Positions 1 through 64,000 of a stretch of 64,000 nt of DNA are shown here, one piece after another (the stretch's first letter is position 1; every line of letters begins with the position of its first letter). The translations under genes were made by a program, and so were the position numbers. Source of the stretch: Paenisporosarcina antarctica (GTDB taxonomy: Bacteria > Bacillota > Bacilli > Bacillales_A > Planococcaceae); assembly GCF_004367585.1 (NCBI RefSeq), contig NZ_CP038015.1, forward strand, positions 964,001 through 1,028,000, read 5' to 3'. The notes below the pieces were generated by a model. It saw nothing but the letters and a program-made list of their open reading frames with translations. It searched no databases and had not been told where the DNA came from.

Positions 1-27
1 GCAGGACGTAAATTTTAGGTGTATTGG

Positions 28-58
28 AGCGAGTGGTATACCTAGCCACTCGCTTTTT
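28..58 (+). terminator. Intrinsic terminator of the gene left of the window
   Basis: A 9-bp perfect stem (AGCGAGTGG / CCACTCGCT) with a 9-nt loop is followed by a run of five T. It ends a transcript entering from the left; the few codons before it are too short to identify the gene. Confidence 0.8.
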
Positions 59-151
59 AACTGGACCTAATTTCGTTTTTAAGTTAATAATAGTACCGTT
101 CACTCTTTTCTTTATAAAGTCTCGTATAATAAAATAAAGGAGTGGTTTAGT

Positions 152-1423
152 ATGGAACAACGCCTAAGTCAAAGACAATTTCAAACTCAAAAATTAGCAA
201 TGACACAATCGTTACGACAATCACTCGAAATCCTGAATTTTTCTACTCATGAGTTAAATAGTTTTCTAAAAGAGAAACAACAAGAGAACCCTTGGTTAAA
301 AATACGTTCAAAAGGTCCTTTGCTGATTACTCCAGAAATGGTTCTGCAAATACCTGATCATACTTCTTATAAAGACATACTATACTCACAATTACTCGAC
401 TTTCAATTAACTGAAGAACTCACTCAATTAGTTAAGTGGCTCTTGGACGATATAAATGAAGATGGCTTTTTAATGGATAGCCTAGAAGAGTATGGGAAAT
501 GGACAAACAAACCGGAATCTTTAATTAAAGAAGCTATCGATGTCATTCAACAGTTTGAGCCGATTGGGATAGGGGCATTTTCAAAGCAACACGCTCTTAT
601 TTTGCAAGCAACATATCATGAAATGTCTGAGCAAACAATTGATATTGTAATAAATCATTTTGATTTACTAATTAATAGAAAGTGGAAAGAGCTTGCGAAA
701 AAGATGCATATTTCATTAGAAGAAATTCAACAAATTGCTGATATATTATCCGATTTCTCAACATCTCCTTTACAACTAATTACAGAACATAAGGCTTCAT
801 ACATTCAACCAGATGCCTGTGTACTAGTTGAAGAAAAAGAACTAAATATTATCTATTATGGACATGCTTTCCCAAAAGTCCATATTGATAAAGCTTATAT
901 GAAAACATTGCCATCACAGATAGACGCTGATGTCATGACTTATATGAAACAGAAATCAAAAGAAATAAGTAATATTGACGGTCAACTACAGTGGCGGAAA
1001 TCAACTTTGCAAAGAATCATACAAGAAATTGTCCATAGACAACAAAAATATTTCATGCATGGTACACAATTTCTAGTTCCGATGACGATGACGGATGTAG
1101 CAGAACTGTTAGAATTACACGAGTCAACTGTGAGTCGTGCTGTACGAGAGAAATATCTGCAAACGAAAACTGGGGTTGTATCATTAAAGTCATTTTTCTC
1201 ACAACCTTCTACTGAAGACGTATCGGCTACTCATGTTAAAGCACGCATTCAATCTTTTATTGACCATGAAGAAAAGGAGAAGCCTCTATCAGATCAAAAA
1301 ATTGTCGATATGCTAACGAAAGAACGAATTCATTTATCAAGACGTGTGATTACGAAATATAGAAAACAACTTTTAATAGTAAGTTCTTCAAAACGAAAAC
1401 GATTTGAAAGGAAGGATTCATGA
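152..1423 (+). CDS. rpoN: RNA polymerase sigma-54 factor (SigL/RpoN)
   Basis: Sigma-54 directs RNA polymerase to -24/-12 promoters and needs an AAA+ activator to open them. Seen: a Gln-rich N-terminal activator-binding region (about residues 1-50, with QRQFQTQKL and MTQSLRQSLEIL), a central core-binding region, and a C-terminal RpoN box at about 397-406 (RRVITKYRKQ, family form ARRTVAKYRE). At 423 residues it is near the size of B. subtilis SigL (436). The ATG has AAAGGAG upstream. The stop overlaps the ATG of the glutaredoxin-like gene, so the two are probably cotranscribed. The neighbourhood (cggR next) is as in B. subtilis. No sigma-54 activator is visible in the window, so its targets cannot be inferred here. 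Confidence 0.95.
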   Translation: MEQRLSQRQFQTQKLAMTQSLRQSLEILNFSTHELNSFLKEKQQENPWLKIRSKGPLLITPEMVLQIPDHTSYKDILYSQLLDFQLTEELTQLVKWLLDDINEDGFLMDSLEEYGKWTNKPESLIKEAIDVIQQFEPIGIGAFSKQHALILQATYHEMSEQTIDIVINHFDLLINRKWKELAKKMHISLEEIQQIADILSDFSTSPLQLITEHKASYIQPDACVLVEEKELNIIYYGHAFPKVHIDKAYMKTLPSQIDADVMTYMKQKSKEISNIDGQLQWRKSTLQRIIQEIVHRQQKYFMHGTQFLVPMTMTDVAELLELHESTVSRAVREKYLQTKTGVVSLKSFFSQPSTEDVSATHVKARIQSFIDHEEKEKPLSDQKIVDMLTKERIHLSRRVITKYRKQLLIVSSSKRKRFERKDS

Positions 1424-1656
1424 TGAAAATCCGATTTTATTCTCGCGCCAACTGCTCATTATGCATAGAAGCCTGGATGATGTTGCAACTTGTAAAAGAA
1501 GATGTTCATCTAGATATTGAAGAAATTAATATTGAAGAAAATGATGAAATACATGAAAAATATGTACTTCGTATTCCTGTTATTGAGTATAAGGGAGAAG
1601 TAATTCAAGAAGGACGAATTGATTATCCGACATTGTTAGAGGCGTTTAATTCCTAA
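1420..1656 (+). CDS. Glutaredoxin-like thiol protein
   Basis: A 78-residue thioredoxin-fold protein with an N-terminal CSLC (CxxC) motif at residues 12-15 after a first beta strand (KIRFYSRANC), and a cis-proline region (RIPVIEY) at about 52-58. This matches the small glutaredoxin-like family (YvbQ-type DUF836 is one candidate). It likely reduces disulfides or acts as a small thiol carrier in the cytosol. It starts inside the rpoN stop (ATGA overlap), with GAAAGGAAGG as ribosome site. The substrate is unknown. Confidence 0.8.
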   Translation: MMKIRFYSRANCSLCIEAWMMLQLVKEDVHLDIEEINIEENDEIHEKYVLRIPVIEYKGEVIQEGRIDYPTLLEAFNS

Positions 1657-1669
1657 ACGTCTTTTTTAT

Positions 1670-1698
1670 TTGCACTATTTAAAAGATTAGAGTATATT
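1670..1698 (+). promoter_or_regulatory. Sigma-A type promoter of the cggR-gapA operon
   Basis: TTGCAC (1670-1675) and TATATT (1693-1698) are separated by exactly 17 bp. They lie just upstream of the predicted CggR operator and cggR. The assignment rests on hexamer match and position. Confidence 0.6.
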
Positions 1699-1709
1699 AA
1701 TAGTAGAAG

Positions 1710-1745
1710 CGGGACGATAAATAAATGAGTGGGACAGAAAACGTC
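1710..1745 (+). promoter_or_regulatory. Predicted CggR operator
   Basis: Known B. subtilis sites follow CGGGAC-N6-TGTC-N4-CGGGAC-N6-TGTC. Here CGGGAC (1710-1715), TGGGAC (1730-1735) and CGTC (1742-1745) fall at exactly those spacings; the first TGTC is degenerate (TAAA, 1722-1725). The site is just downstream of the promoter, where bound CggR would block elongation until fructose-1,6-bisphosphate is high. Confidence 0.7.
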
Positions 1746-1772
1746 CAACCACTTATTTAGAAGGAGAATGCA

Positions 1773-2804
1773 ATGGATCAATTACTAGGAGCACAACAAA
1801 AATTGTTACCTGAAATGACGGCACTTCTACAAAAGAGATATCGATTATTAATGACAATTCAACTGTCTGCTGGGATTGGACGTAGAGCATTAGGACAAAT
1901 TGTTCATGCAACTGAACGCGAGACTAGAAGAGAATCAGATATATTGCGAGCACAAGGGTTAATTCACGTGTTGGCAAATGGGATGGAAATTACACAAGAA
2001 GGTAATGCTGTGTTACACACTTTAAAAGTGTTAGTTCATGAATTATCTGGATTAGGTGAGATGGAAAGACAATTGGAACAGACTTTTAAGTTAGCTCAAG
2101 TAATCATCGTTCCAGGTGACAGTGAAATAGAAAGCTATGCCAAGTCGTTAATTGGTCAGGAAGCAGCAAAGCAACTCGAGTTGTTATCACAAGATCAAGA
2201 TACTGTCGCTGTTACGGGTGGTAGTACAATTGCCGCTATTACAGATCATTTATCTGTGCATATCAAACCTAAAAATTTAGTGTTTGTTGCAGCACGTGGA
2301 GGAATTGGGGAAAACGTAGAATTACAAGCGAATCATATAGCATCAGCATTCGCCCTACAAGCAAGTGGGACTTCTCGAACTCTTTACTTACCCGATCATT
2401 TAAGTGAAAAAGCATATAAGACAATGATTAAAGAACCTGTAATAAAGGAAATGATGGATTTATATGATAATACGAACATTGTCATACACGGTATAGGCGA
2501 TGCTAAAGAAATGGCACGACGTAGAAATTCGAGTCAACAAGAACTAGATACAATTTCTCAGATGCAAGCTGTTGGAGAAGCTTTTGGTTATTACTTTAAC
2601 GAACAAGGTAAAGCGGTTCATCGCATTCGAACAGTTGGAATTCAATTAAAGCAACTTAAACAAGCTCGACATTTACTTGCAGTGGCAGGTGGAGCTTCTA
2701 AAGCTTCGGCCATTCTGTCTTATTTAAAACATGCTCCCCGACAAACGGTATTAATTACAGACGAAGGTGCAGCAAAAAACATAACTCAACTTATGAGTAA
2801 TTAA
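1773..2804 (+). CDS. cggR: Central glycolytic genes regulator CggR
   Basis: A DeoR/SorC-family repressor of the gapA operon, relieved by fructose-1,6-bisphosphate. Seen: an N-terminal winged helix (about residues 20-75, with GIGRRALGQIVHATERETRR) and a SorC-type sugar-binding domain (about 90-343) with VTGGSTIAAI as phosphosugar-binding loop. Its 343 residues match the family (B. subtilis CggR 340). AGAAGGAG precedes the ATG. It is the first gene of cggR-gapA-pgk-tpiA-gpmI-eno and lies behind its own predicted operator, so it is autoregulated by inference. Confidence 0.95.
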   Translation: MDQLLGAQQKLLPEMTALLQKRYRLLMTIQLSAGIGRRALGQIVHATERETRRESDILRAQGLIHVLANGMEITQEGNAVLHTLKVLVHELSGLGEMERQLEQTFKLAQVIIVPGDSEIESYAKSLIGQEAAKQLELLSQDQDTVAVTGGSTIAAITDHLSVHIKPKNLVFVAARGGIGENVELQANHIASAFALQASGTSRTLYLPDHLSEKAYKTMIKEPVIKEMMDLYDNTNIVIHGIGDAKEMARRRNSSQQELDTISQMQAVGEAFGYYFNEQGKAVHRIRTVGIQLKQLKQARHLLAVAGGASKASAILSYLKHAPRQTVLITDEGAAKNITQLMSN

Positions 2805-2822
2805 AATTAGGAGGAAAAATAA

Positions 2823-3830
2823 ATGACTTTAAAATTAGCTATTAATGGATTTGGACGTATAGGACGCGTGGTGTTCCGCGAAGCAATGAAACAACCTGAA
2901 GTGGAAATAGTGGCGATTAACGACTTAACTAATGCAGCGATGTTAGCTCATTTACTAAAATATGATTCAATACATGGTATTTTTAATGCGGATGTTACTT
3001 CTGATGGTGACTATTTAATCGTGGATGGCAAAAAAGTTCGTGTATATGCTGAAAAAGATCCTTCAGCTTTACCTTGGAAAGAGCTTGAAATTGATATCGT
3101 GATTGAAGCTACAGGTATTTTCCGTGATACCGTATCTGCTGGTAAACATATTGAAGCAGGAGCCAAGAAAGTTATCGTTTCAGCACCTGGTAAAAGTGGA
3201 ATGCCGACATTCGTTATGGGTGTTAATCACGAGTCTTATAACGAACAAACAGATCATGTGGTTTCAAACGCTTCTTGTACGACAAATAGTTTAGCACCAG
3301 TTGCAAAAGTACTTCATGAAAATTTTGGAATTAAACGTGCTATGATGACAACGATTCATTCATACACAAATGACCAACGAATCTTAGACTTCCCACATGA
3401 AGACTATCGACGTGCACGTGCAGCCGCGGAATCTATGATTCCAACTTCAACTGGGGCAGCAGCAGCAGTAGCGTTAGTGCTCCCTGAATTAAAAGGGAAA
3501 TTAGACGGCATGGCAGTTCGAGTACCAACGCCAAATGTATCTATTGTGGATTTAGTTGCAGAGCTTGAAAAAGATGTAACTATTGAAGAACTAAATGCAG
3601 CCTTTAAATTAGCATCTGAAAATGAATTAAAAGGATTCTTAGAATATAACGAATTACCATTAGTATCTCGTGACTATAACGGCAACGCTGCTTCATCAAC
3701 TGTAGATGGACTATCAACCATGGTACTTGAGAAAAACATGGTTAAAGTTTTATCTTGGTATGATAATGAAACAGGCTACTCGGCACGTTGTATAGACCTT
3801 GCATTACACATGTACAAAAAAGGTCTGTAA
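2823..3830 (+). CDS. gapA: Glyceraldehyde-3-phosphate dehydrogenase (glycolytic GapA)
   Basis: Oxidises glyceraldehyde 3-phosphate to 1,3-bisphosphoglycerate with NAD. Seen: N-terminal Rossmann motif NGFGRIGR (residues 8-15), Asp34 in IND suiting NAD, catalytic Cys152 in SNASCTTN, and a C-terminal WYDNE motif. The length of 335 is standard. It starts 18 bp after cggR behind AGGAGG, so it is translated from the cggR transcript. Its place behind cggR marks it as the glycolytic paralogue rather than gluconeogenic GapB. A strong hairpin terminator follows (3917-3950), so gapA may be expressed above the downstream genes. Confidence 0.97.
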   Translation: MTLKLAINGFGRIGRVVFREAMKQPEVEIVAINDLTNAAMLAHLLKYDSIHGIFNADVTSDGDYLIVDGKKVRVYAEKDPSALPWKELEIDIVIEATGIFRDTVSAGKHIEAGAKKVIVSAPGKSGMPTFVMGVNHESYNEQTDHVVSNASCTTNSLAPVAKVLHENFGIKRAMMTTIHSYTNDQRILDFPHEDYRRARAAAESMIPTSTGAAAAVALVLPELKGKLDGMAVRVPTPNVSIVDLVAELEKDVTIEELNAAFKLASENELKGFLEYNELPLVSRDYNGNAASSTVDGLSTMVLEKNMVKVLSWYDNETGYSARCIDLALHMYKKGL

Positions 3831-3916
3831 TAGGAAATTCTAACTTTGAGCTAGAATGAATCTTGACTATATTTATAGCGAACATTTGCGACAACCACTA
3901 TAATAGAGTTGAGTAA

Positions 3917-3950
3917 AAGGAACGGAGGTATACTCCGTTCCTTATTTTTT
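3917..3950 (+). terminator. Intrinsic terminator between gapA and pgk
   Basis: A perfect 11-bp stem (AAGGAACGGAG / CTCCGTTCCTT) with a 5-nt loop is followed by TATTTTTT. A TATAAT (3899-3904) lies directly upstream, with no good -35 found. It splits the operon and probably lowers read-through into pgk. Confidence 0.8.
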
Positions 3951-3972
3951 AAGCATTGAAGGAGGAGAATTC

Positions 3973-5160
3973 ATGAAACAAAAGCAGACAATGAACCAAG
4001 TGGACTTTGCAGGTAAACGTGTATTTTGCAGAGTTGACTTTAACGTCCCGATGAAAGATGGAATGATTACAGACGATACACGTATTCGTGCATCACTCCC
4101 GACCATTCAACATTTGGTAGACAAAGGTGCAAAAGTAATATTAGCAAGTCATATGGGTCGACCAAAAGGAGAAGTTCATGAAGAGTTCCGCTTAACTGCA
4201 GTTGGTGTTCATCTAAGTGAGTTATTACATAAACCAGTACAAAAACTAGACGAGTCAATCGGTGAGTCAGTAGAAATTGCGATTTCTGGAATGGAAAAAG
4301 GAGACATTGTATTACTTGAAAATGTCCGGTTCCATAAAGGGGAAGAAAAGAACGATTCAGCATTAGCAGAGCAATTCGCTAAACTGGCAGATGTATATGT
4401 AAATGATGCTTTTGGAGCTGCGCACCGTGCCCATGCTTCTACAGAAGGCATTGCGAAACATATACCAGCAGTTTCTGGATTGTTAATGGAAAAAGAATTA
4501 GACGTTTTAGGGAAAGCATTATCTAAACCAGAGCGTCCATTTACTGCTATTATCGGTGGTGCAAAAGTTAAAGATAAGATTGGCGTTATTGATCATTTGT
4601 TAGACATAGTGGATAACTTATTAATCGGTGGAGGCTTATCTTATACGTTTTCGAAAGCACAGGGCTACGATATTGGAAAGTCATTAGTGGAAGAAGATAA
4701 AATTGAGTTAGCCAAATCATTTATCGAAAAAGCAAAAAACAAAGGTGTGAATTTATTCTTGCCTATGGATGTAGTTGTTGCAAGTGAGTTTTCAAAAGAT
4801 GCTGAGACAAAAGTAGTGAACATTGATGAAATCCCTTCTGACTGGATGGGTCTTGATATTGGTCCAAAAACAACTTCTCAATATGCAGACGTCATTGCCA
4901 ATTCAAAACTAATCATTTGGAATGGTCCAATGGGCGTATTTGAAATGGCGCCATTTGCAGAAGGAACGAAGGGTGTTGCAAACGCTATGGCAGCAACACA
5001 AGCCTATACAGTAATCGGTGGTGGCGATTCAGCTGCAGCTGTTGAAAAATTTGATGTAGCTGATAAAATGGATCACATCTCAACTGGTGGGGGAGCTTCA
5101 TTAGAGTTCATGGAAGGTAAAGACTTACCTGGAGTAGTAGCACTAAACGATCAAAACTAA
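3973..5160 (+). CDS. pgk: Phosphoglycerate kinase
   Basis: Transfers phosphate from 1,3-bisphosphoglycerate to ADP. Seen: N-domain substrate motifs RVDFNVP (about 20-26) and SHMGRPKG (about 59-66), the hinge, and a C-domain nucleotide loop GGGDSAAA (about 350). 395 residues is the normal length. GAAGGAGGAG precedes the ATG. The 142-bp gap from gapA holds a terminator; pgk-tpiA-gpmI-eno are then tightly packed. Confidence 0.97.
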
Positions 5161-5172
5161 GGAGGAATTCGC

Positions 5173-5934
5173 ATGCGAAAACCCATTATTGCTGGTAACT
5201 GGAAAATGTACAAAACTTTATCTGAAGCGAAACAATTTGCTGAAGAAGTAAAAGGTTTAGCGCCAGATTCTGTGAAAGTGGATACAGTGATTTGTGCTCC
5301 GGCACTTTTTCTTGAACAATTAACACAATTATTATCTGGATCAGCTGTACATGTAGGTGCTCAAACGATGCACTTTGAAAATGAAGGTGCTTTTACTGGT
5401 GAAGTTAGCCCAGTTCAATTAGCAGACTTAGGTGTTGAATATGTTGTTGTAGGACACTCCGAACGACGTGAATATTTCAATGAAACAGACGAAGCTGTCA
5501 ATAAGAAAGTGCATGCGGCATTTGCCAATTCATTAACTCCAATTGTTTGTGTAGGTGAAACTCTTGAAGAGCGTGAAGCAGGTAACACGACAGCGAAGGT
5601 AGAAGGACAAGTAGAAAAAGGCCTAGCTGACTTGACTGAAGAACAAGTGAAACAAACGGTCATCGCATATGAACCAATATGGGCGATTGGTACTGGTAAA
5701 ACAGCTACATCTGAAGATGCCAATGAAGTGTGTGGGGCAATTCGTTCGAAAGTAGAATCGTTATTTGGTCAACAAGTGGCGGATGCTGTACGTATTCAAT
5801 ATGGCGGTTCTGTTAAACCAGAAAATATTGTAGAATTATTATTGATGGAACATATTGATGGTGCCCTAGTTGGTGGCGCAAGCTTACAAGCTCCCTCATT
5901 CCTGAAATTACTTGAGGCTGGTGCCAATGTCTAA
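5173..5934 (+). CDS. tpiA: Triosephosphate isomerase
   Basis: Interconverts dihydroxyacetone phosphate and glyceraldehyde 3-phosphate. Seen: GNWKMYK (Asn9/Lys11), electrophile His95 in GHSERR, catalytic Glu167 in [12 protein letters not shown], and phosphate loop YGGSVKPEN. 253 residues is normal. It starts 12 bp after pgk behind AAGGAGG. Its stop overlaps the start of gpmI by 8 bases, consistent with translational coupling. Confidence 0.97.
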
Positions 5935-7471
5935 ATTACCAGTTGCACTGATTATCTTAGATGGCTTTGCTCTTCGTAGCGAGGTTTTTGGTAATGCAGT
6001 GGCGCAAGCGAAAAAACCAAATTTTGATCGCTTTTGGAATGACTATCCTCACTCGTCCTTGATTGCTTCAGGGAAGGCAGTAGGACTTCCTGAAGGACAA
6101 ATGGGGAATTCGGAAGTTGGACATTTAAATATTGGCGCTGGACGTATCGTTTATCAAAATTTAACACGTATTCATAAATCGATTGTGGATACCGATTTTT
6201 ACCAAAATACTGCGTTTATGGAAGCCATTGCACATGTAAAAGCAAATGGTTCAAAGCTCCATTTAATGGGTTTGTTATCTGATGGTGGCGTTCATTCACA
6301 CTACGAGCACTTATTTGCTTTGCTGCAAATAGCGAAAATGCACGGAGTTGAAGATGTATTTGTTCATGGATTTTTAGATGGACGCGATGTTGGTCCAACA
6401 ACTGCACTTGCATATATCGAAGAAACCGAACGTCAAATGTCTGATCTCGGTGTAGGTAAGTTTGCTACTATAAGTGGACGTTATTATGCAATGGATCGTG
6501 ATCACAGGTGGGAACGTGTAGAGAAAACGTATCGCGCATTAGTGGACGGTGTAGGCGAATCAGCTACTTCAGCTGTTGCTGGAGTTCAGTCTTCTTATGA
6601 TAATCAAGTAGCAGATGAATTTGTTATACCGTTTGTCATTGAAGAAAAAGGACAACCAATCGCAACGATTGACACACAAGATGCTGTTATTTTCTTTAAT
6701 TTCAGACCGGATCGAGCGATTCAATTATCATCTGTTTTTACAAATTCTGATTGCGATGCATCATTCTCACTGAGTCCTAAACATCCAACTGACTTAAAGT
6801 TTGTTACGTTTACTTCTTATAGTGACCAAGTTTTTGCATCTATAGCATATGAGAATGACAACTTAGTCAATACGATTGGGGAAGTTCTTTCAGTAAATGG
6901 CAAAACACAATTACGAATAGCTGAAACGGAAAAATACCCACATGTTACGTTCTTTATGAGTGGTGGACGAGAACAACGTTTTCCAGGTGAAGAACGAATA
7001 TTAATTAATTCACCAAAAGTTGCAACGTATGATCTACAACCAGAAATGAGCGCTTATGAAGTGACCGATGCTTTGTTAGATGCTATTTCATCAGATCGTT
7101 TTGATGGAATTTTATTGAATTTTGCTAATCCTGATATGGTGGGCCATAGTGGTATGCTTGAGCCAACGATTCGTGCGATTGAAGTGGTTGACGAATGTTT
7201 AGGACGTATTGTTGATGCACTATTATCAAAAGGTGGAACAGCTATCATCACGGCAGATCATGGGAATTCAGATGAAGTCTTAACAATCAAAGGTCAACCT
7301 ATGACTGCTCATACAACTAATCCAGTTCCTGTTATTGTTACAAAAAAAGGAATAGAGCTACGTGAAGATGGCATTTTAGCCGATTTAGCACCAACCATGT
7401 TACACTTATTAGGAATTACGCCACCATTTGAAATGACAGGTAAAACATTACTGAAAACTGAGGAGACTTAA
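5927..7471 (+). CDS. gpmI: 2,3-bisphosphoglycerate-independent phosphoglycerate mutase
   Basis: Converts 3- to 2-phosphoglycerate with Mn, typical of Bacillus, where the activity falls during sporulation. Seen: metal ligand Asp12 in LDGF, phospho-acceptor Ser62 in GNSEVGH, DGRDVGP in the phosphotransferase insert, and a C-terminal metal site TADHGNSDE. The ATG at 5927 gives 514 residues ([13 protein letters not shown]), close to the usual 511. A TTG five codons earlier lies inside tpiA and is less likely. It overlaps tpiA by 8 bases. Confidence 0.95.
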
Positions 7472-8770
<1,299 letters not shown>

Positions 8771-8775
8771 AGTAG

Positions 8776-8812
8776 AAAGCCGGACACGACTTTAAATTGT
8801 GTCCGGCTTTTA
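8776..8812 (+). terminator. Terminator of the glycolytic operon
   Basis: A perfect 12-bp stem (AAAGCCGGACAC / GTGTCCGGCTTT) followed by T-rich sequence directly after eno. The next 200 bases up to secG contain no recognisable gene. Confidence 0.85.
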
Positions 8813-8958
8813 ATTGCACATTAACATTAAAATTATAGGGTAATTATTTAAAGAGATGCACCTTAAATTTCTAAAAAGTATTGAATATAGATTAAGCGAT
8901 TATACTTGTCTATATTGTCAAACAGAATTCTTAATGTATTTCTCTATGTTTATTGTGC

Positions 8959-8986
8959 TTGACTCTATTATTTGGTAAAATAGTAT
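8959..8986 (+). promoter_or_regulatory. Likely sigma-A promoter of secG
   Basis: TTGACT (8959-8964) and TAGTAT (8981-8986) are spaced by 16 bp, 35 bp upstream of the secG start. Called by hexamer match only. Confidence 0.45.
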
Positions 8987-9020
8987 TTGTTGTGATGTTT
9001 CTGATCGGGAGGTGGAACAA

Positions 9021-9248
9021 ATGCATGCGTTGTTATTGACTTTACTAGTCATCAATTCGTTAGCATTAATCGTTGTTGTGTTGTTACAATCAGGGAAAAG
9101 TGCAGGTTTATCAGGTGCCATCTCTGGCGGAGCTGAGCAACTTTTCGGGAAGCAAAAAGCAAGAGGAATTGATCTTGTCTTACACCGAATAACGATTGTA
9201 TTAGCTGTATTATTTTTTATTTTGGCAATTGCCGTAACGAAATTATAA
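9021..9248 (+). CDS. secG: Protein translocase subunit SecG
   Basis: Small membrane subunit of the SecYEG channel. Seen: 75 residues with two membrane segments (about 2-22 and 55-73), and the conserved central loop [20 protein letters not shown]. The ATG at 9021 lies behind GGGAGGTG; an earlier GTG at 9012 falls inside that ribosome site. It stands before est-rnr-smpB-ssrA as in B. subtilis. Confidence 0.93.
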
Positions 9249-9261
9249 TAAACACATACGA

Positions 9262-9296
9262 ACCGTCTGACCGACTAAATTGGTTAGGCGTTTTCT
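9262..9296 (+). terminator. Terminator after secG
   Basis: CGTCTGACC pairs with GGTTAGGCG (two G-U pairs) and is followed by TTTTCTT. Moderate stability. Confidence 0.55.
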
Positions 9297-9443
9297 TATA
9301 CTGATTATTAATTGAAAAAGGTAGGAAATTACATTAGTATAAGAAAAACTTTAACGTGCATCATTATAGATGCACACTGTGTTTTGCTAGCACTGATTAA
9401 TATTGAAACATGTTAGAAATCAGTATAAAAAACAGAGTATTTA

Positions 9444-9579
9444 TGTCTAGTTCCAAGCGTTAGCTCGCTCCTAAGCTTTGGCCAACAGGATGTGAACCAT
9501 GTAGGCGTTGCGACATGACGTCATGTTGTAAGCTCCTCACATCTATTTCGCCAAAGTAGAGCTAGATTAGCGCTTTTCA
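9444..9579. repeat. Degenerate dispersed repeat (TGTCTAG...GCGCTTTTC type)
   Basis: The 359-bp gap between secG and est holds no gene. A stretch opening TGTCTAGTTCC and closing AGCGCTTTTC has the borders of a noncoding repeat that I recall as scattered in many Planococcaceae/Bacillaceae genomes. The inside is imperfectly palindromic and diverged. A separate small hairpin (GTGCATC / GATGCAC, about 9356-9375) precedes it. A copy in reverse orientation is suggested at 57690. Confidence 0.45.
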
Positions 9580-9607
9580 CTTCTCTTATTAGATGGAGGT
9601 CTTTTTA

Positions 9608-10354
9608 ATGCGAATCGCGCAACCCAAACCGTTCTTTTTTGAAGCGGGTAAAAGAGCTGTATTATTACTACATGGATTTACAGGAAATTCGTCAGATGTG
9701 CGTATGCTTGGTCGTTTTTTAGAGAAAAATGGCTATACTAGTCTGGCACCTCACTATAAAGGACATGGTGTACCGCCTGAAGAATTAATTTTAACAGGAC
9801 CTACCGATTGGTGGCAGGACGTTATAAGTGGCTATGACCAATTAAAAGCAGCTGGCTATGAAGAAATTGCTGTTGCTGGATTATCATTAGGTGGTGTTTT
9901 TTCATTGAAATTAGGGTATACCTTTCCTATAAAAGGAATTGTGACAATGTGTGCTCCTATGTCTATGAAAACAACAGAACTTATGTATGAAGGAGTTTTA
10001 AAATATGCAAGAGATTATAAGCGCTTTGAAGGAAAAGACGCATCTCTTATCGAAGAAGAAGTAGAAGTTCTTCAAGAGAGTTCGATGGAGTCTCTACCTG
10101 ATTTACGAAGCCTTGTGTATGACGTTCGTGAAAATGTGGATCATATATACGCGCCACTATTTGTTGTTCAAGGACGTCAAGATAGCGTGATTGATACAAA
10201 CTCAGCCAATATCATTTATGATGAGGCAGAATCATTTGAAAAGGAAATCAAATGGTATGAAAAATCAGGCCATGTGATTACGCTTGATCTTGAAAAAGAA
10301 CAATTACATGAGGATATACTAGGATTTTTACAGTCATTAGAGTGGCAGGAGTAA
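9608..10354 (+). CDS. est: Carboxylesterase (Est30/YvaK-like alpha/beta hydrolase)
   Basis: Hydrolyses short carboxylic esters; the physiological substrate is unknown. Seen: oxyanion region [12 protein letters not shown], nucleophile Ser93 in GLSLGG, acid Asp in [10 protein letters not shown] and His in KSGHVITLD, matching the Est30 triad. 248 residues equals Geobacillus Est30 (247). ATG at 9608 follows ATGGAGGT; the upstream ATG at 9593 overlaps that site. It lies directly upstream of rnr as in B. subtilis (yvaK-rnr). Confidence 0.93.
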
Positions 10355-10397
10355 AAACTGTCTCACTCGCACACGCTATAAAAAGGAGGGATGAAAG

Positions 10398-12719
10398 ATG
10401 GAACAAAATTTACAACAGCGTTTACTGGATTTCATGCGTGAAGAGGACTATAGACCTTTGACTGTACAAGAGTTTGAGAGTCAATTTGGATTTGAAAATG
10501 CGGATGAATTTAAAGAATTAGTTAAGACACTCGTCCGTCTAGAAGAAAAAGGATACGTAATTCGTTCAAAATCAAATCGTTATGGTGTTCCTGAAAGAAT
10601 GAATCTACTAAGAGGTAAATTTATTGGACATGCTAGAGGGTTTGGGTTTGTTGCACCTGATGAAGAAGGTATGGGGGACATTTTTATTCCACCTACTGAA
10701 GTTAACGGGACAATGAACGGAGATATCGTCCTTGTGCGTGTCTCTAGTAATAGTTCTGGAGACCGACGTGAAGGCTCTATTACCAAAATTGTAGAACGAG
10801 GCATATCAAAAGTAGTGGGTCAATTCCAAGACAATAAAGGATTTGGTTTTGTTCTTCCTGATGATAAAAAAATATCAATGGATATTTTTATCGCAAAAGA
10901 AGACACACTTGGTGCGACTGATGGACATAAAGTAATAGTTGAAATTACGGGATGGCCAGAAGGTCGTAATTCTGCAACTGGTATGGTGACACAAATTCTA
11001 GGACATAAAAATGATCCTGGTGTTGATATTTTATCTATTATTCATAAACATGGTATTGAAACCGACTTTTCACAACAAGTTTTAGATCAAGCCAATACAG
11101 TACCGGATGAAATTGCAAAATCTGATTTAGAAGGTCGACGTGACCTTCGAAATGAAGTCATAGTAACAATTGATGGCGCAGATGCAAAAGACTTAGATGA
11201 CGCGGTTACAGTAACCAAGAATGCAGATGGTACCTACAAACTAGGAGTTCATATAGCTGACGTAAGTCATTATGTTACCGAAGGTTCACCTATGGATACA
11301 GAAGCATATGACCGGGCGACAAGTGTCTACTTAACGGACCGAGTTATTCCTATGATTCCACACCGTTTATCAAACGGTATTTGTTCATTGAATCCACAAG
11401 TAGACCGCTTAACTTTGTCTTGTGAAATGGTGATTAATGGTAGCGGAACAGTGGTCTCACACGAAATTTTCCAAAGTGTTATTAAAACAAAAGAACGAAT
11501 GACATATACAGATGTCTACAAGATTGTAGAAGAAAAAGATGAAGCTTTACTTGAGAGATACAGTGATTTAGTACCGATGTTTGACCTAATGGTGGAACTT
11601 GCTGCTGTTTTACGAGAAAAACGTGCAAATCGTGGAGCAATTGATTTTGACTTTAAAGAATCAAAAATTCTTGTTAACGAAGAAGGTTGGCCGACAGATG
11701 TTGTCATTAGAGAACGAACTGTAGCTGAGCGTTTAATAGAGGAGTTTATGTTAGCTGCAAATGAAACTGTAGCAGAACATTTTCACTGGATGGACGTGCC
11801 GTTTATTTACCGTATTCATGAAGATCCAAAACCTGAGAAACTTCAGCGATTCTTTGGATTCTTAACGAACTTTGGTATTGTTGTAAAAGGGGCTGGTAAT
11901 GAAATACACCCGCGTGCTTTACAAGAAATTGTAGAGTCTATTGCAGGATTACCTGAAGAGCCTGTTATCTCAACTATGATGCTTCGTTCATTGCAGCAAG
12001 CGCGTTATTACTCTGAGAGTCTCGGTCATTTTGGTTTATCAACCGATTATTACACACACTTTACATCACCGATTCGACGTTATCCAGATTTAATTGTGCA
12101 CCGTTTAATACGCACATATTTAATTAATAAAGATGTATCAAAACCGACCATCGCCCATTGGGAAGCGATTATGACTGAAATTGCGGACCATACTTCTGAA
12201 CGTGAACGTCGTGCAGTTGAAGCGGAGCGAGATACAGAATCATTGAAAAAAGCACAATTTATGGTTGATAAAATTGGTGAAGAGTTTGAAGGGATTGTAA
12301 GTTCAATCACAAATTTTGGTATGTTTATTGAGCTTCCAAACACCATTGAAGGCCTTGTCCATGTGAGTAATATGACAGATGATTATTATCGATTTGATGA
12401 TCGTCAAATGATGATGCTAGGAGAACGAGCAGGCAAACAGTTCCGCATCGGAGATGAAGTAACAGTTCGTGTTACGTCTGTTAAACCGGAAGAGTCTGCG
12501 ATTGATTTTGAAATCGTAGGAATGAATAAATCATTCCCACGTACACGCAAGGAAGCACCAAAAGTGATTCAAGCAAAACGTAAAGAAGGTTCTGGGAATC
12601 GTTCATCTGATAATTCTTCAAAACCTGGTCAGAAAAAAGAAGTAAAACAAAAGAAAAAATATTTCGAAGGCATTGCCAAAAAACAACAAGGTCAAGGTCG
12701 TAAAAGAAAGAAAAAGTAA
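10398..12719 (+). CDS. rnr: Ribonuclease R
   Basis: A processive 3'-5' exoribonuclease that degrades structured RNA, including trans-translated mRNAs. Seen: N-terminal helix-turn-helix (1-70), two cold-shock domains (about 75-215; [10 protein letters not shown] and GFGFVLPDD), RNB catalytic domain (about 245-570) with metal-binding [13 protein letters not shown]1 domain (about 630-710), and a Lys-rich tail. 773 residues is standard. AAAAGGAGGG precedes the ATG. Its setting beside smpB and ssrA fits the trans-translation role. Confidence 0.96.
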
Positions 12720-12725
12720 GGAGTT

Positions 12726-12750
12726 AGAGCGGTGATAAACCGCTCTTTTC
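12726..12750 (+). terminator. Hairpin between rnr and smpB
   Basis: AGAGCGG pairs perfectly with CCGCTCT, followed by TTTTC. A short intrinsic terminator or attenuator; some read-through to smpB is expected. Confidence 0.6.
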
Positions 12751-12771
12751 AAAACAGCGAGGTGTACACAA

Positions 12772-13239
12772 ATGGCAAAAGGTCAAGGGAAAGTCGTTGC
12801 GCAAAACAAAAAAGCGAATCATGATTTCTATATTGAAGACACGATTGAAGCTGGTATCGTATTGCAAGGTACTGAGATTAAATCTGTAAGAAAAAGTAAA
12901 GTTCAATTGAAAGATGCATTTGTGCGAATTCGCAACAATGAAGCCTGGATTTCCAATATGAATATCAGTCATTATGAACAAGGGAATCGTTTTAATCATG
13001 AACCTTTACGTTCAAGGAAGCTGTTACTTCACAAGAAGCAAATTAATGAGTTAATCGGTCTTTCCAAAAGAGATGGTTTTTCAATCATTCCAATCAAAAT
13101 GTATTTAAAAGATGGCTTTGCCAAGGTATTAATTGGTATGGGTAAAGGGAAAAAGACTTACGATAAACGTGAGGATTTAAAAAATAAAGAAGCTAAACGT
13201 GATATGGCAAGAGCATTCAAGTCTCGAAACCAAGAATAA
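12772..13239 (+). CDS. smpB: SsrA-binding protein SmpB
   Basis: Binds tmRNA and mimics the codon-anticodon stem in stalled ribosomes. Seen: OB-fold motifs [20 protein letters not shown] and [23 protein letters not shown], and a basic C-terminal tail ([13 protein letters not shown]...) that enters the mRNA channel. 155 residues is standard. GCGAGGTG precedes the ATG. The tmRNA gene follows 156 bp downstream. Confidence 0.97.
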
Positions 13240-13245
13240 TAATAC

Positions 13246-13274
13246 TTGAAGTTTGACCAATTTTGTCTTATAAT
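13246..13274 (+). promoter_or_regulatory. Likely promoter of ssrA
   Basis: TTGAAG (13246-13251) and TATAAT (13269-13274) lie 17 bp apart, about 120 bp before the mature tmRNA 5' end. This implies a 5' leader removed by processing. Confidence 0.55.
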
Positions 13275-13395
13275 GAAATTACTACTTTGCCAGATTTTCA
13301 TGTAGTACACCCGAACTTCCAATAAGAATTCAAGAAGGAACAAAGAATAGCGATAGCAATTTTTTGAGCATGCCTTTTTGATTTTCATTTATTAA

Positions 13396-13747
13396 GGGGA
13401 CGTTACGGATTCGACAGGGATAGTCTGAGCTTAAGTTGCGCGTCGGAGGGCTCGGCTCCGTATCAACGGCACTCTATAATAATTGGCAAAAACCAAAACC
13501 TAGCATTCGCAGCGTAAGCTGACGATGTTGCTTGTCTTGGCCATCGCCCATGTGGTCATGTACGAGCTCACTTTTAGTGGGATACGATTGTCGATGCGAC
13601 TTGAGTCGACAAGAAGAGATTTCCAAGTTAGCGCACAAGACGCCCGCTTGTCGGCATAATGCTGCGCGAAATTTAATAGGCAAGATACACGCGTAGAAGC
13701 TTAAGTGTTAGAGTTTCTGGACGCGGGTTCGATTCCCGCCGTCTCCA
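13396..13747 (+). ncRNA. ssrA: Transfer-messenger RNA (tmRNA)
   Basis: Rescues stalled ribosomes and tags the peptide for proteolysis. Seen: the tRNA-like 5' end GGGGACGTTACGGATTCGA and 3' end GGTTCGATTCCCGCCGTCTCC, whose arms pair (GGGGAC / GTCTCC with a G-U), plus discriminator A. CCA is not encoded. The tag frame at 13485-13517 begins at GGC and reads GKNQNLAFAA-stop, so the full tag is predicted AGKNQNLAFAA. It is shorter than the tag I recall for B. subtilis (AGKTNSFNQNVALAA). 352 nt is in the normal range. Confidence 0.95.
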
Positions 13748-13790
13748 TTTACATGATTTATGTAGGTGGATATAATCTATTCAATCAAGC

Positions 13791-13827
13791 ACGTCTTTCG
13801 ATTAACTTCGAAAGACGTGTTTTTTTG
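13791..13827 (+). terminator. Terminator of ssrA
   Basis: ACGTCTTTCG pairs with CGAAAGACGT, followed by seven T (GTTTTTTTG). Confidence 0.9.
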
Positions 13828-14083
13828 TTGTCTAATTGTATGCCAAGAGATAAACATTTTAATGGAATTGTCTTTTAGTTTGCTAGTAGATGAGATATAA
13901 GTGAGTATATGGCTGTATTATTCTCGTATTTAAATAAAGAAAGAAAAGAGAGGTATATAAGTAGTTATTATAGTAAGGTACTTGCATATAATTGACTAAG
14001 TTGACTAATTTATTATTGTTAAAATGTGTGGGAAAATAGTGAAACCTGGGAAAAATTCGTTTATTACATATAGCACAATATTT

Positions 14084-14230
14084 TCTTGTTTTTATGAGCA
14101 ATTTGGTAAACGCTTCTTCAATATGTTTAGTTCTTTTTTATTATTACTTATTCAAGTCCCATTATATCTACTAATCTTTTTCTGCTTACTTGTTTTTTCA
14201 GGGCCATCCTTAATATTTAAACAAAAATGA
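14084..14230 (+). pseudogene. N-terminal remnant of a bacterial sugar transferase
   Basis: Frame 14084-14230 encodes an amphipathic start (EQFGKRFFNMF), one membrane span (LLLLIQVPLYLLIFFCLLVF) and SGPSLIFKQK, then a stop. This is the typical first 45 residues of undecaprenyl-phosphate sugar phosphotransferases (membrane span followed by GPVFFKQKRVG). The catalytic domain is missing; the next 230 bases have no open frame. The gap from ssrA to 14460 is otherwise AT-rich with no gene. It fits a decayed exopolysaccharide locus with the kinase that follows. Confidence 0.5.
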
Positions 14231-14460
14231 ACGGGTTAGTTAAAAAGACCAACCAAATAAATCAATTAAAACTGCTTACAAATGGACTGTCGGTATATCG
14301 GAAGATTATGTATTTATGATATCACCAATTCAAAACGGTACTTAAAACGAGCATAGTTTTTTTTATGTTGATAAAAAACTGTTCATTCCAATTAGATATA
14401 AAAATCATCATGCTCACAATTATAGCGATTTTTTAAAGGCAAGGGGGCATATTAACTTTC

Positions 14461-15771
14461 ATGAATAGAACTATGGAAATTCGTGATTTTATTAACTTAT
14501 TTAGAAAGAAGAAGAAAATCATTTTACTGGTTACTTTAAATATAATGCTTATTGGAGGCTTTGCGAGTTTTGCGATACCTACAAAGTTTGAAGCGAAAAC
14601 AGATGTACTTGTAAATTTCACTACTACAAATATTGTGTCGAGTGGAGAGATTGATGCAAATTTACGCCTTATTGAAACATATAAATATTTGATGAAAAGT
14701 AATCGGATATTAAATAAAGTAAACAATTCACTTAAGGAAGCGTATAAAAAAGATGAACTAAATCAAATGGTGAAAATCGAATCAAACATAAATTCACAAA
14801 TTTTAACCATTTTGGTTGAAGAAAAAACACCGGAAAAAGCAGTGGCATTAGTAAATGCCATTGCCACTACTTTTAAGGAAGAAATAAAAACGCTTATGAA
14901 CTTAGAAAATGTTCATATATTAAGTGAAGCAACTGTAGGTCAAGATACAAAAGTAATTAAGCCGGTTACAACATTATTTTTTATCATTTCTGCAATTATC
15001 GGATTTTTGGTAAGTTATATTTTCGTTCTAATCCAAGAAATGTTTTATACAATAATTGACTCTCCCGAAAAAGCTGAAAAAGCACTTGGCATACCTGTAA
15101 TCGGTATGATTCCTTCTGGAGAAGGAAAACTTATATATGAATTAGAATCGAATGATGTTTTTACAGAAATATTTCGTTCGCTTCGAGCAAATTTACTTTA
15201 TTTACTTTCAAAACAACAAGCGAAAACACTACTTGTGACGAGTGCGGAATCTGGCGACGGTAAATCTTACGTGAGCGCAAACTTAAGCATTGTATTTGCG
15301 ATGGATCAGAAAAAAACAGTTTATGTTGATGCTGATTTACGAAGAGCAAATGGGCGTAAACTGTTTCAATTACCAAAACGTATAGGTATTACCTCATATG
15401 TGACAGGCTTGTACAATTTGCAAGATATCATTCAACCCACTGAAGTGCCTAACCTTTACTTTATTAGTGCAGGTCCAGTTCCTCCAAATCCAGCAGAGCT
15501 AATTTCTTCAGAGAAATTCACTCAACTTATAGAAGAATTAAAGAAACAGTTTGACATAATTATAATTGATACACCCCCCATGCTTGTTGCCGATACACTT
15601 CATATATCGACAAATGTAGACGGGTGTTTGTATGTAGTGAATGCGGAGACTTCTAAACTCGAACAGTCTATTCATTCAATTGAACAGTTAAAAAAAGTTC
15701 AAGCACCACTAATTGGTTCAATTCTCAATAAATCAAAACAGTCAATTCGTTCTAATTCTTACTACAATTAA
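14461..15771 (+). CDS. Wzz-BY-kinase fusion (capsular polysaccharide tyrosine kinase)
   Basis: A membrane adaptor fused to a bacterial tyrosine kinase that controls polysaccharide chain length and export. Seen: Wzz domain with membrane spans at about 19-40 and 172-192, then a cytoplasmic kinase with Walker A SAESGDGKS (261-269), Walker A' VDADLRR (289-295) and Walker B IIIDTPP (367-373). The Pro and Glu usual in Walker A (PGEGK) are Ser and Asp here. The C-terminal tyrosine cluster is only Tyr434-Tyr435. In B. subtilis modulator and kinase are separate (YwqC, YwqD); the fusion is as in proteobacterial Wzc. AAGGGGG lies before the ATG. Both neighbours are remnants, so it may be an orphan. Confidence 0.85.
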   Translation: MNRTMEIRDFINLFRKKKKIILLVTLNIMLIGGFASFAIPTKFEAKTDVLVNFTTTNIVSSGEIDANLRLIETYKYLMKSNRILNKVNNSLKEAYKKDELNQMVKIESNINSQILTILVEEKTPEKAVALVNAIATTFKEEIKTLMNLENVHILSEATVGQDTKVIKPVTTLFFIISAIIGFLVSYIFVLIQEMFYTIIDSPEKAEKALGIPVIGMIPSGEGKLIYELESNDVFTEIFRSLRANLLYLLSKQQAKTLLVTSAESGDGKSYVSANLSIVFAMDQKKTVYVDADLRRANGRKLFQLPKRIGITSYVTGLYNLQDIIQPTEVPNLYFISAGPVPPNPAELISSEKFTQLIEELKKQFDIIIIDTPPMLVADTLHISTNVDGCLYVVNAETSKLEQSIHSIEQLKKVQAPLIGSILNKSKQSIRSNSYYN

Positions 15772-15844
15772 GGAAGGTAGCATATGTTAGTATTTACACA
15801 ATCATATTTTACTGGGATTAGAAACTTTCCTTCTAATTCAAAAT

Positions 15845-15937
15845 GTAGTCCAAAACGGAGTTACTTATATTGTGGCTATTCCACACCAATTTTCACAAAA
15901 CCAGTCTAACAAAATGGTCTATCAATTATTGACGTGA
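15845..15937 (+). pseudogene. Possible remnant of a CpsB/YwqE PHP phosphatase
   Basis: This frame reads QNGVTYIVAIPHQFSQNQ before a stop. It resembles the GVTxIIATPHH segment of polysaccharide tyrosine phosphatases, which normally follow the kinase. A ribosome site and ATG at 15783 are in another frame and run into a stop, as expected after a frameshift. The match is short, so the call is tentative. Confidence 0.35.
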
Positions 15938-16072
15938 TGATGTTCAATAGTAAATCAGAAATAATTGATATGATAATAAAACACTATAATTAGTGAATAT
16001 GTAAAGATCATTTAGCATTTCAAAGTTTAAATATGAGAGAAGTTGCTGAAAAAATATAACTAGTGAATAACT

Positions 16073-16106
16073 AACGTACCTACTAAGATAAAGTAGTAGG
16101 TTTTTT
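16073..16106 (+). terminator. Terminator
   Basis: CCTACT pairs with AGTAGG across a short loop, followed by TTTTTTAA. It closes the decayed polysaccharide segment. Confidence 0.6.
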
Positions 16107-16363
16107 AATTTTTTAATGAACCTTCTTATTTTCCCGATGTCATTTTAGCGAAGTAACAGATGGAAACTATATTAAAATTGATGTATTGAGTTCTGGTTTA
16201 AATGGGAAAGAGTACAATATCTATCACGTACTTTTTATATCTCCGTTTAAAACATCGGTGGTTCATCTCTTGTTGTCTTTCTTTCCAAGTTACATTGCTG
16301 GAGAAACATCTCTCCAAATAAAGTGAAATCCTACAGCTATAATTCATATAAATAAGTAACATA

Positions 16364-16406
16364 GGAAAAAGAGGATGCCCATCTTAACTTGGGCATCCTC
16401 TTAATT
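16364..16406. terminator. Hairpin terminator
   Basis: AAGAGGATGCCCA pairs with TGGGCATCCTCTT across TCTTAACT. T-rich and A-rich flanks allow action in both directions. The segment 15940-16440 otherwise has no open frame that I recognise. Confidence 0.75.
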
Positions 16407-16449
16407 TTTAAATGTTAAAAAGATATTCATTTCTGGTATGTTCTCTTTC

Positions 16450-16830
16450 CTCGCGCTAGAGTTAGTTCACGATCCCGGAAAGGCGTTAGCTCTTCAACGC
16501 AATACGGTAAAACAGCTCCTAATGCTTCTTTTATGTATACTTTGCTCCAATAACTAGGATGTAAGTCATAACCTACCTCACATTTTTTACACAAAGCTGG
16601 AGATTATTCAAGCCAATCGTACCAACCAGTTCTACAGATTCTTTAACTTGAAGTTCCTATCGAATGGTTTTTTTCCATGTTTGTTGCAAAAGACTGTATC
16701 ATTTTCTCCGCTTGTTCTACTTCAACAAATGGATCCATCCCTTAATATCGAGTCACATCTTCACGCTAGAATTGTTTAAAAAGAGTAGAGGCGTTGATGT
16801 GTTAAACTCTATCAGTTCTAATTTTTTTGT
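16450..16830 (-). pseudogene. Broken GNAT N-acetyltransferase
   Basis: Read on the minus strand in several frames, the pieces line up as a RimJ-type acetyltransferase. They are TLFKQF then EDVTRY and GMDPFVEVEQAEKMIQSFA (about 16700-16780), ELVGTIGLNNL (about 16600-16640), and CEVGYDLHPSYWSKVYIKEA followed by VLPYCVEEL (about 16490-16585). Stops and frameshifts separate the pieces, so it cannot make a full enzyme. The acetyl-CoA motif region is the best preserved. Confidence 0.65.
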
Positions 16831-16868
16831 TTCTAATATGGGAAATGACATATCTCTACCCCCAATTT

Positions 16869-17354
16869 CTAACTGTCCGTTTCTTGAGTAAAATAAATAT
16901 AATCAATTGCAATACCTTTTATGTCAAACTGTCTTAAAAACGAGGTCACTTGGCCACGATGATATGAAGAATGATTAATGAACGTAAAGAACATTTCTTC
17001 TCGTGTATTTGAAAACGGATCGCCTTTTATATTTGTAAAGTGCAAGGTTTCTTTCCACTGATCATCTGTCAGTGTTCCAAAGTATTGTACCATCTCTTTG
17101 TGTAACTGTGAAAAACCATCTTTCGTGATTGACACCTTACTTACATCGAATACTTGCCATTCGGGTTTCTCATTCCCGGTTAAACGTTTGTACCAAATGT
17201 AGTCTACACTCAGAATATGTGAATACGTTTCACTGATTGATTTAAAAGAATTCTTTGCCTCTTGATGAAAAACCGAAGCATCTTGTGACTCAACATGATC
17301 TAATAATTTTTGAGTCGCCCATTTATGATATCGAAACATCGATTGCCATTCCAT
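16869..17354 (-). CDS. DinB-family four-helix protein
   Basis: A 161-residue DinB/YfiT-like fold, usually a metal-binding thiol-dependent transferase or hydrolase of unknown substrate. Seen: N-terminal YHKWATQKLLDH, a first His ligand in YSHILSVDYIWYKRL, and the paired His motif NHSSYHRGQVTSFLRQF near residue 131. On the minus strand AAAGGAGG lies before the ATG. The promoter region is shared with hutH, read the other way. The role is not inferable from the neighbours. Confidence 0.85.
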   Translation of the reverse strand: MEWQSMFRYHKWATQKLLDHVESQDASVFHQEAKNSFKSISETYSHILSVDYIWYKRLTGNEKPEWQVFDVSKVSITKDGFSQLHKEMVQYFGTLTDDQWKETLHFTNIKGDPFSNTREEMFFTFINHSSYHRGQVTSFLRQFDIKGIAIDYIYFTQETDS

Positions 17355-17502
17355 TATAAGACCTCCTTTAAAAATGTTAATGTTTTCTATGTTAACACTT
17401 TAATGAAGTAATACACTACCACTGCATCTTGTTATAATTTGGTAAATAGTTATTGAAGTTCTATTGTGGCACCCTTATACTCGATGTAGAGGAGTGTTCA
17501 AC

Positions 17503-19008
17503 ATGATCTTATTAACAGGTGAGAATTTAAATATTGAGGAAATGCGCTCTATTTTATTTCAAAATGAAAAAATAGAATTAGATAAAAATGCGTTAATTCG
17601 CGTGCAAAATAGTCGTGAAGCGGTAGAACGAATCGTAAAAGAAGGTCGCACCGTATATGGTATTAATACAGGATTTGGTAAATTTAGTGATGTTAGTATT
17701 AATGAAGAAGACGTGCGTGCATTGCAGCTTCATTTAATACGTTCACATGCTTGCGGAATTGGTGAACCATTTGAAGAGCGTGTGTCGCGTGCAATGGTTG
17801 TCTTAAGATTAAACGCCTTATTAAAAGGGTTCTCAGGAATTCGTGTAGACGTTTTGGAACGCTTAGCGTACATGGTTAATCACTCTATTCATCCAGTCAT
17901 TCCTTCTCAAGGATCTCTTGGTGCATCTGGTGATTTAGCCCCTTTGTCGCATTTGGCCCTTGTTCTTGTTGGTGAAGGTTTTGTGTGGAGAGATGGACAA
18001 CATATAGCAGCTTCAGATCTATGGACTGAACATGCCATTGAACCACTTGTTCTTGAAGCCAAAGAAGGACTCGCATTAATTAACGGGACTCAAGCGATGA
18101 CTGCACAAGGAGTCGTAAATTGGTTAGAAGCAGAGACGCTAGCTTATCAAAGTGAATGGATTGCTGCGATGACGATGGAAGCGCTTCATGGCATTACAGA
18201 TGCTTTTCATCCAGCTGTTCATAAAGCCCGTGGTTACGTAGAACAAGTTGATGTAGCCAAAAGAATGCTTGTATGGTTAGAAGGGAGTCAACTAGTTACT
18301 GTCCAAGGACAAAAACGTGTTCAAGATGCTTATTCCCTAAGATGCATTCCACAGATACACGGGGCTAGTTGGCAAGTACTTGGCTATGTAAAAGAAAAGT
18401 TAGAAATTGAAATGAATGCGGCAACAGATAACCCGCTCATTTTTGAAGATGGCGAAGTCATTATTTCTGGTGGTAATTTTCATGGACAACCAATTGCCTT
18501 TGCAATGGACTTCTTAAAGATTGCCGTAGCCGAGCTTGCTAACGTTTCAGAAAGACGTATTGAACGCCTTGTAAATCCCTATTTAAATGAAGGGCTGCCT
18601 CCATTTTTAAGTCCACAACCGGGACTGCAATCTGGTGCGATGATTCTACAATACGCAGCAGCAAGTTTAGTTTCAGAAAATAAAACACTTGCTCATCCTG
18701 CATCTGTTGACTCAATACCATCTTCAGCAAATCAAGAAGACCATGTCAGCATGGGAACGATTGGTGCACGCCATGCAGGTACCATTATTCAAAATGCACG
18801 TCGTGTGTTAGCGATTGAAACATTCTGTGCACTTCAAGGAACTGAGTATCGAGGAAAAGAAAAAATGTCCCCATCTCTACAAGACAAATGGAAAGAATAT
18901 AGAACATTTACACCATCTATTGATGAGGATCGTATTTTCAGCATAGATATAGAGAGAATTAGTGCATACTTGCAAAAAGAAACTGGCTTTACCACTTATT
19001 TAAACTAA
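17503..19008 (+). CDS. hutH: Histidine ammonia-lyase
   Basis: Deaminates histidine to urocanate, the first step of histidine use. Seen: the self-forming MIO cofactor tripeptide Ala141-Ser142-Gly143 in [24 protein letters not shown] (about 55-61), and the C-terminal QEDHVSMG region. 501 residues fits the family (about 508). ATG at 17503 follows AGAGGAG; the upstream ATG at 17464 adds 13 unconserved residues. No hutUIG genes are adjacent, unlike the B. subtilis hut operon. Confidence 0.95.
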
Positions 19009-19050
19009 TATTCTATCCCTGTGATTTAAGGAAAGAGTCAATCAAATGGG

Positions 19051-19098
19051 GAAATATCAAAAGAGCACAAATTCGCATATGAATTAGGCTCTTTTTGT
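19051..19098 (+). terminator. Terminator of hutH
   Basis: AAGAGC...AAATTC pairs with GAATT...GCTCTTTTTG in an interrupted stem ending in a T tract. Confidence 0.6.
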
Positions 19099-19208
19099 CT
19101 GTTATTTGGTCGCATTAAAATTTCAACAAGATAATAAATGTGAATTTGACAAACCTAGCCATAAAGCTGAGTGTTCACACATATAAGTCTTATTCAACTA
19201 ACGTTAGT

Positions 19209-19808
19209 TCAAAATGATTTCTTTGCCCATAAATTTATATATAAGTTTGTAACCGCTACATCAATCATTCCTTCTTCTTCAAAATCAGGAACTAACTCTT
19301 CTGGTAACTCCAGATAAAAACCAAACTCATCTACATCACTGTAGTTTAAGCCTGAATATTCAGAAGGACTTAATTTATAAGTATCACCTCTATACGTTGC
19401 TTTTGCTTTCGCTTGAAATTTACTTATTAAACCATCATTATTATGTTTGTGTTCAACACCTGATATTATTGTTGCACCACCTAAACTAGAACTTCCACTT
19501 GACCTAAAGAATAATTCATATTCCTTTGTATTATGAGCGATTACTTTCGACAGGTAAATTTGATTTTCTCCATCATCAAAAAGCACTTTTCCTTTGTTAT
19601 TCTCCAGATTATTTAAATCAATCTCGATTGTATATTCTCCTTCAATAGGGTGTGCATTATTGTGATAATTTTCAATGTTATTAGTAAAATAATTTATTCC
19701 CTGTATCCGAAGATTGTATATTTCCACTGCCCGAGGAATGAACAAAGCACCAAGGGCAATTATTGCTACTATAATATATACCGTATTTAGAGTTAATATT
19801 CTTTTCAT
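19209..19808 (-). CDS. Membrane-anchored extracytoplasmic protein, unknown function
   Basis: Not recognised. 199 residues starting MKRILTLNTVYIIV, one N-terminal membrane span (about 6-26, VYIIVAIIALGALFIP), then a polar, acidic domain rich in Asn, Glu and Tyr, probably outside the cell. The ATG at 19808 is chosen because GGGAGGA lies just upstream; an ATG six codons earlier overlaps that site. A 13-bp inverted repeat flanks the gene (19190-19202 and 20008-20020). It lies in the accessory stretch and could be transferred DNA. Confidence 0.75.
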   Translation of the reverse strand: MKRILTLNTVYIIVAIIALGALFIPRAVEIYNLRIQGINYFTNNIENYHNNAHPIEGEYTIEIDLNNLENNKGKVLFDDGENQIYLSKVIAHNTKEYELFFRSSGSSSLGGATIISGVEHKHNNDGLISKFQAKAKATYRGDTYKLSPSEYSGLNYSDVDEFGFYLELPEELVPDFEEEGMIDVAVTNLYINLWAKKSF

Positions 19809-20312
19809 AAAATCCTCCCAATTCAAATTGGATGTTTTTTGCCATAAGCCTAATTCCTTCTTTCAATATACGGTAGTAATAGGTAAGCATTTGAAGTTAT
19901 CACGTGGTTTTATCATTTCTATCCTCGGTTATAAAGTTAGAATTTCCGAAGAAATCCCTTGTTTTTTCACACATTAGTGTTTATAACAAAACTTGTCGCG
20001 CCACCGAGTTAGTTGAATAACAAAAGAGCCACCTAATTCAATACTTCTATTTATAAGATTACCATATATTTGATTTAAATTATTTTATTAAAATAGAACG
20101 CGAAAAAGCACTGTTGAAATCAATGCTAATTTGTATGTGTAAATGACGTTGATTGTTACTACTTTCCAATTTATTTAAACGTTTGTACCAGCAAAATGAA
20201 TGTTACTCTGTAAGCGATTCGGTTCTTTTTAAAGGAGTAAACGATAAAATTTCAATTTCATTATAGACAAAAAAGGTCCGGGTGTAATATGTTCGATTTT
20301 TCTTAAAAATAG

Positions 20313-20363
20313 TCTCCATACTAAACACCATGAACCCCGTGTTCATGGTGTTTAGTATGGAGA
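20313..20363. repeat. Perfect 23-bp inverted repeat (hairpin)
   Basis: Positions 20313-20335 and 20341-20363 are exact reverse complements, separated by five bases (CCCGT). No T tract follows on either strand. The region 19809-20580 is otherwise without a gene; an apparent minus-strand frame here is produced by the palindrome. Confidence 0.9.
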
Positions 20364-20583
20364 ATAACATGCTAAAACAGAATTTCACGGTGGAACTTAC
20401 GCTAAACCTATAAATATAAAGGCGTGATTTCCTTTTTTAGCACACAAGAACCTCTTGAGTTTCAGTGGAAGTGAAGTTTATTCAGTGATATATTTTTGTT
20501 TAGTAATCCTATCTAAGTATTGATGTGGGTACTTTCAATTTAAATGATAGGGAGATTTTTCAAATTAAACAGGAGAATGATTG

Positions 20584-20676
20584 CAGTGGAAGGTGGCGAC
20601 TCCTGTGGGACTAGCGCGAACTGAAAGCCCCGCAGGAACGCAGTGACGAGGAGATTGAAGGCGTGCCCCACGGAAA
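20584..20676. repeat. Left part of a dispersed repeat, split by the IS element
   Basis: The stretch contains CGACTCCTGTGGGA and its partner CCCCGCAGGAACG, then CAGTGACGAGGAG and CGTGCCCCACGGAAA. This is the pattern of a noncoding repeat I recall as common in Bacillaceae (CTCCTGCGGG ... CCCGCAGGAG ... GCCCGCGGAAAGCG). It stops abruptly at GGAAA and continues at 22361. Confidence 0.65.
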
Positions 20677-20687
20677 CATACTAACAT
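20677..20687 (+). promoter_or_regulatory. -10 half of the predicted circle-junction promoter
   Basis: CATAC followed by TAACAT (20682-20687, four of six matches to TATAAT). In a circular form it would sit 17 bp after TTGACT of the right end. Confidence 0.6.
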
Positions 20688-20692
20688 TAGTA

Positions 20693-20870
20693 GCACAGAC
20701 CAAGGCCATGGTTTGTGCTACTATTTTTTTGTAGAAGTGAAGGGAAGTCGAGCGGACGCTGGGATCTGAGAATCCGAATCAGGAAACCGACTCACTTCAC
20801 ACCCTTATAAGAATCAGTTTAGTATGTTGGGTCCTCGAGACCGTGTATAAGAAAGTGGAATCAATAAGGC
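20693..20870 (+). ncRNA. Predicted IS110 bridge RNA
   Basis: The left noncoding end folds into three elements. (1) A 5' hairpin, 20689-20722. (2) A stem GAAGTG...AGTCG / CGACTCACTTC (20734-20798) whose internal loop carries GCGGACGCT (20752-20760) and GGAAA (20782-20786) around a small GGAT/ATCC hairpin. (3) A stem CCTTAT / ATAAGG (20803-20869) whose loop carries TTAGTATGTT (20819-20828) and TAAGAAA (20848-20854) around GGTC/GACC. The first loop matches the two halves of the insertion site, the second the two ends of the element. This is the architecture published for IS110 bridge RNAs (IS621). The RNA 5' end is inferred from the junction promoter, and the 3' end from the last stem. Confidence 0.75.
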
Positions 20871-20911
20871 ACTGTGATGGACTTCTATGAAGAATGAACA
20901 GGAGGAGAAGT

Positions 20912-22156
20912 ATGAAACACGTCATCGCTTTTGATGTCAGTATGGGAAAAAGCACTATGGTCCTCTACGATCACAATCAACACTGCAGGTATGAAGGGGA
21001 ATTGGAACATACTCTTACCGGTTTCCAATCGCTAAAAGAACGCATTGATTCTTTAACGGAACAGGATGGTCAGGTTCCAGAAATTGTTTTCGAAGCTACA
21101 GGTGTCTATTCGCAAGGTCTTGAGAAGTTTCTTCAGGAACACCAGTATCCTTACAGCCGGCTCAATCCATTAGAGGCTAAACTCCAAACCGCCTCCATGC
21201 GCAGGCAGAAAACGGATATCGGTGATGCCCATGAACTGGCCAGGTCGCATTTTAGGATTGATCGTCCAGAAACCTACATTCAAGAAGACTACTATGAACA
21301 GATGCGTGCGTTGGGACGCTACTATGAGGATATTGAAAAAGAACTCGGTCAACATTCTAATCGGTTGCACGCTTTCCTACAGTTGAGCTTTCCAACGCTC
21401 GAAAAAGTGTTTTCGAAGAGTTCCATTTTGTTCTTAAATATCGTGAAGCTCTTCCCGCACCCGGCCTATTTAGGAGGACTGTCAAATGAGGAGTTATGCG
21501 ATCAAATCAAACGTGCAACACGCAAAAACTTATCTGCCAAACAAGCGGAAGAGAAAGCAACTTTACTTCTCATGGCTGTTAAAAATTCCTACTCGGCTAT
21601 TGGACCGAAAGATGTGCGATGTCAACATTTGAAGCAATATGCCAAACGCATTCAGGAACTACGGGTTCAAAAAAAGGAAATCATCAAACAGATGGTCGAC
21701 CTTTCCAAAGATCGAGTGGAATTTCAAGTGCTCAAATCCTTTCCAGGAATCGGTGAAAACACCGCCGTTCAAATCCTTGGCGAGTTAGGTGACATCCGTC
21801 GTTTTCAAAATTCGAAACAAATCAATGCGTACGCAGGAATCGATATCCAACGGTATCAATCAGGCAAACTCCAACATCAGGATAAAATCAATAAAAGAGG
21901 AAACAGAAGACTGCGCAAAATCCTGTTCCAAATGGTCAGGTCTATGATCTCCTTGCGGGCAAAGACCCAAAATACGATTGTGGATTATTACGACAAATTA
22001 AAAAAGCAACCCAATGGAAAGCTCCATAAGGTTGCGATGATTGCCTGTATGAATAAGTTCTTGAAAGTTGCATTTCACCTTATCCAAAATGGCATCCTGT
22101 ACCGGTACGAATCAGCAGTGTTTCGTAACACGATTCCTCTAACTATAGCACAATAG
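20912..22156 (+). CDS. IS110-family transposase (DEDD recombinase)
   Basis: Catalyses RNA-guided excision and insertion of the element. Seen: RuvC-like N-domain with Asp8 (AFDVSMGK), Glu61 (FEATGVY), Asp102 and Asp105 (KTDIGDAHELA), a coiled middle region, and the C-terminal Transposase_20 domain (SFPGIGENTAVQILGELGD) with the probable catalytic Ser317 in RYQSGK. ATG at 20912 is chosen for AGGAGGAG upstream; the ATG at 20894 lies before that site. 414 residues, no internal stop, so probably active. Confidence 0.93.
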   Translation: MKHVIAFDVSMGKSTMVLYDHNQHCRYEGELEHTLTGFQSLKERIDSLTEQDGQVPEIVFEATGVYSQGLEKFLQEHQYPYSRLNPLEAKLQTASMRRQKTDIGDAHELARSHFRIDRPETYIQEDYYEQMRALGRYYEDIEKELGQHSNRLHAFLQLSFPTLEKVFSKSSILFLNIVKLFPHPAYLGGLSNEELCDQIKRATRKNLSAKQAEEKATLLLMAVKNSYSAIGPKDVRCQHLKQYAKRIQELRVQKKEIIKQMVDLSKDRVEFQVLKSFPGIGENTAVQILGELGDIRRFQNSKQINAYAGIDIQRYQSGKLQHQDKINKRGNRRLRKILFQMVRSMISLRAKTQNTIVDYYDKLKKQPNGKLHKVAMIACMNKFLKVAFHLIQNGILYRYESAVFRNTIPLTIAQ

Positions 22157-22342
22157 CCCCTGCGAAAAAAACAGAAATCGTGAGGTTTATTTACTATGCT
22201 TATTTTTTCGGTTCCGTGTGTTAAATCATGATTTCTGAGGGTATAGTGAAGCCAAATATCTTTTAACAAGCGACGGAACAGAAGTCAACCGCTTACTATT
22301 TCATTTTCACTATTTTTTTCTGAAAAAGAAATGGGAAAACTC

Positions 22343-22360
22343 TTGACTAGTGGTAAGAAA
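22343..22360 (+). promoter_or_regulatory. -35 half of the predicted circle-junction promoter
   Basis: TTGACT (22343-22348) lies 12 bases from the right end. When the ends join, 12 + 5 bases give a 17-bp spacer to TAACAT of the left end. Confidence 0.6.
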
Positions 22361-22383
22361 GCGTCCGCCTGAAACGGAAATCC
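22361..22383. repeat. Right part of the split dispersed repeat
   Basis: GCGTCCGCCTGAAACGGAAA continues the repeat interrupted at 20676. In family copies that I recall, GCGGAAAGCG is followed by a similar tail ending in CGGAAATC. Joined to the left half it restores CACGGAAAGCGTCCGC. Confidence 0.6.
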
Positions 22384-22413
22384 TAGATTTTAATAGAAAG
22401 TTTTCTATTAAGG

Positions 22414-22440
22414 ACCGGGCTTATCTTGCCCGGTTTTCTT
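22414..22440 (+). terminator. Terminator upstream of ypcP
   Basis: ACCGGGC pairs with GCCCGGT, followed by TTTCTT. A second small palindrome (AATAGAAA / TTTCTATT) precedes it. They close whatever transcript crosses the IS region. Confidence 0.65.
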
Positions 22441-22554
22441 AATATTTCTCTTTATGTATTAAAAGGACTTTACGAATTATGTTCCTTTCTTTGTTATACT
22501 AAAAAGGCATCATTATACGAATTTAACAAGACAAAGAAAGAAAGAGGAGAAATA

Positions 22555-23445
22555 ATGCAAACAACAGATAAACCTCATATTTTATTAATAGATGGAATGG
22601 CTTTATTATTTCGCTCATTTTTTGCAACATCTGTCTTTGGGCAATATTTTCGAAATGAACATGGAGTTCCAACAAATGGTGTACAAGGATTTGCACGTCA
22701 TGTTTTGACTGCCAAACAAATGATGCAACCAACACATATGGCTGTATGCTGGGATATGGGTATGCATACATTCCGCAATGATTTATTTGATGGATACAAA
22801 TCCAATCGACCAGCGCCTCCTGAAGAAATGCAACCTCAATTTGATATGGCTAAAGATATTTCTAAAATGCTTGGTTGGAAAAACTTTGGAGAAATTGGTA
22901 TGGAAGCAGATGATTTAATTGGATCAATGGCATGCAAATGGCAAGATGAAGCAAATATTACGATTGTAAGTGGGGATAAAGATTTACTTCAATTACTTAC
23001 TCCAACAACAAAAATAGCCTTTACGAAAAAAGGATATTCCATATATGATGAATATACATATAAGCGTTTTTTAGATGAATATGAAATTGAACCGTCAGTT
23101 TTTGCTGATGTTAAAGCTTTTATGGGGGACTCCAGTGATGGATATCCGGGAGTTAAAGGGATTGGTCCGAAAACTGCATTACAATTAATTCAAACTTATG
23201 GTTCAGTTGAAGGTGTCATTGATTCATTACATGAGTTGAAGCCTGGCCAACAAAAGAAAATTGAAGAGAATCTTGAGATGTTACTTTTATCTAAAAAACT
23301 TGCAACCATTCACTGTGAAATGGAGTTACCAATAGAACTAAATGATTTACTTATTCCTTCTTACACCAATGAACTATTAGAACAACTTGAACAAGCTGGC
23401 TTTGGTATGACAAGTCGACATGCCCGATCTTTGTATACTATTTAA
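22555..23445 (+). CDS. ypcP: 5'-3' exonuclease (YpcP/ExoR-like)
   Basis: Resembles the 5'-nuclease domain of DNA polymerase I as a free protein; removes RNA primers and flaps. Seen: LLIDGMALLFRSFFA at the start, EADDLIGSMA and VSGDKDLLQL metal-binding acids (about 112-142), GDSSDGYPGVKGIGPKTA helix-hairpin-helix (about 185-203). 296 residues is the family length. ATG at 22555 follows AGAGGAGA; the long upstream extension is not conserved. The 3' end overlaps the convergent C39-like gene by four bases. Confidence 0.9.
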   Translation: MQTTDKPHILLIDGMALLFRSFFATSVFGQYFRNEHGVPTNGVQGFARHVLTAKQMMQPTHMAVCWDMGMHTFRNDLFDGYKSNRPAPPEEMQPQFDMAKDISKMLGWKNFGEIGMEADDLIGSMACKWQDEANITIVSGDKDLLQLLTPTTKIAFTKKGYSIYDEYTYKRFLDEYEIEPSVFADVKAFMGDSSDGYPGVKGIGPKTALQLIQTYGSVEGVIDSLHELKPGQQKKIEENLEMLLLSKKLATIHCEMELPIELNDLLIPSYTNELLEQLEQAGFGMTSRHARSLYTI

Positions 23446-23999
23446 TTTTGTGTTGAATTCTTATGAATTGAAACCTTCTTTTTTGATTGAGGTACAATTT
23501 TAACAAATGTTAAAATATCCTGATTCTTTTCATAGGAGACATGTCTAATGCGGCTAGCCCTTCCTTTTCCACCATTATCATGGATAAAGAGTGTTATGCC
23601 GTTTTCATTTTCTCCAAATCCGATGAGTGGAACCCAGTGATAGGAAAATTCATATTTATACGTGTTAAACCAGTTAAATGAAAAGTAGCGATCAAATTTG
23701 CAAGCTACCGGACGGCCTTCAAGAAGTTCGGCTTTTGCTTCATCTATTGAGCATGAGTTGATTTCCCATGTTGAGCCAAGTGTTTTCCGAAGATTACGTA
23801 TCAATAGCCATTTAAATAAACCAATTCGAGTACTACCTAGTAATCGATACATCTGATTCGCATCGTAAGGGCAATTATTTGGCATCCAGTAGCGCAAAAT
23901 TGTTAAGGCTGTAACTGGACCGCAAGCAGAAGGCTGATAATGGTTCTTTATTGAGTCATCATACTGCGAAATACCTTCAACATTTATTTGTACATGCAT
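23442..23999 (-). CDS. C39-like (BtrH/peptidase-fold) protein
   Basis: A 185-residue papain-like fold protein. Seen: Gln then Cys in QPSACGPVTALTILRYW (about 22-38, Cys26), His in YHWVPLIGFG (about 121) and the following IHDNGG (Asp/Asn) motif, the arrangement of peptidase C39-like domains. No signal peptide, so it is cytosolic by appearance. GAGGTGA lies before the ATG on the minus strand. The substrate is unknown. Confidence 0.75.
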   Translation of the reverse strand: MHVQINVEGISQYDDSIKNHYQPSACGPVTALTILRYWMPNNCPYDANQMYRLLGSTRIGLFKWLLIRNLRKTLGSTWEINSCSIDEAKAELLEGRPVACKFDRYFSFNWFNTYKYEFSYHWVPLIGFGENENGITLFIHDNGGKGRASRIRHVSYEKNQDILTFVKIVPQSKKKVSIHKNSTQN

Positions 24000-24079
24000 A
24001 ATTTCACCTCATCCAGAAAAATATACCTTCAATAATTCAAGTCAATGTTTGTGAACCTCCAACTTTGAATTCAATACAA

Positions 24080-24124
24080 CAAGAGTCTTTCCGTATTTAT
24101 AACAGTACGGAAAAACTCTTTTTT
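24080..24124. terminator. Hairpin terminator
   Basis: AGAGTCTTTCCGTA pairs with TACGGAAAAACTCT, followed by TTTTTTTG. It lies between the two divergent genes and may only stop upstream transcription. The rest of the gap (24125-24329) shows no gene. Confidence 0.65.
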
Positions 24125-24329
24125 TGTAAAATCTAAACTAAGTTCAATATTTGCAACGTCAGCTAGTGTAAGTCATAAAAGTGTATCTGTCTGATGGAAG
24201 TTAGCAATCACTCGACCGACAATATCACGGTCTTTAACTTGACTAAAAATATTTAAATAATAGGCTGTCCAATAGTTTATTATAAATTTACAAACTGTTT
24301 TACCTAAATATAACGTTAGATGGAGGTTA

Positions 24330-25592
24330 ATGATGATTCGATTACTAGAAAGTAAAGATATGATAAATGCTGCTTCGATTTGTGCAATGGCGTACCCTGG
24401 GATGAATATTACGGAAGAAGCTCCACAGATGAAATTCATAGAAAGATTGACTTTTGAACAAGAAACCGAAAATGATTTGAGATATTATGGGTTATTTTCA
24501 GATACAAATAATGAGCTGATTGGTTTGTATCGACTTCATGATTTTCGATGCAACGTAAACGGGGAAATGATTCGTATTTTCGGTATTGGCATGGTTGCAG
24601 TGCATTTCTTTCATAAGAAAGAGCGTATTGCCTACAGACTTCTACAACACTTTCATTCTTTAGCAGAGAAAGAAAACGTGGCACTTGTTTCCTTGTACCC
24701 ATTCAATCCTTCTTTTTATCATAAGATGGGCTATGGATATGGCCCAACCCGGTATCAATATAGATTGAAGCCTACTAGTTTTCCGGACAAAGGGAAGAAA
24801 GAAAGAGTCGTGTTGTTGAATCCTAATCATGTAGAAGAAATAACTGTACTCTACAACGATTTCACTTCTAGACATCATGGAATGATTGAAAGAACATGGA
24901 ATGAACGAAATTTAATTAAGAAAAAAGCGTCTTATTATGCAGGTGTTTATGAGGACGATATATTAATTGGTGCTATCGCTTACCGTTTAGAACCAGTAAA
25001 GGATAGTCATTTCCTACATCATGATTTGATAGTCTACGAGTGGGTTTGGTCAAAACCAAGTGCATTTATTGATATTTGTTCATGGTTATATTCCCAACAA
25101 GATCAAGTAGATCGGATTGTCATCAGGACACATGATGAGTCTTTAATGTACCAACTAAATGATCCGAGAAATGATACCAACAGATTGATACCAAGTGTTT
25201 ATCACGAAGTGGCACAGGTTGGTAGTGGTTTGATGTACAAAATTATTTCAGTAGAAAAATTTATAGAGACTACAAATTTTCAATCACTTGATCGACCTGA
25301 GCAAGGGACTTCAATTACGCTATATGTAAATGATACTTTCCTTCCAAAACAGGATGGGACTTATAAAATAACGTATAATGGAGTAAATTGGGAAGCCGTA
25401 AAGGTTCAGATTTCTAAAGAAGAAGCAAATGTAAGTCTAACCATATCAGACTTAAGTTCTTGGTGGATGGGCTGTGTAAGTTTAGAACAATTCATTAATT
25501 ATGGGAAAGTCCAAGTTAATGAATGTCATGCGACTGACCTAGACCGGTGGTTTAAACCGAAATCTAAACCGATATGTTTAACATCATTCTAA
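24330..25592 (+). CDS. Eis-like GNAT N-acetyltransferase
   Basis: A 420-residue enhanced-intracellular-survival type acetyltransferase. Such proteins have a tandem GNAT core plus an SCP2-like C-domain and acetylate aminoglycosides or other amines. Seen: MIRLLESKDM start, acetyl-CoA region GIGMVAVHFFHKKERIAYRL, SLYPFNPSFYHKMGYGYGP (about 115-133), and a C-terminal sterol-carrier-like part with FINYGKV. ATG at 24330 or 24333, after ATGGAGGT. Another GNAT follows. The natural substrate is unknown. Confidence 0.85.
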   Translation: MMIRLLESKDMINAASICAMAYPGMNITEEAPQMKFIERLTFEQETENDLRYYGLFSDTNNELIGLYRLHDFRCNVNGEMIRIFGIGMVAVHFFHKKERIAYRLLQHFHSLAEKENVALVSLYPFNPSFYHKMGYGYGPTRYQYRLKPTSFPDKGKKERVVLLNPNHVEEITVLYNDFTSRHHGMIERTWNERNLIKKKASYYAGVYEDDILIGAIAYRLEPVKDSHFLHHDLIVYEWVWSKPSAFIDICSWLYSQQDQVDRIVIRTHDESLMYQLNDPRNDTNRLIPSVYHEVAQVGSGLMYKIISVEKFIETTNFQSLDRPEQGTSITLYVNDTFLPKQDGTYKITYNGVNWEAVKVQISKEEANVSLTISDLSSWWMGCVSLEQFINYGKVQVNECHATDLDRWFKPKSKPICLTSF

Positions 25593-25658
25593 GACATATA
25601 CTCTGAGACAAAGGTGAATGCAGAGAGAAGAAGTTATGCTCACAATAGGGGGGATATC

Positions 25659-26525
25659 ATGAAGTTGTCTTACCAGTTATTGTCGACAATGAGTTTTCAA
25701 GATGCTCATAATTTATTTAATAGAGGATTCGAAGGATATTTTGTACCAATGAATCTATCATTTGATGCGTATATAACCCGATTGGGGATTGAAGGTCTAT
25801 CTCCAGAGTTGTCTGTCGTGGCATTTCATCACGGTCGGCCAGTTGGCTTTGTTTTACAAGGAATACGCGAAGTAGATGGGCAGATGATTTCATGGAATGG
25901 TGGAACTGGAATTATCCCAGAATACAGAGGCAAGAAGTTAGGTCTTGAGCTAATGAAGGAAGCAGAAAGTTATTTAATTAAACGAGGAGTATCTATCGCA
26001 ACTTTAGAGGCACTTTCAGAAAATAAGGCTGCAATAAAACTGTATGTAAAATGTGGATATGAAGTAGTTGATGACTTATACTTTTTGTCATCGACTGGTA
26101 TAGCGCAATCACAAATGCCAAGCTTGGGGGAGTATGAAATTGCTCGATTGCCTGCATTTCAAGTAATAGGTAGTGACTTATTTTCTAAACTAGTACCCTG
26201 GCAAACAGATGCAAATAGTGTCTCAAAATTAGGCGGAGAAGCCGTCATCATTTCAAAAAATGGGATTATCAAAGGGTTTTGTCTCATTCGGAAAAAGCAA
26301 ATTTACGGAAAAAAGTTAGAAGGAATCACGTTGTTTCAGTTTCAACATACTGGAGATGAAACCGCTGTACAAATATTGCTTGCTCATGCACTAGAATTTG
26401 ATCAAACGATTAACAGAAACACTTACAATTTCCCGGTCGGAGATGGGGTTGTAGTTAGAGCTATGCAGGCAAATGGATTTGAAAAAACAACTGTTTCTCA
26501 AGTTTTTATGACAAAGCGTTTATAA
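25659..26525 (+). CDS. GNAT N-acetyltransferase
   Basis: A 288-residue protein with one clear acetyl-CoA motif, GIIPEYRGKKLGLELM then ALSENKAAIKLYVKCGYEV (about residues 88-145), and a less conserved C-terminal half that may be a second degenerate GNAT domain. ATG at 25659 follows GGGGGG; the upstream frame start adds 15 residues without a ribosome site. It lies 66 bp after the Eis-like gene on the same strand. The substrate is unknown. Confidence 0.85.
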   Translation: MKLSYQLLSTMSFQDAHNLFNRGFEGYFVPMNLSFDAYITRLGIEGLSPELSVVAFHHGRPVGFVLQGIREVDGQMISWNGGTGIIPEYRGKKLGLELMKEAESYLIKRGVSIATLEALSENKAAIKLYVKCGYEVVDDLYFLSSTGIAQSQMPSLGEYEIARLPAFQVIGSDLFSKLVPWQTDANSVSKLGGEAVIISKNGIIKGFCLIRKKQIYGKKLEGITLFQFQHTGDETAVQILLAHALEFDQTINRNTYNFPVGDGVVVRAMQANGFEKTTVSQVFMTKRL

Positions 26526-26532
26526 AAAAACA

Positions 26533-26578
26533 ACCAGTTCCTCACCACACCGAGTGAAGTGAGGAGAACTGGAGAGCC
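26533..26578. terminator. Hairpin after the acetyltransferase genes
   Basis: CCAGTTCCTCAC pairs with GTGAGGAGAACTGG (two-base bulge), preceded by A-rich sequence. It may terminate leftward transcription as well. The segment 26580-26795 has no recognisable gene. Confidence 0.5.
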
Positions 26579-26794
26579 GTTCTGAATGACCGATAAGTTT
26601 CAATTTCCACTTGTATTCCTGTATGAACGATTTCACGAACAAATCGAGGATTAAATCCAACAAATATGGGGCGAATACCCATCAATTTCAAGTGTTATTG
26701 GCATGTTTTTAATAATTTCTTGTTAATATGTAATCTTTTCTTTTAGCTCTTTAATTTCAAGGTTTCTTACATGAAACTACCTCAAGTTTTTATT

Positions 26795-26825
26795 AAAAAA
26801 GAAGGTAGACACAAGGTCTACCCAT
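26795..26825 (-). terminator. Terminator of the thioredoxin gene (minus strand)
   Basis: GGTAGAC pairs with GTCTACC; on the minus strand it is followed by TTCTTTTTTA. It overlaps the stop codon of the gene. Confidence 0.7.
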
Positions 26826-27141
26826 TTTGGCTTTGTAGAAATTCAGTTATTTGTTCAGGAGATTTTGCATTTGCACTGTGCAAATGAGCTTTTTTCTCGC
26901 TATCTTGAAAAATCAGTAAGCTAGGAATACCCATAACATCATACTTTTCAGCAATTTCAGGTAGTTCATCACGATTTACTTCGTACCATGTATATTGTTG
27001 TTTATATTCTTCAACAATCGGGTCGATAAACATGTCCATACGTGTACAATCAGGACACCATCCTGCAGAAAATTTGACGATAACTTCCTTATTAGAAGAA
27101 ATAATATCATTGAATTGTTCAATAGTTGAAATTGATTTCAT
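26818..27141 (-). CDS. Thioredoxin-family protein
   Basis: A 107-residue thioredoxin fold with active site WCPDC (about residues 29-33) in KFSAGWCPDCTRMD and cis-Pro in MGIPSLLIF. The CPDC centre differs from CGPC of classical thioredoxin, suggesting another partner. ATG at 27141 follows AAGGAGGA on the minus strand. It lies 64 bp downstream of the coat-protein pair and may share their transcript. No signal peptide, so it is cytosolic. Confidence 0.88.
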   Translation of the reverse strand: MKSISTIEQFNDIISSNKEVIVKFSAGWCPDCTRMDMFIDPIVEEYKQQYTWYEVNRDELPEIAEKYDVMGIPSLLIFQDSEKKAHLHSANAKSPEQITEFLQSQNG

Positions 27142-27205
27142 AACTGTTCCTCCTTGGACCATATAGGAACAGTTTACACTCTTTAACTTCATGAGGGTAG
27201 CAATA

Positions 27206-27520
27206 TTATTGAAGTTGTTGTTTGTATCCTTGGTATTGTTGCACAGCTTGTTGGATTTCTTGTGAAGTGGTAGGAGTCAAGACGTACCAACCATGAGTAA
27301 ATAGTAAATCATAAAAACTACGTTGTTGCTTAGAAGTATCTCGCAGTTGTGCGAAAATAAGTTGATATAATGCGTCATGACTTGCTTCATGCATAGCCGT
27401 TTCATAAGAACTGCATAAATATTTTTCAGTTGAAAGGGCATCATTTAAGATGTCTCGATCGTTTAATTGAGGTGTTTCAGCAAAAGGAGTTTCTGGATTT
27501 TTCACAGTTTGTTGATTCAT
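27206..27520 (-). CDS. Spore coat protein, CotF-like
   Basis: A 104-residue helical protein with the Coat_F pattern: NDRDILNDALSTEKYLCSSYETAMHEASH, followed by QLRDTSKQQRSFYDLLFTHGWY. Such proteins are ferritin-like and sit in the spore coat of Bacillus. GAGGTCC precedes the ATG on the minus strand. It overlaps the preceding small gene by four bases (ATGA), so the two are translationally coupled. Confidence 0.8.
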   Translation of the reverse strand: MNQQTVKNPETPFAETPQLNDRDILNDALSTEKYLCSSYETAMHEASHDALYQLIFAQLRDTSKQQRSFYDLLFTHGWYVLTPTTSQEIQQAVQQYQGYKQQLQ

Positions 27521-27777
27521 GAAACTGGACCTCCTTCACTTTGTTGTAATGTCTTTAATAACTCATCATAATGATTGACGTGCATTTGTTCAGCAGCTTC
27601 AAATTCTTTTTTTAAATCGGGAAGTTGACAATTTTGTGATGCCCAATTCATTTTTTTAGCCGCTGATAAATTCCATGACATCATATCTTTGTAATAAAGA
27701 AAATCCTTAGTCGATATCATTTTAGGTGGTTCTGGATAAAGCATTTGTTCGTTTTTAGGTTCTGAAAACAAGTTCAT
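27517..27777 (-). CDS. Small spore coat-associated protein (CotF operon partner)
   Basis: An 86-residue, Met- and Trp-containing helical protein (STKDFLYYKDMMSWNLSAAK and AEQMHVNHYDELLKTL). Small proteins of this shape precede CotF-like genes in Bacillus (for example beside yhcQ/yraF types). GGAGGGT lies before the ATG on the minus strand. Function is inferred only from the pairing with the coat gene. Confidence 0.65.
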   Translation of the reverse strand: MNLFSEPKNEQMLYPEPPKMISTKDFLYYKDMMSWNLSAAKKMNWASQNCQLPDLKKEFEAAEQMHVNHYDELLKTLQQSEGGPVS

Positions 27778-28107
27778 TTAATGTACCCTCCTTAAAATTC
27801 TAGATTAGTATGTGGAGAAGATGTTTAAATATACACTTTATCGTCTATTTTCTCCATGCAATAGATAATAGTAGAAATATTTTCAACTTTAGAAGCATAA
27901 TATAGTGAAATGGTATTTAAATGAATGGCAACTTAAATTTTTTGTATTTAAAATTTTTTTTATATGTAGTAATTATAGTAAACTTAGACAGTATATAAAC
28001 ATGATGAAAATTTCCTTTTCCAATTATCATTTAAATATTGCGAAAAAAGTGAAAATGATCTAAACTAAATGACATAGATGTTGTTTCTATTTTTTTTGAT
28101 TAATAAA

Positions 28108-28125
28108 TGAATGAACATTCATTCA
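28108..28125. promoter_or_regulatory. FadR operator
   Basis: TGAATGAACATTCATTCA, an almost perfect palindrome that matches the remembered B. subtilis FadR (YsiA) site TGAATGAnTAnTCATTCA. It lies 25 bp before fadN; long-chain acyl-CoA would release FadR. The gap 27778-28107 is AT-rich promoter DNA without a gene. Confidence 0.85.
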
Positions 28126-28149
28126 AAAAATATAAGGGAGGCTTTGCAC

Positions 28150-30516
28150 GTGACTTATCAAATTAAAAAAGCTGCAGTTTTAGGTTCTGGTGTAATGGGT
28201 TCAGGTATTGCAGCTCACTTAGCAAATATCGGTATTCCTACATTATTGCTTGATATGGTACCTCGCAATTTATCAGACGAGGACAAAGCAAACTCAAAAG
28301 CTCGTAATCAAATTGCACAAGGATCTTTAGACAAACTACTTAAGCAAAAGCCTGCACCATTAGCGTCAAAGAAAAATCTTGCATTATTGACAGCTGGAAA
28401 TTTTGAAGACGACTTAGATAAATTAAAAGATGTAGAATGGATTATCGAAGTGATTGTTGAAAATTTGGATATTAAAAAAGGTCTTTACGAGAAAATAGAT
28501 GCTGTACGTAAACCGGGAACTATCGTTAGTTCTAACACATCAGGTATTAGCATTAACTCGATGGCTGAAGGCCGTTCGGAAGATTTCCAAAAGCACTTCC
28601 TTGGTACGCATTTCTTCAACCCACCACGTTATTTGAAATTGCTTGAGGTGATTCCTGCAACTTCAACATCGTCAGAAGTGATCGAATTTATGAAAGAGTT
28701 CGGAGAAGATCGCCTTGGAAAAGGTGTTGTGATAGCAAAAGATACGCCAAACTTTATTGCGAACCGTATAGGAACGTATGGCCTTCTTGTCACACTTCGT
28801 GAAATGTTAGCAAGAGGTTATTCAGTAGGTGAAGTTGATTCGGTAACAGGACCTGCAATTGGTCGTCCAAAATCTGCTACCTTCCGTACACTGGATGTTG
28901 TAGGACTTGATACATTTGGACACGTAGCAAAAAATGTATTTGATCAAACAACAGGTGACGAACAAAAAGTGTTTGAATTACCAGCGATGATTACGAAAAT
29001 GCTTGAAAATGGTTGGTTAGGAGCAAAATCCGGGCAAGGATTCTTCGTTAAAAAAGGGAAAGAAATACTTGAATTAAATCATGAAACGATGGAATATGAG
29101 GCTGTGAAAAAATTAAAAACACCTTCACTGGAAATGGCAAAGCAACAAAAAGGACTTGCCGCAAAAGTGAAAACGTTAACATATGCAAAAGATCGTACAG
29201 GAGAACTACTTTGGAGTATTTTAGCACCTACGCTAACATACTCGGCAAAATTACATGGTGAAATTGCTGACGACATTGTCGCAATAGACAATGCCATGAA
29301 GTGGGGCTTTGGCTGGGAACAGGGACCATTTGAAATATGGGATGCCATCGGCGTAAAAGAATCAGTCGAAAAAATGAAAGTGGAAGGCTTAGAAATTCCA
29401 TCTTTTGCACAAAGTTTGCTCGACCTTGGATTTGATTCATTCTATAAAGAAGACAATGGAGATACGTATTTCTTTAACGGTCAAGATTACTCACTTGTCC
29501 CATCAAATGAAAAAGTCATCAACTTAAAACAATTTAAGAAAAAACACGGAGTCATCAAGAGAAATTCGGGTGCTAGTTTAATAGACTTAGGGGATGGAAT
29601 AGCATTACTTGAATTCCATTCACAGGCAAATTCAATAGGTCCTGATATTATTCAAATGATTAACTTCGCGGTTGATGAAGTCGAGAAAAACTTTAAAGGC
29701 CTTGTTATAGGAAATCAAGGAAAGAACTTCAGTGTTGGAGCAAACCTTGGCATGATTTTAATGGAAGCCCAAGATGATAATATTTTCGAACTTGATTTTG
29801 TAGTTCGCTCATTCCAAAATGCAATGTTGAAAATCAAATACAGTTCAAAACCAGTTGTTGCAGCACCTTTCGGAATGACGCTAGGCGGCGGAGCGGAAGT
29901 TTGCTTACCTGCTGCACATATTCAAGCGTCTCATGAAACTTATATGGGATTAGTTGAAGTGGGAGTTGGTCTTATTCCTGGTGGTGGTGGGAATAAAGAA
30001 TTGTATATGAAACATTTAAAAGGATTGCCAAATGGTGTACACATAGATTACCAATTCGTGGCAAATAAAGTGTTTGAAACGATTGCCACGGCTAAAGTAT
30101 CGACTTCTGGAGAAGAAGCGCGTGAAAATAACTTCTTAAGCTTTGTTGATGGTATTAGTGTGAATGCTGATCACTTAATCTATGATGCGAAACAAGTTGC
30201 GCTATCTTTATATGAAAATAACTACAAAACACCACTTCGTGAAAAAGTTCCTGTTACAGGTGAATCAGGTTATGCAACTCTATTACTTGGAGCAGAAGGT
30301 ATGTTTTTATCTGGTTTCATCAGCGAGCATGATTTGAAAATCGCGAAGAAATTAGCTTATGTATTAGCGGGCGGAAAAGTCCCATATGGCACGTTAGTTA
30401 ACGAACAATATTTGCTCGATTTAGAGCGGGAAGCATTTTTAAGTTTAGTAGCAGAACCAAAATCTCAAGCCAGAATGCAAAACATGTTGGTTAAAGGAAA
30501 ACCGCTTCGTAACTAA
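28150..30516 (+). CDS. fadN: 3-hydroxyacyl-CoA dehydrogenase / enoyl-CoA hydratase FadN
   Basis: Two steps of beta-oxidation in one chain. Seen: NAD-binding [18 protein letters not shown] (about 9-26), HAD signature [18 protein letters not shown]-terminal HAD domain to about 440, then an enoyl-CoA hydratase domain (about 460-720) with [11 protein letters not shown] oxyanion loop. A GTG start at 28150 behind AAGGGAGG gives 788 residues, as in B. subtilis (789). An ATG at 28111 falls inside the FadR operator and is rejected. First gene of fadNAE. Confidence 0.95.
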
Positions 30517-30541
30517 AGAACGGTATAGAGGAGGAGAACTT

Positions 30542-31717
30542 ATGCGCGAGGCAGTAATAGTAGCAGGTGCCAGAACACCTGTAGGGAAAGCGAAAAAAGG
30601 CTCCCTTGCAACAGTGAGACCAGATGATTTTGGTGCATTAGTTGTAAAAGAAACGTTAAAACGAGCTGGAGGATACGATGGTCCAATAGATGATTTAATT
30701 TTAGGTTGTGCAATGCCTGAAGCAGAACAAGGAATGAACGTAGCTCGAAATATCGGTGCACTTGCAGGTTTAGCAGATACTACACCGGCGATTACGATAA
30801 ACCGATTCTGTTCATCAGGACTTCAATCGATTGCTTATGCTGCAGAACGCATTATGCTTGGCCACTCACAAGCCATTATTGCTGGTGGCGTGGAGTCTAT
30901 GAGTATGGTGCCAATGATGGGTAATACAATTCGACCAAATGCAACACTAGCTGAAACCGCTCCTCAGTATTATATGGGAATGGGTCATACGGCTGAGCAA
31001 GTTGCAGTGAAGTATGGAATCACACGTGAAGAGCAAGACGCATTCGCGGTGCGTTCACATGAACTTGCTGCGGCAGCAATTGCATCTGGAAAATACAAAG
31101 ATGAAATTGTACCAGTTGAAGTACTGAAACGTTATCTTGATGAAAATAATAAAGCGCAAGAAAAGAAATTTATGTTTGAAATGGATGAAGGTGTTCGTGT
31201 TGGGACGAACATGGAGACACTCGCAAAACTTCGCCCAGCTTTTAATGTACGAGGGACAGTTACCGCTGGGAATTCTTCTCAAACGTCTGATGGTGCAGGA
31301 GCATTACTTGTAATGGATCGTGAAGTTGCAAATGCTCAAGGTTTAAAACCAATGGCGAAATTCTTGTCATTTGCTGTAGGGGGCGTACCTCCAGAAATCA
31401 TGGGAATAGGACCTATTGTGGCCATTCCAAAAGCGTTGAAAATCGCTGGTCTTTCCATAGAGGACATTGACTTGTGGGAATTAAATGAAGCATTTGCTTC
31501 TCAATCCATTCAAGTAGTACGTCATTTAGGTATTGATATTAATAAAGTAAATGTCAATGGGGGAGCTATCGCTCTAGGTCATCCACTTGGCGCAACAGGT
31601 TCCATATTAACGTTGAAAATGATTCATGAATTAAAACGTCAAGGTAAGCAGTTCGGAGTTGTCACAATGTGTATTGGTGGCGGAATGGGCGCAGCAGGCG
31701 TATTTGAAATTCTTTAA
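30542..31717 (+). CDS. fadA: Acetyl-CoA C-acyltransferase (3-ketoacyl-CoA thiolase)
   Basis: Cleaves 3-ketoacyl-CoA with CoA, the last beta-oxidation step. Seen: nucleophilic Cys in [13 protein letters not shown] (about 93), the [10 protein letters not shown] region, His in [17 protein letters not shown], and the second Cys in [11 protein letters not shown] near the end. 391 residues is standard. GAGGAGG precedes the ATG, 25 bp after fadN. Confidence 0.95.
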
Positions 31718-31734
31718 TACTAGGAGGAAATAAT

Positions 31735-33507
31735 ATGACAGAAATGATTAAAGGCGGAAGTTTTTTAGTAGAAGACGTGGCAATAGAACGTGTCTTCACA
31801 CCTGAAGATTTTACAGATGAGCATAAAATGATTGCAAAGACAACGGAGGACTTCGTATCACAAGAAGTTGTTCCAGTCATAGAAAAATTAGAAAATCACG
31901 AATTTGAGCATTCTGTAAAACTTTTGAAATCAGCAGGAGATATTGGATTACTTGGGGCTGACGTTCCGGAAGAATATGGCGGTCTTGATTTAGATAAAAT
32001 TTCATCTGCATTAATTGCTGAAAAAATGTCTCGCGCAGGTGGATTCTCGATTACTCATGGTGCCCATGTAGGGATCGGCTCATTACCAATTGTTCTTTTT
32101 GGAAATGAAGATCAAAAGCAAAAATATTTACCAAAACTCTCAACCGGTGAGTTAATCGCGGCTTATGCATTAACGGAGCCAGGCTCAGGATCAGATGCAT
32201 TAGGTGCTAAAACTTCAGCTAAGCTAAATGCTGAAGGCACGCATTATGTATTAAATGGTGAGAAACAATGGATTACAAATGCAGGCTTTGCTGATGTTTT
32301 TGTCGTGTATGCAAAAATTGACGGGGACAAATTCTCTGCGTTCATCGTTGAACGCGAATATTCAGGTGTTTCTGTAGGTGCTGAAGAGAAAAAGATGGGT
32401 ATTAAATCTTCTTCAACTCGTACATTAATTCTTCAAGACGCTCAAGTACCTGCTGAGAACTTACTTGGTGAAGTTGGTCGTGGTCATGTAATCGCATTTA
32501 ACATCTTAAACATTGGTCGTTACAAATTAGGTGTAGGTACAGTCGGTGCTTCAAAGCGTGCATTTGAATTAGCTGTAGCATATACAAATCAACGTCAACA
32601 ATTTAAAACGCCTATTTCATCATTCAATTTGACTAAAGAAAAATTATCAACGATGGCTTCAAGATTATATGCTTCTGAAAGCTTAATATATCGCACAGTT
32701 GGATACTTCGAAGATCGTATGAGTCAATTGAGTGCAGACGAACAAAAAGATGGCAAAGCGATAGCGGCATCGATAGCAGAATACGCTATTGAGTGTTCAA
32801 TTAACAAAGTCTTCGGTACGGAAGTGTTAGATTACATTGCGGATGAAGCAGTTCAATTACACGGTGGTTACGGCTTCATGCAAGAATATGAAGTAGAACG
32901 AATTTACCGTGACTCTCGTATTAACCGTATTTTTGAAGGAACAAATGAAATAAATCGTTTGTTAGTCCCAGGTACTTTCTTGCGTAAAGCGATGAAAGGT
33001 GAACTTCCAATTTTACAAAAGGCTCAAGCTCTACAAGAAGAGTTGCTAATGATGATGCCTGAAGAACTTGAAGATGCACCTTTAGCACAAGAAAAAATGC
33101 TTGTACAAAATGCTAAAAAAATAGGATTATTAGCAGCTGGTTTAGCTGCACAACGATATGGTACAAAACTTGAAAGTGAACAAGAAGTACTTGTAAACAT
33201 TGCGGATATCGTTAATAACTTATTTGCAATGGAATCAGCTGTTCTACGTACAGAAAAAGCTATCCAACGTGTTGGTGTTGAGAAAGCAAATCAAAAACTT
33301 TTATACACACAAATCTTCTGCCAAGAAGCATTTGAACTTATCGAAAAAGATGCAAAAGAAACATTGATTGCTGCAGTCGATGGTGACAACTTACGTATGA
33401 TGCTTTCAGCACTTCGTAAATTAACGCGTTCAACTCCTTATAACGTTATTGCTAAAAAACGTGAAGCTTCTGTTAAATTAATCGAAGCTGAAAAATATAT
33501 TGTTTAA
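31735..33507 (+). CDS. fadE: Acyl-CoA dehydrogenase FadE
   Basis: FAD enzyme that makes the trans-2 double bond in acyl-CoA. Seen: ALTEPGSGSDA (about 155) and WITNAGFAD FAD/substrate motifs, HGGYGFMQEYEVERIYRDSR (about 380), and Glu in IFEGTNEINR. At 590 residues it has the C-terminal extension typical of B. subtilis FadE (594) and of VLCAD-like enzymes. AGGAGG lies before the ATG, 18 bp after fadA. Confidence 0.95.
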   Translation: MTEMIKGGSFLVEDVAIERVFTPEDFTDEHKMIAKTTEDFVSQEVVPVIEKLENHEFEHSVKLLKSAGDIGLLGADVPEEYGGLDLDKISSALIAEKMSRAGGFSITHGAHVGIGSLPIVLFGNEDQKQKYLPKLSTGELIAAYALTEPGSGSDALGAKTSAKLNAEGTHYVLNGEKQWITNAGFADVFVVYAKIDGDKFSAFIVEREYSGVSVGAEEKKMGIKSSSTRTLILQDAQVPAENLLGEVGRGHVIAFNILNIGRYKLGVGTVGASKRAFELAVAYTNQRQQFKTPISSFNLTKEKLSTMASRLYASESLIYRTVGYFEDRMSQLSADEQKDGKAIAASIAEYAIECSINKVFGTEVLDYIADEAVQLHGGYGFMQEYEVERIYRDSRINRIFEGTNEINRLLVPGTFLRKAMKGELPILQKAQALQEELLMMMPEELEDAPLAQEKMLVQNAKKIGLLAAGLAAQRYGTKLESEQEVLVNIADIVNNLFAMESAVLRTEKAIQRVGVEKANQKLLYTQIFCQEAFELIEKDAKETLIAAVDGDNLRMMLSALRKLTRSTPYNVIAKKREASVKLIEAEKYIV

Positions 33508-33524
33508 TAGACACATTAAATAGA

Positions 33525-33566
33525 AAATCCGACCGCTTCCTATGAGGCGATCGGATTTCTTTTTTG
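33525..33566 (+). terminator. Terminator of fadNAE
   Basis: AAATCCGACCGC pairs with GCGATCGGATTT (one mismatch), followed by CTTTTTTG. Confidence 0.8.
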
Positions 33567-33597
33567 TTATTATGATATAAACTAAGGAGGTTAAAGT

Positions 33598-33957
33598 ATG
33601 TCGATTACGTATTATGGATATCCTAATTGTGGAACTTGCAAAAAAGCAAAAGCATGGTTAGATGCTGAAGGAGTATCGTATCATGATGTACATATTGTAG
33701 AAACACCACCTTCAAAAGAACAATTGAGAAAAATGGTAGAGATAAGTGAACTTCCTCTCAAGAAGTTTTATAACACAAGTGGAATGAAATATAGAGAGCT
33801 TGGCTTGAAAGATAAAATTTCAACAATGACAGATGATGAGCAGTTTGAATTACTAGCATCAGATGGGATGTTAATTAAAAGACCTCTTGTTACGAACGGT
33901 TTAAAAGCAACTGTAGGTTTTAAAGAATCGAATTTTACTGAGAACTGGAAAAGCTAA
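33598..33957 (+). CDS. yusI: ArsC/Spx-family protein YusI
   Basis: A 119-residue thioredoxin-fold protein of the ArsC/Spx group. Seen: CGTC redox pair (residues 11-14, YPNCGTCKKAK), PPSKEQL, FYNTSGMKYRELGL, and IKRPLV near the C-terminus. The C-terminal features of true Spx were not checked. AAGGAGG before the ATG. Downstream of fadE as in B. subtilis. The function is not established. Confidence 0.9.
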   Translation: MSITYYGYPNCGTCKKAKAWLDAEGVSYHDVHIVETPPSKEQLRKMVEISELPLKKFYNTSGMKYRELGLKDKISTMTDDEQFELLASDGMLIKRPLVTNGLKATVGFKESNFTENWKS

Positions 33958-34026
33958 TTACCTTGTTTTTAAAGAAGAAATATGTCAAAATGAAGTTGAA
34001 TGTATTACATATCTGGAGGGGTATTA

Positions 34027-34407
34027 ATGAGCACACCAAAAGATTTACGTTATTCTGAAGAACACGAATGGGTTAAAGTTGAAGACGGAAAAGCACGCAT
34101 CGGTATCACACACTTCGCTCAATCTGAGCTTGGTGATATTGTATTCGTTGAACTTCCACAAGTAGGCGACGACATTAAAACGAACGAGCCTTTTGGAAGT
34201 GTTGAATCTGTTAAAACAGTTTCTGAACTTTACGCACCAATTAGCGGTAAAGTTGTTGAAGTCAACAGTGGCTTAGAAGACAGTCCTGAATTTGTTAATG
34301 AATCTCCATACGAAAACGCGTGGATGGTTGTTATTGAGCCGACGGATGTTTCTGAAATAGAATCTTTAATGACAGCAGAGCAATACGAAAAAATGACACA
34401 AGAGTAA
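34027..34407 (+). CDS. gcvH: Glycine cleavage system H protein
   Basis: The lipoyl carrier of glycine cleavage; in Bacillus also the entry point for lipoyl transfer to other enzymes. Seen: [26 protein letters not shown], and the lipoylated Lys63 in [11 protein letters not shown]. 126 residues is standard. ATG at 34027 follows TGGAGGGG; the upstream start adds nine unconserved residues. Lipoate synthase (lipA) is elsewhere in this window. Confidence 0.96.
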
Positions 34408-34418
34408 AATCGTTTATT

Positions 34419-34448
34419 AAACGCCGACATATGTTCGGCGTTTTTTGC
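34419..34448 (+). terminator. Terminator of gcvH
   Basis: ACGCCGA pairs with TCGGCGT around CATATGT, followed by TTTTTG. Confidence 0.85.
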
Positions 34449-34490
34449 ATATGTCGAGTATAAGTCAGTCTATCCAGGAGTGATCGTGCG

Positions 34491-34826
34491 GTGGATAAAA
34501 TCATAGTTGTAGAAGGACGTTCAGATAAACAACGATTATTGCCTCTTCTTGCAGAGCCTGTTGAAATAATTTGTACAAATGGAACCGTAAGTGCAACTCG
34601 TTTAGAAGAGTTACTAGATCCTTATGTGAAATTGGATATTTATGTATTTGTAGATGCTGATAAATCAGGTGAGAAATTACGTGCGCTCATTAAACGTGAA
34701 TATCCTGAAGCACTTCATCTATATACTGATATAACATACCGTGAAGTAGCGACAACCCCTATGAAAGTCCTTGCGAGCATTTTACTTGGAGCGAATATTG
34801 ATGTGAAAACGGAATTTATTGTATAA
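34491..34826 (+). CDS. yusF: Toprim-domain protein YusF
   Basis: A 111-residue single Toprim domain: catalytic Glu in IIVVEGRSDKQRLL and the DxD pair in YVFVDADKSGEKLR. Free Toprim proteins of this size resemble RNase M5-like nucleases; the substrate is unknown. It uses GTG behind CAGGAGTG. It overlaps or abuts yusE, as in the B. subtilis yus cluster. Confidence 0.88.
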   Translation: MDKIIVVEGRSDKQRLLPLLAEPVEIICTNGTVSATRLEELLDPYVKLDIYVFVDADKSGEKLRALIKREYPEALHLYTDITYREVATTPMKVLASILLGANIDVKTEFIV

Positions 34827-34839
34827 AAGGATGAAGATA

Positions 34840-35148
34840 ATGAAAGAATGGACAACTGCAGAGTGGGAAACTAATTCTCAAAGCGCAAATATTGCAGCTT
34901 ATTATTTATACGCCCCCATGTGTGGAACTTGCCAAGTCGCATCCAAAATGTTGGAAGTGGTGGAAGAACTCTTGCCTAATGTGCAAATAGGGCAAGCGAA
35001 TTTAAATTATATAGAGGATTTAGCTATTGACCAGAAAATTGAAAGTGTACCGTGCTTGATAATTGCTCAAAACGGACAAATTCAAGAAAAAATTTACGCA
35101 TTTCAATCAGTTCCTTTTTTGTATAATCAATTGAGAAAAAAAGTTTGA
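34840..35148 (+). CDS. yusE: Thioredoxin-like protein YusE
   Basis: A 102-residue thioredoxin fold with CGTC at about 26-29 (YAPMCGTCQVASKM) and cis-Pro in SVPCLII. ATG at 34840 has AAAAGGA at a good distance; earlier in-frame starts overlap yusF. Follows yusF as in B. subtilis. Likely a cytosolic thiol-disulfide protein; the partner is unknown. Confidence 0.85.
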   Translation: MKEWTTAEWETNSQSANIAAYYLYAPMCGTCQVASKMLEVVEELLPNVQIGQANLNYIEDLAIDQKIESVPCLIIAQNGQIQEKIYAFQSVPFLYNQLRKKV

Positions 35149-35173
35149 CGTTCACTTTTGAACGTGTTACATT
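35145..35173 (+). promoter_or_regulatory. Promoter of the metNIQ leader
   Basis: TTGACG (35145-35150) and TACATT (35168-35173) are 17 bp apart; the -35 overlaps the yusE stop codon. The SAM riboswitch starts about 33 bp downstream. Confidence 0.6.
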
Positions 35174-35205
35174 ATCAGTCGTAACAAAAAACTTAATATC
35201 GTAAA

Positions 35206-35375
35206 CTCTTATAAAGAGAGGCTGAGGGAAGTGCCCTATGAAGCCCGGCAACCGTCACAATGTGTGAAATGGTGCCAAATCACTCAAAGTATATTACTTT
35301 GAAAGATGAGAGAACGGTCTAACGTATATAATTATGCATTTAGTCCCTTCTGCTTTTCTGCGGAAGGGACTTTTT
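35206..35375 (+). promoter_or_regulatory. SAM-I riboswitch (S-box) with terminator
   Basis: The conserved S-box core is plain: AGAGAGGCTGAGGGAAGTGC, CCCTATGAAGCCCGGCAACC and GGTGCCAAATC, with P1 formed by CTCTTAT (35206) and GATGAGAG (35305-35312). A terminator (AGTCCCTTC / GAAGGGACT, then TTTTTG; 35342-35375) follows. With SAM bound, transcription of the methionine importer stops. Confidence 0.97.
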
Positions 35376-35398
35376 GAATTCAGAGGTGAACTAGAGAA

Positions 35399-36424
35399 AT
35401 GATTCAATTACAAAACTTATCAAAAACATTTCAAACAAGTAATGGTCAACTTATTGCAGTAGATGACGTTACATTGTCAGTTGAACAAGGCGAGATTTTT
35501 GGCATTATTGGCTATAGTGGTGCGGGTAAAAGCACATTAATCCGATTGTTAAATGGACTAGAAAAACCGACTTCCGGAAGTGTGACAGTTAACGGCCAAG
35601 AAATATCATCAAGCTCAGGTCAGGCGCTTCGAAGTGCTAGACAAAAAATTAGTATGATTTTTCAACACTTTAACTTACTGTGGTCTCGAACAGTTGAAGA
35701 TAATATATCATTCCCGCTTGAAATTGCTGGAATAAGCAAAACGAAACGTAAGGAACGAGTAAAAGAGTTAATCGAACTAGTAGGATTAACTGGGAGAGAA
35801 AGTGCGTTTCCTTCTCAATTATCAGGCGGACAAAAACAACGTGTTGGAATTGCGCGTGCCCTTGCAAATAACCCCGAAGTATTACTTTGTGACGAAGCTA
35901 CATCAGCGCTCGACCCAGAAACTACGGATCAAATACTAGAGTTGCTCGTGGATATTAACAAACGCTTAGGGTTAACGATTGCACTCATAACACATGAAAT
36001 GCATGTTATTCGTAAAATCTGTCATCGCGTCGCTGTCATGGAAGCGGGGAAAGTGGTCGAGATGGGTTCAGTACTCGAAATCTTCCAAACACCTCAACAG
36101 GACATTACGAAACGCTTTGTAGCACAAATAAATGGTCCAGATGAAGCAAGTCAAACAATCGCTCATCTTATTGAGCAATATCCTTTAGGCAAACTCGTAA
36201 AGCTTGTGTTTGTTGGGGATCGAACAGAACAACCTATCCTTTCTAGGTTAATTAAACAATATCAAGTTGAAGTAAACATCGTGCAAGGAAATATCTCGCA
36301 AACTCAAAATGGTGCATACGGAACATTGTATTTGCAAATTGATGGGGATTCCTTAGCGATTGATGAAGCAATTGATTATTTACATGGACAAGATGTTCAT
36401 ACGGAGGTGATCTCACATGATTGA
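35399..36424 (+). CDS. metN: Methionine ABC transporter ATP-binding protein
   Basis: ATPase of the methionine importer. Seen: Walker A GYSGAGKST (about 38-46), Q-loop IFQHFNLLWSRTV (family typical), signature LSGGQKQRVGIARAL, Walker B VLLCDEATSALDP, H-loop LITHEM, and a C-terminal NIL (methionine-sensing) domain from about residue 260. 341 residues is standard. GAGGTGAA before the ATG. Behind the SAM riboswitch; overlaps metI by eight bases. Confidence 0.97.
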   Translation: MIQLQNLSKTFQTSNGQLIAVDDVTLSVEQGEIFGIIGYSGAGKSTLIRLLNGLEKPTSGSVTVNGQEISSSSGQALRSARQKISMIFQHFNLLWSRTVEDNISFPLEIAGISKTKRKERVKELIELVGLTGRESAFPSQLSGGQKQRVGIARALANNPEVLLCDEATSALDPETTDQILELLVDINKRLGLTIALITHEMHVIRKICHRVAVMEAGKVVEMGSVLEIFQTPQQDITKRFVAQINGPDEASQTIAHLIEQYPLGKLVKLVFVGDRTEQPILSRLIKQYQVEVNIVQGNISQTQNGAYGTLYLQIDGDSLAIDEAIDYLHGQDVHTEVISHD

Positions 36425-37085
36425 AAACCTTTTACCTAATGTTGATTGGGAAAAAATGTGGGAAGCAACACTTGAAACTCTGTATATGTCTGCCATGGCC
36501 ACTGGATTCACATTTGTCATCGGACTTGCACTAGGAATTTTACTATTTCTGACTAGCCCACATCAATTATGGGCAAATAAAATGGTGTATTGGTTAACGG
36601 GGGCATTTGTTAACATCTTCAGATCCATCCCATTTATAATCCTGATCATCTTGTTAATACCGTTTACTAAGTTTTTACTTGATACCATTCGTGGTGCAAA
36701 TGCAGCATTACCGGCACTTATCATTGGTGCTGCACCATTTTATGCACGTATGGTGTTAATTGCTTTACGCGAAATTGATAAAGGCGTAATCGAAGCTGCT
36801 CGCTCAATGGGTGCAAGAACGTCGACTATTATTTGGAAAGTGTTACTACCCGAGTCATTTCCTGCATTACTTTCTGGACTTACAGTAACAGCTGTGGCTC
36901 TCGTTGGATATACAGCCATGGCAGGAATTATTGGAGCTGGAGGATTAGGAAACTTGGCATTTTTAGACGGCTTCCAACGTAGTCGTGAAGATGTAACAAT
37001 CGTCTCGACGATTCTCATATTAGTAATTGTCTTTATCATCCAATGGAGTGGAGATGCCATCACATCTAAATCTGATAAACGTTAA
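36417..37085 (+). CDS. metI: Methionine ABC transporter permease
   Basis: Membrane channel subunit with about five spans and the EAA coupling loop EAARSMGARTSTIIWKVLLP (about 122-141). 222 residues is standard for MetI/MetP. It starts inside the metN end (ATGATTG, behind GGAGGTGA), so the two are translationally coupled. Confidence 0.96.
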   Translation: MIENLLPNVDWEKMWEATLETLYMSAMATGFTFVIGLALGILLFLTSPHQLWANKMVYWLTGAFVNIFRSIPFIILIILLIPFTKFLLDTIRGANAALPALIIGAAPFYARMVLIALREIDKGVIEAARSMGARTSTIIWKVLLPESFPALLSGLTVTAVALVGYTAMAGIIGAGGLGNLAFLDGFQRSREDVTIVSTILILVIVFIIQWSGDAITSKSDKR

Positions 37086-37143
37086 TTTGGTGCCTACGAG
37101 TAAATACTCGATCACATATATCACGAAAAAGGGAGAGACAATC

Positions 37144-37974
37144 ATGAAGAAATTTGTAGCAGGAATTTTATTATCAGTAAGTGCCATCACACTAGCAGCA
37201 TGTGGTGATAGTGGTGCTGTAGATAGTGGAGACAGTGGAGATAGCAAGGAACTAGTAGTGGGAGCTTCAAACGTTCCACATGCTGAAATCTTAGAACAAG
37301 CAAAACCGTTGCTTGAAGAACAAGGGATTGACCTTGTAATCGAAACATATCAAGACTATATTTTACCAAACAAAGACTTAGAATCTGGTGATTTGGATGC
37401 AAACTATTTTCAACATATACCTTATTTAGAATCACAAATCGCGGATAATGGCTATGATTTCGTCAATGCTGGCGAAATTCATATTGAACCTATCGGTGTT
37501 TACTCTAAAAAATATAAATCATTGGAAGAACTTCCTGAAGATGCAACCATCTTAATTAGTAATTCTGTTGCTGACCATGGTCGAGTTCTTTCAATGTTAG
37601 AAGCAGAAGGATTAATTAAATTAGCTGATGGTGTTGATAAAACAAAAGCAGAAGTGAAAGATATCGTGGAAAATCCAAAAAACTTGGAATTCGATGCAGA
37701 GTATGAAGCGGCACTTCTTGTTCAATTGTATGAAAACGAAGAAGGCGACGCGGTGTTGATTAACTCAAACTATGCAATCGATGCTGGAATCAGCCCATTA
37801 GAAGATTCAATTGCGATTGAAAAAACTGATTCACCTTATGTAAACATCATTGCAGTTCAATCAGGCAATAAAGACAACAAAGAAATTAAAGCATTAGTGG
37901 AAGTATTGAAATCAAAACAGATTCAAGATTTCATTTCGGAAGAATGGGGCGGCTCTGTCGTTCCAGTAAAATAA
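37144..37974 (+). CDS. metQ: Methionine-binding lipoprotein
   Basis: Substrate-binding lipoprotein of the importer. Seen: signal peptide MKKFVAGILLSVSAITLAAC with lipobox LAAC (Cys20), a Gly/Ser/Asp-rich linker, then an NlpA fold (HAEILEQAKPLLEEQGIDL, DANYFQHIPYL, PIGVYSKKYKSLEELP). 276 residues. ATG at 37144 after AAGGGAGAG; the longer frame start lies inside metI. Confidence 0.95.
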   Translation: MKKFVAGILLSVSAITLAACGDSGAVDSGDSGDSKELVVGASNVPHAEILEQAKPLLEEQGIDLVIETYQDYILPNKDLESGDLDANYFQHIPYLESQIADNGYDFVNAGEIHIEPIGVYSKKYKSLEELPEDATILISNSVADHGRVLSMLEAEGLIKLADGVDKTKAEVKDIVENPKNLEFDAEYEAALLVQLYENEEGDAVLINSNYAIDAGISPLEDSIAIEKTDSPYVNIIAVQSGNKDNKEIKALVEVLKSKQIQDFISEEWGGSVVPVK

Positions 37975-37987
37975 CATAAAATAAATT

Positions 37988-38015
37988 AAAGACGTCGGGT
38001 TTCGACGTCTTTTAA
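37988..38015 (+). terminator. Terminator of metNIQ
   Basis: AAAGACGTCG pairs with CGACGTCTTT, followed by T-rich sequence. Confidence 0.85.
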
Positions 38016-38133
38016 TTTTGCAGAAAAAACGGAGTATTCCGGCTTTTGATGGATGTATTCACTTTAGTAAGTGGGTGTGTTAAAGTAATCTCATCTTTTC
38101 GGAGAGCACACTTGTACATTTAAGGAGGACAAC

Positions 38134-39324
38134 ATGAGAAAGATTAAAATCGGATTACTAGCACGAATCGTACTTGCAATTGCACTAGGTGTTTTAGTCG
38201 GGTCGTTTGCACCTGAATCAGTCGTTCAAATTATGGCAACATTCAATGGCTTATTCGGTAACTTTTTAGGTTTTGTTGTTCCATTAATTATTATTGCATT
38301 CATTGCTCCTGGGATTGCCCAACTTGGCAAAGGGTCAGGGAAATTATTAGGACTTGCTACAGTTTTCGCTTATTCATCCACTATAGTAGCCGGTTTTCTC
38401 GCGCTATTTGTAGCATCTAATGTGTTGCCAAAGTTTATTTCTTCTTCTAAAGGCGAATCTTTTGAAAATCCTGAAGAATTTCTTGCAACGGCTTTCTTTA
38501 CAGTCGATATGCCTCCAGCATTAGGGATTATGACCGCATTACTTCTTGCATTCATTTTTGGTATTGGCATGGCATCAACAAATAGTGAAGTGCTAAAACG
38601 AGGATTCGATGAGTTTAACATTATTATTGAAAAAGTCATCTCAAATGTCATTATTCCTTTGCTACCTATACATATCTTTGGAATCTTTATGAATATGACA
38701 TTTGGTGGTCAAGTAGCCAAAATATTATCTGTCTTTGCTATCGTTTTTGTACTAGTTATTCTTTTACATTTTACTATGCTTCTATTACAATATTCGACTG
38801 CAGGGGCTTTGAATAATAAAAATCCTTTCAAACTACTTAAAATTATGTCTCCTGCCTATTTTACAGCTCTAGGAACACAATCTTCAGCAGCGACAATTCC
38901 TGTCACATTGCGACAAGCTCGTAAAACTGGAGCTTCTGAAAAAGTAACAGACTTTACAGTTCCACTTTTTGCAACGATTCATTTGTCAGGAAGTACAATT
39001 ACGATTGTGACATGTGCAATTGGTGTTCTCTTGTTAAATGGTCAAGCAATAGAATTAAAAGAAATGGTGCCATTTATCTTTATGGTAGGAATTACAATGA
39101 TTGCAGCACCAGGAGTTCCTGGTGGAGCAGTTATGGCGGCAATAGGATTACTTAGTTCGATGCTAGGATTTAATGAAACGATGATTGCATTGATGATTGC
39201 ACTTTACTTAGCACAAGATAGCTTTGGTACTGCAACAAATGTAACAGGTGACGGTGCATTAGCATTAATTGTAAACCGATTTTCACGTGATAAAGCGGCT
39301 AAACCAGACCTCTTAAAGAGTTAA
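38134..39324 (+). CDS. Dicarboxylate/amino acid:cation symporter (DAACS family)
   Basis: A 396-residue membrane protein with about eight spans and two hairpins. Seen: N-terminal KIGLLARIVLAIALGVLVGS, VPLIIIAFIAPGIAQLG, TQSSAATIPVTLRQ (HP1-like Ser-rich motif), ATIHLSGSTITIVTC (family NxDG region replaced) and HP2-like AAPGVPGGAVMAA. Imports an acidic or neutral amino acid, or a dicarboxylate, with Na or H; the substrate cannot be read from the sequence. AAGGAGGA before the ATG. Confidence 0.85.
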   Translation: MRKIKIGLLARIVLAIALGVLVGSFAPESVVQIMATFNGLFGNFLGFVVPLIIIAFIAPGIAQLGKGSGKLLGLATVFAYSSTIVAGFLALFVASNVLPKFISSSKGESFENPEEFLATAFFTVDMPPALGIMTALLLAFIFGIGMASTNSEVLKRGFDEFNIIIEKVISNVIIPLLPIHIFGIFMNMTFGGQVAKILSVFAIVFVLVILLHFTMLLLQYSTAGALNNKNPFKLLKIMSPAYFTALGTQSSAATIPVTLRQARKTGASEKVTDFTVPLFATIHLSGSTITIVTCAIGVLLLNGQAIELKEMVPFIFMVGITMIAAPGVPGGAVMAAIGLLSSMLGFNETMIALMIALYLAQDSFGTATNVTGDGALALIVNRFSRDKAAKPDLLKS

Positions 39325-39425
39325 TATTCAAGCAGTTCTGACTGTTTAGTAATTTATTTACAATTTATTTTTCCTGTGGTAATATAACAAAGCAAATATT
39401 CCCACATTTAAAAGGAGATTAAATT

Positions 39426-39953
39426 ATGAAAAAATTACTATTACTTCTTGCTTCCCTCTCTTTAGTACTTGCAGCTTGTTCTGGAGACAAAGAAGAAACA
39501 AAAGAAACTACTAATGAAGAAACTTCAACAGAAGAAAAAGTGAATCCTGCTGGAGATATGATGAAGTTTTACTTATCAATTTCTAACTCAATTAATGAAG
39601 TTGATGCGGATTTAAACGCTTATGAAAGCGCAAAAGCTGTAGAAGAACTTCCTGAAGGTGCTGAACTTAAAACGATGCAAGATGCTGCAAAAACAGCTGC
39701 AGATAATGCCGCTGCCAAAGTCGAAGAATTAGAAGTTCCTGCTGAATTAAAAGATCAACAAGAAGCAATCGACTCAGCATTAACTAAAATGCATGAAGCT
39801 TATACACTTAAATCAGAGGCCCTAGCTACTGAAGGTGAAGTTGTATTAGATGAAGCAAATGCAAAATTTGAAGAAGCTGATGCTGAATTAAATAAGGTAT
39901 TAGAAGAAGTTGGCTTAGCTGGTTCAAGTATTTTAAACGAAGTATCACTATAA
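39426..39953 (+). CDS. Lipoprotein, unknown function
   Basis: 175 residues: signal peptide MKKLLLLLASLSLVLAAC with lipobox LAAC (Cys18), an acidic Glu/Thr linker (about 20-38), then an alpha-helical Ala/Glu-rich domain (about 42-170) with heptad-like spacing. Not recognised beyond a surface lipoprotein. AAAGGAG before the ATG; its own terminator follows, so it is probably monocistronic. Confidence 0.8.
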   Translation: MKKLLLLLASLSLVLAACSGDKEETKETTNEETSTEEKVNPAGDMMKFYLSISNSINEVDADLNAYESAKAVEELPEGAELKTMQDAAKTAADNAAAKVEELEVPAELKDQQEAIDSALTKMHEAYTLKSEALATEGEVVLDEANAKFEEADAELNKVLEEVGLAGSSILNEVSL

Positions 39954-39958
39954 TGAAA

Positions 39959-39990
39959 GAATCGTCCGTATATTCGGACGATTTTTTTTG
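39959..39990 (+). terminator. Terminator of the lipoprotein gene
   Basis: AATCGTCCG pairs with CGGACGATT, followed by TTTTTTG. Confidence 0.88.
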
Positions 39991-40079
39991 TTTAAAGAAG
40001 TTGGTGTTGGGTAAATATAAAAATGTGAAGGATAACAACTCATAACTTTGAGTTGAAAATTTGAAAGGAATGATTCACT

Positions 40080-40271
40080 ATCCAATCACCAGATCAAGCA
40101 TACACAGAACGTATGGACCATGCATTCAGAGGTAAACATGGAGTGGGATTAGTTGATTACCAAAACAATTCAGAGCTCCGTCTACAAGTAGAACTGCAAC
40201 GTGAACGTGATTATGAAGTTGGTCAACAAGTAGCAGCTAAATTAGAACGACTAGCACATCGCGAAGGATAA
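40080..40271 (+). CDS. Small conserved-looking protein without a canonical start
   Basis: The frame ending at the TAA 40269-40271 reads SPDQAYTERMDHAFRGKHG then a charged helical stretch (LRLQVELQRERDYEVGQQVA). It looks like a real small soluble protein but is not recognised. No ATG, GTG or TTG follows the stop at 40071-40073 until ATG 40113, which has no ribosome site. AAAGGA (40064-40069) is well placed only for ATC at 40080. Either ATC starts it, or a one-base change split it from the ATG at 40070. The start given is the ATC. Confidence 0.5.
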   Translation: MQSPDQAYTERMDHAFRGKHGVGLVDYQNNSELRLQVELQRERDYEVGQQVAAKLERLAHREG

Positions 40272-40285
40272 TTCAAAATTAACTT

Positions 40286-40317
40286 AATCAATGAACTTTT
40301 GTTCATTGATTTTTTTG
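40286..40317 (+). terminator. Terminator of the small gene
   Basis: AATCAATGAAC pairs perfectly with GTTCATTGATT around TTTT, followed by six more T. The remaining 240 bp to sufC show no gene. Confidence 0.85.
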
Positions 40318-40555
40318 TTTATTTTTTTAATGAAATAAATTCTCATTTAGATAGTCTTCATTGAAAATGACATTCTAACTTCTAAACAATCAAAGCAAAC
40401 GTGCTAATAAAGAGATTACTAAATGTATTGAACGATTTTAATATGTGAAACAGTCCGTCCGAAAGATTTGCATGTGCTTAAAATTTCAGTTAAGATTAGA
40501 ATGATAATAATTAAGAATGGTATTACCATTCATTTATACACTTGGAGGTAGTAAA

Positions 40556-41335
40556 ATGTCGACTTTAGTTATTCAAGATCTTCACGTTGCCATTGATGGT
40601 AAGGAGATTCTTAAAGGGTTAAACCTTACAATTAATACAAACGAAATTCATGCGGTTATGGGTCCTAACGGGACTGGTAAATCAACCTTAGCATCTGCAA
40701 TTATGGGACACCCTAAATATGAAGTAACTTCTGGATCTATAACTTTAGATAACGAAGATGTACTTGAGATGGAAGTAAACGAACGCGCACAAGCGGGTAT
40801 TTTCTTAGGAATGCAATATCCAAGTGAGATTAACGGTGTTACTAATGCCGATTTCTTACGTTCGGCAATAAATTCTCGTCGCGAAGAAGGCGATGAAATT
40901 TCAATCATGAAATTCATTCGTGAACTTGATAAGAAAATGGATTACCTTGAAATGGATCAGGAAATGGCACAACGCTATTTAAACGAAGGATTCTCAGGTG
41001 GCGAAAAGAAACGTAACGAAATTCTTCAATTAATGATGATTCAACCTAAAATTGCGATTCTCGACGAGATTGACTCTGGTCTTGATATAGATGCTCTAAA
41101 AGTTGTAGCAAATGGAATTAACCAAATGCGTGGAGAAGATTTTGGTTGTTTGATTATTACTCATTATCAACGCTTACTTGATTATATTACACCTGATCAT
41201 GTTCACGTAATTATGCAAGGACGTATAGTGAAAACTGGCGGTCCTGAACTTGCTCATAAATTAGAAGAGCAAGGCTACGATTGGATTAAAGAAGAATTAG
41301 GAATTGAAGACGAGACTGTAGGTCAAGAAGCGTAA
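40556..41335 (+). CDS. sufC: Fe-S cluster assembly ATPase SufC
   Basis: ABC-type ATPase of the SufBCD scaffold. Seen: Walker A GPNGTGKSTL (about 35-44), Q-loop GMQYPSEINGV, signature FSGGEKKRNEILQ, Walker B IAILDEIDSGLD, and H-loop IITHYQRLLDYI. 259 residues is standard. ATG at 40556 follows TTGGAGGT; the longer frame start adds 13 residues before that site. First gene of sufCDSUB. Confidence 0.97.
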   Translation: MSTLVIQDLHVAIDGKEILKGLNLTINTNEIHAVMGPNGTGKSTLASAIMGHPKYEVTSGSITLDNEDVLEMEVNERAQAGIFLGMQYPSEINGVTNADFLRSAINSRREEGDEISIMKFIRELDKKMDYLEMDQEMAQRYLNEGFSGGEKKRNEILQLMMIQPKIAILDEIDSGLDIDALKVVANGINQMRGEDFGCLIITHYQRLLDYITPDHVHVIMQGRIVKTGGPELAHKLEEQGYDWIKEELGIEDETVGQEA

Positions 41336-41352
41336 AGAAAGGAGACATACAA

Positions 41353-44316
<2,964 letters not shown>

Positions 44317-44332
44317 ATAGAACGGAGGAAAG

Positions 44333-45733
44333 ATGATGGCTAAAAAAATGCCTGAAATTGGAGATTATAAATATGGGTTCCATGATAAAGACGTTTCTAT
44401 TTTCCGTTCAAAACGTGGATTAACTCGGGAAATCGTTGAGACAATTTCAAATATGAAAGAAGAACCTCAATGGATGTTGGATTATCGTTTAAAATCTTTG
44501 GAAATTTTTTATTCAAAACCAATGCCACAATGGGGTGGAGATTTAGCTCCACTGAACTTCGATGAAATTACGTATTATGTAAAACCATCAGAAGCGACTC
44601 AAACTTCATGGGATGAAGTGCCTGAGGAAATTAAACGTACATTTGATAAACTTGGAATTCCAGAAGCAGAGCAAAAATATTTATCAGGAGTTTCTGCTCA
44701 ATATGAATCTGAAGTCGTTTACCATAGCATGAAACAAGAACTTACTGATATGGGAATTATATTTAAAGACACCGGTGCAGCTCTTCGTGAAAATGAAGAA
44801 CTTTTCAAAAAATACTGGGGTACAATTATTCCGAATACAGATAATAAGTTCGCAGCATTGAACTCAGCAGTATGGTCAGGTGGATCTTTCATCTATGTGC
44901 CACCAAATACTAAAGTAGAAACACCGTTACAAGCATACTTCCGAATTAACTCGGAAAATATGGGGCAATTTGAGCGTACGCTTATCATCGTTGATGAAGG
45001 TGCACATGTTCACTATGTTGAAGGTTGTACGGCACCTGTATACACAACGAACTCTCTACACAGTGCAGTTGTTGAAATTGTTATAAAAAAAGATGCATAT
45101 TGCCGTTACACAACCATTCAAAACTGGGCAAATAATGTCTATAATTTAGTTACAAAGCGTGCAGTTTGTGATGAAAATGCAACAATGGAATGGATTGATG
45201 GAAACATCGGTTCTAAATTGACGATGAAATACCCAGCAGTCATCTTAAAAGGTGAAGGTTCACGTGGTATGACATTATCAATTGCCATTGCAGGTAAAGG
45301 ACAACATCAAGATGCAGGAGCGAAAATGATTCATTTAGCGCCAAACACTTCTTCAACGATTATCTCTAAATCAATTTCGAAGCAAGGTGGTAAAGTAACT
45401 TACCGCGGTGTTGTTCGTTTTGGTCCTAAAGCATCTGGTGCACGTTCAAACATTGAATGTGATACGTTAATCATGGATAACTTGTCTACTTCTGATACTA
45501 TTCCTTATAACGAAATTTTGAATGACAATGTATCTTTAGAACACGAAGCTAAAGTTTCAAAAGTGTCTGAAGAGCAATTGTTCTACTTGATGAGTCGAGG
45601 AGTTTCGCAACAAGAAGCAACAGAAATGATTGTAATGGGCTTTATAGAGCCATTTACAAAAGAATTACCTATGGAATATGCAGTTGAGATGAACCGTTTG
45701 ATTAAGTTCGAAATGGAAGGCTCAATCGGCTAA
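44333..45733 (+). CDS. sufB: Fe-S cluster assembly protein SufB
   Basis: Core scaffold on which the cluster is built. Seen: [15 protein letters not shown] start, [55 protein letters not shown] (cluster-linked Cys), RSNIECDTL, and C-terminal [23 protein letters not shown] at 44333 or 44336 after ACGGAGG; 465-466 residues as in B. subtilis. Last gene of the operon. Confidence 0.97.
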
Positions 45734-45748
45734 ATATCTAATTTCCTT

Positions 45749-45778
45749 AAAACCTCGCCTTAAGGCGAGGTTTTCTTT
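45749..45778 (+). terminator. Terminator of the suf operon
   Basis: AAAACCTCGCC pairs with GGCGAGGTTTT around TTAA, followed by CTTTG. Confidence 0.88.
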
Positions 45779-45843
45779 GTTTGATGTAAGATATGATATG
45801 ATAATGAACAAATGGATTTAGATATGTTTGAAGGAGAATGGGT

Positions 45844-46668
45844 ATGGAATATGTACTACTGGCACTAGTTGGGTTATTTTCTGGCGTTGTAGGTGCCTTA
45901 GTAGGTCTTGGTGGAGGTATTATCCTAGTGCCAGCTACTCTTTTCTTAGGGGGATCAATTGGATTAATTCCAGGGATTACTCCTCAGAATGTTGTAGGGC
46001 TATCTGTTATTATGATGATTTTTACAGGCTTAGCCTCTACGTTAACGTTCATGAAAGCAAGGACTGTAGATTATCGAAGTGCTCTCATCTTCTTTGTAGG
46101 AAGTGTGCCTGGTACTATTTTAGGGGCATGGGTAAACAAAGGATTAGACTTGCCATCATTTAATTTATACTTTGGGATTTTATTAATTATGTTATCTACC
46201 TTATTAATGGTTAGAAAATATATAAAACCAGTCAAATGGTTTGTTAATAACGGCAAGAAGAAAACTTTTACAGATACTCATGGAAAAAACTATGTTTATG
46301 GTTACCCGGTATGGTTTGCTCTTATTTTAACATTTGGTGTTGGTTTTGCATCTGGATTATTTGGAATCGGTGGTGGGTCCATCATTGTACCAGCTATGAT
46401 TTTATTATTCTTATTCCCCCCACATGTAGCGGTTGGTACTTCGATGTTTATGGTCTTTTTATCAGCTTTAGTAAATTCAGCTAGTCATATTTCTTTAGGC
46501 AATGTGCCATGGTTGTATACACTTCCAGTTATACCAGCAGCCTTTATTGGAGCAAAAATTGGAGCAACTTTAAATCAACGTATTAAATCGGAAACATTAG
46601 TTGTTGCTTTGCGTATAATCTTATTATTACTCGGTGTTCGTTCGATTGTAGCGGGGCTGATGGGATAA
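45844..46668 (+). CDS. yunE: TSUP/TauE-SafE family membrane protein YunE
   Basis: A 274-residue membrane protein with about eight spans and two repeats, each with the Gly-rich family motif (GVVGALVGLGGGIILVP near 15-31, SGLFGIGGGSIIVPAMIL near 172). The family exports or imports sulfite, sulfoacetate or related anions; the substrate is not readable. ATG at 45844 follows GAAGGAGA; the ATG two codons before is too close to it. Directly followed by yunD, as in B. subtilis. Confidence 0.88.
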   Translation: MEYVLLALVGLFSGVVGALVGLGGGIILVPATLFLGGSIGLIPGITPQNVVGLSVIMMIFTGLASTLTFMKARTVDYRSALIFFVGSVPGTILGAWVNKGLDLPSFNLYFGILLIMLSTLLMVRKYIKPVKWFVNNGKKKTFTDTHGKNYVYGYPVWFALILTFGVGFASGLFGIGGGSIIVPAMILLFLFPPHVAVGTSMFMVFLSALVNSASHISLGNVPWLYTLPVIPAAFIGAKIGATLNQRIKSETLVVALRIILLLLGVRSIVAGLMG

Positions 46669-46680
46669 GGAGTTGACCAA

Positions 46681-48045
46681 ATGATTGAAACCATTCACTT
46701 TTATCATACCAATGATTTACATAGTCATTTTCAACATTGGCCACGAATTCATGAACTCGTAACAACACGAAAAAAATGGCATCTCGAAGAAGGCGAATCA
46801 AGTTTTACTTTAGATCTTGGTGATCATATCGATCGTTCACATATCTATACAGAGGGAACATTAGGTAAAGGAAATGTTGATCTTTTAAATAAAGCACAAT
46901 ACGATGTGGCAACTATTGGAAATAATGAAGGAATTACACTTTCGCACAATGAATTAGAAAACTTATATCTTCATGCTCAATTTGATGTAGTAGTTGGAAA
47001 CTTGATTGATCAAGATGGAAAAATACCAAAGTGGCTAATTCCAACAACTATATTGACAACTATATATGGAACGAAAATTGGTGTAACAGCACTTACAGCT
47101 GAATACACACTATTTTATAGTCAATTGGGATGGCAAGTAACTGAAGCATTTAATGCTTTGAGTAATCAATTAATGGAGTTAAAGAAAAAAACAGATATCA
47201 TTATCTGCATGTCCCATTTAGGTATAAATGAAGATGAGATAATGGCAGAGAAATTTCCTGATATTGACGTAATCTTCGGTGCACATACACACCATATTTT
47301 CCACGAAGGAAAATTAATTAATAATTCTCTGTTAGCTGCAGCTGGTAAATATGGCTATTATGTTGGACATGTTACCCTGGATTTCGATTTAGAAACGAAA
47401 TTGATTGCAAAAAAACAAGCTCATTTATATGATACAAATGAACTGAAAGAATGTGCAAATGAGGATGAATTTCTAGAAGAATTAGCTAATATTGGTAAAG
47501 CTAATTTAATGGAAACTGCATTTATCCAAAATGAGACGTTTAAGAAAGAGTGGTTTAAAGAATCTGCTTTATCAACTTATTTTGGTAAAGCATTAACTGC
47601 ATTTTGCCAAACGGATTGTGCCTTATTTAATGCTGGGTTATTTTTGTCAGATCTAAAAGAACAGGAAGTCTCATATTTTGATATTCACAAAATGATGCCA
47701 CATCCGATTAATCCATGTGTAATTGAACTAACAGGTGAAGAGTTAAAAGATATATATTTATTGTCGTTAAATGAAAGTTGGCCAAATTTAGAGATTAAAG
47801 GTTTAGGTTTTCGTGGTGTTGTGATGGGAAAAATGATTACACATCAATTTACAGTTGTTGATCAAGTATTATTTGTTCAAAATAGACGGATAGAACCAAC
47901 AGAAATTGTTCGTTTAGCTACCATTGACATGTTCACATTTGGTTACTTTTACCCCAAATTTAAAGAGTCACCAAAGACTTATTTTATGTCTGACTTCATT
48001 CGAGATGTTTTAATTGTGTATGGACAAAAACAACACCTTATATAG
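46681..48045 (+). CDS. yunD: 5'-nucleotidase / 2',3'-cyclic phosphodiesterase-like protein YunD
   Basis: Metallophosphoesterase plus 5'-nucleotidase C-domain. Seen: metal motifs HTNDLHSHF (about 9-17), DLGDHIDRS, GNNEG (usual GNHE changed to NNE), MSHLGINEDE, FGAHTHHIF. No signal peptide, so cytosolic, unlike secreted family members. 454 residues is close to B. subtilis YunD (462). AAGGAG before the ATG, 12 bp after yunE. Confidence 0.88.
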   Translation: MIETIHFYHTNDLHSHFQHWPRIHELVTTRKKWHLEEGESSFTLDLGDHIDRSHIYTEGTLGKGNVDLLNKAQYDVATIGNNEGITLSHNELENLYLHAQFDVVVGNLIDQDGKIPKWLIPTTILTTIYGTKIGVTALTAEYTLFYSQLGWQVTEAFNALSNQLMELKKKTDIIICMSHLGINEDEIMAEKFPDIDVIFGAHTHHIFHEGKLINNSLLAAAGKYGYYVGHVTLDFDLETKLIAKKQAHLYDTNELKECANEDEFLEELANIGKANLMETAFIQNETFKKEWFKESALSTYFGKALTAFCQTDCALFNAGLFLSDLKEQEVSYFDIHKMMPHPINPCVIELTGEELKDIYLLSLNESWPNLEIKGLGFRGVVMGKMITHQFTVVDQVLFVQNRRIEPTEIVRLATIDMFTFGYFYPKFKESPKTYFMSDFIRDVLIVYGQKQHLI

Positions 48046-48054
48046 GTATAAATG

Positions 48055-48090
48055 AACCCTCCTTGTCGTAACATGACGTAGGAGGGTTTT
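48055..48090 (+). terminator. Hairpin between yunD and yunB that also holds the yunB ribosome site
   Basis: AACCCTCC (48055-48062) pairs with GGAGGGTT (48081-48088), with inner GTCGT / ATGAC partial pairing, then TTTTC. GGAGGG in the 3' arm is also the only good Shine-Dalgarno for the GTG at 48092. Confidence 0.7.
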
Positions 48091-48091
48091 C

Positions 48092-48865
48092 GTGCGACTA
48101 CGTAAAGTTTCTAAAAGGTCAATCTATTGGAAAGGCAAGAACATTATCCCAGTGTTATTTGTTTTTGTCGTAATTTCTGTTGGCTTAATGTTTTATCTCG
48201 TGAATGTTCGTTTAACCCCAATCTATTTACAGTATGCTGAGGTACAATCCAAAAAAATCGCATCTCTTGTTGTTAGTAAAGCCATTAACTCTCGAACCGC
48301 AGATTTAATGAATGCAACTGATATCATAGTTGAAGTTCCATCAGAATCCCCAGGTACTGTGACAACTCAATTTAATACGGAAATAATTAATCGTGTTCAA
48401 GCTGATATCATAACCTTAGTACAGACCCAACTAGAACAAGCTGAAAAAGGCAACTTGGCCAATTTACCTTATTTGGATGATATAGAGTATGATCCAGACG
48501 CAATGGAAGATAACGGAGGTATTGTATTTTTAGTTCCTATTGGTCAAGCGACAAATATCCCACTACTTGGAAATCTAGGACCTAAAATTCCAATACGATT
48601 TCATGTTATTGGAAATTTACAGTCAAACGTAATTTATGATATTCGTGAATTTGGAATTAACAATGCAATGATAGATGTCAGCGTTGTTATTACAGTCAAT
48701 GTACAAGTTATTGTCCCACTCGCAACAAAAGCGACGGTAATTGAACAAAAAATTCCAGTTGCACTTGGAATAATCTCTAGTCCAGTTCCTCAAATTTATA
48801 CTAAAGGAAGCGGAGCGAATGCACCACAAGTAGAAGTGCCGTATCAATCTCCTTCCGCACCATAA
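48092..48865 (+). CDS. yunB: Sporulation protein YunB
   Basis: A sporulation protein of the mother-cell programme in B. subtilis (sigma-E controlled, by memory). Seen: basic N-terminus, one membrane span (about 19-40, IPVLFVFVVISVGLMFYL), then an extracytoplasmic domain with an RLTPIYLQYAEVQSKKIAS start and conserved VPIGQATNIPLLGNLGPKIP. 257 residues is standard. GTG start with GGAGGG five bases away inside a hairpin. Confidence 0.9.
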   Translation: MRLRKVSKRSIYWKGKNIIPVLFVFVVISVGLMFYLVNVRLTPIYLQYAEVQSKKIASLVVSKAINSRTADLMNATDIIVEVPSESPGTVTTQFNTEIINRVQADIITLVQTQLEQAEKGNLANLPYLDDIEYDPDAMEDNGGIVFLVPIGQATNIPLLGNLGPKIPIRFHVIGNLQSNVIYDIREFGINNAMIDVSVVITVNVQVIVPLATKATVIEQKIPVALGIISSPVPQIYTKGSGANAPQVEVPYQSPSAP

Positions 48866-48919
48866 TAAGATATTGCAATAAGATCCGTTTATTGTTAAAC
48901 TAGGAAATGAAATTAATAT

Positions 48920-49193
48920 CGATGGGTAGAGGCCGCATGACTTATTAGTAACATACGCGAGGATGATAACGAAGACCGTATGTAAAAGGGAGTTTTGCCG
49001 AAGTAAAATGATTGTGTCTAACAGTATTTTATTGGGGTTATTCTAAATAAGAATAACACTATCATTTATAGGCGAAACGCATATAAATGGTGAGCTACAG
49101 ATCGTGGGTAGGGTACATCAATTTGTCTATTCGCAACTTGTCTGGGCTGGTTTCTTAACATTCAATTTGAATGTTAAAGATTCCAGTCTTTTT
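48920..49193 (+). promoter_or_regulatory. Lysine riboswitch (L-box) with terminator
   Basis: Conserved L-box blocks are seen in order: GGGTAGAGGCCGC, TTAGTAACATA, CGAGGATGATAACGAAGACC, AAAAGGGAGTTTTGCCGAAG and ATTGGGGTTATTC with its hairpin. The aptamer ends near 49115. A terminator follows: GGCTGG...TTAACATTC / GAATGTTAA...CCAGTC, then TTTTTG (49145-49193). Lysine would switch off the transporter downstream. Confidence 0.9.
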
Positions 49194-49245
49194 GTATGTT
49201 TACTCGTATTCTGTGACCACCCCCATGCGGAGGAGGAACATAGGT

Positions 49246-50805
49246 ATGTCAGGAACTATATTATCAATTTTACCCCCAATACTTGCAATTGTGATGGTCT
49301 TACTTACACGTCGAGTACTGATCTCACTAGGTACAGGTATCGTTTTAGGAGCTTTACTAATTCATTCATTCTCACCAGGTAAATCGCTAGTAAGCTTGTG
49401 GCAATCATTCCAAGTGACATTTTGGGATGGTGGACTAAATACGTATAATGTCTTTATTATTCTCTTTTTATTTTTACTAGGCATCATCACAGCTTTCGTT
49501 AGTTTATCTGGAGGAAGTCGTGCATTTGCAGAGTGGGCAGTAAAGCACATTAAAACAAGAAGAGGAGCAAAGCTATTAACTGCATTTCTTGGTGTGATAA
49601 TCTTTATAGATGATTATTTTAATGCTTTAGCTGTTGGACAAATTGCACGTCCAATAACGGATCATCACCGTATCTCACGTACGAAGTTAGCATACTTTAT
49701 TGATTCAACATCTGCACCGGTTTGTGTAGTTTCACCAGTATCAAGCTGGGGAGCATATTTAATTGGTTTGATTGGGACAATACTGGCTACTCAATCAGTT
49801 ATAACATACTCACCATTAACTGCATTTATCATGATGGCACCAATGAATTTTTATGTAATTGCAGCACTTGCTATGGTGTTTTTCGTAGCGATTACAGACT
49901 TCGATTTATTGGAAATGAAAAAACATGAACGTAGAGCAATCGATACAGGGGAAGTATTTGATCCAAGAAAAGATATCCCTGGTCAATTAAAAGAAGATTT
50001 CCCTGTTCATAGTCACGGTAAAGTGAGTGACTTAGTTCTACCAATTGTTACACTTGTAATTGCGACAATCGGAGCAATGCTATTTACAGGATATCAAAAT
50101 GCAGGTGTTCTAGATATTTGGGCAATTTTTGAAAATACTGATGTACCGAAGTCATTGTTAATTGGTGGTACTGCAGGTGCAGTTGTATCTATTGTTCTTT
50201 ATCTCTTACAGTTTGGGAAAAATGAAAAAGCCAACCTTTCATATCTAAGTAAAGGAATTTGGAGCGGAATTCAATCCATGCTACCTGCTGTGTTAATATT
50301 AGTTTTTGCCTGGTCATTAACGTTTATTATAGATAAGCTTAAAACAGGCGAATATTTAGCTCAAGTAGTAATCGATGCTAATCTGCCAATAGGTTTATTA
50401 CCAGTTATTCTGTTTATATTAGCTGGAGGTATGGCATTTGCAACAGGTACCTCATGGGGGTCTTTCGGAATTTTATTACCTATTGCTGGAACGATAATGA
50501 TTAGCGCTGATCCTACGATGTTATTACCTACTTTAGCTGCAGTGCTAGGAGGGGCCGTGTTAGGTGATCATTGTTCACCGATTTCAGATACGACCATTTT
50601 ATCTTCTACTGGTGCTGGATGTAATCATATTGATCACGTCACGACTCAACTACCGTATGCATTAATTTCAGCAGCCGTTGCATCAGTTGGGTACTTAGTA
50701 CTAGGATTAACTGGGTCCGTTTGGTTATCATTGGGACTTGTAATAACTATTCTTGCAATACTATTTTATGTTCTAATTAAGATGAGCGAAAAATCGACAA
50801 ATTAA
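49246..50805 (+). CDS. NhaC-family antiporter, probable lysine transporter
   Basis: A 519-residue NhaC-type membrane protein with 12 or more spans. Seen: GTILSILPPILAIVMVLLTR start, FLGVIIFIDDYFNALAVGQI (charged pair in a span), DSTSAPVCVVSPVSSWGAY, TGTSWGSFGILLPIAG, and GDHCSPISDTTILSSTGAG. ATG at 49246 follows GGAGGAGG; longer starts run into the leader. The family is usually Na/H antiport, but members behind L-boxes were predicted to carry lysine (LysW). Lysine control here supports that reading. Confidence 0.88.
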   Translation: MSGTILSILPPILAIVMVLLTRRVLISLGTGIVLGALLIHSFSPGKSLVSLWQSFQVTFWDGGLNTYNVFIILFLFLLGIITAFVSLSGGSRAFAEWAVKHIKTRRGAKLLTAFLGVIIFIDDYFNALAVGQIARPITDHHRISRTKLAYFIDSTSAPVCVVSPVSSWGAYLIGLIGTILATQSVITYSPLTAFIMMAPMNFYVIAALAMVFFVAITDFDLLEMKKHERRAIDTGEVFDPRKDIPGQLKEDFPVHSHGKVSDLVLPIVTLVIATIGAMLFTGYQNAGVLDIWAIFENTDVPKSLLIGGTAGAVVSIVLYLLQFGKNEKANLSYLSKGIWSGIQSMLPAVLILVFAWSLTFIIDKLKTGEYLAQVVIDANLPIGLLPVILFILAGGMAFATGTSWGSFGILLPIAGTIMISADPTMLLPTLAAVLGGAVLGDHCSPISDTTILSSTGAGCNHIDHVTTQLPYALISAAVASVGYLVLGLTGSVWLSLGLVITILAILFYVLIKMSEKSTN

Positions 50806-50822
50806 TAGGTAAACATATACAG

Positions 50823-50849
50823 AGCGAGGGTTTATTCCCTTGCTTTTTT
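50823..50849 (+). terminator. Terminator of the NhaC-family gene
   Basis: AGCGAGGG pairs with CCCTTGCT (one G-U), followed by TTTTTTA. Confidence 0.8.
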
Positions 50850-51005
50850 ATTTATTTAATAATAGTTTATTATATAAAAAAACATCTTTACAAGTTAATT
50901 CACTATAGTATACTAGTTTTAGATTAATAAATAATCTGAATATAAACAAGCTTCCTAATATTACAATAGTACTTTTGGGGGCGAAATAAAAAGGAGGAAA
51001 AAAAT

Positions 51006-52541
51006 ATGGAAAAACGTTCTCAATGGGGATCACGAGCCGGATTTATTCTAGCTGCAGTTGGTTCCGCGGTAGGACTCGGAAATATTTGGCGGTTTCCGTA
51101 TGTAGCTTATGAAAATGGTGGAGGAGCTTTCTTTATCCCGTACTTATTCGCTCTTTTAACAGCAGGTATTCCTATTCTTATTTTAGAATTCACTATGGGA
51201 CATAAGTATCGCGGTTCGGCACCATTATCATTCTTCCGCATGGGCGGTAAAAAAGCGGAATGGCTTGGTTGGTGGGCAATCTTTGTTTCTTTTGTAATTT
51301 CCACATACTATGCAGTCATTATTGCCTGGGCAATGAAATACACAGTGTATTCAGTCAACCAAGCATGGGGAGATGACACGGCGGGCTTCTTATTTGGAAC
51401 AGTCTTAAAACTAGGGGATGTACCTGGTGAAGTTGGCGGTATCGTTCCAGGAGTCGCAATACCTTTAATACTTGTTTGGGCAATTACATTTGGAATCCTA
51501 TTTGCAGGTGTTAAAAAAGGAATTGAAATTGCTAATAAAATTTTCATACCAACACTTGTTGTAATTTTCTTAATGGTTGTAATTCGTGCACTTACACTAG
51601 ACGGAGCATACCTTGGTTTGAATGCATTCTTTGAACCTAACTTCTCTCAGTTAAGTGATCCTAAAGTATGGGTTGCTGCCTATGGGCACATATTCTTTAG
51701 CTTATCAATCGCTTTTGCCATTATGATTACGTATTCTAGTTATCTTCCAAAGAAATCGGATATTACGAACAATGCGTTTATTACTGGATTTGCTAACTCC
51801 GGCTTTGAGTTGCTTGCAGGTATTGGAGTATTCTCAGCTTTAGGGTTTATGGCTGCACAACAAGGCGTAGAAGTGGCTGACGTTGCATCTGCAGGTGTCG
51901 GTTTAGCATTTGTTGTATTCCCGCAAATTATTAGTGAGTTCCCAGGAATGAACGGACTATTTGGCGTCTTGTTCTTCTTGTCACTTGTGTTAGCAGGTTT
52001 ATCATCACTAATTTCAATTTGTGAAACGTATGTTGCTGGTTTCACTGAGAAGTTCGGAATATCTCGTAATAAAGCGGTTACATTTGGTGTAGGTGTCGCT
52101 GCTGTAATTTCCTTATTATTTGCAACAAATGGCGGTTTGTACTTCCTTGATGCTGCTGATTACTTTATCAACCAATTCGGAGTAGCAGCAATCGGTTTAG
52201 TTGAAGTCGTTGCAATTGCTTGGTTCTTTAAAAAGCTTCCATTATTCGAAGACCACGCAAATGCTGTTTCGGACATTCGTTTAGGCGCATGGTGGAAAAT
52301 ATGTTTGAAATTTGTAACTCCTTTAGTTTTGGGCTACATGATGTTTGGTTTATTGAAACTGAATATAACAAAAGGTTTTGAAAGTGATTCAGGTAACTAT
52401 GAAGGATATTCAAATACATTTATTCTTTATAGTGGATGGTTTGTTGCTTCTGGTGCTATCATTTTAGGCTTTGTGTTTACAGCTATTAAATGGAATAAAA
52501 ATACGGATGTTGATGCATATCAACATACAGATGGCGAATAA
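51006..52541 (+). CDS. Neurotransmitter:sodium symporter (NSS) family transporter
   Basis: A 511-residue LeuT-fold transporter. Seen: WGSRAGFILAAVGSAVGLGN then IWRFPYVAYENGGGAFFIPY (span 1 Na and substrate sites), LEFTMGHKYRG, and FFSLSIAFAIMITYSSY (span 6). The following gene is a MetS-type small subunit. MetP/MetS pairs carry methionine and alanine in other bacteria, so a neutral amino acid is likely. AAAAGGAGG before the ATG. Confidence 0.9.
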   Translation: MEKRSQWGSRAGFILAAVGSAVGLGNIWRFPYVAYENGGGAFFIPYLFALLTAGIPILILEFTMGHKYRGSAPLSFFRMGGKKAEWLGWWAIFVSFVISTYYAVIIAWAMKYTVYSVNQAWGDDTAGFLFGTVLKLGDVPGEVGGIVPGVAIPLILVWAITFGILFAGVKKGIEIANKIFIPTLVVIFLMVVIRALTLDGAYLGLNAFFEPNFSQLSDPKVWVAAYGHIFFSLSIAFAIMITYSSYLPKKSDITNNAFITGFANSGFELLAGIGVFSALGFMAAQQGVEVADVASAGVGLAFVVFPQIISEFPGMNGLFGVLFFLSLVLAGLSSLISICETYVAGFTEKFGISRNKAVTFGVGVAAVISLLFATNGGLYFLDAADYFINQFGVAAIGLVEVVAIAWFFKKLPLFEDHANAVSDIRLGAWWKICLKFVTPLVLGYMMFGLLKLNITKGFESDSGNYEGYSNTFILYSGWFVASGAIILGFVFTAIKWNKNTDVDAYQHTDGE

Positions 52542-52553
52542 GGGGGACTTCAA

Positions 52554-52673
52554 ATGTCAGTATCTGCAATTGTTATGATGATTATTGGCGTCACAATCAT
52601 TTGGGGCGGCCTAGCTGCAAGTATCGTATATGCTGTATCAAAATCAAGAGAAAAATCAAGACAAAATTCATAA
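52554..52673 (+). CDS. MetS-type small subunit of the NSS transporter
   Basis: A 39-residue protein: one membrane span (IVMMIIGVTIIWGGLAASIV, residues 6-25) followed by a basic tail (SKSREKSRQ). MetS-family proteins have this form and are needed by their NSS partner. It starts 12 bp after the transporter behind AAGGGGG. Too short for most automatic gene callers. Confidence 0.85.
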   Translation: MSVSAIVMMIIGVTIIWGGLAASIVYAVSKSREKSRQNS

Positions 52674-52675
52674 TA

Positions 52676-52707
52676 AAAAGCGTCTCTCTCATAGAGACGC
52701 TTTTTTG
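52676..52707 (+). terminator. Terminator of the NSS operon
   Basis: AAAAGCGTCTCT pairs with AGAGACGCTTTT, followed by TTG. Confidence 0.88.
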
Positions 52708-52803
52708 TTTTATATGTCTTCGATGGTTGTGAGACGATGCCTAATATGGTACATTGTCAATAGTGAGTAAATTGCCTACATAGTCAGAATGGGGTTGATA
52801 AGC

Positions 52804-53727
52804 ATGACATCAAAACAAACACATATTCGAAAGCCTGCCTGGTTAAAGATTAAATTAAATACAAACGACAACTACAAAGGTCTAAAAAAAATAATGCGTG
52901 AAAACAATTTAAATACTGTATGTGAAGAAGCAAAATGCCCAAATATTCATGAATGTTGGGGGACTCGTCGTACAGCAACTTTTATGATTTTAGGTGCAAT
53001 TTGTACGCGTGCATGCCGATTCTGTGCAGTCAAAACAGGTCTACCGAATGAACTTGATTTAGGTGAACCAGAACGCGTAGCAGATTCAGTCGTTTTGATG
53101 AATCTAAAACATGTCGTAGTAACGGCTGTCGCACGCGATGACTTAAAAGATGGTGGTGCTGTTGTATTTGCCGAAACAGTGCGAGCGATTCGACGTAAAA
53201 ATCCGTTTACAACGATAGAAGTATTACCTTCAGATATGGGGGGAATTGAAGAAAACTTACAAATGCTTATGGATACAAAACCAGATATCTTAAACCACAA
53301 TATAGAAACAGTGCGACGATTAACACCTAGAGTTAGAGCACGTGCAAAATATGATAGATCTCTTGAATTTTTACGTCGTTCAAAAGAAATGCAACCTGAA
53401 ATTCCAACAAAATCATCTTTGATGATTGGGCTGGGTGAAACGAAAGAAGAAATTATCGAAGTAATGGACGATTTGCGATTAAACAACGTTGATATCATGA
53501 CAATTGGCCAATACTTACAACCTTCTAAAAAGCATTTAGTGGTTCAAAAATATTATTCTCCACTTGAGTTTGGAGAACTTCGTAAGATTGCCATGTCTAA
53601 AGGGTTTTCACATTGTGAAGCAGGACCACTGGTACGTAGTAGTTACCATGCGGATGAACAAGTGAATGCAGCTGCAAAAGAAAAACAGCGTATTGGTGAT
53701 GAGCAAATAGCTCTTGCAACGAGTTGA
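52804..53727 (+). CDS. lipA: Lipoyl synthase
   Basis: Radical-SAM enzyme inserting two sulfurs into protein-bound octanoate. Seen: auxiliary cluster Cys40, Cys45, Cys51 ([14 protein letters not shown]), radical-SAM cluster Cys67, Cys71, Cys74 (CTRACRFC), [10 protein letters not shown], and the C-terminal RSSY with the conserved Ser ligand. ATG at 52804 gives 307 residues beginning at the conserved [12 protein letters not shown] region; an ATG five codons earlier is possible. Needs Fe-S clusters from the SUF system; GcvH in this window is a substrate. Confidence 0.95.
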
Positions 53728-53741
53728 TGGAGCGTGAATTG

Positions 53742-54095
53742 ATGATTACAATTGATCGCTGGGATTATAAAATAGTGACTGATTACCGGGAAGCGTTTAA
53801 AGAAGAGGCTTTTCAAGAGCGCTACAGTGAAATTTTGAACAAGTATGATTACATCCTAGGGGACTGGGGATATGGTCAACTTCGTTTAAAAGGTTTTTTC
53901 GATGATAAAAATCAAAAAGCAACGTACGATACAAAAGTGAGTACGCTACAAGATTACCTATATGAGTATTGTAATTTTGGCTGTGCCTATTTTATTTTGA
54001 AAAAATTTGGTCCAGCAAAACAAGTGGAAGTATCAACTGAAACAGAAGAATTACCACATGTAGAAAACCTTGGTTTTGATGAGCAATCATCTTAG
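53742..54095 (+). CDS. yutD: YutD family protein
   Basis: About 117 residues, acidic. Seen: family core AFKEEAFQERYSEILNKYDY, ILGDWGYGQLRLKGFFDD and LQDYLYEYCNFGCAYFILKK. ATG at 53742 has GGAG nine bases upstream; ATG at 53727 overlaps the lipA stop and is also possible. Close behind lipA, as in B. subtilis. Function unknown. Confidence 0.88.
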   Translation: MITIDRWDYKIVTDYREAFKEEAFQERYSEILNKYDYILGDWGYGQLRLKGFFDDKNQKATYDTKVSTLQDYLYEYCNFGCAYFILKKFGPAKQVEVSTETEELPHVENLGFDEQSS

Positions 54096-54299
54096 TCAAG
54101 GTTTTTATCTTTTCAGGTAATTAATTTCTTAATATCAATTAATTAGTTATCACTTTGAGGAGAGTTAGCGATATAATTTACATCTTCTACTTCTTAATAG
54201 ACGAGAATACGATACATACCACTGTTCTACTCCCCTTAGTAATTATGGTATCATAGGATGGAAAAACAAATAACTAGAACACAAAAGAGGGGAATACCT

Positions 54300-54752
54300 A
54301 TGTATTTTGTTGACCGTAAAAACATTAGTTTGACATTATCTTATATGAAATCAATTGTACAATTGGTGAATGAGTCACCAGATTTAACTTCAAATGACCT
54401 TAATAAACTTGCTTTGGAGCGTATAACACAAAATATTATAGAATCCATTATTGATGTAGGAAATTCAATGATCGATGGTTTCATTATGCGTGATCCAGGA
54501 AGCTATGATGACATTATTGATATTTTAACTGATGAAAAAGTAATTACACCTGAAATGGATGCACCTTTAAAAGCAGTAATTTTACTCAGAAAAATGCTTG
54601 TACGGGATTTCATCAGTGTAAATCATCAAGAATTAGCAAAAACACTACAAGCTAATATACAGATATTAAGACAATTTCCCAATAGCATTGAACATTATTT
54701 AACACATGAACTTGGACCTGTGTCTGCATTCTTACCTGAGGAGCAATCGTGA
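54300..54752 (+). CDS. yutE: DUF86 / HepT-like protein YutE
   Basis: A 150-residue four-helix protein of the HepT-like (DUF86) group. Seen: MYFVDRKNI start, IIDVGNSMIDGFIMRDPGSY and an Arg-x6-His segment (RDFISVNH, about 105-112) that resembles the HepT RNase motif. No MNT-type antitoxin gene is adjacent, so a toxin role is doubtful; chromosomal YutE is conserved in Bacillus. AGAGGGGA before the ATG. Overlaps yutF by four bases. Confidence 0.85.
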   Translation: MYFVDRKNISLTLSYMKSIVQLVNESPDLTSNDLNKLALERITQNIIESIIDVGNSMIDGFIMRDPGSYDDIIDILTDEKVITPEMDAPLKAVILLRKMLVRDFISVNHQELAKTLQANIQILRQFPNSIEHYLTHELGPVSAFLPEEQS

Positions 54753-55510
54753 AAGCTTACAAAGGATATTGTATTGATTTAGATGGCACTGTGTATCGAG
54801 GGAAAGAACCTATAATGGAAACTGTCCAATTTATTCAACTTTTGCAGGAACAAGGTATAGAACCGTTCTTTGTGACGAATAATGCCTCTCAAACACCTGA
54901 TCAAGTGTTGAAGAAACTCAAAGGGTTTGGAGTGGATGCAAAGCGAAGTCATATCATGACATCTGCTATGGCAGCGGCTAAATATATTGCGTTACATTAC
55001 TATGGAAAAGACGTTTCGATGATAGGGGATAGTGGGTTGCGAGAAGCGCTTAATGAAAATGGCGTAAATATTGTCCTAACTTCACAAGATGTATTTGTAA
55101 TCGGAATGGATCGTGGTATTACATACGAAAAACTTGCCCAAGCTTGTTTAGATGTTAGAAATGGTGCAGTTTTTATTTCAACCAATAGTGATCGGGCATA
55201 CCCTAGTGAAAGAGGGTTTTTACCTGGGAACGGTGCATTTACAACTCTAATTCAAACCTCAACAGGTGTTGACCCAATATTTATTGGAAAACCACAAGGT
55301 CATATGCTTGAAATCATTCAACATGAACACCAATTTGCAAAAGAAGATATGGTGATGATTGGGGATAATTATGATACAGATATTTTGGCAGGAATTGAAT
55401 TTGGAATAGATACTATTCATGTAAATACGGGCATTACATCTACAGAAAAAGTGCTATTAAAATCATTACGGCCTACTATGACGATACAAAATTTACTAGA
55501 TTTAGTATAG
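54749..55510 (+). CDS. yutF: HAD-family sugar-phosphatase YutF
   Basis: NagD-type HAD phosphatase. Seen: motif I CIDLDGTVYRG (Asp10/Asp12), motif II FVTNNASQT, FIGKPQGHMLEII, and motif III/IV MIGDNYDTDILAG. 253 residues is standard for this subfamily. GTG start within the yutE end, behind GAGGAGCA. Likely dephosphorylates small phosphosugars or nucleotides. Confidence 0.92.
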   Translation: MKAYKGYCIDLDGTVYRGKEPIMETVQFIQLLQEQGIEPFFVTNNASQTPDQVLKKLKGFGVDAKRSHIMTSAMAAAKYIALHYYGKDVSMIGDSGLREALNENGVNIVLTSQDVFVIGMDRGITYEKLAQACLDVRNGAVFISTNSDRAYPSERGFLPGNGAFTTLIQTSTGVDPIFIGKPQGHMLEIIQHEHQFAKEDMVMIGDNYDTDILAGIEFGIDTIHVNTGITSTEKVLLKSLRPTMTIQNLLDLV

Positions 55511-55513
55511 AAA

Positions 55514-55541
55514 AAGGAGCTGCATCATCGCAGCTCCTTGT
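55514..55541. terminator. Shared terminator of yutF and yuzB
   Basis: AAGGAGCTGC pairs with GCAGCTCCTT; A-rich before, T-containing after, so it can serve both convergent genes. Confidence 0.75.
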
Positions 55542-55543
55542 CT

Positions 55544-55780
55544 TCAAAAAAGTGGATTTTCATCTATATATGCATATATCTTCTTCGTAAGTTCATCTGG
55601 AGAATCTGCTTGCACAACGTCGCCATTTACAACCGCAAAAAAAGACTCTGCACATTTTGTGCAATAACTTAAACAACCATACTCTAGAACGTCTAAATTG
55701 GGATCCCGTTCTAATTCTTCAAATGTTTTTTGTGATCCATTTGCCAAGTTACTGACACAAAATTCAACCATTGGATTCAC
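55544..55780 (-). CDS. yuzB: YuzB family protein (DUF1450)
   Basis: A 78-residue protein with three conserved Cys: MVEFCVSNLANG, and GCLSYCTKCAESFFAVVNG. The GCLSYC..C pattern suggests a thiol or metal site. GTG at 55780 (VNPMVEFC) has GAGGTGA upstream on the minus strand; the longer ATG frame overlaps that site. Opposite in strand to its neighbours. Function unknown. Confidence 0.88.
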   Translation of the reverse strand: MNPMVEFCVSNLANGSQKTFEELERDPNLDVLEYGCLSYCTKCAESFFAVVNGDVVQADSPDELTKKIYAYIDENPLF

Positions 55781-55909
55781 GTTCTTCACCTCACTACATC
55801 GCAATGCTACTCTTTTTTTTTCCGTTCGTCAATTAGGGTGCCTTATTGTGAAACTTGTCACAATGATTTATAATAACTTAGAGATAGTCTGTATTTAAAG
55901 GAGCTTTTT

Positions 55910-56977
55910 ATGAAAAATTTAGTATTGCTAGGTGGCGGTTACGGTAACATGCGTGTGTTGCTTCGTTTATTGCCAAATAATTTTCCCGAAGACGTGCAAA
56001 TTACGTTAATAGATCGCACACCATTCCATAGTTTGAAAACAGAATTTTATGCATTTGCTGCAGGAACTGTACCTGACCAAGAGGTTCGTGTTCCATATCC
56101 TGAACATGAACGCTTAAAAATGGTTTACGGAGAAATAGTGGAAATAAATCGTGAAGAAAAAATGATTGTATTATCAAATGATACGCGTGTTCCTTATGAT
56201 GATGTCGTTATTGGTTTAGGTTGCGAAGATAAATATCATGATGTACCAGGTGCAGATGAATTTACCTATAGCATTCAAACAATAGGGCGTGCCCGGGAGA
56301 CATTTAATAAATTGTGTGGGTTACCATCAGGTTCTGTTGTTGGGATTGTTGGAGCAGGTTTAAGCGGAATTGAACTTGCAAGTGAACTTCGCGAGTCACG
56401 CCCTGATTTAGGAATTAAATTATTTGACCGTAGTCCTCGTATTTTACGAGACTTTCCTGAACGTCTAAGTAATTTTGTGAAAAAATGGTTTGATAAACAC
56501 AATGTAGATGTTGTAAGCAATTCTAACATTACAAAAGTAGAACCCAATACTTTGCATAATCATGAAGAGACGATTGAAGTGGATGCTGTTGTATGGACAG
56601 CAGGTATTCGACCTGTTGAGCCAGTGCGAAACTTAGCTACAGAGACAGATTCAATTGGTCGAGTGATACTGTCCCAATACCATCACTTACCTGAGGATGA
56701 AAATGTCTATGTTGTTGGTGATTGTGCAGCATTGCCTTATGCACCAAGTGCGCAAGTAGCAGAAGAGCAAGCAGAACAGATCGTTCAAGTCCTTCAAGCA
56801 CGCTGGAAAGGCAAAGAGTTACCTGAAAAAATGCCTGAAATTAAACTTAAAGGATTCCTAGGTTCTTTAGGAAAGAAACAAGGCTTTGCTTACTTAGCCG
56901 ACCGCACTGTTACTGGACGTATCGCACGAATGATGAAGTCTGGTGTCTTGTGGATGTATAAGTGGCACAACGGGTAA
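55910..56977 (+). CDS. yutJ: NAD(P)H dehydrogenase-like flavoprotein YutJ
   Basis: Type II NADH dehydrogenase-like. Seen: FAD motif VLLGGGYGNMRVLLRLLP (about 4-21), NAD motif GIVGAGLSGIELASEL (about 145-160), and FAD-binding VYVVGDCAALPYAPSAQ (about 266). 355 residues, shorter than YumB, lacking part of the C-terminal membrane segment. AAGGAGC before the ATG. Probably electron transfer to quinone or another acceptor; specificity is unknown. Confidence 0.88.
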   Translation: MKNLVLLGGGYGNMRVLLRLLPNNFPEDVQITLIDRTPFHSLKTEFYAFAAGTVPDQEVRVPYPEHERLKMVYGEIVEINREEKMIVLSNDTRVPYDDVVIGLGCEDKYHDVPGADEFTYSIQTIGRARETFNKLCGLPSGSVVGIVGAGLSGIELASELRESRPDLGIKLFDRSPRILRDFPERLSNFVKKWFDKHNVDVVSNSNITKVEPNTLHNHEETIEVDAVVWTAGIRPVEPVRNLATETDSIGRVILSQYHHLPEDENVYVVGDCAALPYAPSAQVAEEQAEQIVQVLQARWKGKELPEKMPEIKLKGFLGSLGKKQGFAYLADRTVTGRIARMMKSGVLWMYKWHNG

Positions 56978-56986
56978 TGAATAGAA

Positions 56987-57024
56987 AAAGGCCTAGAAGG
57001 GAAAAATAACTTCTAGGTCTTTGA
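56987..57024. terminator. Terminator between yutJ and yuzD
   Basis: AAAGGCCTAGAAG pairs with CTTCTAGGTCTTT (one G-U); convergent genes on both sides. Confidence 0.8.
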
Positions 57025-57026
57025 CT

Positions 57027-57365
57027 TTATTTGTATGAATCTACACCTACAAAACCATACTTCTCAAGTTCTGCAAATACAGGATTTAATTGAATATTTC
57101 CTTCACCAATCACTTCTCCTTCAATTAAAACGAGTGGATAGAAGAATTCATCCTCTAAAACACGATTTGCTATATTTTGTTGCCGTTCGTTTTCAATTGG
57201 CTTTTGAATATCAATATACATTATTTTATAAAGTTGATTCGGGTACTTTCGATTGATAGCTGCTTGCAACCATTCGTATGTATCCCTAGAGGTTGGTGCA
57301 TTTGCACAACTAGCGCATATAATATCAGCACCGAAGATTTCAATTAAGAGTGTTTTTTGGTCCAT
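57027..57365 (-). CDS. yuzD: YuzD family protein (DUF1462), thioredoxin-like
   Basis: A 112-residue protein beginning MDQKTLLIEIFGADIICASC with a CASC (CxxC) motif at about 17-20, followed by NAPTSRDTYEWLQAAINRKY; a disulfide-reductase-like fold. AAGGGGA before the ATG on the minus strand. Divergent from the NifU-like gene, as in B. subtilis. Role unknown, possibly Fe-S or thiol related. Confidence 0.85.
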   Translation of the reverse strand: MDQKTLLIEIFGADIICASCANAPTSRDTYEWLQAAINRKYPNQLYKIMYIDIQKPIENERQQNIANRVLEDEFFYPLVLIEGEVIGEGNIQLNPVFAELEKYGFVGVDSYK

Positions 57366-57449
57366 GTTATTAATTCCCCTTTAGTAGGTACTGTTGGATT
57401 TTTTCATCTCTTCACATTATAATATTTATAAGGGAAGGAGTCGAAATAA

Positions 57450-57686
57450 ATGACTGATACAATGATGACAGATCAAGTTCAAGAAGTACTAGATAAATTA
57501 CGTCCATTCTTACTACGTGATGGCGGAGATTGTGAACTTGTTGATATCGAAGATGGCATTGTCAAACTTCGTCTTCTTGGCGCATGCGGAAGCTGCCCAA
57601 GTTCTACAATTACGCTAAAATCAGGAATAGAACGTGCACTTTTGGAAGAAGTTCCAGGAGTCATTGAAGTAGAACAAGTTTTTTAA
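57450..57686 (+). CDS. yutI: NifU-like Fe-S scaffold/carrier YutI
   Basis: A 78-residue NifU C-terminal domain: [20 protein letters not shown] and the cluster-binding CxxC in [18 protein letters not shown] (about 46-49). Carries Fe-S clusters to apo-proteins. Ribosome site GAAGGAG before the ATG. Works with SUF and the A-type carrier YutM nearby. Confidence 0.93.
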
Positions 57687-57689
57687 TTA

Positions 57690-57803
57690 GAAAAGCTTAA
57701 GGCGCTACGTTTGCTCACTGCCGATAGAGAGACCGAATCGAAAACTAGTTTTCGGAAATAGGTCTTGAAACGAAGGTGAGAGATGGGACTTGTAGATAGT
57801 AAC
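57690..57803. repeat. Dispersed repeat (GAAAAGC...TAG type), reverse orientation
   Basis: Opens GAAAAGCTTAAGGCGC and runs through TTTGCTCACTGCCGA to GAAGGTGAGAGATGGGACTT. It resembles a noncoding Planococcaceae repeat that I recall (GAAAAGCGCAAGCGCC...). Contains a perfect 16-bp palindrome CGAAAACTAGTTTTCG (57739-57754). Confidence 0.45.
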
Positions 57804-57804
57804 T

Positions 57805-57832
57805 AAGGGGCCTATTACGGGCTCCTTTTTTA
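57805..57832 (+). terminator. Terminator downstream of yutI
   Basis: AAGGGGCC pairs with GGCTCCTT (one G-U), followed by TTTTT. Confidence 0.7.
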
Positions 57833-57955
57833 AAAGTATCTTTACATTCATTATACCCAATATACTAAATAAAAGGACATTCAATATAAATTGATGTTCT
57901 TGGATGTTTAGCTTAAAAGTTGGTATCATATAACTATGGAAGGAAGGTGTAACGG

Positions 57956-58318
57956 ATGACACAGATTGTCGAATTATCAGAAGCTGCAGCTTACCAAGTG
58001 AAAGAAATGATGACCCATAATGAAGAACAGGGCTCATTTTTACGTGTAGCTGTTCATGGTGGCGGATGTAGTGGTTTATCATACGGAATGGGTTTTGAAC
58101 GAGAGAAATCAGATTCCGATACAGTTTTAGAACAACACGGATTAACTATTTTAGTATCAAATGAAGATAAAGCAATTATTAATGGAACAGTTATTGATTA
58201 TAAACAATCTCTAATGGGTGGCGGATTCACGATTGAAAATCCGAACGCTATCGCATCTTGTGGTTGTGGCTCATCATTTACTACAGCTACAAAAAAAGGA
58301 ACTCCAGAGAATTGCTAA
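57956..58318 (+). CDS. yutM: A-type Fe-S carrier (HesB/IscA family) YutM
   Basis: A 120-residue A-type carrier with the three cluster Cys: GGGCSGLSYGMGF (about 40) and SCGCGSSF (about 102-104). Accepts clusters and delivers them to targets such as lipoyl synthase. GGAAGGTG before the ATG. Close to yutI, giving two Fe-S carriers in a row, as in B. subtilis. Confidence 0.93.
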   Translation: MTQIVELSEAAAYQVKEMMTHNEEQGSFLRVAVHGGGCSGLSYGMGFEREKSDSDTVLEQHGLTILVSNEDKAIINGTVIDYKQSLMGGGFTIENPNAIASCGCGSSFTTATKKGTPENC

Positions 58319-58344
58319 GACCGAATCTATTTCGGTCTTTTTTC
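58317..58344 (+). terminator. Terminator of yutM
   Basis: AAGACCGAA pairs with TTCGGTCTT, followed by TTTTC. Confidence 0.85.
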
Positions 58345-58528
58345 TGTAAATTCAAACCTTTTATACTTCATAAGATTATATTGAATTCAATACACAAAAG
58401 GTCTATTATTGTAAATAGTACGTTTGTCGAAAATATAGACAAATTAGCTGAGTTATCAAAACATAGAAATATCTCTTTTTGATTAAAGAGAATGTATATA
58501 AAACAAATAGAAGGTGGTTTGAATCTTG

Positions 58529-59743
58529 GTGAAAAGACCGAAAATTTTAGTATTAGGCGCCGGGTATGGCGGATTATCAACAGTAGTTAACTTGCAAAAA
58601 AATATTGGGTCAGATGTTGCAGATATCACATTGATCAATCAAAATGATTACCACTATGAATCAACTTGGTTACATGAGGCTTCAGCTGGGACATTACGTC
58701 CAGACCAAGTACGTTTTGACATTGCAGATGTAATTAAAGCTGATAAAGTGAAATTTGTTAAAGCATCAGTTGAAGGAATAGACATTTCTGGTAAACAAGT
58801 GACAACTGATACTGGCGTATTTTCTTATGATTACTTAGTAATTGGTCTTGGATTCGAAGGCGAAACTTTTGGTATTCCAGGTCTAGATAAATATGCTCTA
58901 TCTATTGCTAATGTAAAAGCAGCTCGACAAATACGTGAACATATTGAATATCAATTCGCTACATGGTCACTAGAAGAAGTAAAAGACGACAGCCGCTTAA
59001 CAATAGTTGTTGGGGGTGCAGGATTTACTGGGATCGAGTTCTTAGGTGAACTAGGTAATCGTGTTCCTGAACTTTGTAAAGAGTTTGATGTACCACAAGA
59101 AAAAGTTCGTGTTCTTTGTGTAGAAGCAGCTCCAATGGTATTACCAGGATTTGATCCGGAATTGGTAGAATACGCAGTTGGACATCTTCAAGCAAAAGGA
59201 ATTGAATTCTCAATTGGAACGCCAGTTGTTGAAGCAACTCCAGAAGGCGTTAAAATTAAAAAAGGTGAAGACGAGTTTGAATTTGTGAAAGCTGGTTCAG
59301 TTGTTTGGGCTGCAGGTATTCGCGGAAACCGTTTAATCGAACAAACAGGCATTGAAAATATGCGTGCTCGCGTTAAAGTTGAAAAAGATATGCGTGCTCC
59401 AGGTCACAATGATGTATTTATCGTTGGTGATTGTGCACTATTGATAAATGAAGAAATTAATCGCCCTTATCCACCTACTGCGCAAATTGCTATGCAACAA
59501 GGTGTAACAGTGGCTAAAAACTTACTTTCTTTAATCAAGGGAGAAGAAACTGAAACATTTATACCTGACTTAAAAGGTAGTTTATGTTCACTAGGTGAAG
59601 ACGATGCTATTGGCGTTGTTTTCGGTAAAAAAGTGACTGGTTCTAGAGCTTCATTTATGAAGAAAATGGTAGATAACCGTGCTCTTTATATGTTAGGTGG
59701 CGCTTCACTAGTTGTGAAAAAAGGTAAATTTAACGTTCTATAA
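58529..59743 (+). CDS. yumB: Type II NADH dehydrogenase (YumB-like)
   Basis: Membrane-bound FAD NADH:quinone oxidoreductase. Seen: FAD motif [21 protein letters not shown] motif [19 protein letters not shown] (about 155-173), [10 protein letters not shown] then [11 protein letters not shown] (about 294-320), and a C-terminal amphipathic tail for membrane contact. GTG at 58529 ([10 protein letters not shown]) or the TTG just before; GAAGGTGG upstream. 404 residues is standard. Confidence 0.92.
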
Positions 59744-59758
59744 AACTTCGTTTATCGT

Positions 59759-59794
59759 CTCCCATCTGGAGTTTTCAGGTGGGAGTTTTTTTGG
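59759..59794 (+). terminator. Terminator of yumB
   Basis: CTCCCATCTG pairs with CAGGTGGGAG (one G-U), followed by TTTTTTTG. Confidence 0.88.
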
Positions 59795-60120
59795 ACTGAA
59801 AAAAGAAAGTATGAGGATTTAAGTGTTCACCTTAGAACTTTTGAGAATCTTATGCTAGCTACTAGAGTCAGCTCTAGGGACCCTTTATGGTGTCAGAAAG
59901 CCGAAAGCTTGCCTTTCATTCTTCCAGCACCAGAGTGTCGTGCTAAGATGAGATCTTTCGCTTAGCTTGAAGAAACTTTGAGCCTTGTTTTCATTGAATT
60001 AAAACTTTAGTGCTAAAAGACACTTTGCGCTTTTCTATGTTAAAAGAGATGAATTTTCGGATATAAGTATATGTATAGACGTAAGTTAGCACGATTATGG
60101 AGGGAATCTATATTTTTCTA
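59795..60120. other. Noncoding gap upstream of the NUDIX gene
   Basis: No open frame or RNA that I recognise. It has short palindromic pieces (GAAAGCCGAAAGCTTGCCTTTC, broken) and ends near 60040 in TGCGCTTTTCTATG, the border of the dispersed repeat type seen at 9444. It may therefore be an eroded copy. Confidence 0.35.
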
Positions 60121-60140
60121 ATGAGGAGATGATGAAACTA

Positions 60141-60632
60141 ATGGCTAAAAAAGATAGAGGCAAAGTATGGTTAGGCGTATCTGGATTAGTTATTAATCAT
60201 TTAAATGAATGGCTCGTAGTAAAGAAAAGATATGGGGGACTTGACGGCAAATGGTCATTTCCAGCTGGGTTTGTAGAGCCAGGGGAAACTATTGATCAGG
60301 CAGTTTGTCGAGAAGTACAAGAAGAAACTGGAATTGAAACAATGGTTCAGGGTTTAGTTGGATTTAGAACCGGGGTAATTAGAGGTGAAATAAGTGATAA
60401 CATGGCAATTTTTATTTGTGAAGAAACTAGTCGTGAACAATTGATTATCCCACAATTAAAAGAAGTATATGAAGCAAAGTGGATGAGTCCAGTTGAATTG
60501 AGCCAGGATCCACATACGTCTGTCATGATACATGAATTGGCAACAAAGACTTTAGGACAGGGTCTACAAGTAATTGAAGGCATTAACCCTGGTGATGTAT
60601 TTGGCTATACAAGCTATAAAATGTATTTTTAA
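60141..60632 (+). CDS. NUDIX hydrolase
   Basis: A 163-residue NUDIX protein resembling B. subtilis YjhB. The box GFVEPGETIDQAVCREVQEE then TGIE (about 48-70) has the full catalytic GX5EX7REUXEEXGU pattern. Start uncertain: ATG at 60141 (MAKKDRGKVWLG) fits the family, while ATG at 60129 and 60132 lie directly after the GAGGAG site. The nucleoside diphosphate substrate is unknown. Confidence 0.88.
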   Translation: MAKKDRGKVWLGVSGLVINHLNEWLVVKKRYGGLDGKWSFPAGFVEPGETIDQAVCREVQEETGIETMVQGLVGFRTGVIRGEISDNMAIFICEETSREQLIIPQLKEVYEAKWMSPVELSQDPHTSVMIHELATKTLGQGLQVIEGINPGDVFGYTSYKMYF

Positions 60633-60666
60633 AAGAGTTAGAAAACAAGAGAAATATAAAGAAATA

Positions 60667-60717
60667 ACAAGGAAAAGCCTAATGTATTCGTTTACATTTA
60701 GGTTTTTCCTTGTTTAC
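60667..60717 (+). terminator. Terminator of the NUDIX gene
   Basis: AACAAGGAAAAGCCTAA pairs with TTAGGTTTTTCCTTGTT across an imperfect loop; a long, stable hairpin. Confidence 0.75.
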
Positions 60718-60775
60718 AGATTTTTTTGAATATGTTATATTATCAGAATATTATGAATCAGAGGAGATTGTATAA

Positions 60776-60901
60776 ATGACTACTTATAAAAAAGATGTTC
60801 AAAACAATGAGTGCCCATACTGTAAAGGGGATGGATATTTTCAATTACGTCTTGGTGGATCAGAAACATGTGCTTGTTGTTCTGGGTCAGGAAGAAAGTA
60901 A
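60776..60901 (+). CDS. yuiA: YuiA family zinc-ribbon-like small protein
   Basis: A 41-residue protein with two DnaJ-type CxxCxGxG repeats: CPYCKGDGYF and CACCSGSG, likely binding one zinc. Separated by FQLRLGGSET as in B. subtilis YuiA. ATG after GAGGAGA. Near yumB and yuiB, as in B. subtilis. Function unknown. Confidence 0.88.
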   Translation: MTTYKKDVQNNECPYCKGDGYFQLRLGGSETCACCSGSGRK

Positions 60902-60908
60902 ACTCTAA

Positions 60909-60952
60909 AAAGGGTTCTTTTCGGTGAAACACCGAGAAGAGCCCTTTTTATT
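60909..60952 (+). terminator. Terminator of yuiA
   Basis: AAGGGTTCTTTTCGGTG pairs with CACCGAGAAGAGCCCTT (small bulges), followed by TTT. The 220 bp to the protease gene show no other gene. Confidence 0.75.
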
Positions 60953-61176
60953 TGATTAAATTCTTACTCTTATCCCAATTCAAATCTCACTACTTTTTGG
61001 ATAACACAAAATTTGTATGCATAATTAGCATTTTTTAGTAATATTCTCCTATAAATACCCACTTCTATTTCCATAAAAATCCTACCTTAGAATCTATTAT
61101 ATTATTCTGAATATTGTTACAATTAATTAACATTACATCAAGTGCTTGCTTAAATAATAATTTGAGGAGGGAGAAG

Positions 61177-62139
61177 ATGGACAAATACATGTATTTGATC
61201 CCGTACGAATTAGTGGAGCAGTTAGAAACGGTGAATGAAATACCAAAAGGAATAGAAATTATTCATGCCCCTGAGATTTGGAATGAAACAAAAGGAAAAG
61301 GAATTACAATAGCTGTCTTAGATACAGGCTGTGATACAGATCATCCAGATTTGAAAAATCGAATTATTGGTGGCTATAATTTCACAAGTGATGATGAAGA
61401 AGATCCTTTGAAATTTGAAGATTACAATGGGCATGGAACGCATGTTGCGGGAACAATTGCTGCTAGTAGAAATAACAGTGGAGTTGTTGGAGTCGCACCA
61501 GAGGCAAACCTATTAATTTTAAAGGTACTTGGAAAAAGTGGTTCAGGAAAATATGATTGGATTATCAAAGCAATCCGCTATGCAATTGACCATAAAGCAG
61601 ATATTATTTCGATGTCTTTAGGTGGATCATCTGATGTAAAAGAACTTCATGATGTAATAATTGAAGCAGTAAACCAAAATATACTAGTTGTATGTGCTGC
61701 AGGCAATGATGGTGACGGTCAAGATTCAACTGATGAACTCGGTTACCCTGGATGCTACAATGAAGTGATTAGCGTAGGTTCAGTTAATTTAGAAAGACAG
61801 TCCTCTGAATTTACTAATTCGAATAATCAAATTGATTTAGTAGCCCCTGGAGAGAAAGTGACATCAACTTATCTTAATGGGACTTATGCTACACTAAGCG
61901 GCACCTCTATGGCAACTCCCCATATATCAGGTGCATTGGCTTTATTAAAAGTAATATCCAATTCTTCATTTGAAAGAGATTTAACCGAACCTGAGTTGTA
62001 TGCTCAATTGATAAAGAGAACAGTTCCACTTGGTAACTCGCCAAAAATTGAAGGGAACGGACTGATTTACTTAACCCTTTTAGATTATGTGGAAAATGTG
62101 TTTAATCAACAAACTGTGAAAGCGTTTATTAATATATAA
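61177..62139 (+). CDS. isp: Intracellular subtilisin-like serine protease
   Basis: Intracellular subtilase of stationary phase. Seen: no signal peptide, but the ISP-specific propeptide motif LIPYELVEQ (about 7-15) that blocks the active site until removed; catalytic Asp49 (LDTGCDTDHPDL), His86 (NGHGTHVAG), oxyanion Asn in AAGNDGDG, and Ser244 (SGTSMATPHISGAL). 320 residues is standard. ATG at 61177 follows GAGGAGGGAG; the longer frame start is upstream of it. Confidence 0.95.
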   Translation: MDKYMYLIPYELVEQLETVNEIPKGIEIIHAPEIWNETKGKGITIAVLDTGCDTDHPDLKNRIIGGYNFTSDDEEDPLKFEDYNGHGTHVAGTIAASRNNSGVVGVAPEANLLILKVLGKSGSGKYDWIIKAIRYAIDHKADIISMSLGGSSDVKELHDVIIEAVNQNILVVCAAGNDGDGQDSTDELGYPGCYNEVISVGSVNLERQSSEFTNSNNQIDLVAPGEKVTSTYLNGTYATLSGTSMATPHISGALALLKVISNSSFERDLTEPELYAQLIKRTVPLGNSPKIEGNGLIYLTLLDYVENVFNQQTVKAFINI

Positions 62140-62142
62140 ATG

Positions 62143-62186
62143 AAAACAGATGCCATCTATTCCTAACAAGGCATCTGTTTTTTAGT
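62143..62186 (+). terminator. Terminator of the protease gene
   Basis: AAACAGATGCC pairs with GGCATCTGTTT, followed by TTTAG. The next 260 bases to yvrJ show no gene. Confidence 0.85.
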
Positions 62187-62446
62187 ACATGTTTTATCCA
62201 TTCAACACGTCCCCTTCAAGCCATTCCTATGCCCAATAAACCGCTGATAAGGCCTAACCCAAATGAAGAAATTAAGAAATATCAAACTAACGTTATGTAC
62301 CTTAAAATTATTGGAGATAGTAATGAGTTAATGGAATGCTATTTGAAACTTTTATACCAACTATTATTTTTCATTATAGGTTGTGAAATCTTTCCATAAT
62401 TCTTCTTTAATATATAACTACTAATAAAAGAAGGAGAGGATAATTC

Positions 62447-62608
62447 ATGTACAATTTCGATGTACCCTTATGGACAATGATCTTAGGGAATTTTGGATTT
62501 CCAATTGCTATTACTATCTATTTGTTCTGGCGGTTTGAAAGAAGAATTGAAAAGTTAGAAGACGCAGTTTCACAGCTTTCTGATGTAATAAAACATTATT
62601 ACTATTGA
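62447..62608 (+). CDS. yvrJ: YvrJ family small membrane protein
   Basis: 53 residues: MYNFDVPLWTMILGNFGFPI start, one membrane span (about 12-29, LGNFGFPIAITIYLFWRF), then a charged coiled helix (ERRIEKLEDAVSQLSDVI). Matches YvrJ. GAAGGAGAGG before the ATG. In B. subtilis yvrJ is reported as a target of the SigO-RsoA sigma factor; the likely counterparts of those two genes follow directly here. Confidence 0.88.
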   Translation: MYNFDVPLWTMILGNFGFPIAITIYLFWRFERRIEKLEDAVSQLSDVIKHYYY

Positions 62609-62734
62609 ACGAGTTGAAGAAATGGAATATGAGTAATTAATAAACTTTCAAGTTTGATTAGATAATAACAGATAAAGGTACTATCTTTTTTTTACCACAT
62701 AACGGAACTAACGTTCTTTATGGGAGGTATTAAT

Positions 62735-63325
62735 TTGAAAGATTCTTATAATCAAAGTATTGAAACGTATCTTAGTAAAATTGAAAAGCATATGAAAAAT
62801 CCTATTATAAAATCGTTCTTAAATATAGCGGAAAATATGGATCTCTTAAAAGAAGTGATTAACAATCCAACAAGCATATTAACGAAAAAGCTAGATGATA
62901 CGTTCAGGGAATTTTATTTTAGAATCAGATTTACCAGTTATTTGTCTCAAGCCATCTATTTTAATGCCATAAATTATGATAAGAAAGTAAAATTGTTTTC
63001 AGATAGAAATAAATCAATTTTGGATATACCCATAAAAGATAAGAAAGGTAGAACGGTAATTGAGTTTTTTTGTTCAATGGAATGGAAGGATTACCAAGAA
63101 GATTGTATTTATTCTTCAAATATTAAAGACCATTTAACAAATGACTCATTATATAAAGGGATTGAACAGTTAACAGAAAATCAGCGACAACTATTAAGTT
63201 TGGCATATATATTTGATTTAACTGACTCTGAAATAGCAACATATTTTAATGTATCCCAACAAGCAGTTTCCAAAAGTCATAAAAAAATATTGAAAAAGTT
63301 AAGAGAAATTATTAAAAATGGATAG
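62735..63325 (+). CDS. sigO: Sigma-70 family factor, SigO (YvrI)-like
   Basis: A 196-residue sigma factor with a clear C-terminal region 4: IEQLTENQRQLLSLAYIFDL, SEIATYFNVSQQAVSKSHKK (helix-turn-helix, about 150-190). The N-terminal half is divergent and lacks an evident region 2, which in the SigO system is supplied by RsoA. TTG at 62735 fits the GGGAGG site seven bases upstream; the ATG at 62720 overlaps that site. The RsoA-like gene follows 17 bp later. Confidence 0.8.
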   Translation: MKDSYNQSIETYLSKIEKHMKNPIIKSFLNIAENMDLLKEVINNPTSILTKKLDDTFREFYFRIRFTSYLSQAIYFNAINYDKKVKLFSDRNKSILDIPIKDKKGRTVIEFFCSMEWKDYQEDCIYSSNIKDHLTNDSLYKGIEQLTENQRQLLSLAYIFDLTDSEIATYFNVSQQAVSKSHKKILKKLREIIKNG

Positions 63326-63342
63326 AGAGGGAAGGGGTTTGA

Positions 63343-63615
63343 ATGAATAGGAGTCTATTTACACTAGTTAAACAATCAAGAACGGATAACAACTCACTAA
63401 AAATCGTGATTGATTTATTTTCTCCTAAAATTCACAGGTCATTACAACAAACAAAAAAGCAATTTAGGGAAGATTTATCCCAAGAATTAAAAATTAAAAT
63501 AGTAGATTGCACTAGAAATTATGATGTTGATAAGATACCCGGATATTTTCAAATGTTAGATCTTCTTGAAAGGAAAGGAATGCAAAATTACGACGAAGGG
63601 GATAAAGAATTATAG
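63343..63615 (+). CDS. rsoA: RsoA (YvrHa)-like sigma co-factor
   Basis: A 90-residue helical protein resembling sigma region 2: LKIVIDLFSPKIHRSLQQ followed by QFREDLSQELKIKIVDCTR, with the acidic-Asp-Leu-x-Gln-Glu pattern that binds the beta' coiled coil. It would complete the SigO-like protein as a two-part sigma factor. GGAAGGGG before the ATG; cotranscribed with sigO by spacing. The small size (B. subtilis RsoA 79) fits. Confidence 0.78.
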   Translation: MNRSLFTLVKQSRTDNNSLKIVIDLFSPKIHRSLQQTKKQFREDLSQELKIKIVDCTRNYDVDKIPGYFQMLDLLERKGMQNYDEGDKEL

Positions 63616-63756
63616 TTTTAAAATACAAATTTGGTAACATAGTGTGGTAGTTAGACACAGGTCTGTACTATTAATTAGTATTACACAAACATGTTTATTG
63701 AAAGGAACATATCATTCATGTAAACTGTTGAAAGGAAGCATGGAGGGAAGATTTTA

Positions 63757-64000
63757 ATGGATGGTAATTTTACACTTGTAACAGCTATGTTATCAGTATT
63801 ATTATTTTTAGTAATGTTTTTCGGTATCGCCTTTTTAATCAATATGTTACTTCGCGCGACCTGGTTAATGGCTATTGTCTATCCTATCGTGGTCATATTA
63901 ATTATTGATGAAGTTGATTTCTTTGATTATTTCACAGCACCGACAAAGGCATTTCTAGCGCTTGGAGACAAACTAATGTCACTCCATTTCGCAGATATTT
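63757..64000 (+). CDS. yuiB: YuiB-like membrane protein (cut by window end)
   Basis: 81 codons are visible: MDGNFTLVTAMLSVLLFLVM, two to three membrane spans (about 7-30, 34-50), then DEVDFFDYFTAPTKAFLALG. Resembles YuiB, which follows yuiA in B. subtilis; here the protease and sigO-rsoA genes lie between. TGGAGGGA before the ATG. The 3' end lies outside the window. Confidence 0.75.
   Translation, partial: MDGNFTLVTAMLSVLLFLVMFFGIAFLINMLLRATWLMAIVYPIVVILIIDEVDFFDYFTAPTKAFLALGDKLMSLHFADI

What the first reader, a model, noticed from the sequence alone, without database searches (positions are those of the whole stretch)
20693..20870. IS110 left end encodes a readable bridge RNA with matching target and donor guides
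Seen: two stem-loops in the noncoding left end. The first loop carries GCGGACGCT (20752-20760), the exact reverse complement of A(20676)+GCGTCCGC(22361-22368), and GGAAA (20782-20786), identical to 20672-20676. The second carries TTAGTATGTT (20819-20828), the exact reverse complement of AA(22359-22360)+CATACTAA(20677-20684), and TAAGAAA (20848-20854), identical to 22354-22360. In both loops the 5' guide is complementary to the right half and the 3' guide equals the left half. Chance matches of 10 and 9 bases in a 180-nt stretch, both ending at the junction and in the same order, are very unlikely. Known: IS110/IS621 elements use such an RNA to bridge donor and target DNA. Inferred: this element is an RNA-guided recombinase with its own specificity.
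Basis: partly seen in the sequence, partly recalled or inferred. Interest (0 to 1): 0.88.

Follow-up and report, generated by a model that had tools for sequence, protein, structure and literature searches.

The report
Insertion sequence with reversed-order bridge RNA
This is a mobile DNA element whose own small RNA spells out both where it inserts and which ends it joins, and its whole branch of the family reads those sites in the opposite order from the best-studied relative although its RNA gene sits in the same place.

Summary
Confirmed. All four guide segments are at the stated coordinates. The element (1684 bp) has three identical copies in this genome, all in the same intergenic repeat; 39 intact target sites remain. 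The transposase is an IS110-family DEDD/serine recombinase. The left end encodes a conserved bridge-type RNA: 51 pairs, 98% kept, 17 with double-sided changes.

Across relatives reduced to 13 guide clusters, the 5' target guide tracks the right flank (7.2/8 matches, permuted 4.9, z 8.0) and the 3' guide tracks the left flank (z 6.1); 0 of 20000 permutations reach either. Donor guides also change in step with the ends.

It is the IS1111 order, yet the RNA lies upstream of the transposase as in IS110s. The reversed-order elements form one clade (99/98), sister to elements with upstream RNA and IS621 order; grouping them with IS1111 is rejected (AU p 0.0003). The target-derived core base sits at the right junction. 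Best reading: IS621 geometry is kept in the RNA's frame, but the DNA ends are flipped relative to the RNA+transposase cassette. Expression and activity are untested.

The parts
20677..22360 (+). IS110-family element, 1684 bp (core dinucleotide AA at 20675-20676 and 22359-22360; one copy belongs to the element)
   Evidence: three identical copies in the genome with different flanks beyond the target
20666..20676 (+). left half of target CCCCACGGAAA, ending in the core AA
   Evidence: joined flanks match uninterrupted repeat copies, e.g. L208
22361..22368 (+). right half of target GCGTCCGC
   Evidence: 39 intact CGGAAAGCGTCC sites in the genome, 0 for the reversed control pattern
20682..20691 (+). 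left subterminal inverted repeat TAACATTAGT
   Evidence: 8/10 with the right one; up to 9/10 in relatives
22346..22355 (-). right subterminal inverted repeat (reverse complement TACCACTAGT)
   Evidence: with the core counted at the left, extensions are 7 and 3 nt
22343..22348 (+). candidate -35 box TTGACT of the circle-junction promoter (17 nt from -10 in the joined circle)
   Evidence: sequence; TTGAC at the same distance from the right end in relatives; activity not tested
20682..20687 (+). candidate -10 box TAACAT of the circle-junction promoter
   Evidence: sequence; inferred
20688..20730 (+). 5' stem-loop followed by seven T: terminator-like, or the 5' stem-loop of the bridge RNA
   Evidence: 15-bp helix kept in 98% of cells over 30 sequences, 5 pairs with double-sided changes
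20731..20890 (+). predicted bridge RNA body with two internal loops (extent inferred from the outer helix)
   Evidence: covariance model R1 finds it in 49 of 399 Bacilli genomes
20752..20760 (+). target loop, 5' guide GCGGACGCT, complementary to right target half plus core
   Evidence: covariation with right flank z 8.0
20782..20786 (+). target loop, 3' guide GGAAA, same as left target half
   Evidence: covariation with left flank z 6.1
20819..20828 (+). donor loop, 5' guide TTAGTATGTT, complementary to the left end plus core
   Evidence: exact; follows the left-end variant CAGACTAA / TTAGTCTG in L035
20848..20854 (+). donor loop, 3' guide TAAGAAA, same as the right end
   Evidence: TAAGAAA/TAAGAAA in 50 copies, TAGGAAA/TAGGAAA in 8
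20912..22156 (+). transposase/recombinase gene (414 aa from ATG 20912 after AGGAGG 20900-20905); DEDD residues D8, E61, D102, D105 and the serine of RYQSG
   Evidence: PF01548 and PF02371; alignment with IS621

Best explanation
An IS110-family insertion sequence with a DEDD/serine recombinase and its own bridge RNA. The target loop pairs with an abundant intergenic repeat (...GGAAA|GCGTCCGC) and the donor loop pairs with the joined element ends (TAAGAAA|CATACTAA), so the RNA brings the circle junction and the repeat together for recombination at a 2-nt core. [quoted passage not shown] Seen from the RNA the geometry is IS621's (long 5' guide ending on an N-T core, here TT); the DNA ends are flipped relative to the RNA+transposase cassette. 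Shown here: guides, covariation, structure, order, clade, junction polarity. Inferred: transcription, RNP assembly, cleavage chemistry.
For: Guides exact. Guide-flank covariation over 13 clusters, 0/20000 permutations for both guides, IS621 order at chance in the same test (first version, 27 guides). Donor guides change in step with the ends. Structure covariation. IS621 read from plasmid copies gives the opposite order; a sister group and E. faecium elements also have IS621 order with upstream RNA. Tree: reversed-order clade 99/98, sister to the IS621-order group 98/97; one clade with IS1111 rejected, AU p 0.0003. Core base invariant at the left junction (84/84 AA), variable at the right (15/84, Fisher 3e-5), 14 of the 15 at the base that is core position 8 in the RNA's frame. 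IS621 likewise tolerates position 8 changes and keeps T9 (PMC11208158).
Against: No RNA-seq or activity data were available. The 3' guide test is weaker because left flanks are A-rich. Many copies share related guides, so independence rests on 13 clusters (one member has a truncated right flank). The deep branching between IS110 groups is poorly supported (66/83). The hairpin plus T-run between the putative junction promoter and the guides would, if a real terminator, limit transcription from the circle.
Confidence: 0.88

Rival explanations
1. It is simply an IS1111-group element whose noncoding region moved upstream (like the exceptions noted among ISfinder entries), so the guide order is that group's normal order.
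For: Guide order, subterminal inverted repeats and 7/3-nt extensions are IS1111-like (PMC11187229).
Against: Transposase is 414 aa, sister with 98/97 to an IS621-order group; one clade with IS4321 and kin rejected at AU p 0.0003. RNA upstream in all reversed-order elements of this clade examined.
Confidence: 0.1
2. The guide matches are chance or reflect palindromy of the target repeat, and the left end is only a conserved leader/terminator of the transposase mRNA.
For: The repeat has palindromic parts, and a terminator-like hairpin is present.
Against: Guides change with unrelated targets in relatives, including non-repeat sites; permutation tests 0/20000.
Confidence: 0.01
3. The RNA guides only target choice, and ends are recognised by the protein through the subterminal inverted repeats; the donor-loop matches are a by-product.
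For: Subterminal repeats are well conserved and the end sequence hardly varies, so donor-guide covariation rests on few changes.
Against: Right-end change TAAGAAA to TAGGAAA is mirrored in the guide (8 copies), left-end change CAGACTAA in L035 likewise.
Confidence: 0.08

Closest known systems
IS621 bridge RNA system (IS110 group; PMC11208160, PMC11208158)
   Same: DEDD/serine recombinase, RNA upstream of the gene, 5' stem-loop, target loop then donor loop, long 5' guide and shorter 3' guide overlapping a 2-nt core, insertion into extragenic repeats
   Different: Order of guides relative to the element's ends is reversed; core AA in gene orientation (TT in RNA frame); target-derived core at the right junction; transposase 414 against 326 aa; subterminal inverted repeats of about 10 bp
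IS1111-group seekRNA elements (ISEc11, ISPa11, IS4321; PMC11187229)
   Same: Top-strand complement precedes bottom-strand match; subterminal inverted repeats; 7/3-nt terminal extensions
   Different: RNA upstream of the gene, not downstream; transposase long and not in the IS1111 clade
Cytobacillus solani plasmid IS110 (L098/L108 group)
   Same: Nearest group in the tree with a determined order, RNA upstream, RNA found by the same covariance model
   Different: IS621 order of guides; variable core at the left junction; short subterminal repeats

Membership tests
IS110 family (broad) | DEDD_Tnp_IS110 and Transposase_20 domains with DEDD and serine residues | tested here: met
IS110 family (broad) | noncoding end with a two-loop bridge/seek RNA matching target and donor | tested here: met
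IS110 group (as opposed to IS1111) | long noncoding region upstream of the transposase | tested here: met
   all relatives of this clade examined
IS110 group (as opposed to IS1111) | bottom-strand match 5' of top-strand match (IS621, ISEc21) | tested here: not met
IS1111 group | top-strand match 5' of bottom-strand match | tested here: met
IS1111 group | subterminal inverted repeats with 7/3-nt extensions | tested here: met
   about 10 bp, 8/10 here and up to 9/10 in relatives; 7 and 3 nt when the core is counted at the left; shorter than the usual 11-13 bp
IS1111 group | noncoding RNA region downstream of the transposase | tested here: not met
IS1111 group | transposase falls with IS1111 transposases (330-350 aa) | tested here: not met
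   414 aa
Bridge RNA-guided recombination (mechanism) | RNA bound to the recombinase directs recombination in vitro or in vivo | not testable with these tools
   needs RNA pull-down and recombination assay

The most novel reading that the evidence does not exclude
Guide order is decoupled from RNA position and from the IS110/IS1111 split. Within the IS110 group, a large Bacilli clade flipped its DNA ends relative to the RNA+recombinase cassette, independently of IS1111. If so, strand-cleavage order and junction polarity are set by the RNA's frame, not by the gene's.
Probability: 0.75. Interest if true: 0.65.

Novelty: new variant of a known kind. Interest (0 to 1): 0.58.

Why it matters
The published contrast is that IS110 and IS1111 RNAs carry their guides in opposite orders, alongside opposite RNA positions. 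This clade has IS1111 order with IS110 position and a sister group with IS621 order, so polarity can be studied between close relatives. It gives compact, naturally diverse bridge recombinases from Gram-positive bacteria with readable guides. It also gives a rule, from the core base at each junction, for telling a recombinase's polarity from sequence alone.

Tried and rejected
Rfam has no matching family here. A chance explanation was rejected. A fixed IS621 order was tested in the same permutation framework and is at chance. Guide order in ISSso6, ISEc45 and ISEc20 was not determined: the upstream stretches queried for ISSso6 and ISEc45 mostly matched IS100 and ISEc23, and no copies of ISEc20 were collected. 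S. aureus L097 and L. plantarum L100 ends were not resolved.

Full report
The observation. The element is present in three identical 1684-bp copies in the host genome, the only PF01548 matches there. All copies interrupt the same intergenic repeat at ...CGGAAA|GCGTCC.... Thirty-nine uninterrupted CGGAAAGCGTCC sites exist in the genome, against none for the reversed control, and one of them (L208) is nearly identical to the window's joined flanks over about 100 bases. The junctions are therefore well fixed, with no duplication beyond the shared core bases.

The protein. The 414-aa product from ATG 20912 has the two IS110-family domains. Aligned with IS621 it keeps D8, E61, D102, D105 and the serine of the SG motif. 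ISCro4 and IS621 are its nearest sequence matches among solved structures.

The RNA. Thirty left ends from related elements align at 81% mean identity. The consensus structure is a 5' stem-loop with a T-run, then an outer helix holding two internal loops. Of 51 pairs, 98.2% of cells are standard pairs (shuffled 94.8%), 17 pairs have changes on both sides (shuffled 5.6), and sliding the partner by one column drops pairing to about 40%. A covariance model found the RNA in 49 of 399 Bacilli genomes at E up to 1e-4, in several families; the list includes short and antisense fragments, so this is an upper figure for complete elements.

The decisive test. Related copies with both ends found were compared guide against flank. 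With 27 distinct guides the 5' guide matches the right flank at 7.22 of 8 positions (permuted 4.69, z 11.1) and the 3' guide matches the left flank at 6.56 (permuted 5.44, z 7.2), 0 of 2000 permutations in each case. To avoid counting relatives twice, 91 elements were collapsed to 13 guide clusters: z 8.0 and 6.1, 0 of 20000. The opposite order, scored the same way, is at chance (z 0.9 and 0.0). Donor guides also follow the ends: right end TAAGAAA with guide TAAGAAA in 50 copies and TAGGAAA with TAGGAAA in 8; left end CAGACTAA with guide TTAGTCTG in L035.

In IS621 the 5' guide matches the left half and the 3' guide is complementary to the right half (PMC11208160); reading IS621 plasmid copies by hand gives that order. 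ISEc21 (IS110) has this order and IS1111 elements the reverse (PMC11187229). The window element has the reverse order although its RNA is upstream. Reversed order was found across relatives in several Bacilli families, including a Lactiplantibacillus element 35% identical in the transposase. A Cytobacillus solani group and an Enterococcus faecium group have upstream RNA with IS621 order.

Phylogeny. In a 27-row tree the reversed-order elements form a clade (99/98) whose sister (98/97) is the Cytobacillus IS621-order group. Holding the clade together with IS4321 and its relatives costs 40 log units and is rejected (AU p 0.0003); guide order needs two changes on the tree. Deeper branches are weak (66/83), so the ancestral order is not resolved. 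The AU test names the group after the first tree was seen, so its p value is somewhat optimistic.

Polarity. Over 84 distinct sites in the reversed-order clade the core dinucleotide at the left junction is always AA, while at the right junction it differs in 15, 14 of them at the last base (Fisher 3e-5). The right-junction core is therefore target-derived. In the Cytobacillus IS621-order copies the variation is at the left junction, with the right constant (few copies). IS621 requires T at core position 9 and tolerates change at position 8 (PMC11208158). In the RNA's frame this clade's core is TT and the variable base is position 8, so the IS621 rule holds there and would fail in the gene's frame. 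The simplest account is that the RNA-DNA geometry is conserved and the element's ends are inverted relative to the RNA+transposase cassette. The clade also has about 10-bp subterminal inverted repeats and 7/3-nt extensions like IS1111, which suggests that these end features go with guide order rather than with RNA position (inference).

Limits. Expression, RNP formation and recombination are inferred from homology. The circle-junction promoter (TTGACT-17-TAACAT) is a sequence match only. Novelty is judged against the open literature that could be searched; supplementary tables of the two founding papers were not readable.

Noticed in passing
window 20688-20730: A strong hairpin followed by seven T lies between the putative circle-junction promoter and the guide loops and is conserved with compensatory changes in 30 of 30 aligned relatives. 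It could be a terminator shielding the element, an attenuator, or just the bridge RNA's 5' stem-loop.
   Followed up: partly
L004 (G000:C1:2339585-2339638): A 54-bp orphan right end of a related element (93% identical, ...TAATGGTAAGAAA) remains elsewhere in the genome, flanked by GCTTTCATG rather than GCGTCC.
   Followed up: partly
L014, L041: Two related elements from different genomes are inserted at the same flanks (...GGTAGAAATCCTAAA | AAAGGCTATGG...), which look like an IS3-family reading frame; their guides match that site.
   Followed up: no
L197-L200: An Enterococcus faecium IS110 carries a 5' guide TTTCCTCCT, the complement of a ribosome-binding site, so it may target sequences just upstream of start codons.
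   Followed up: no
window 20310-20366: A near-perfect 26-bp inverted repeat with a 5-nt loop (CTCCATACTAAACACCATGAAC...), not part of the element.
   Followed up: no
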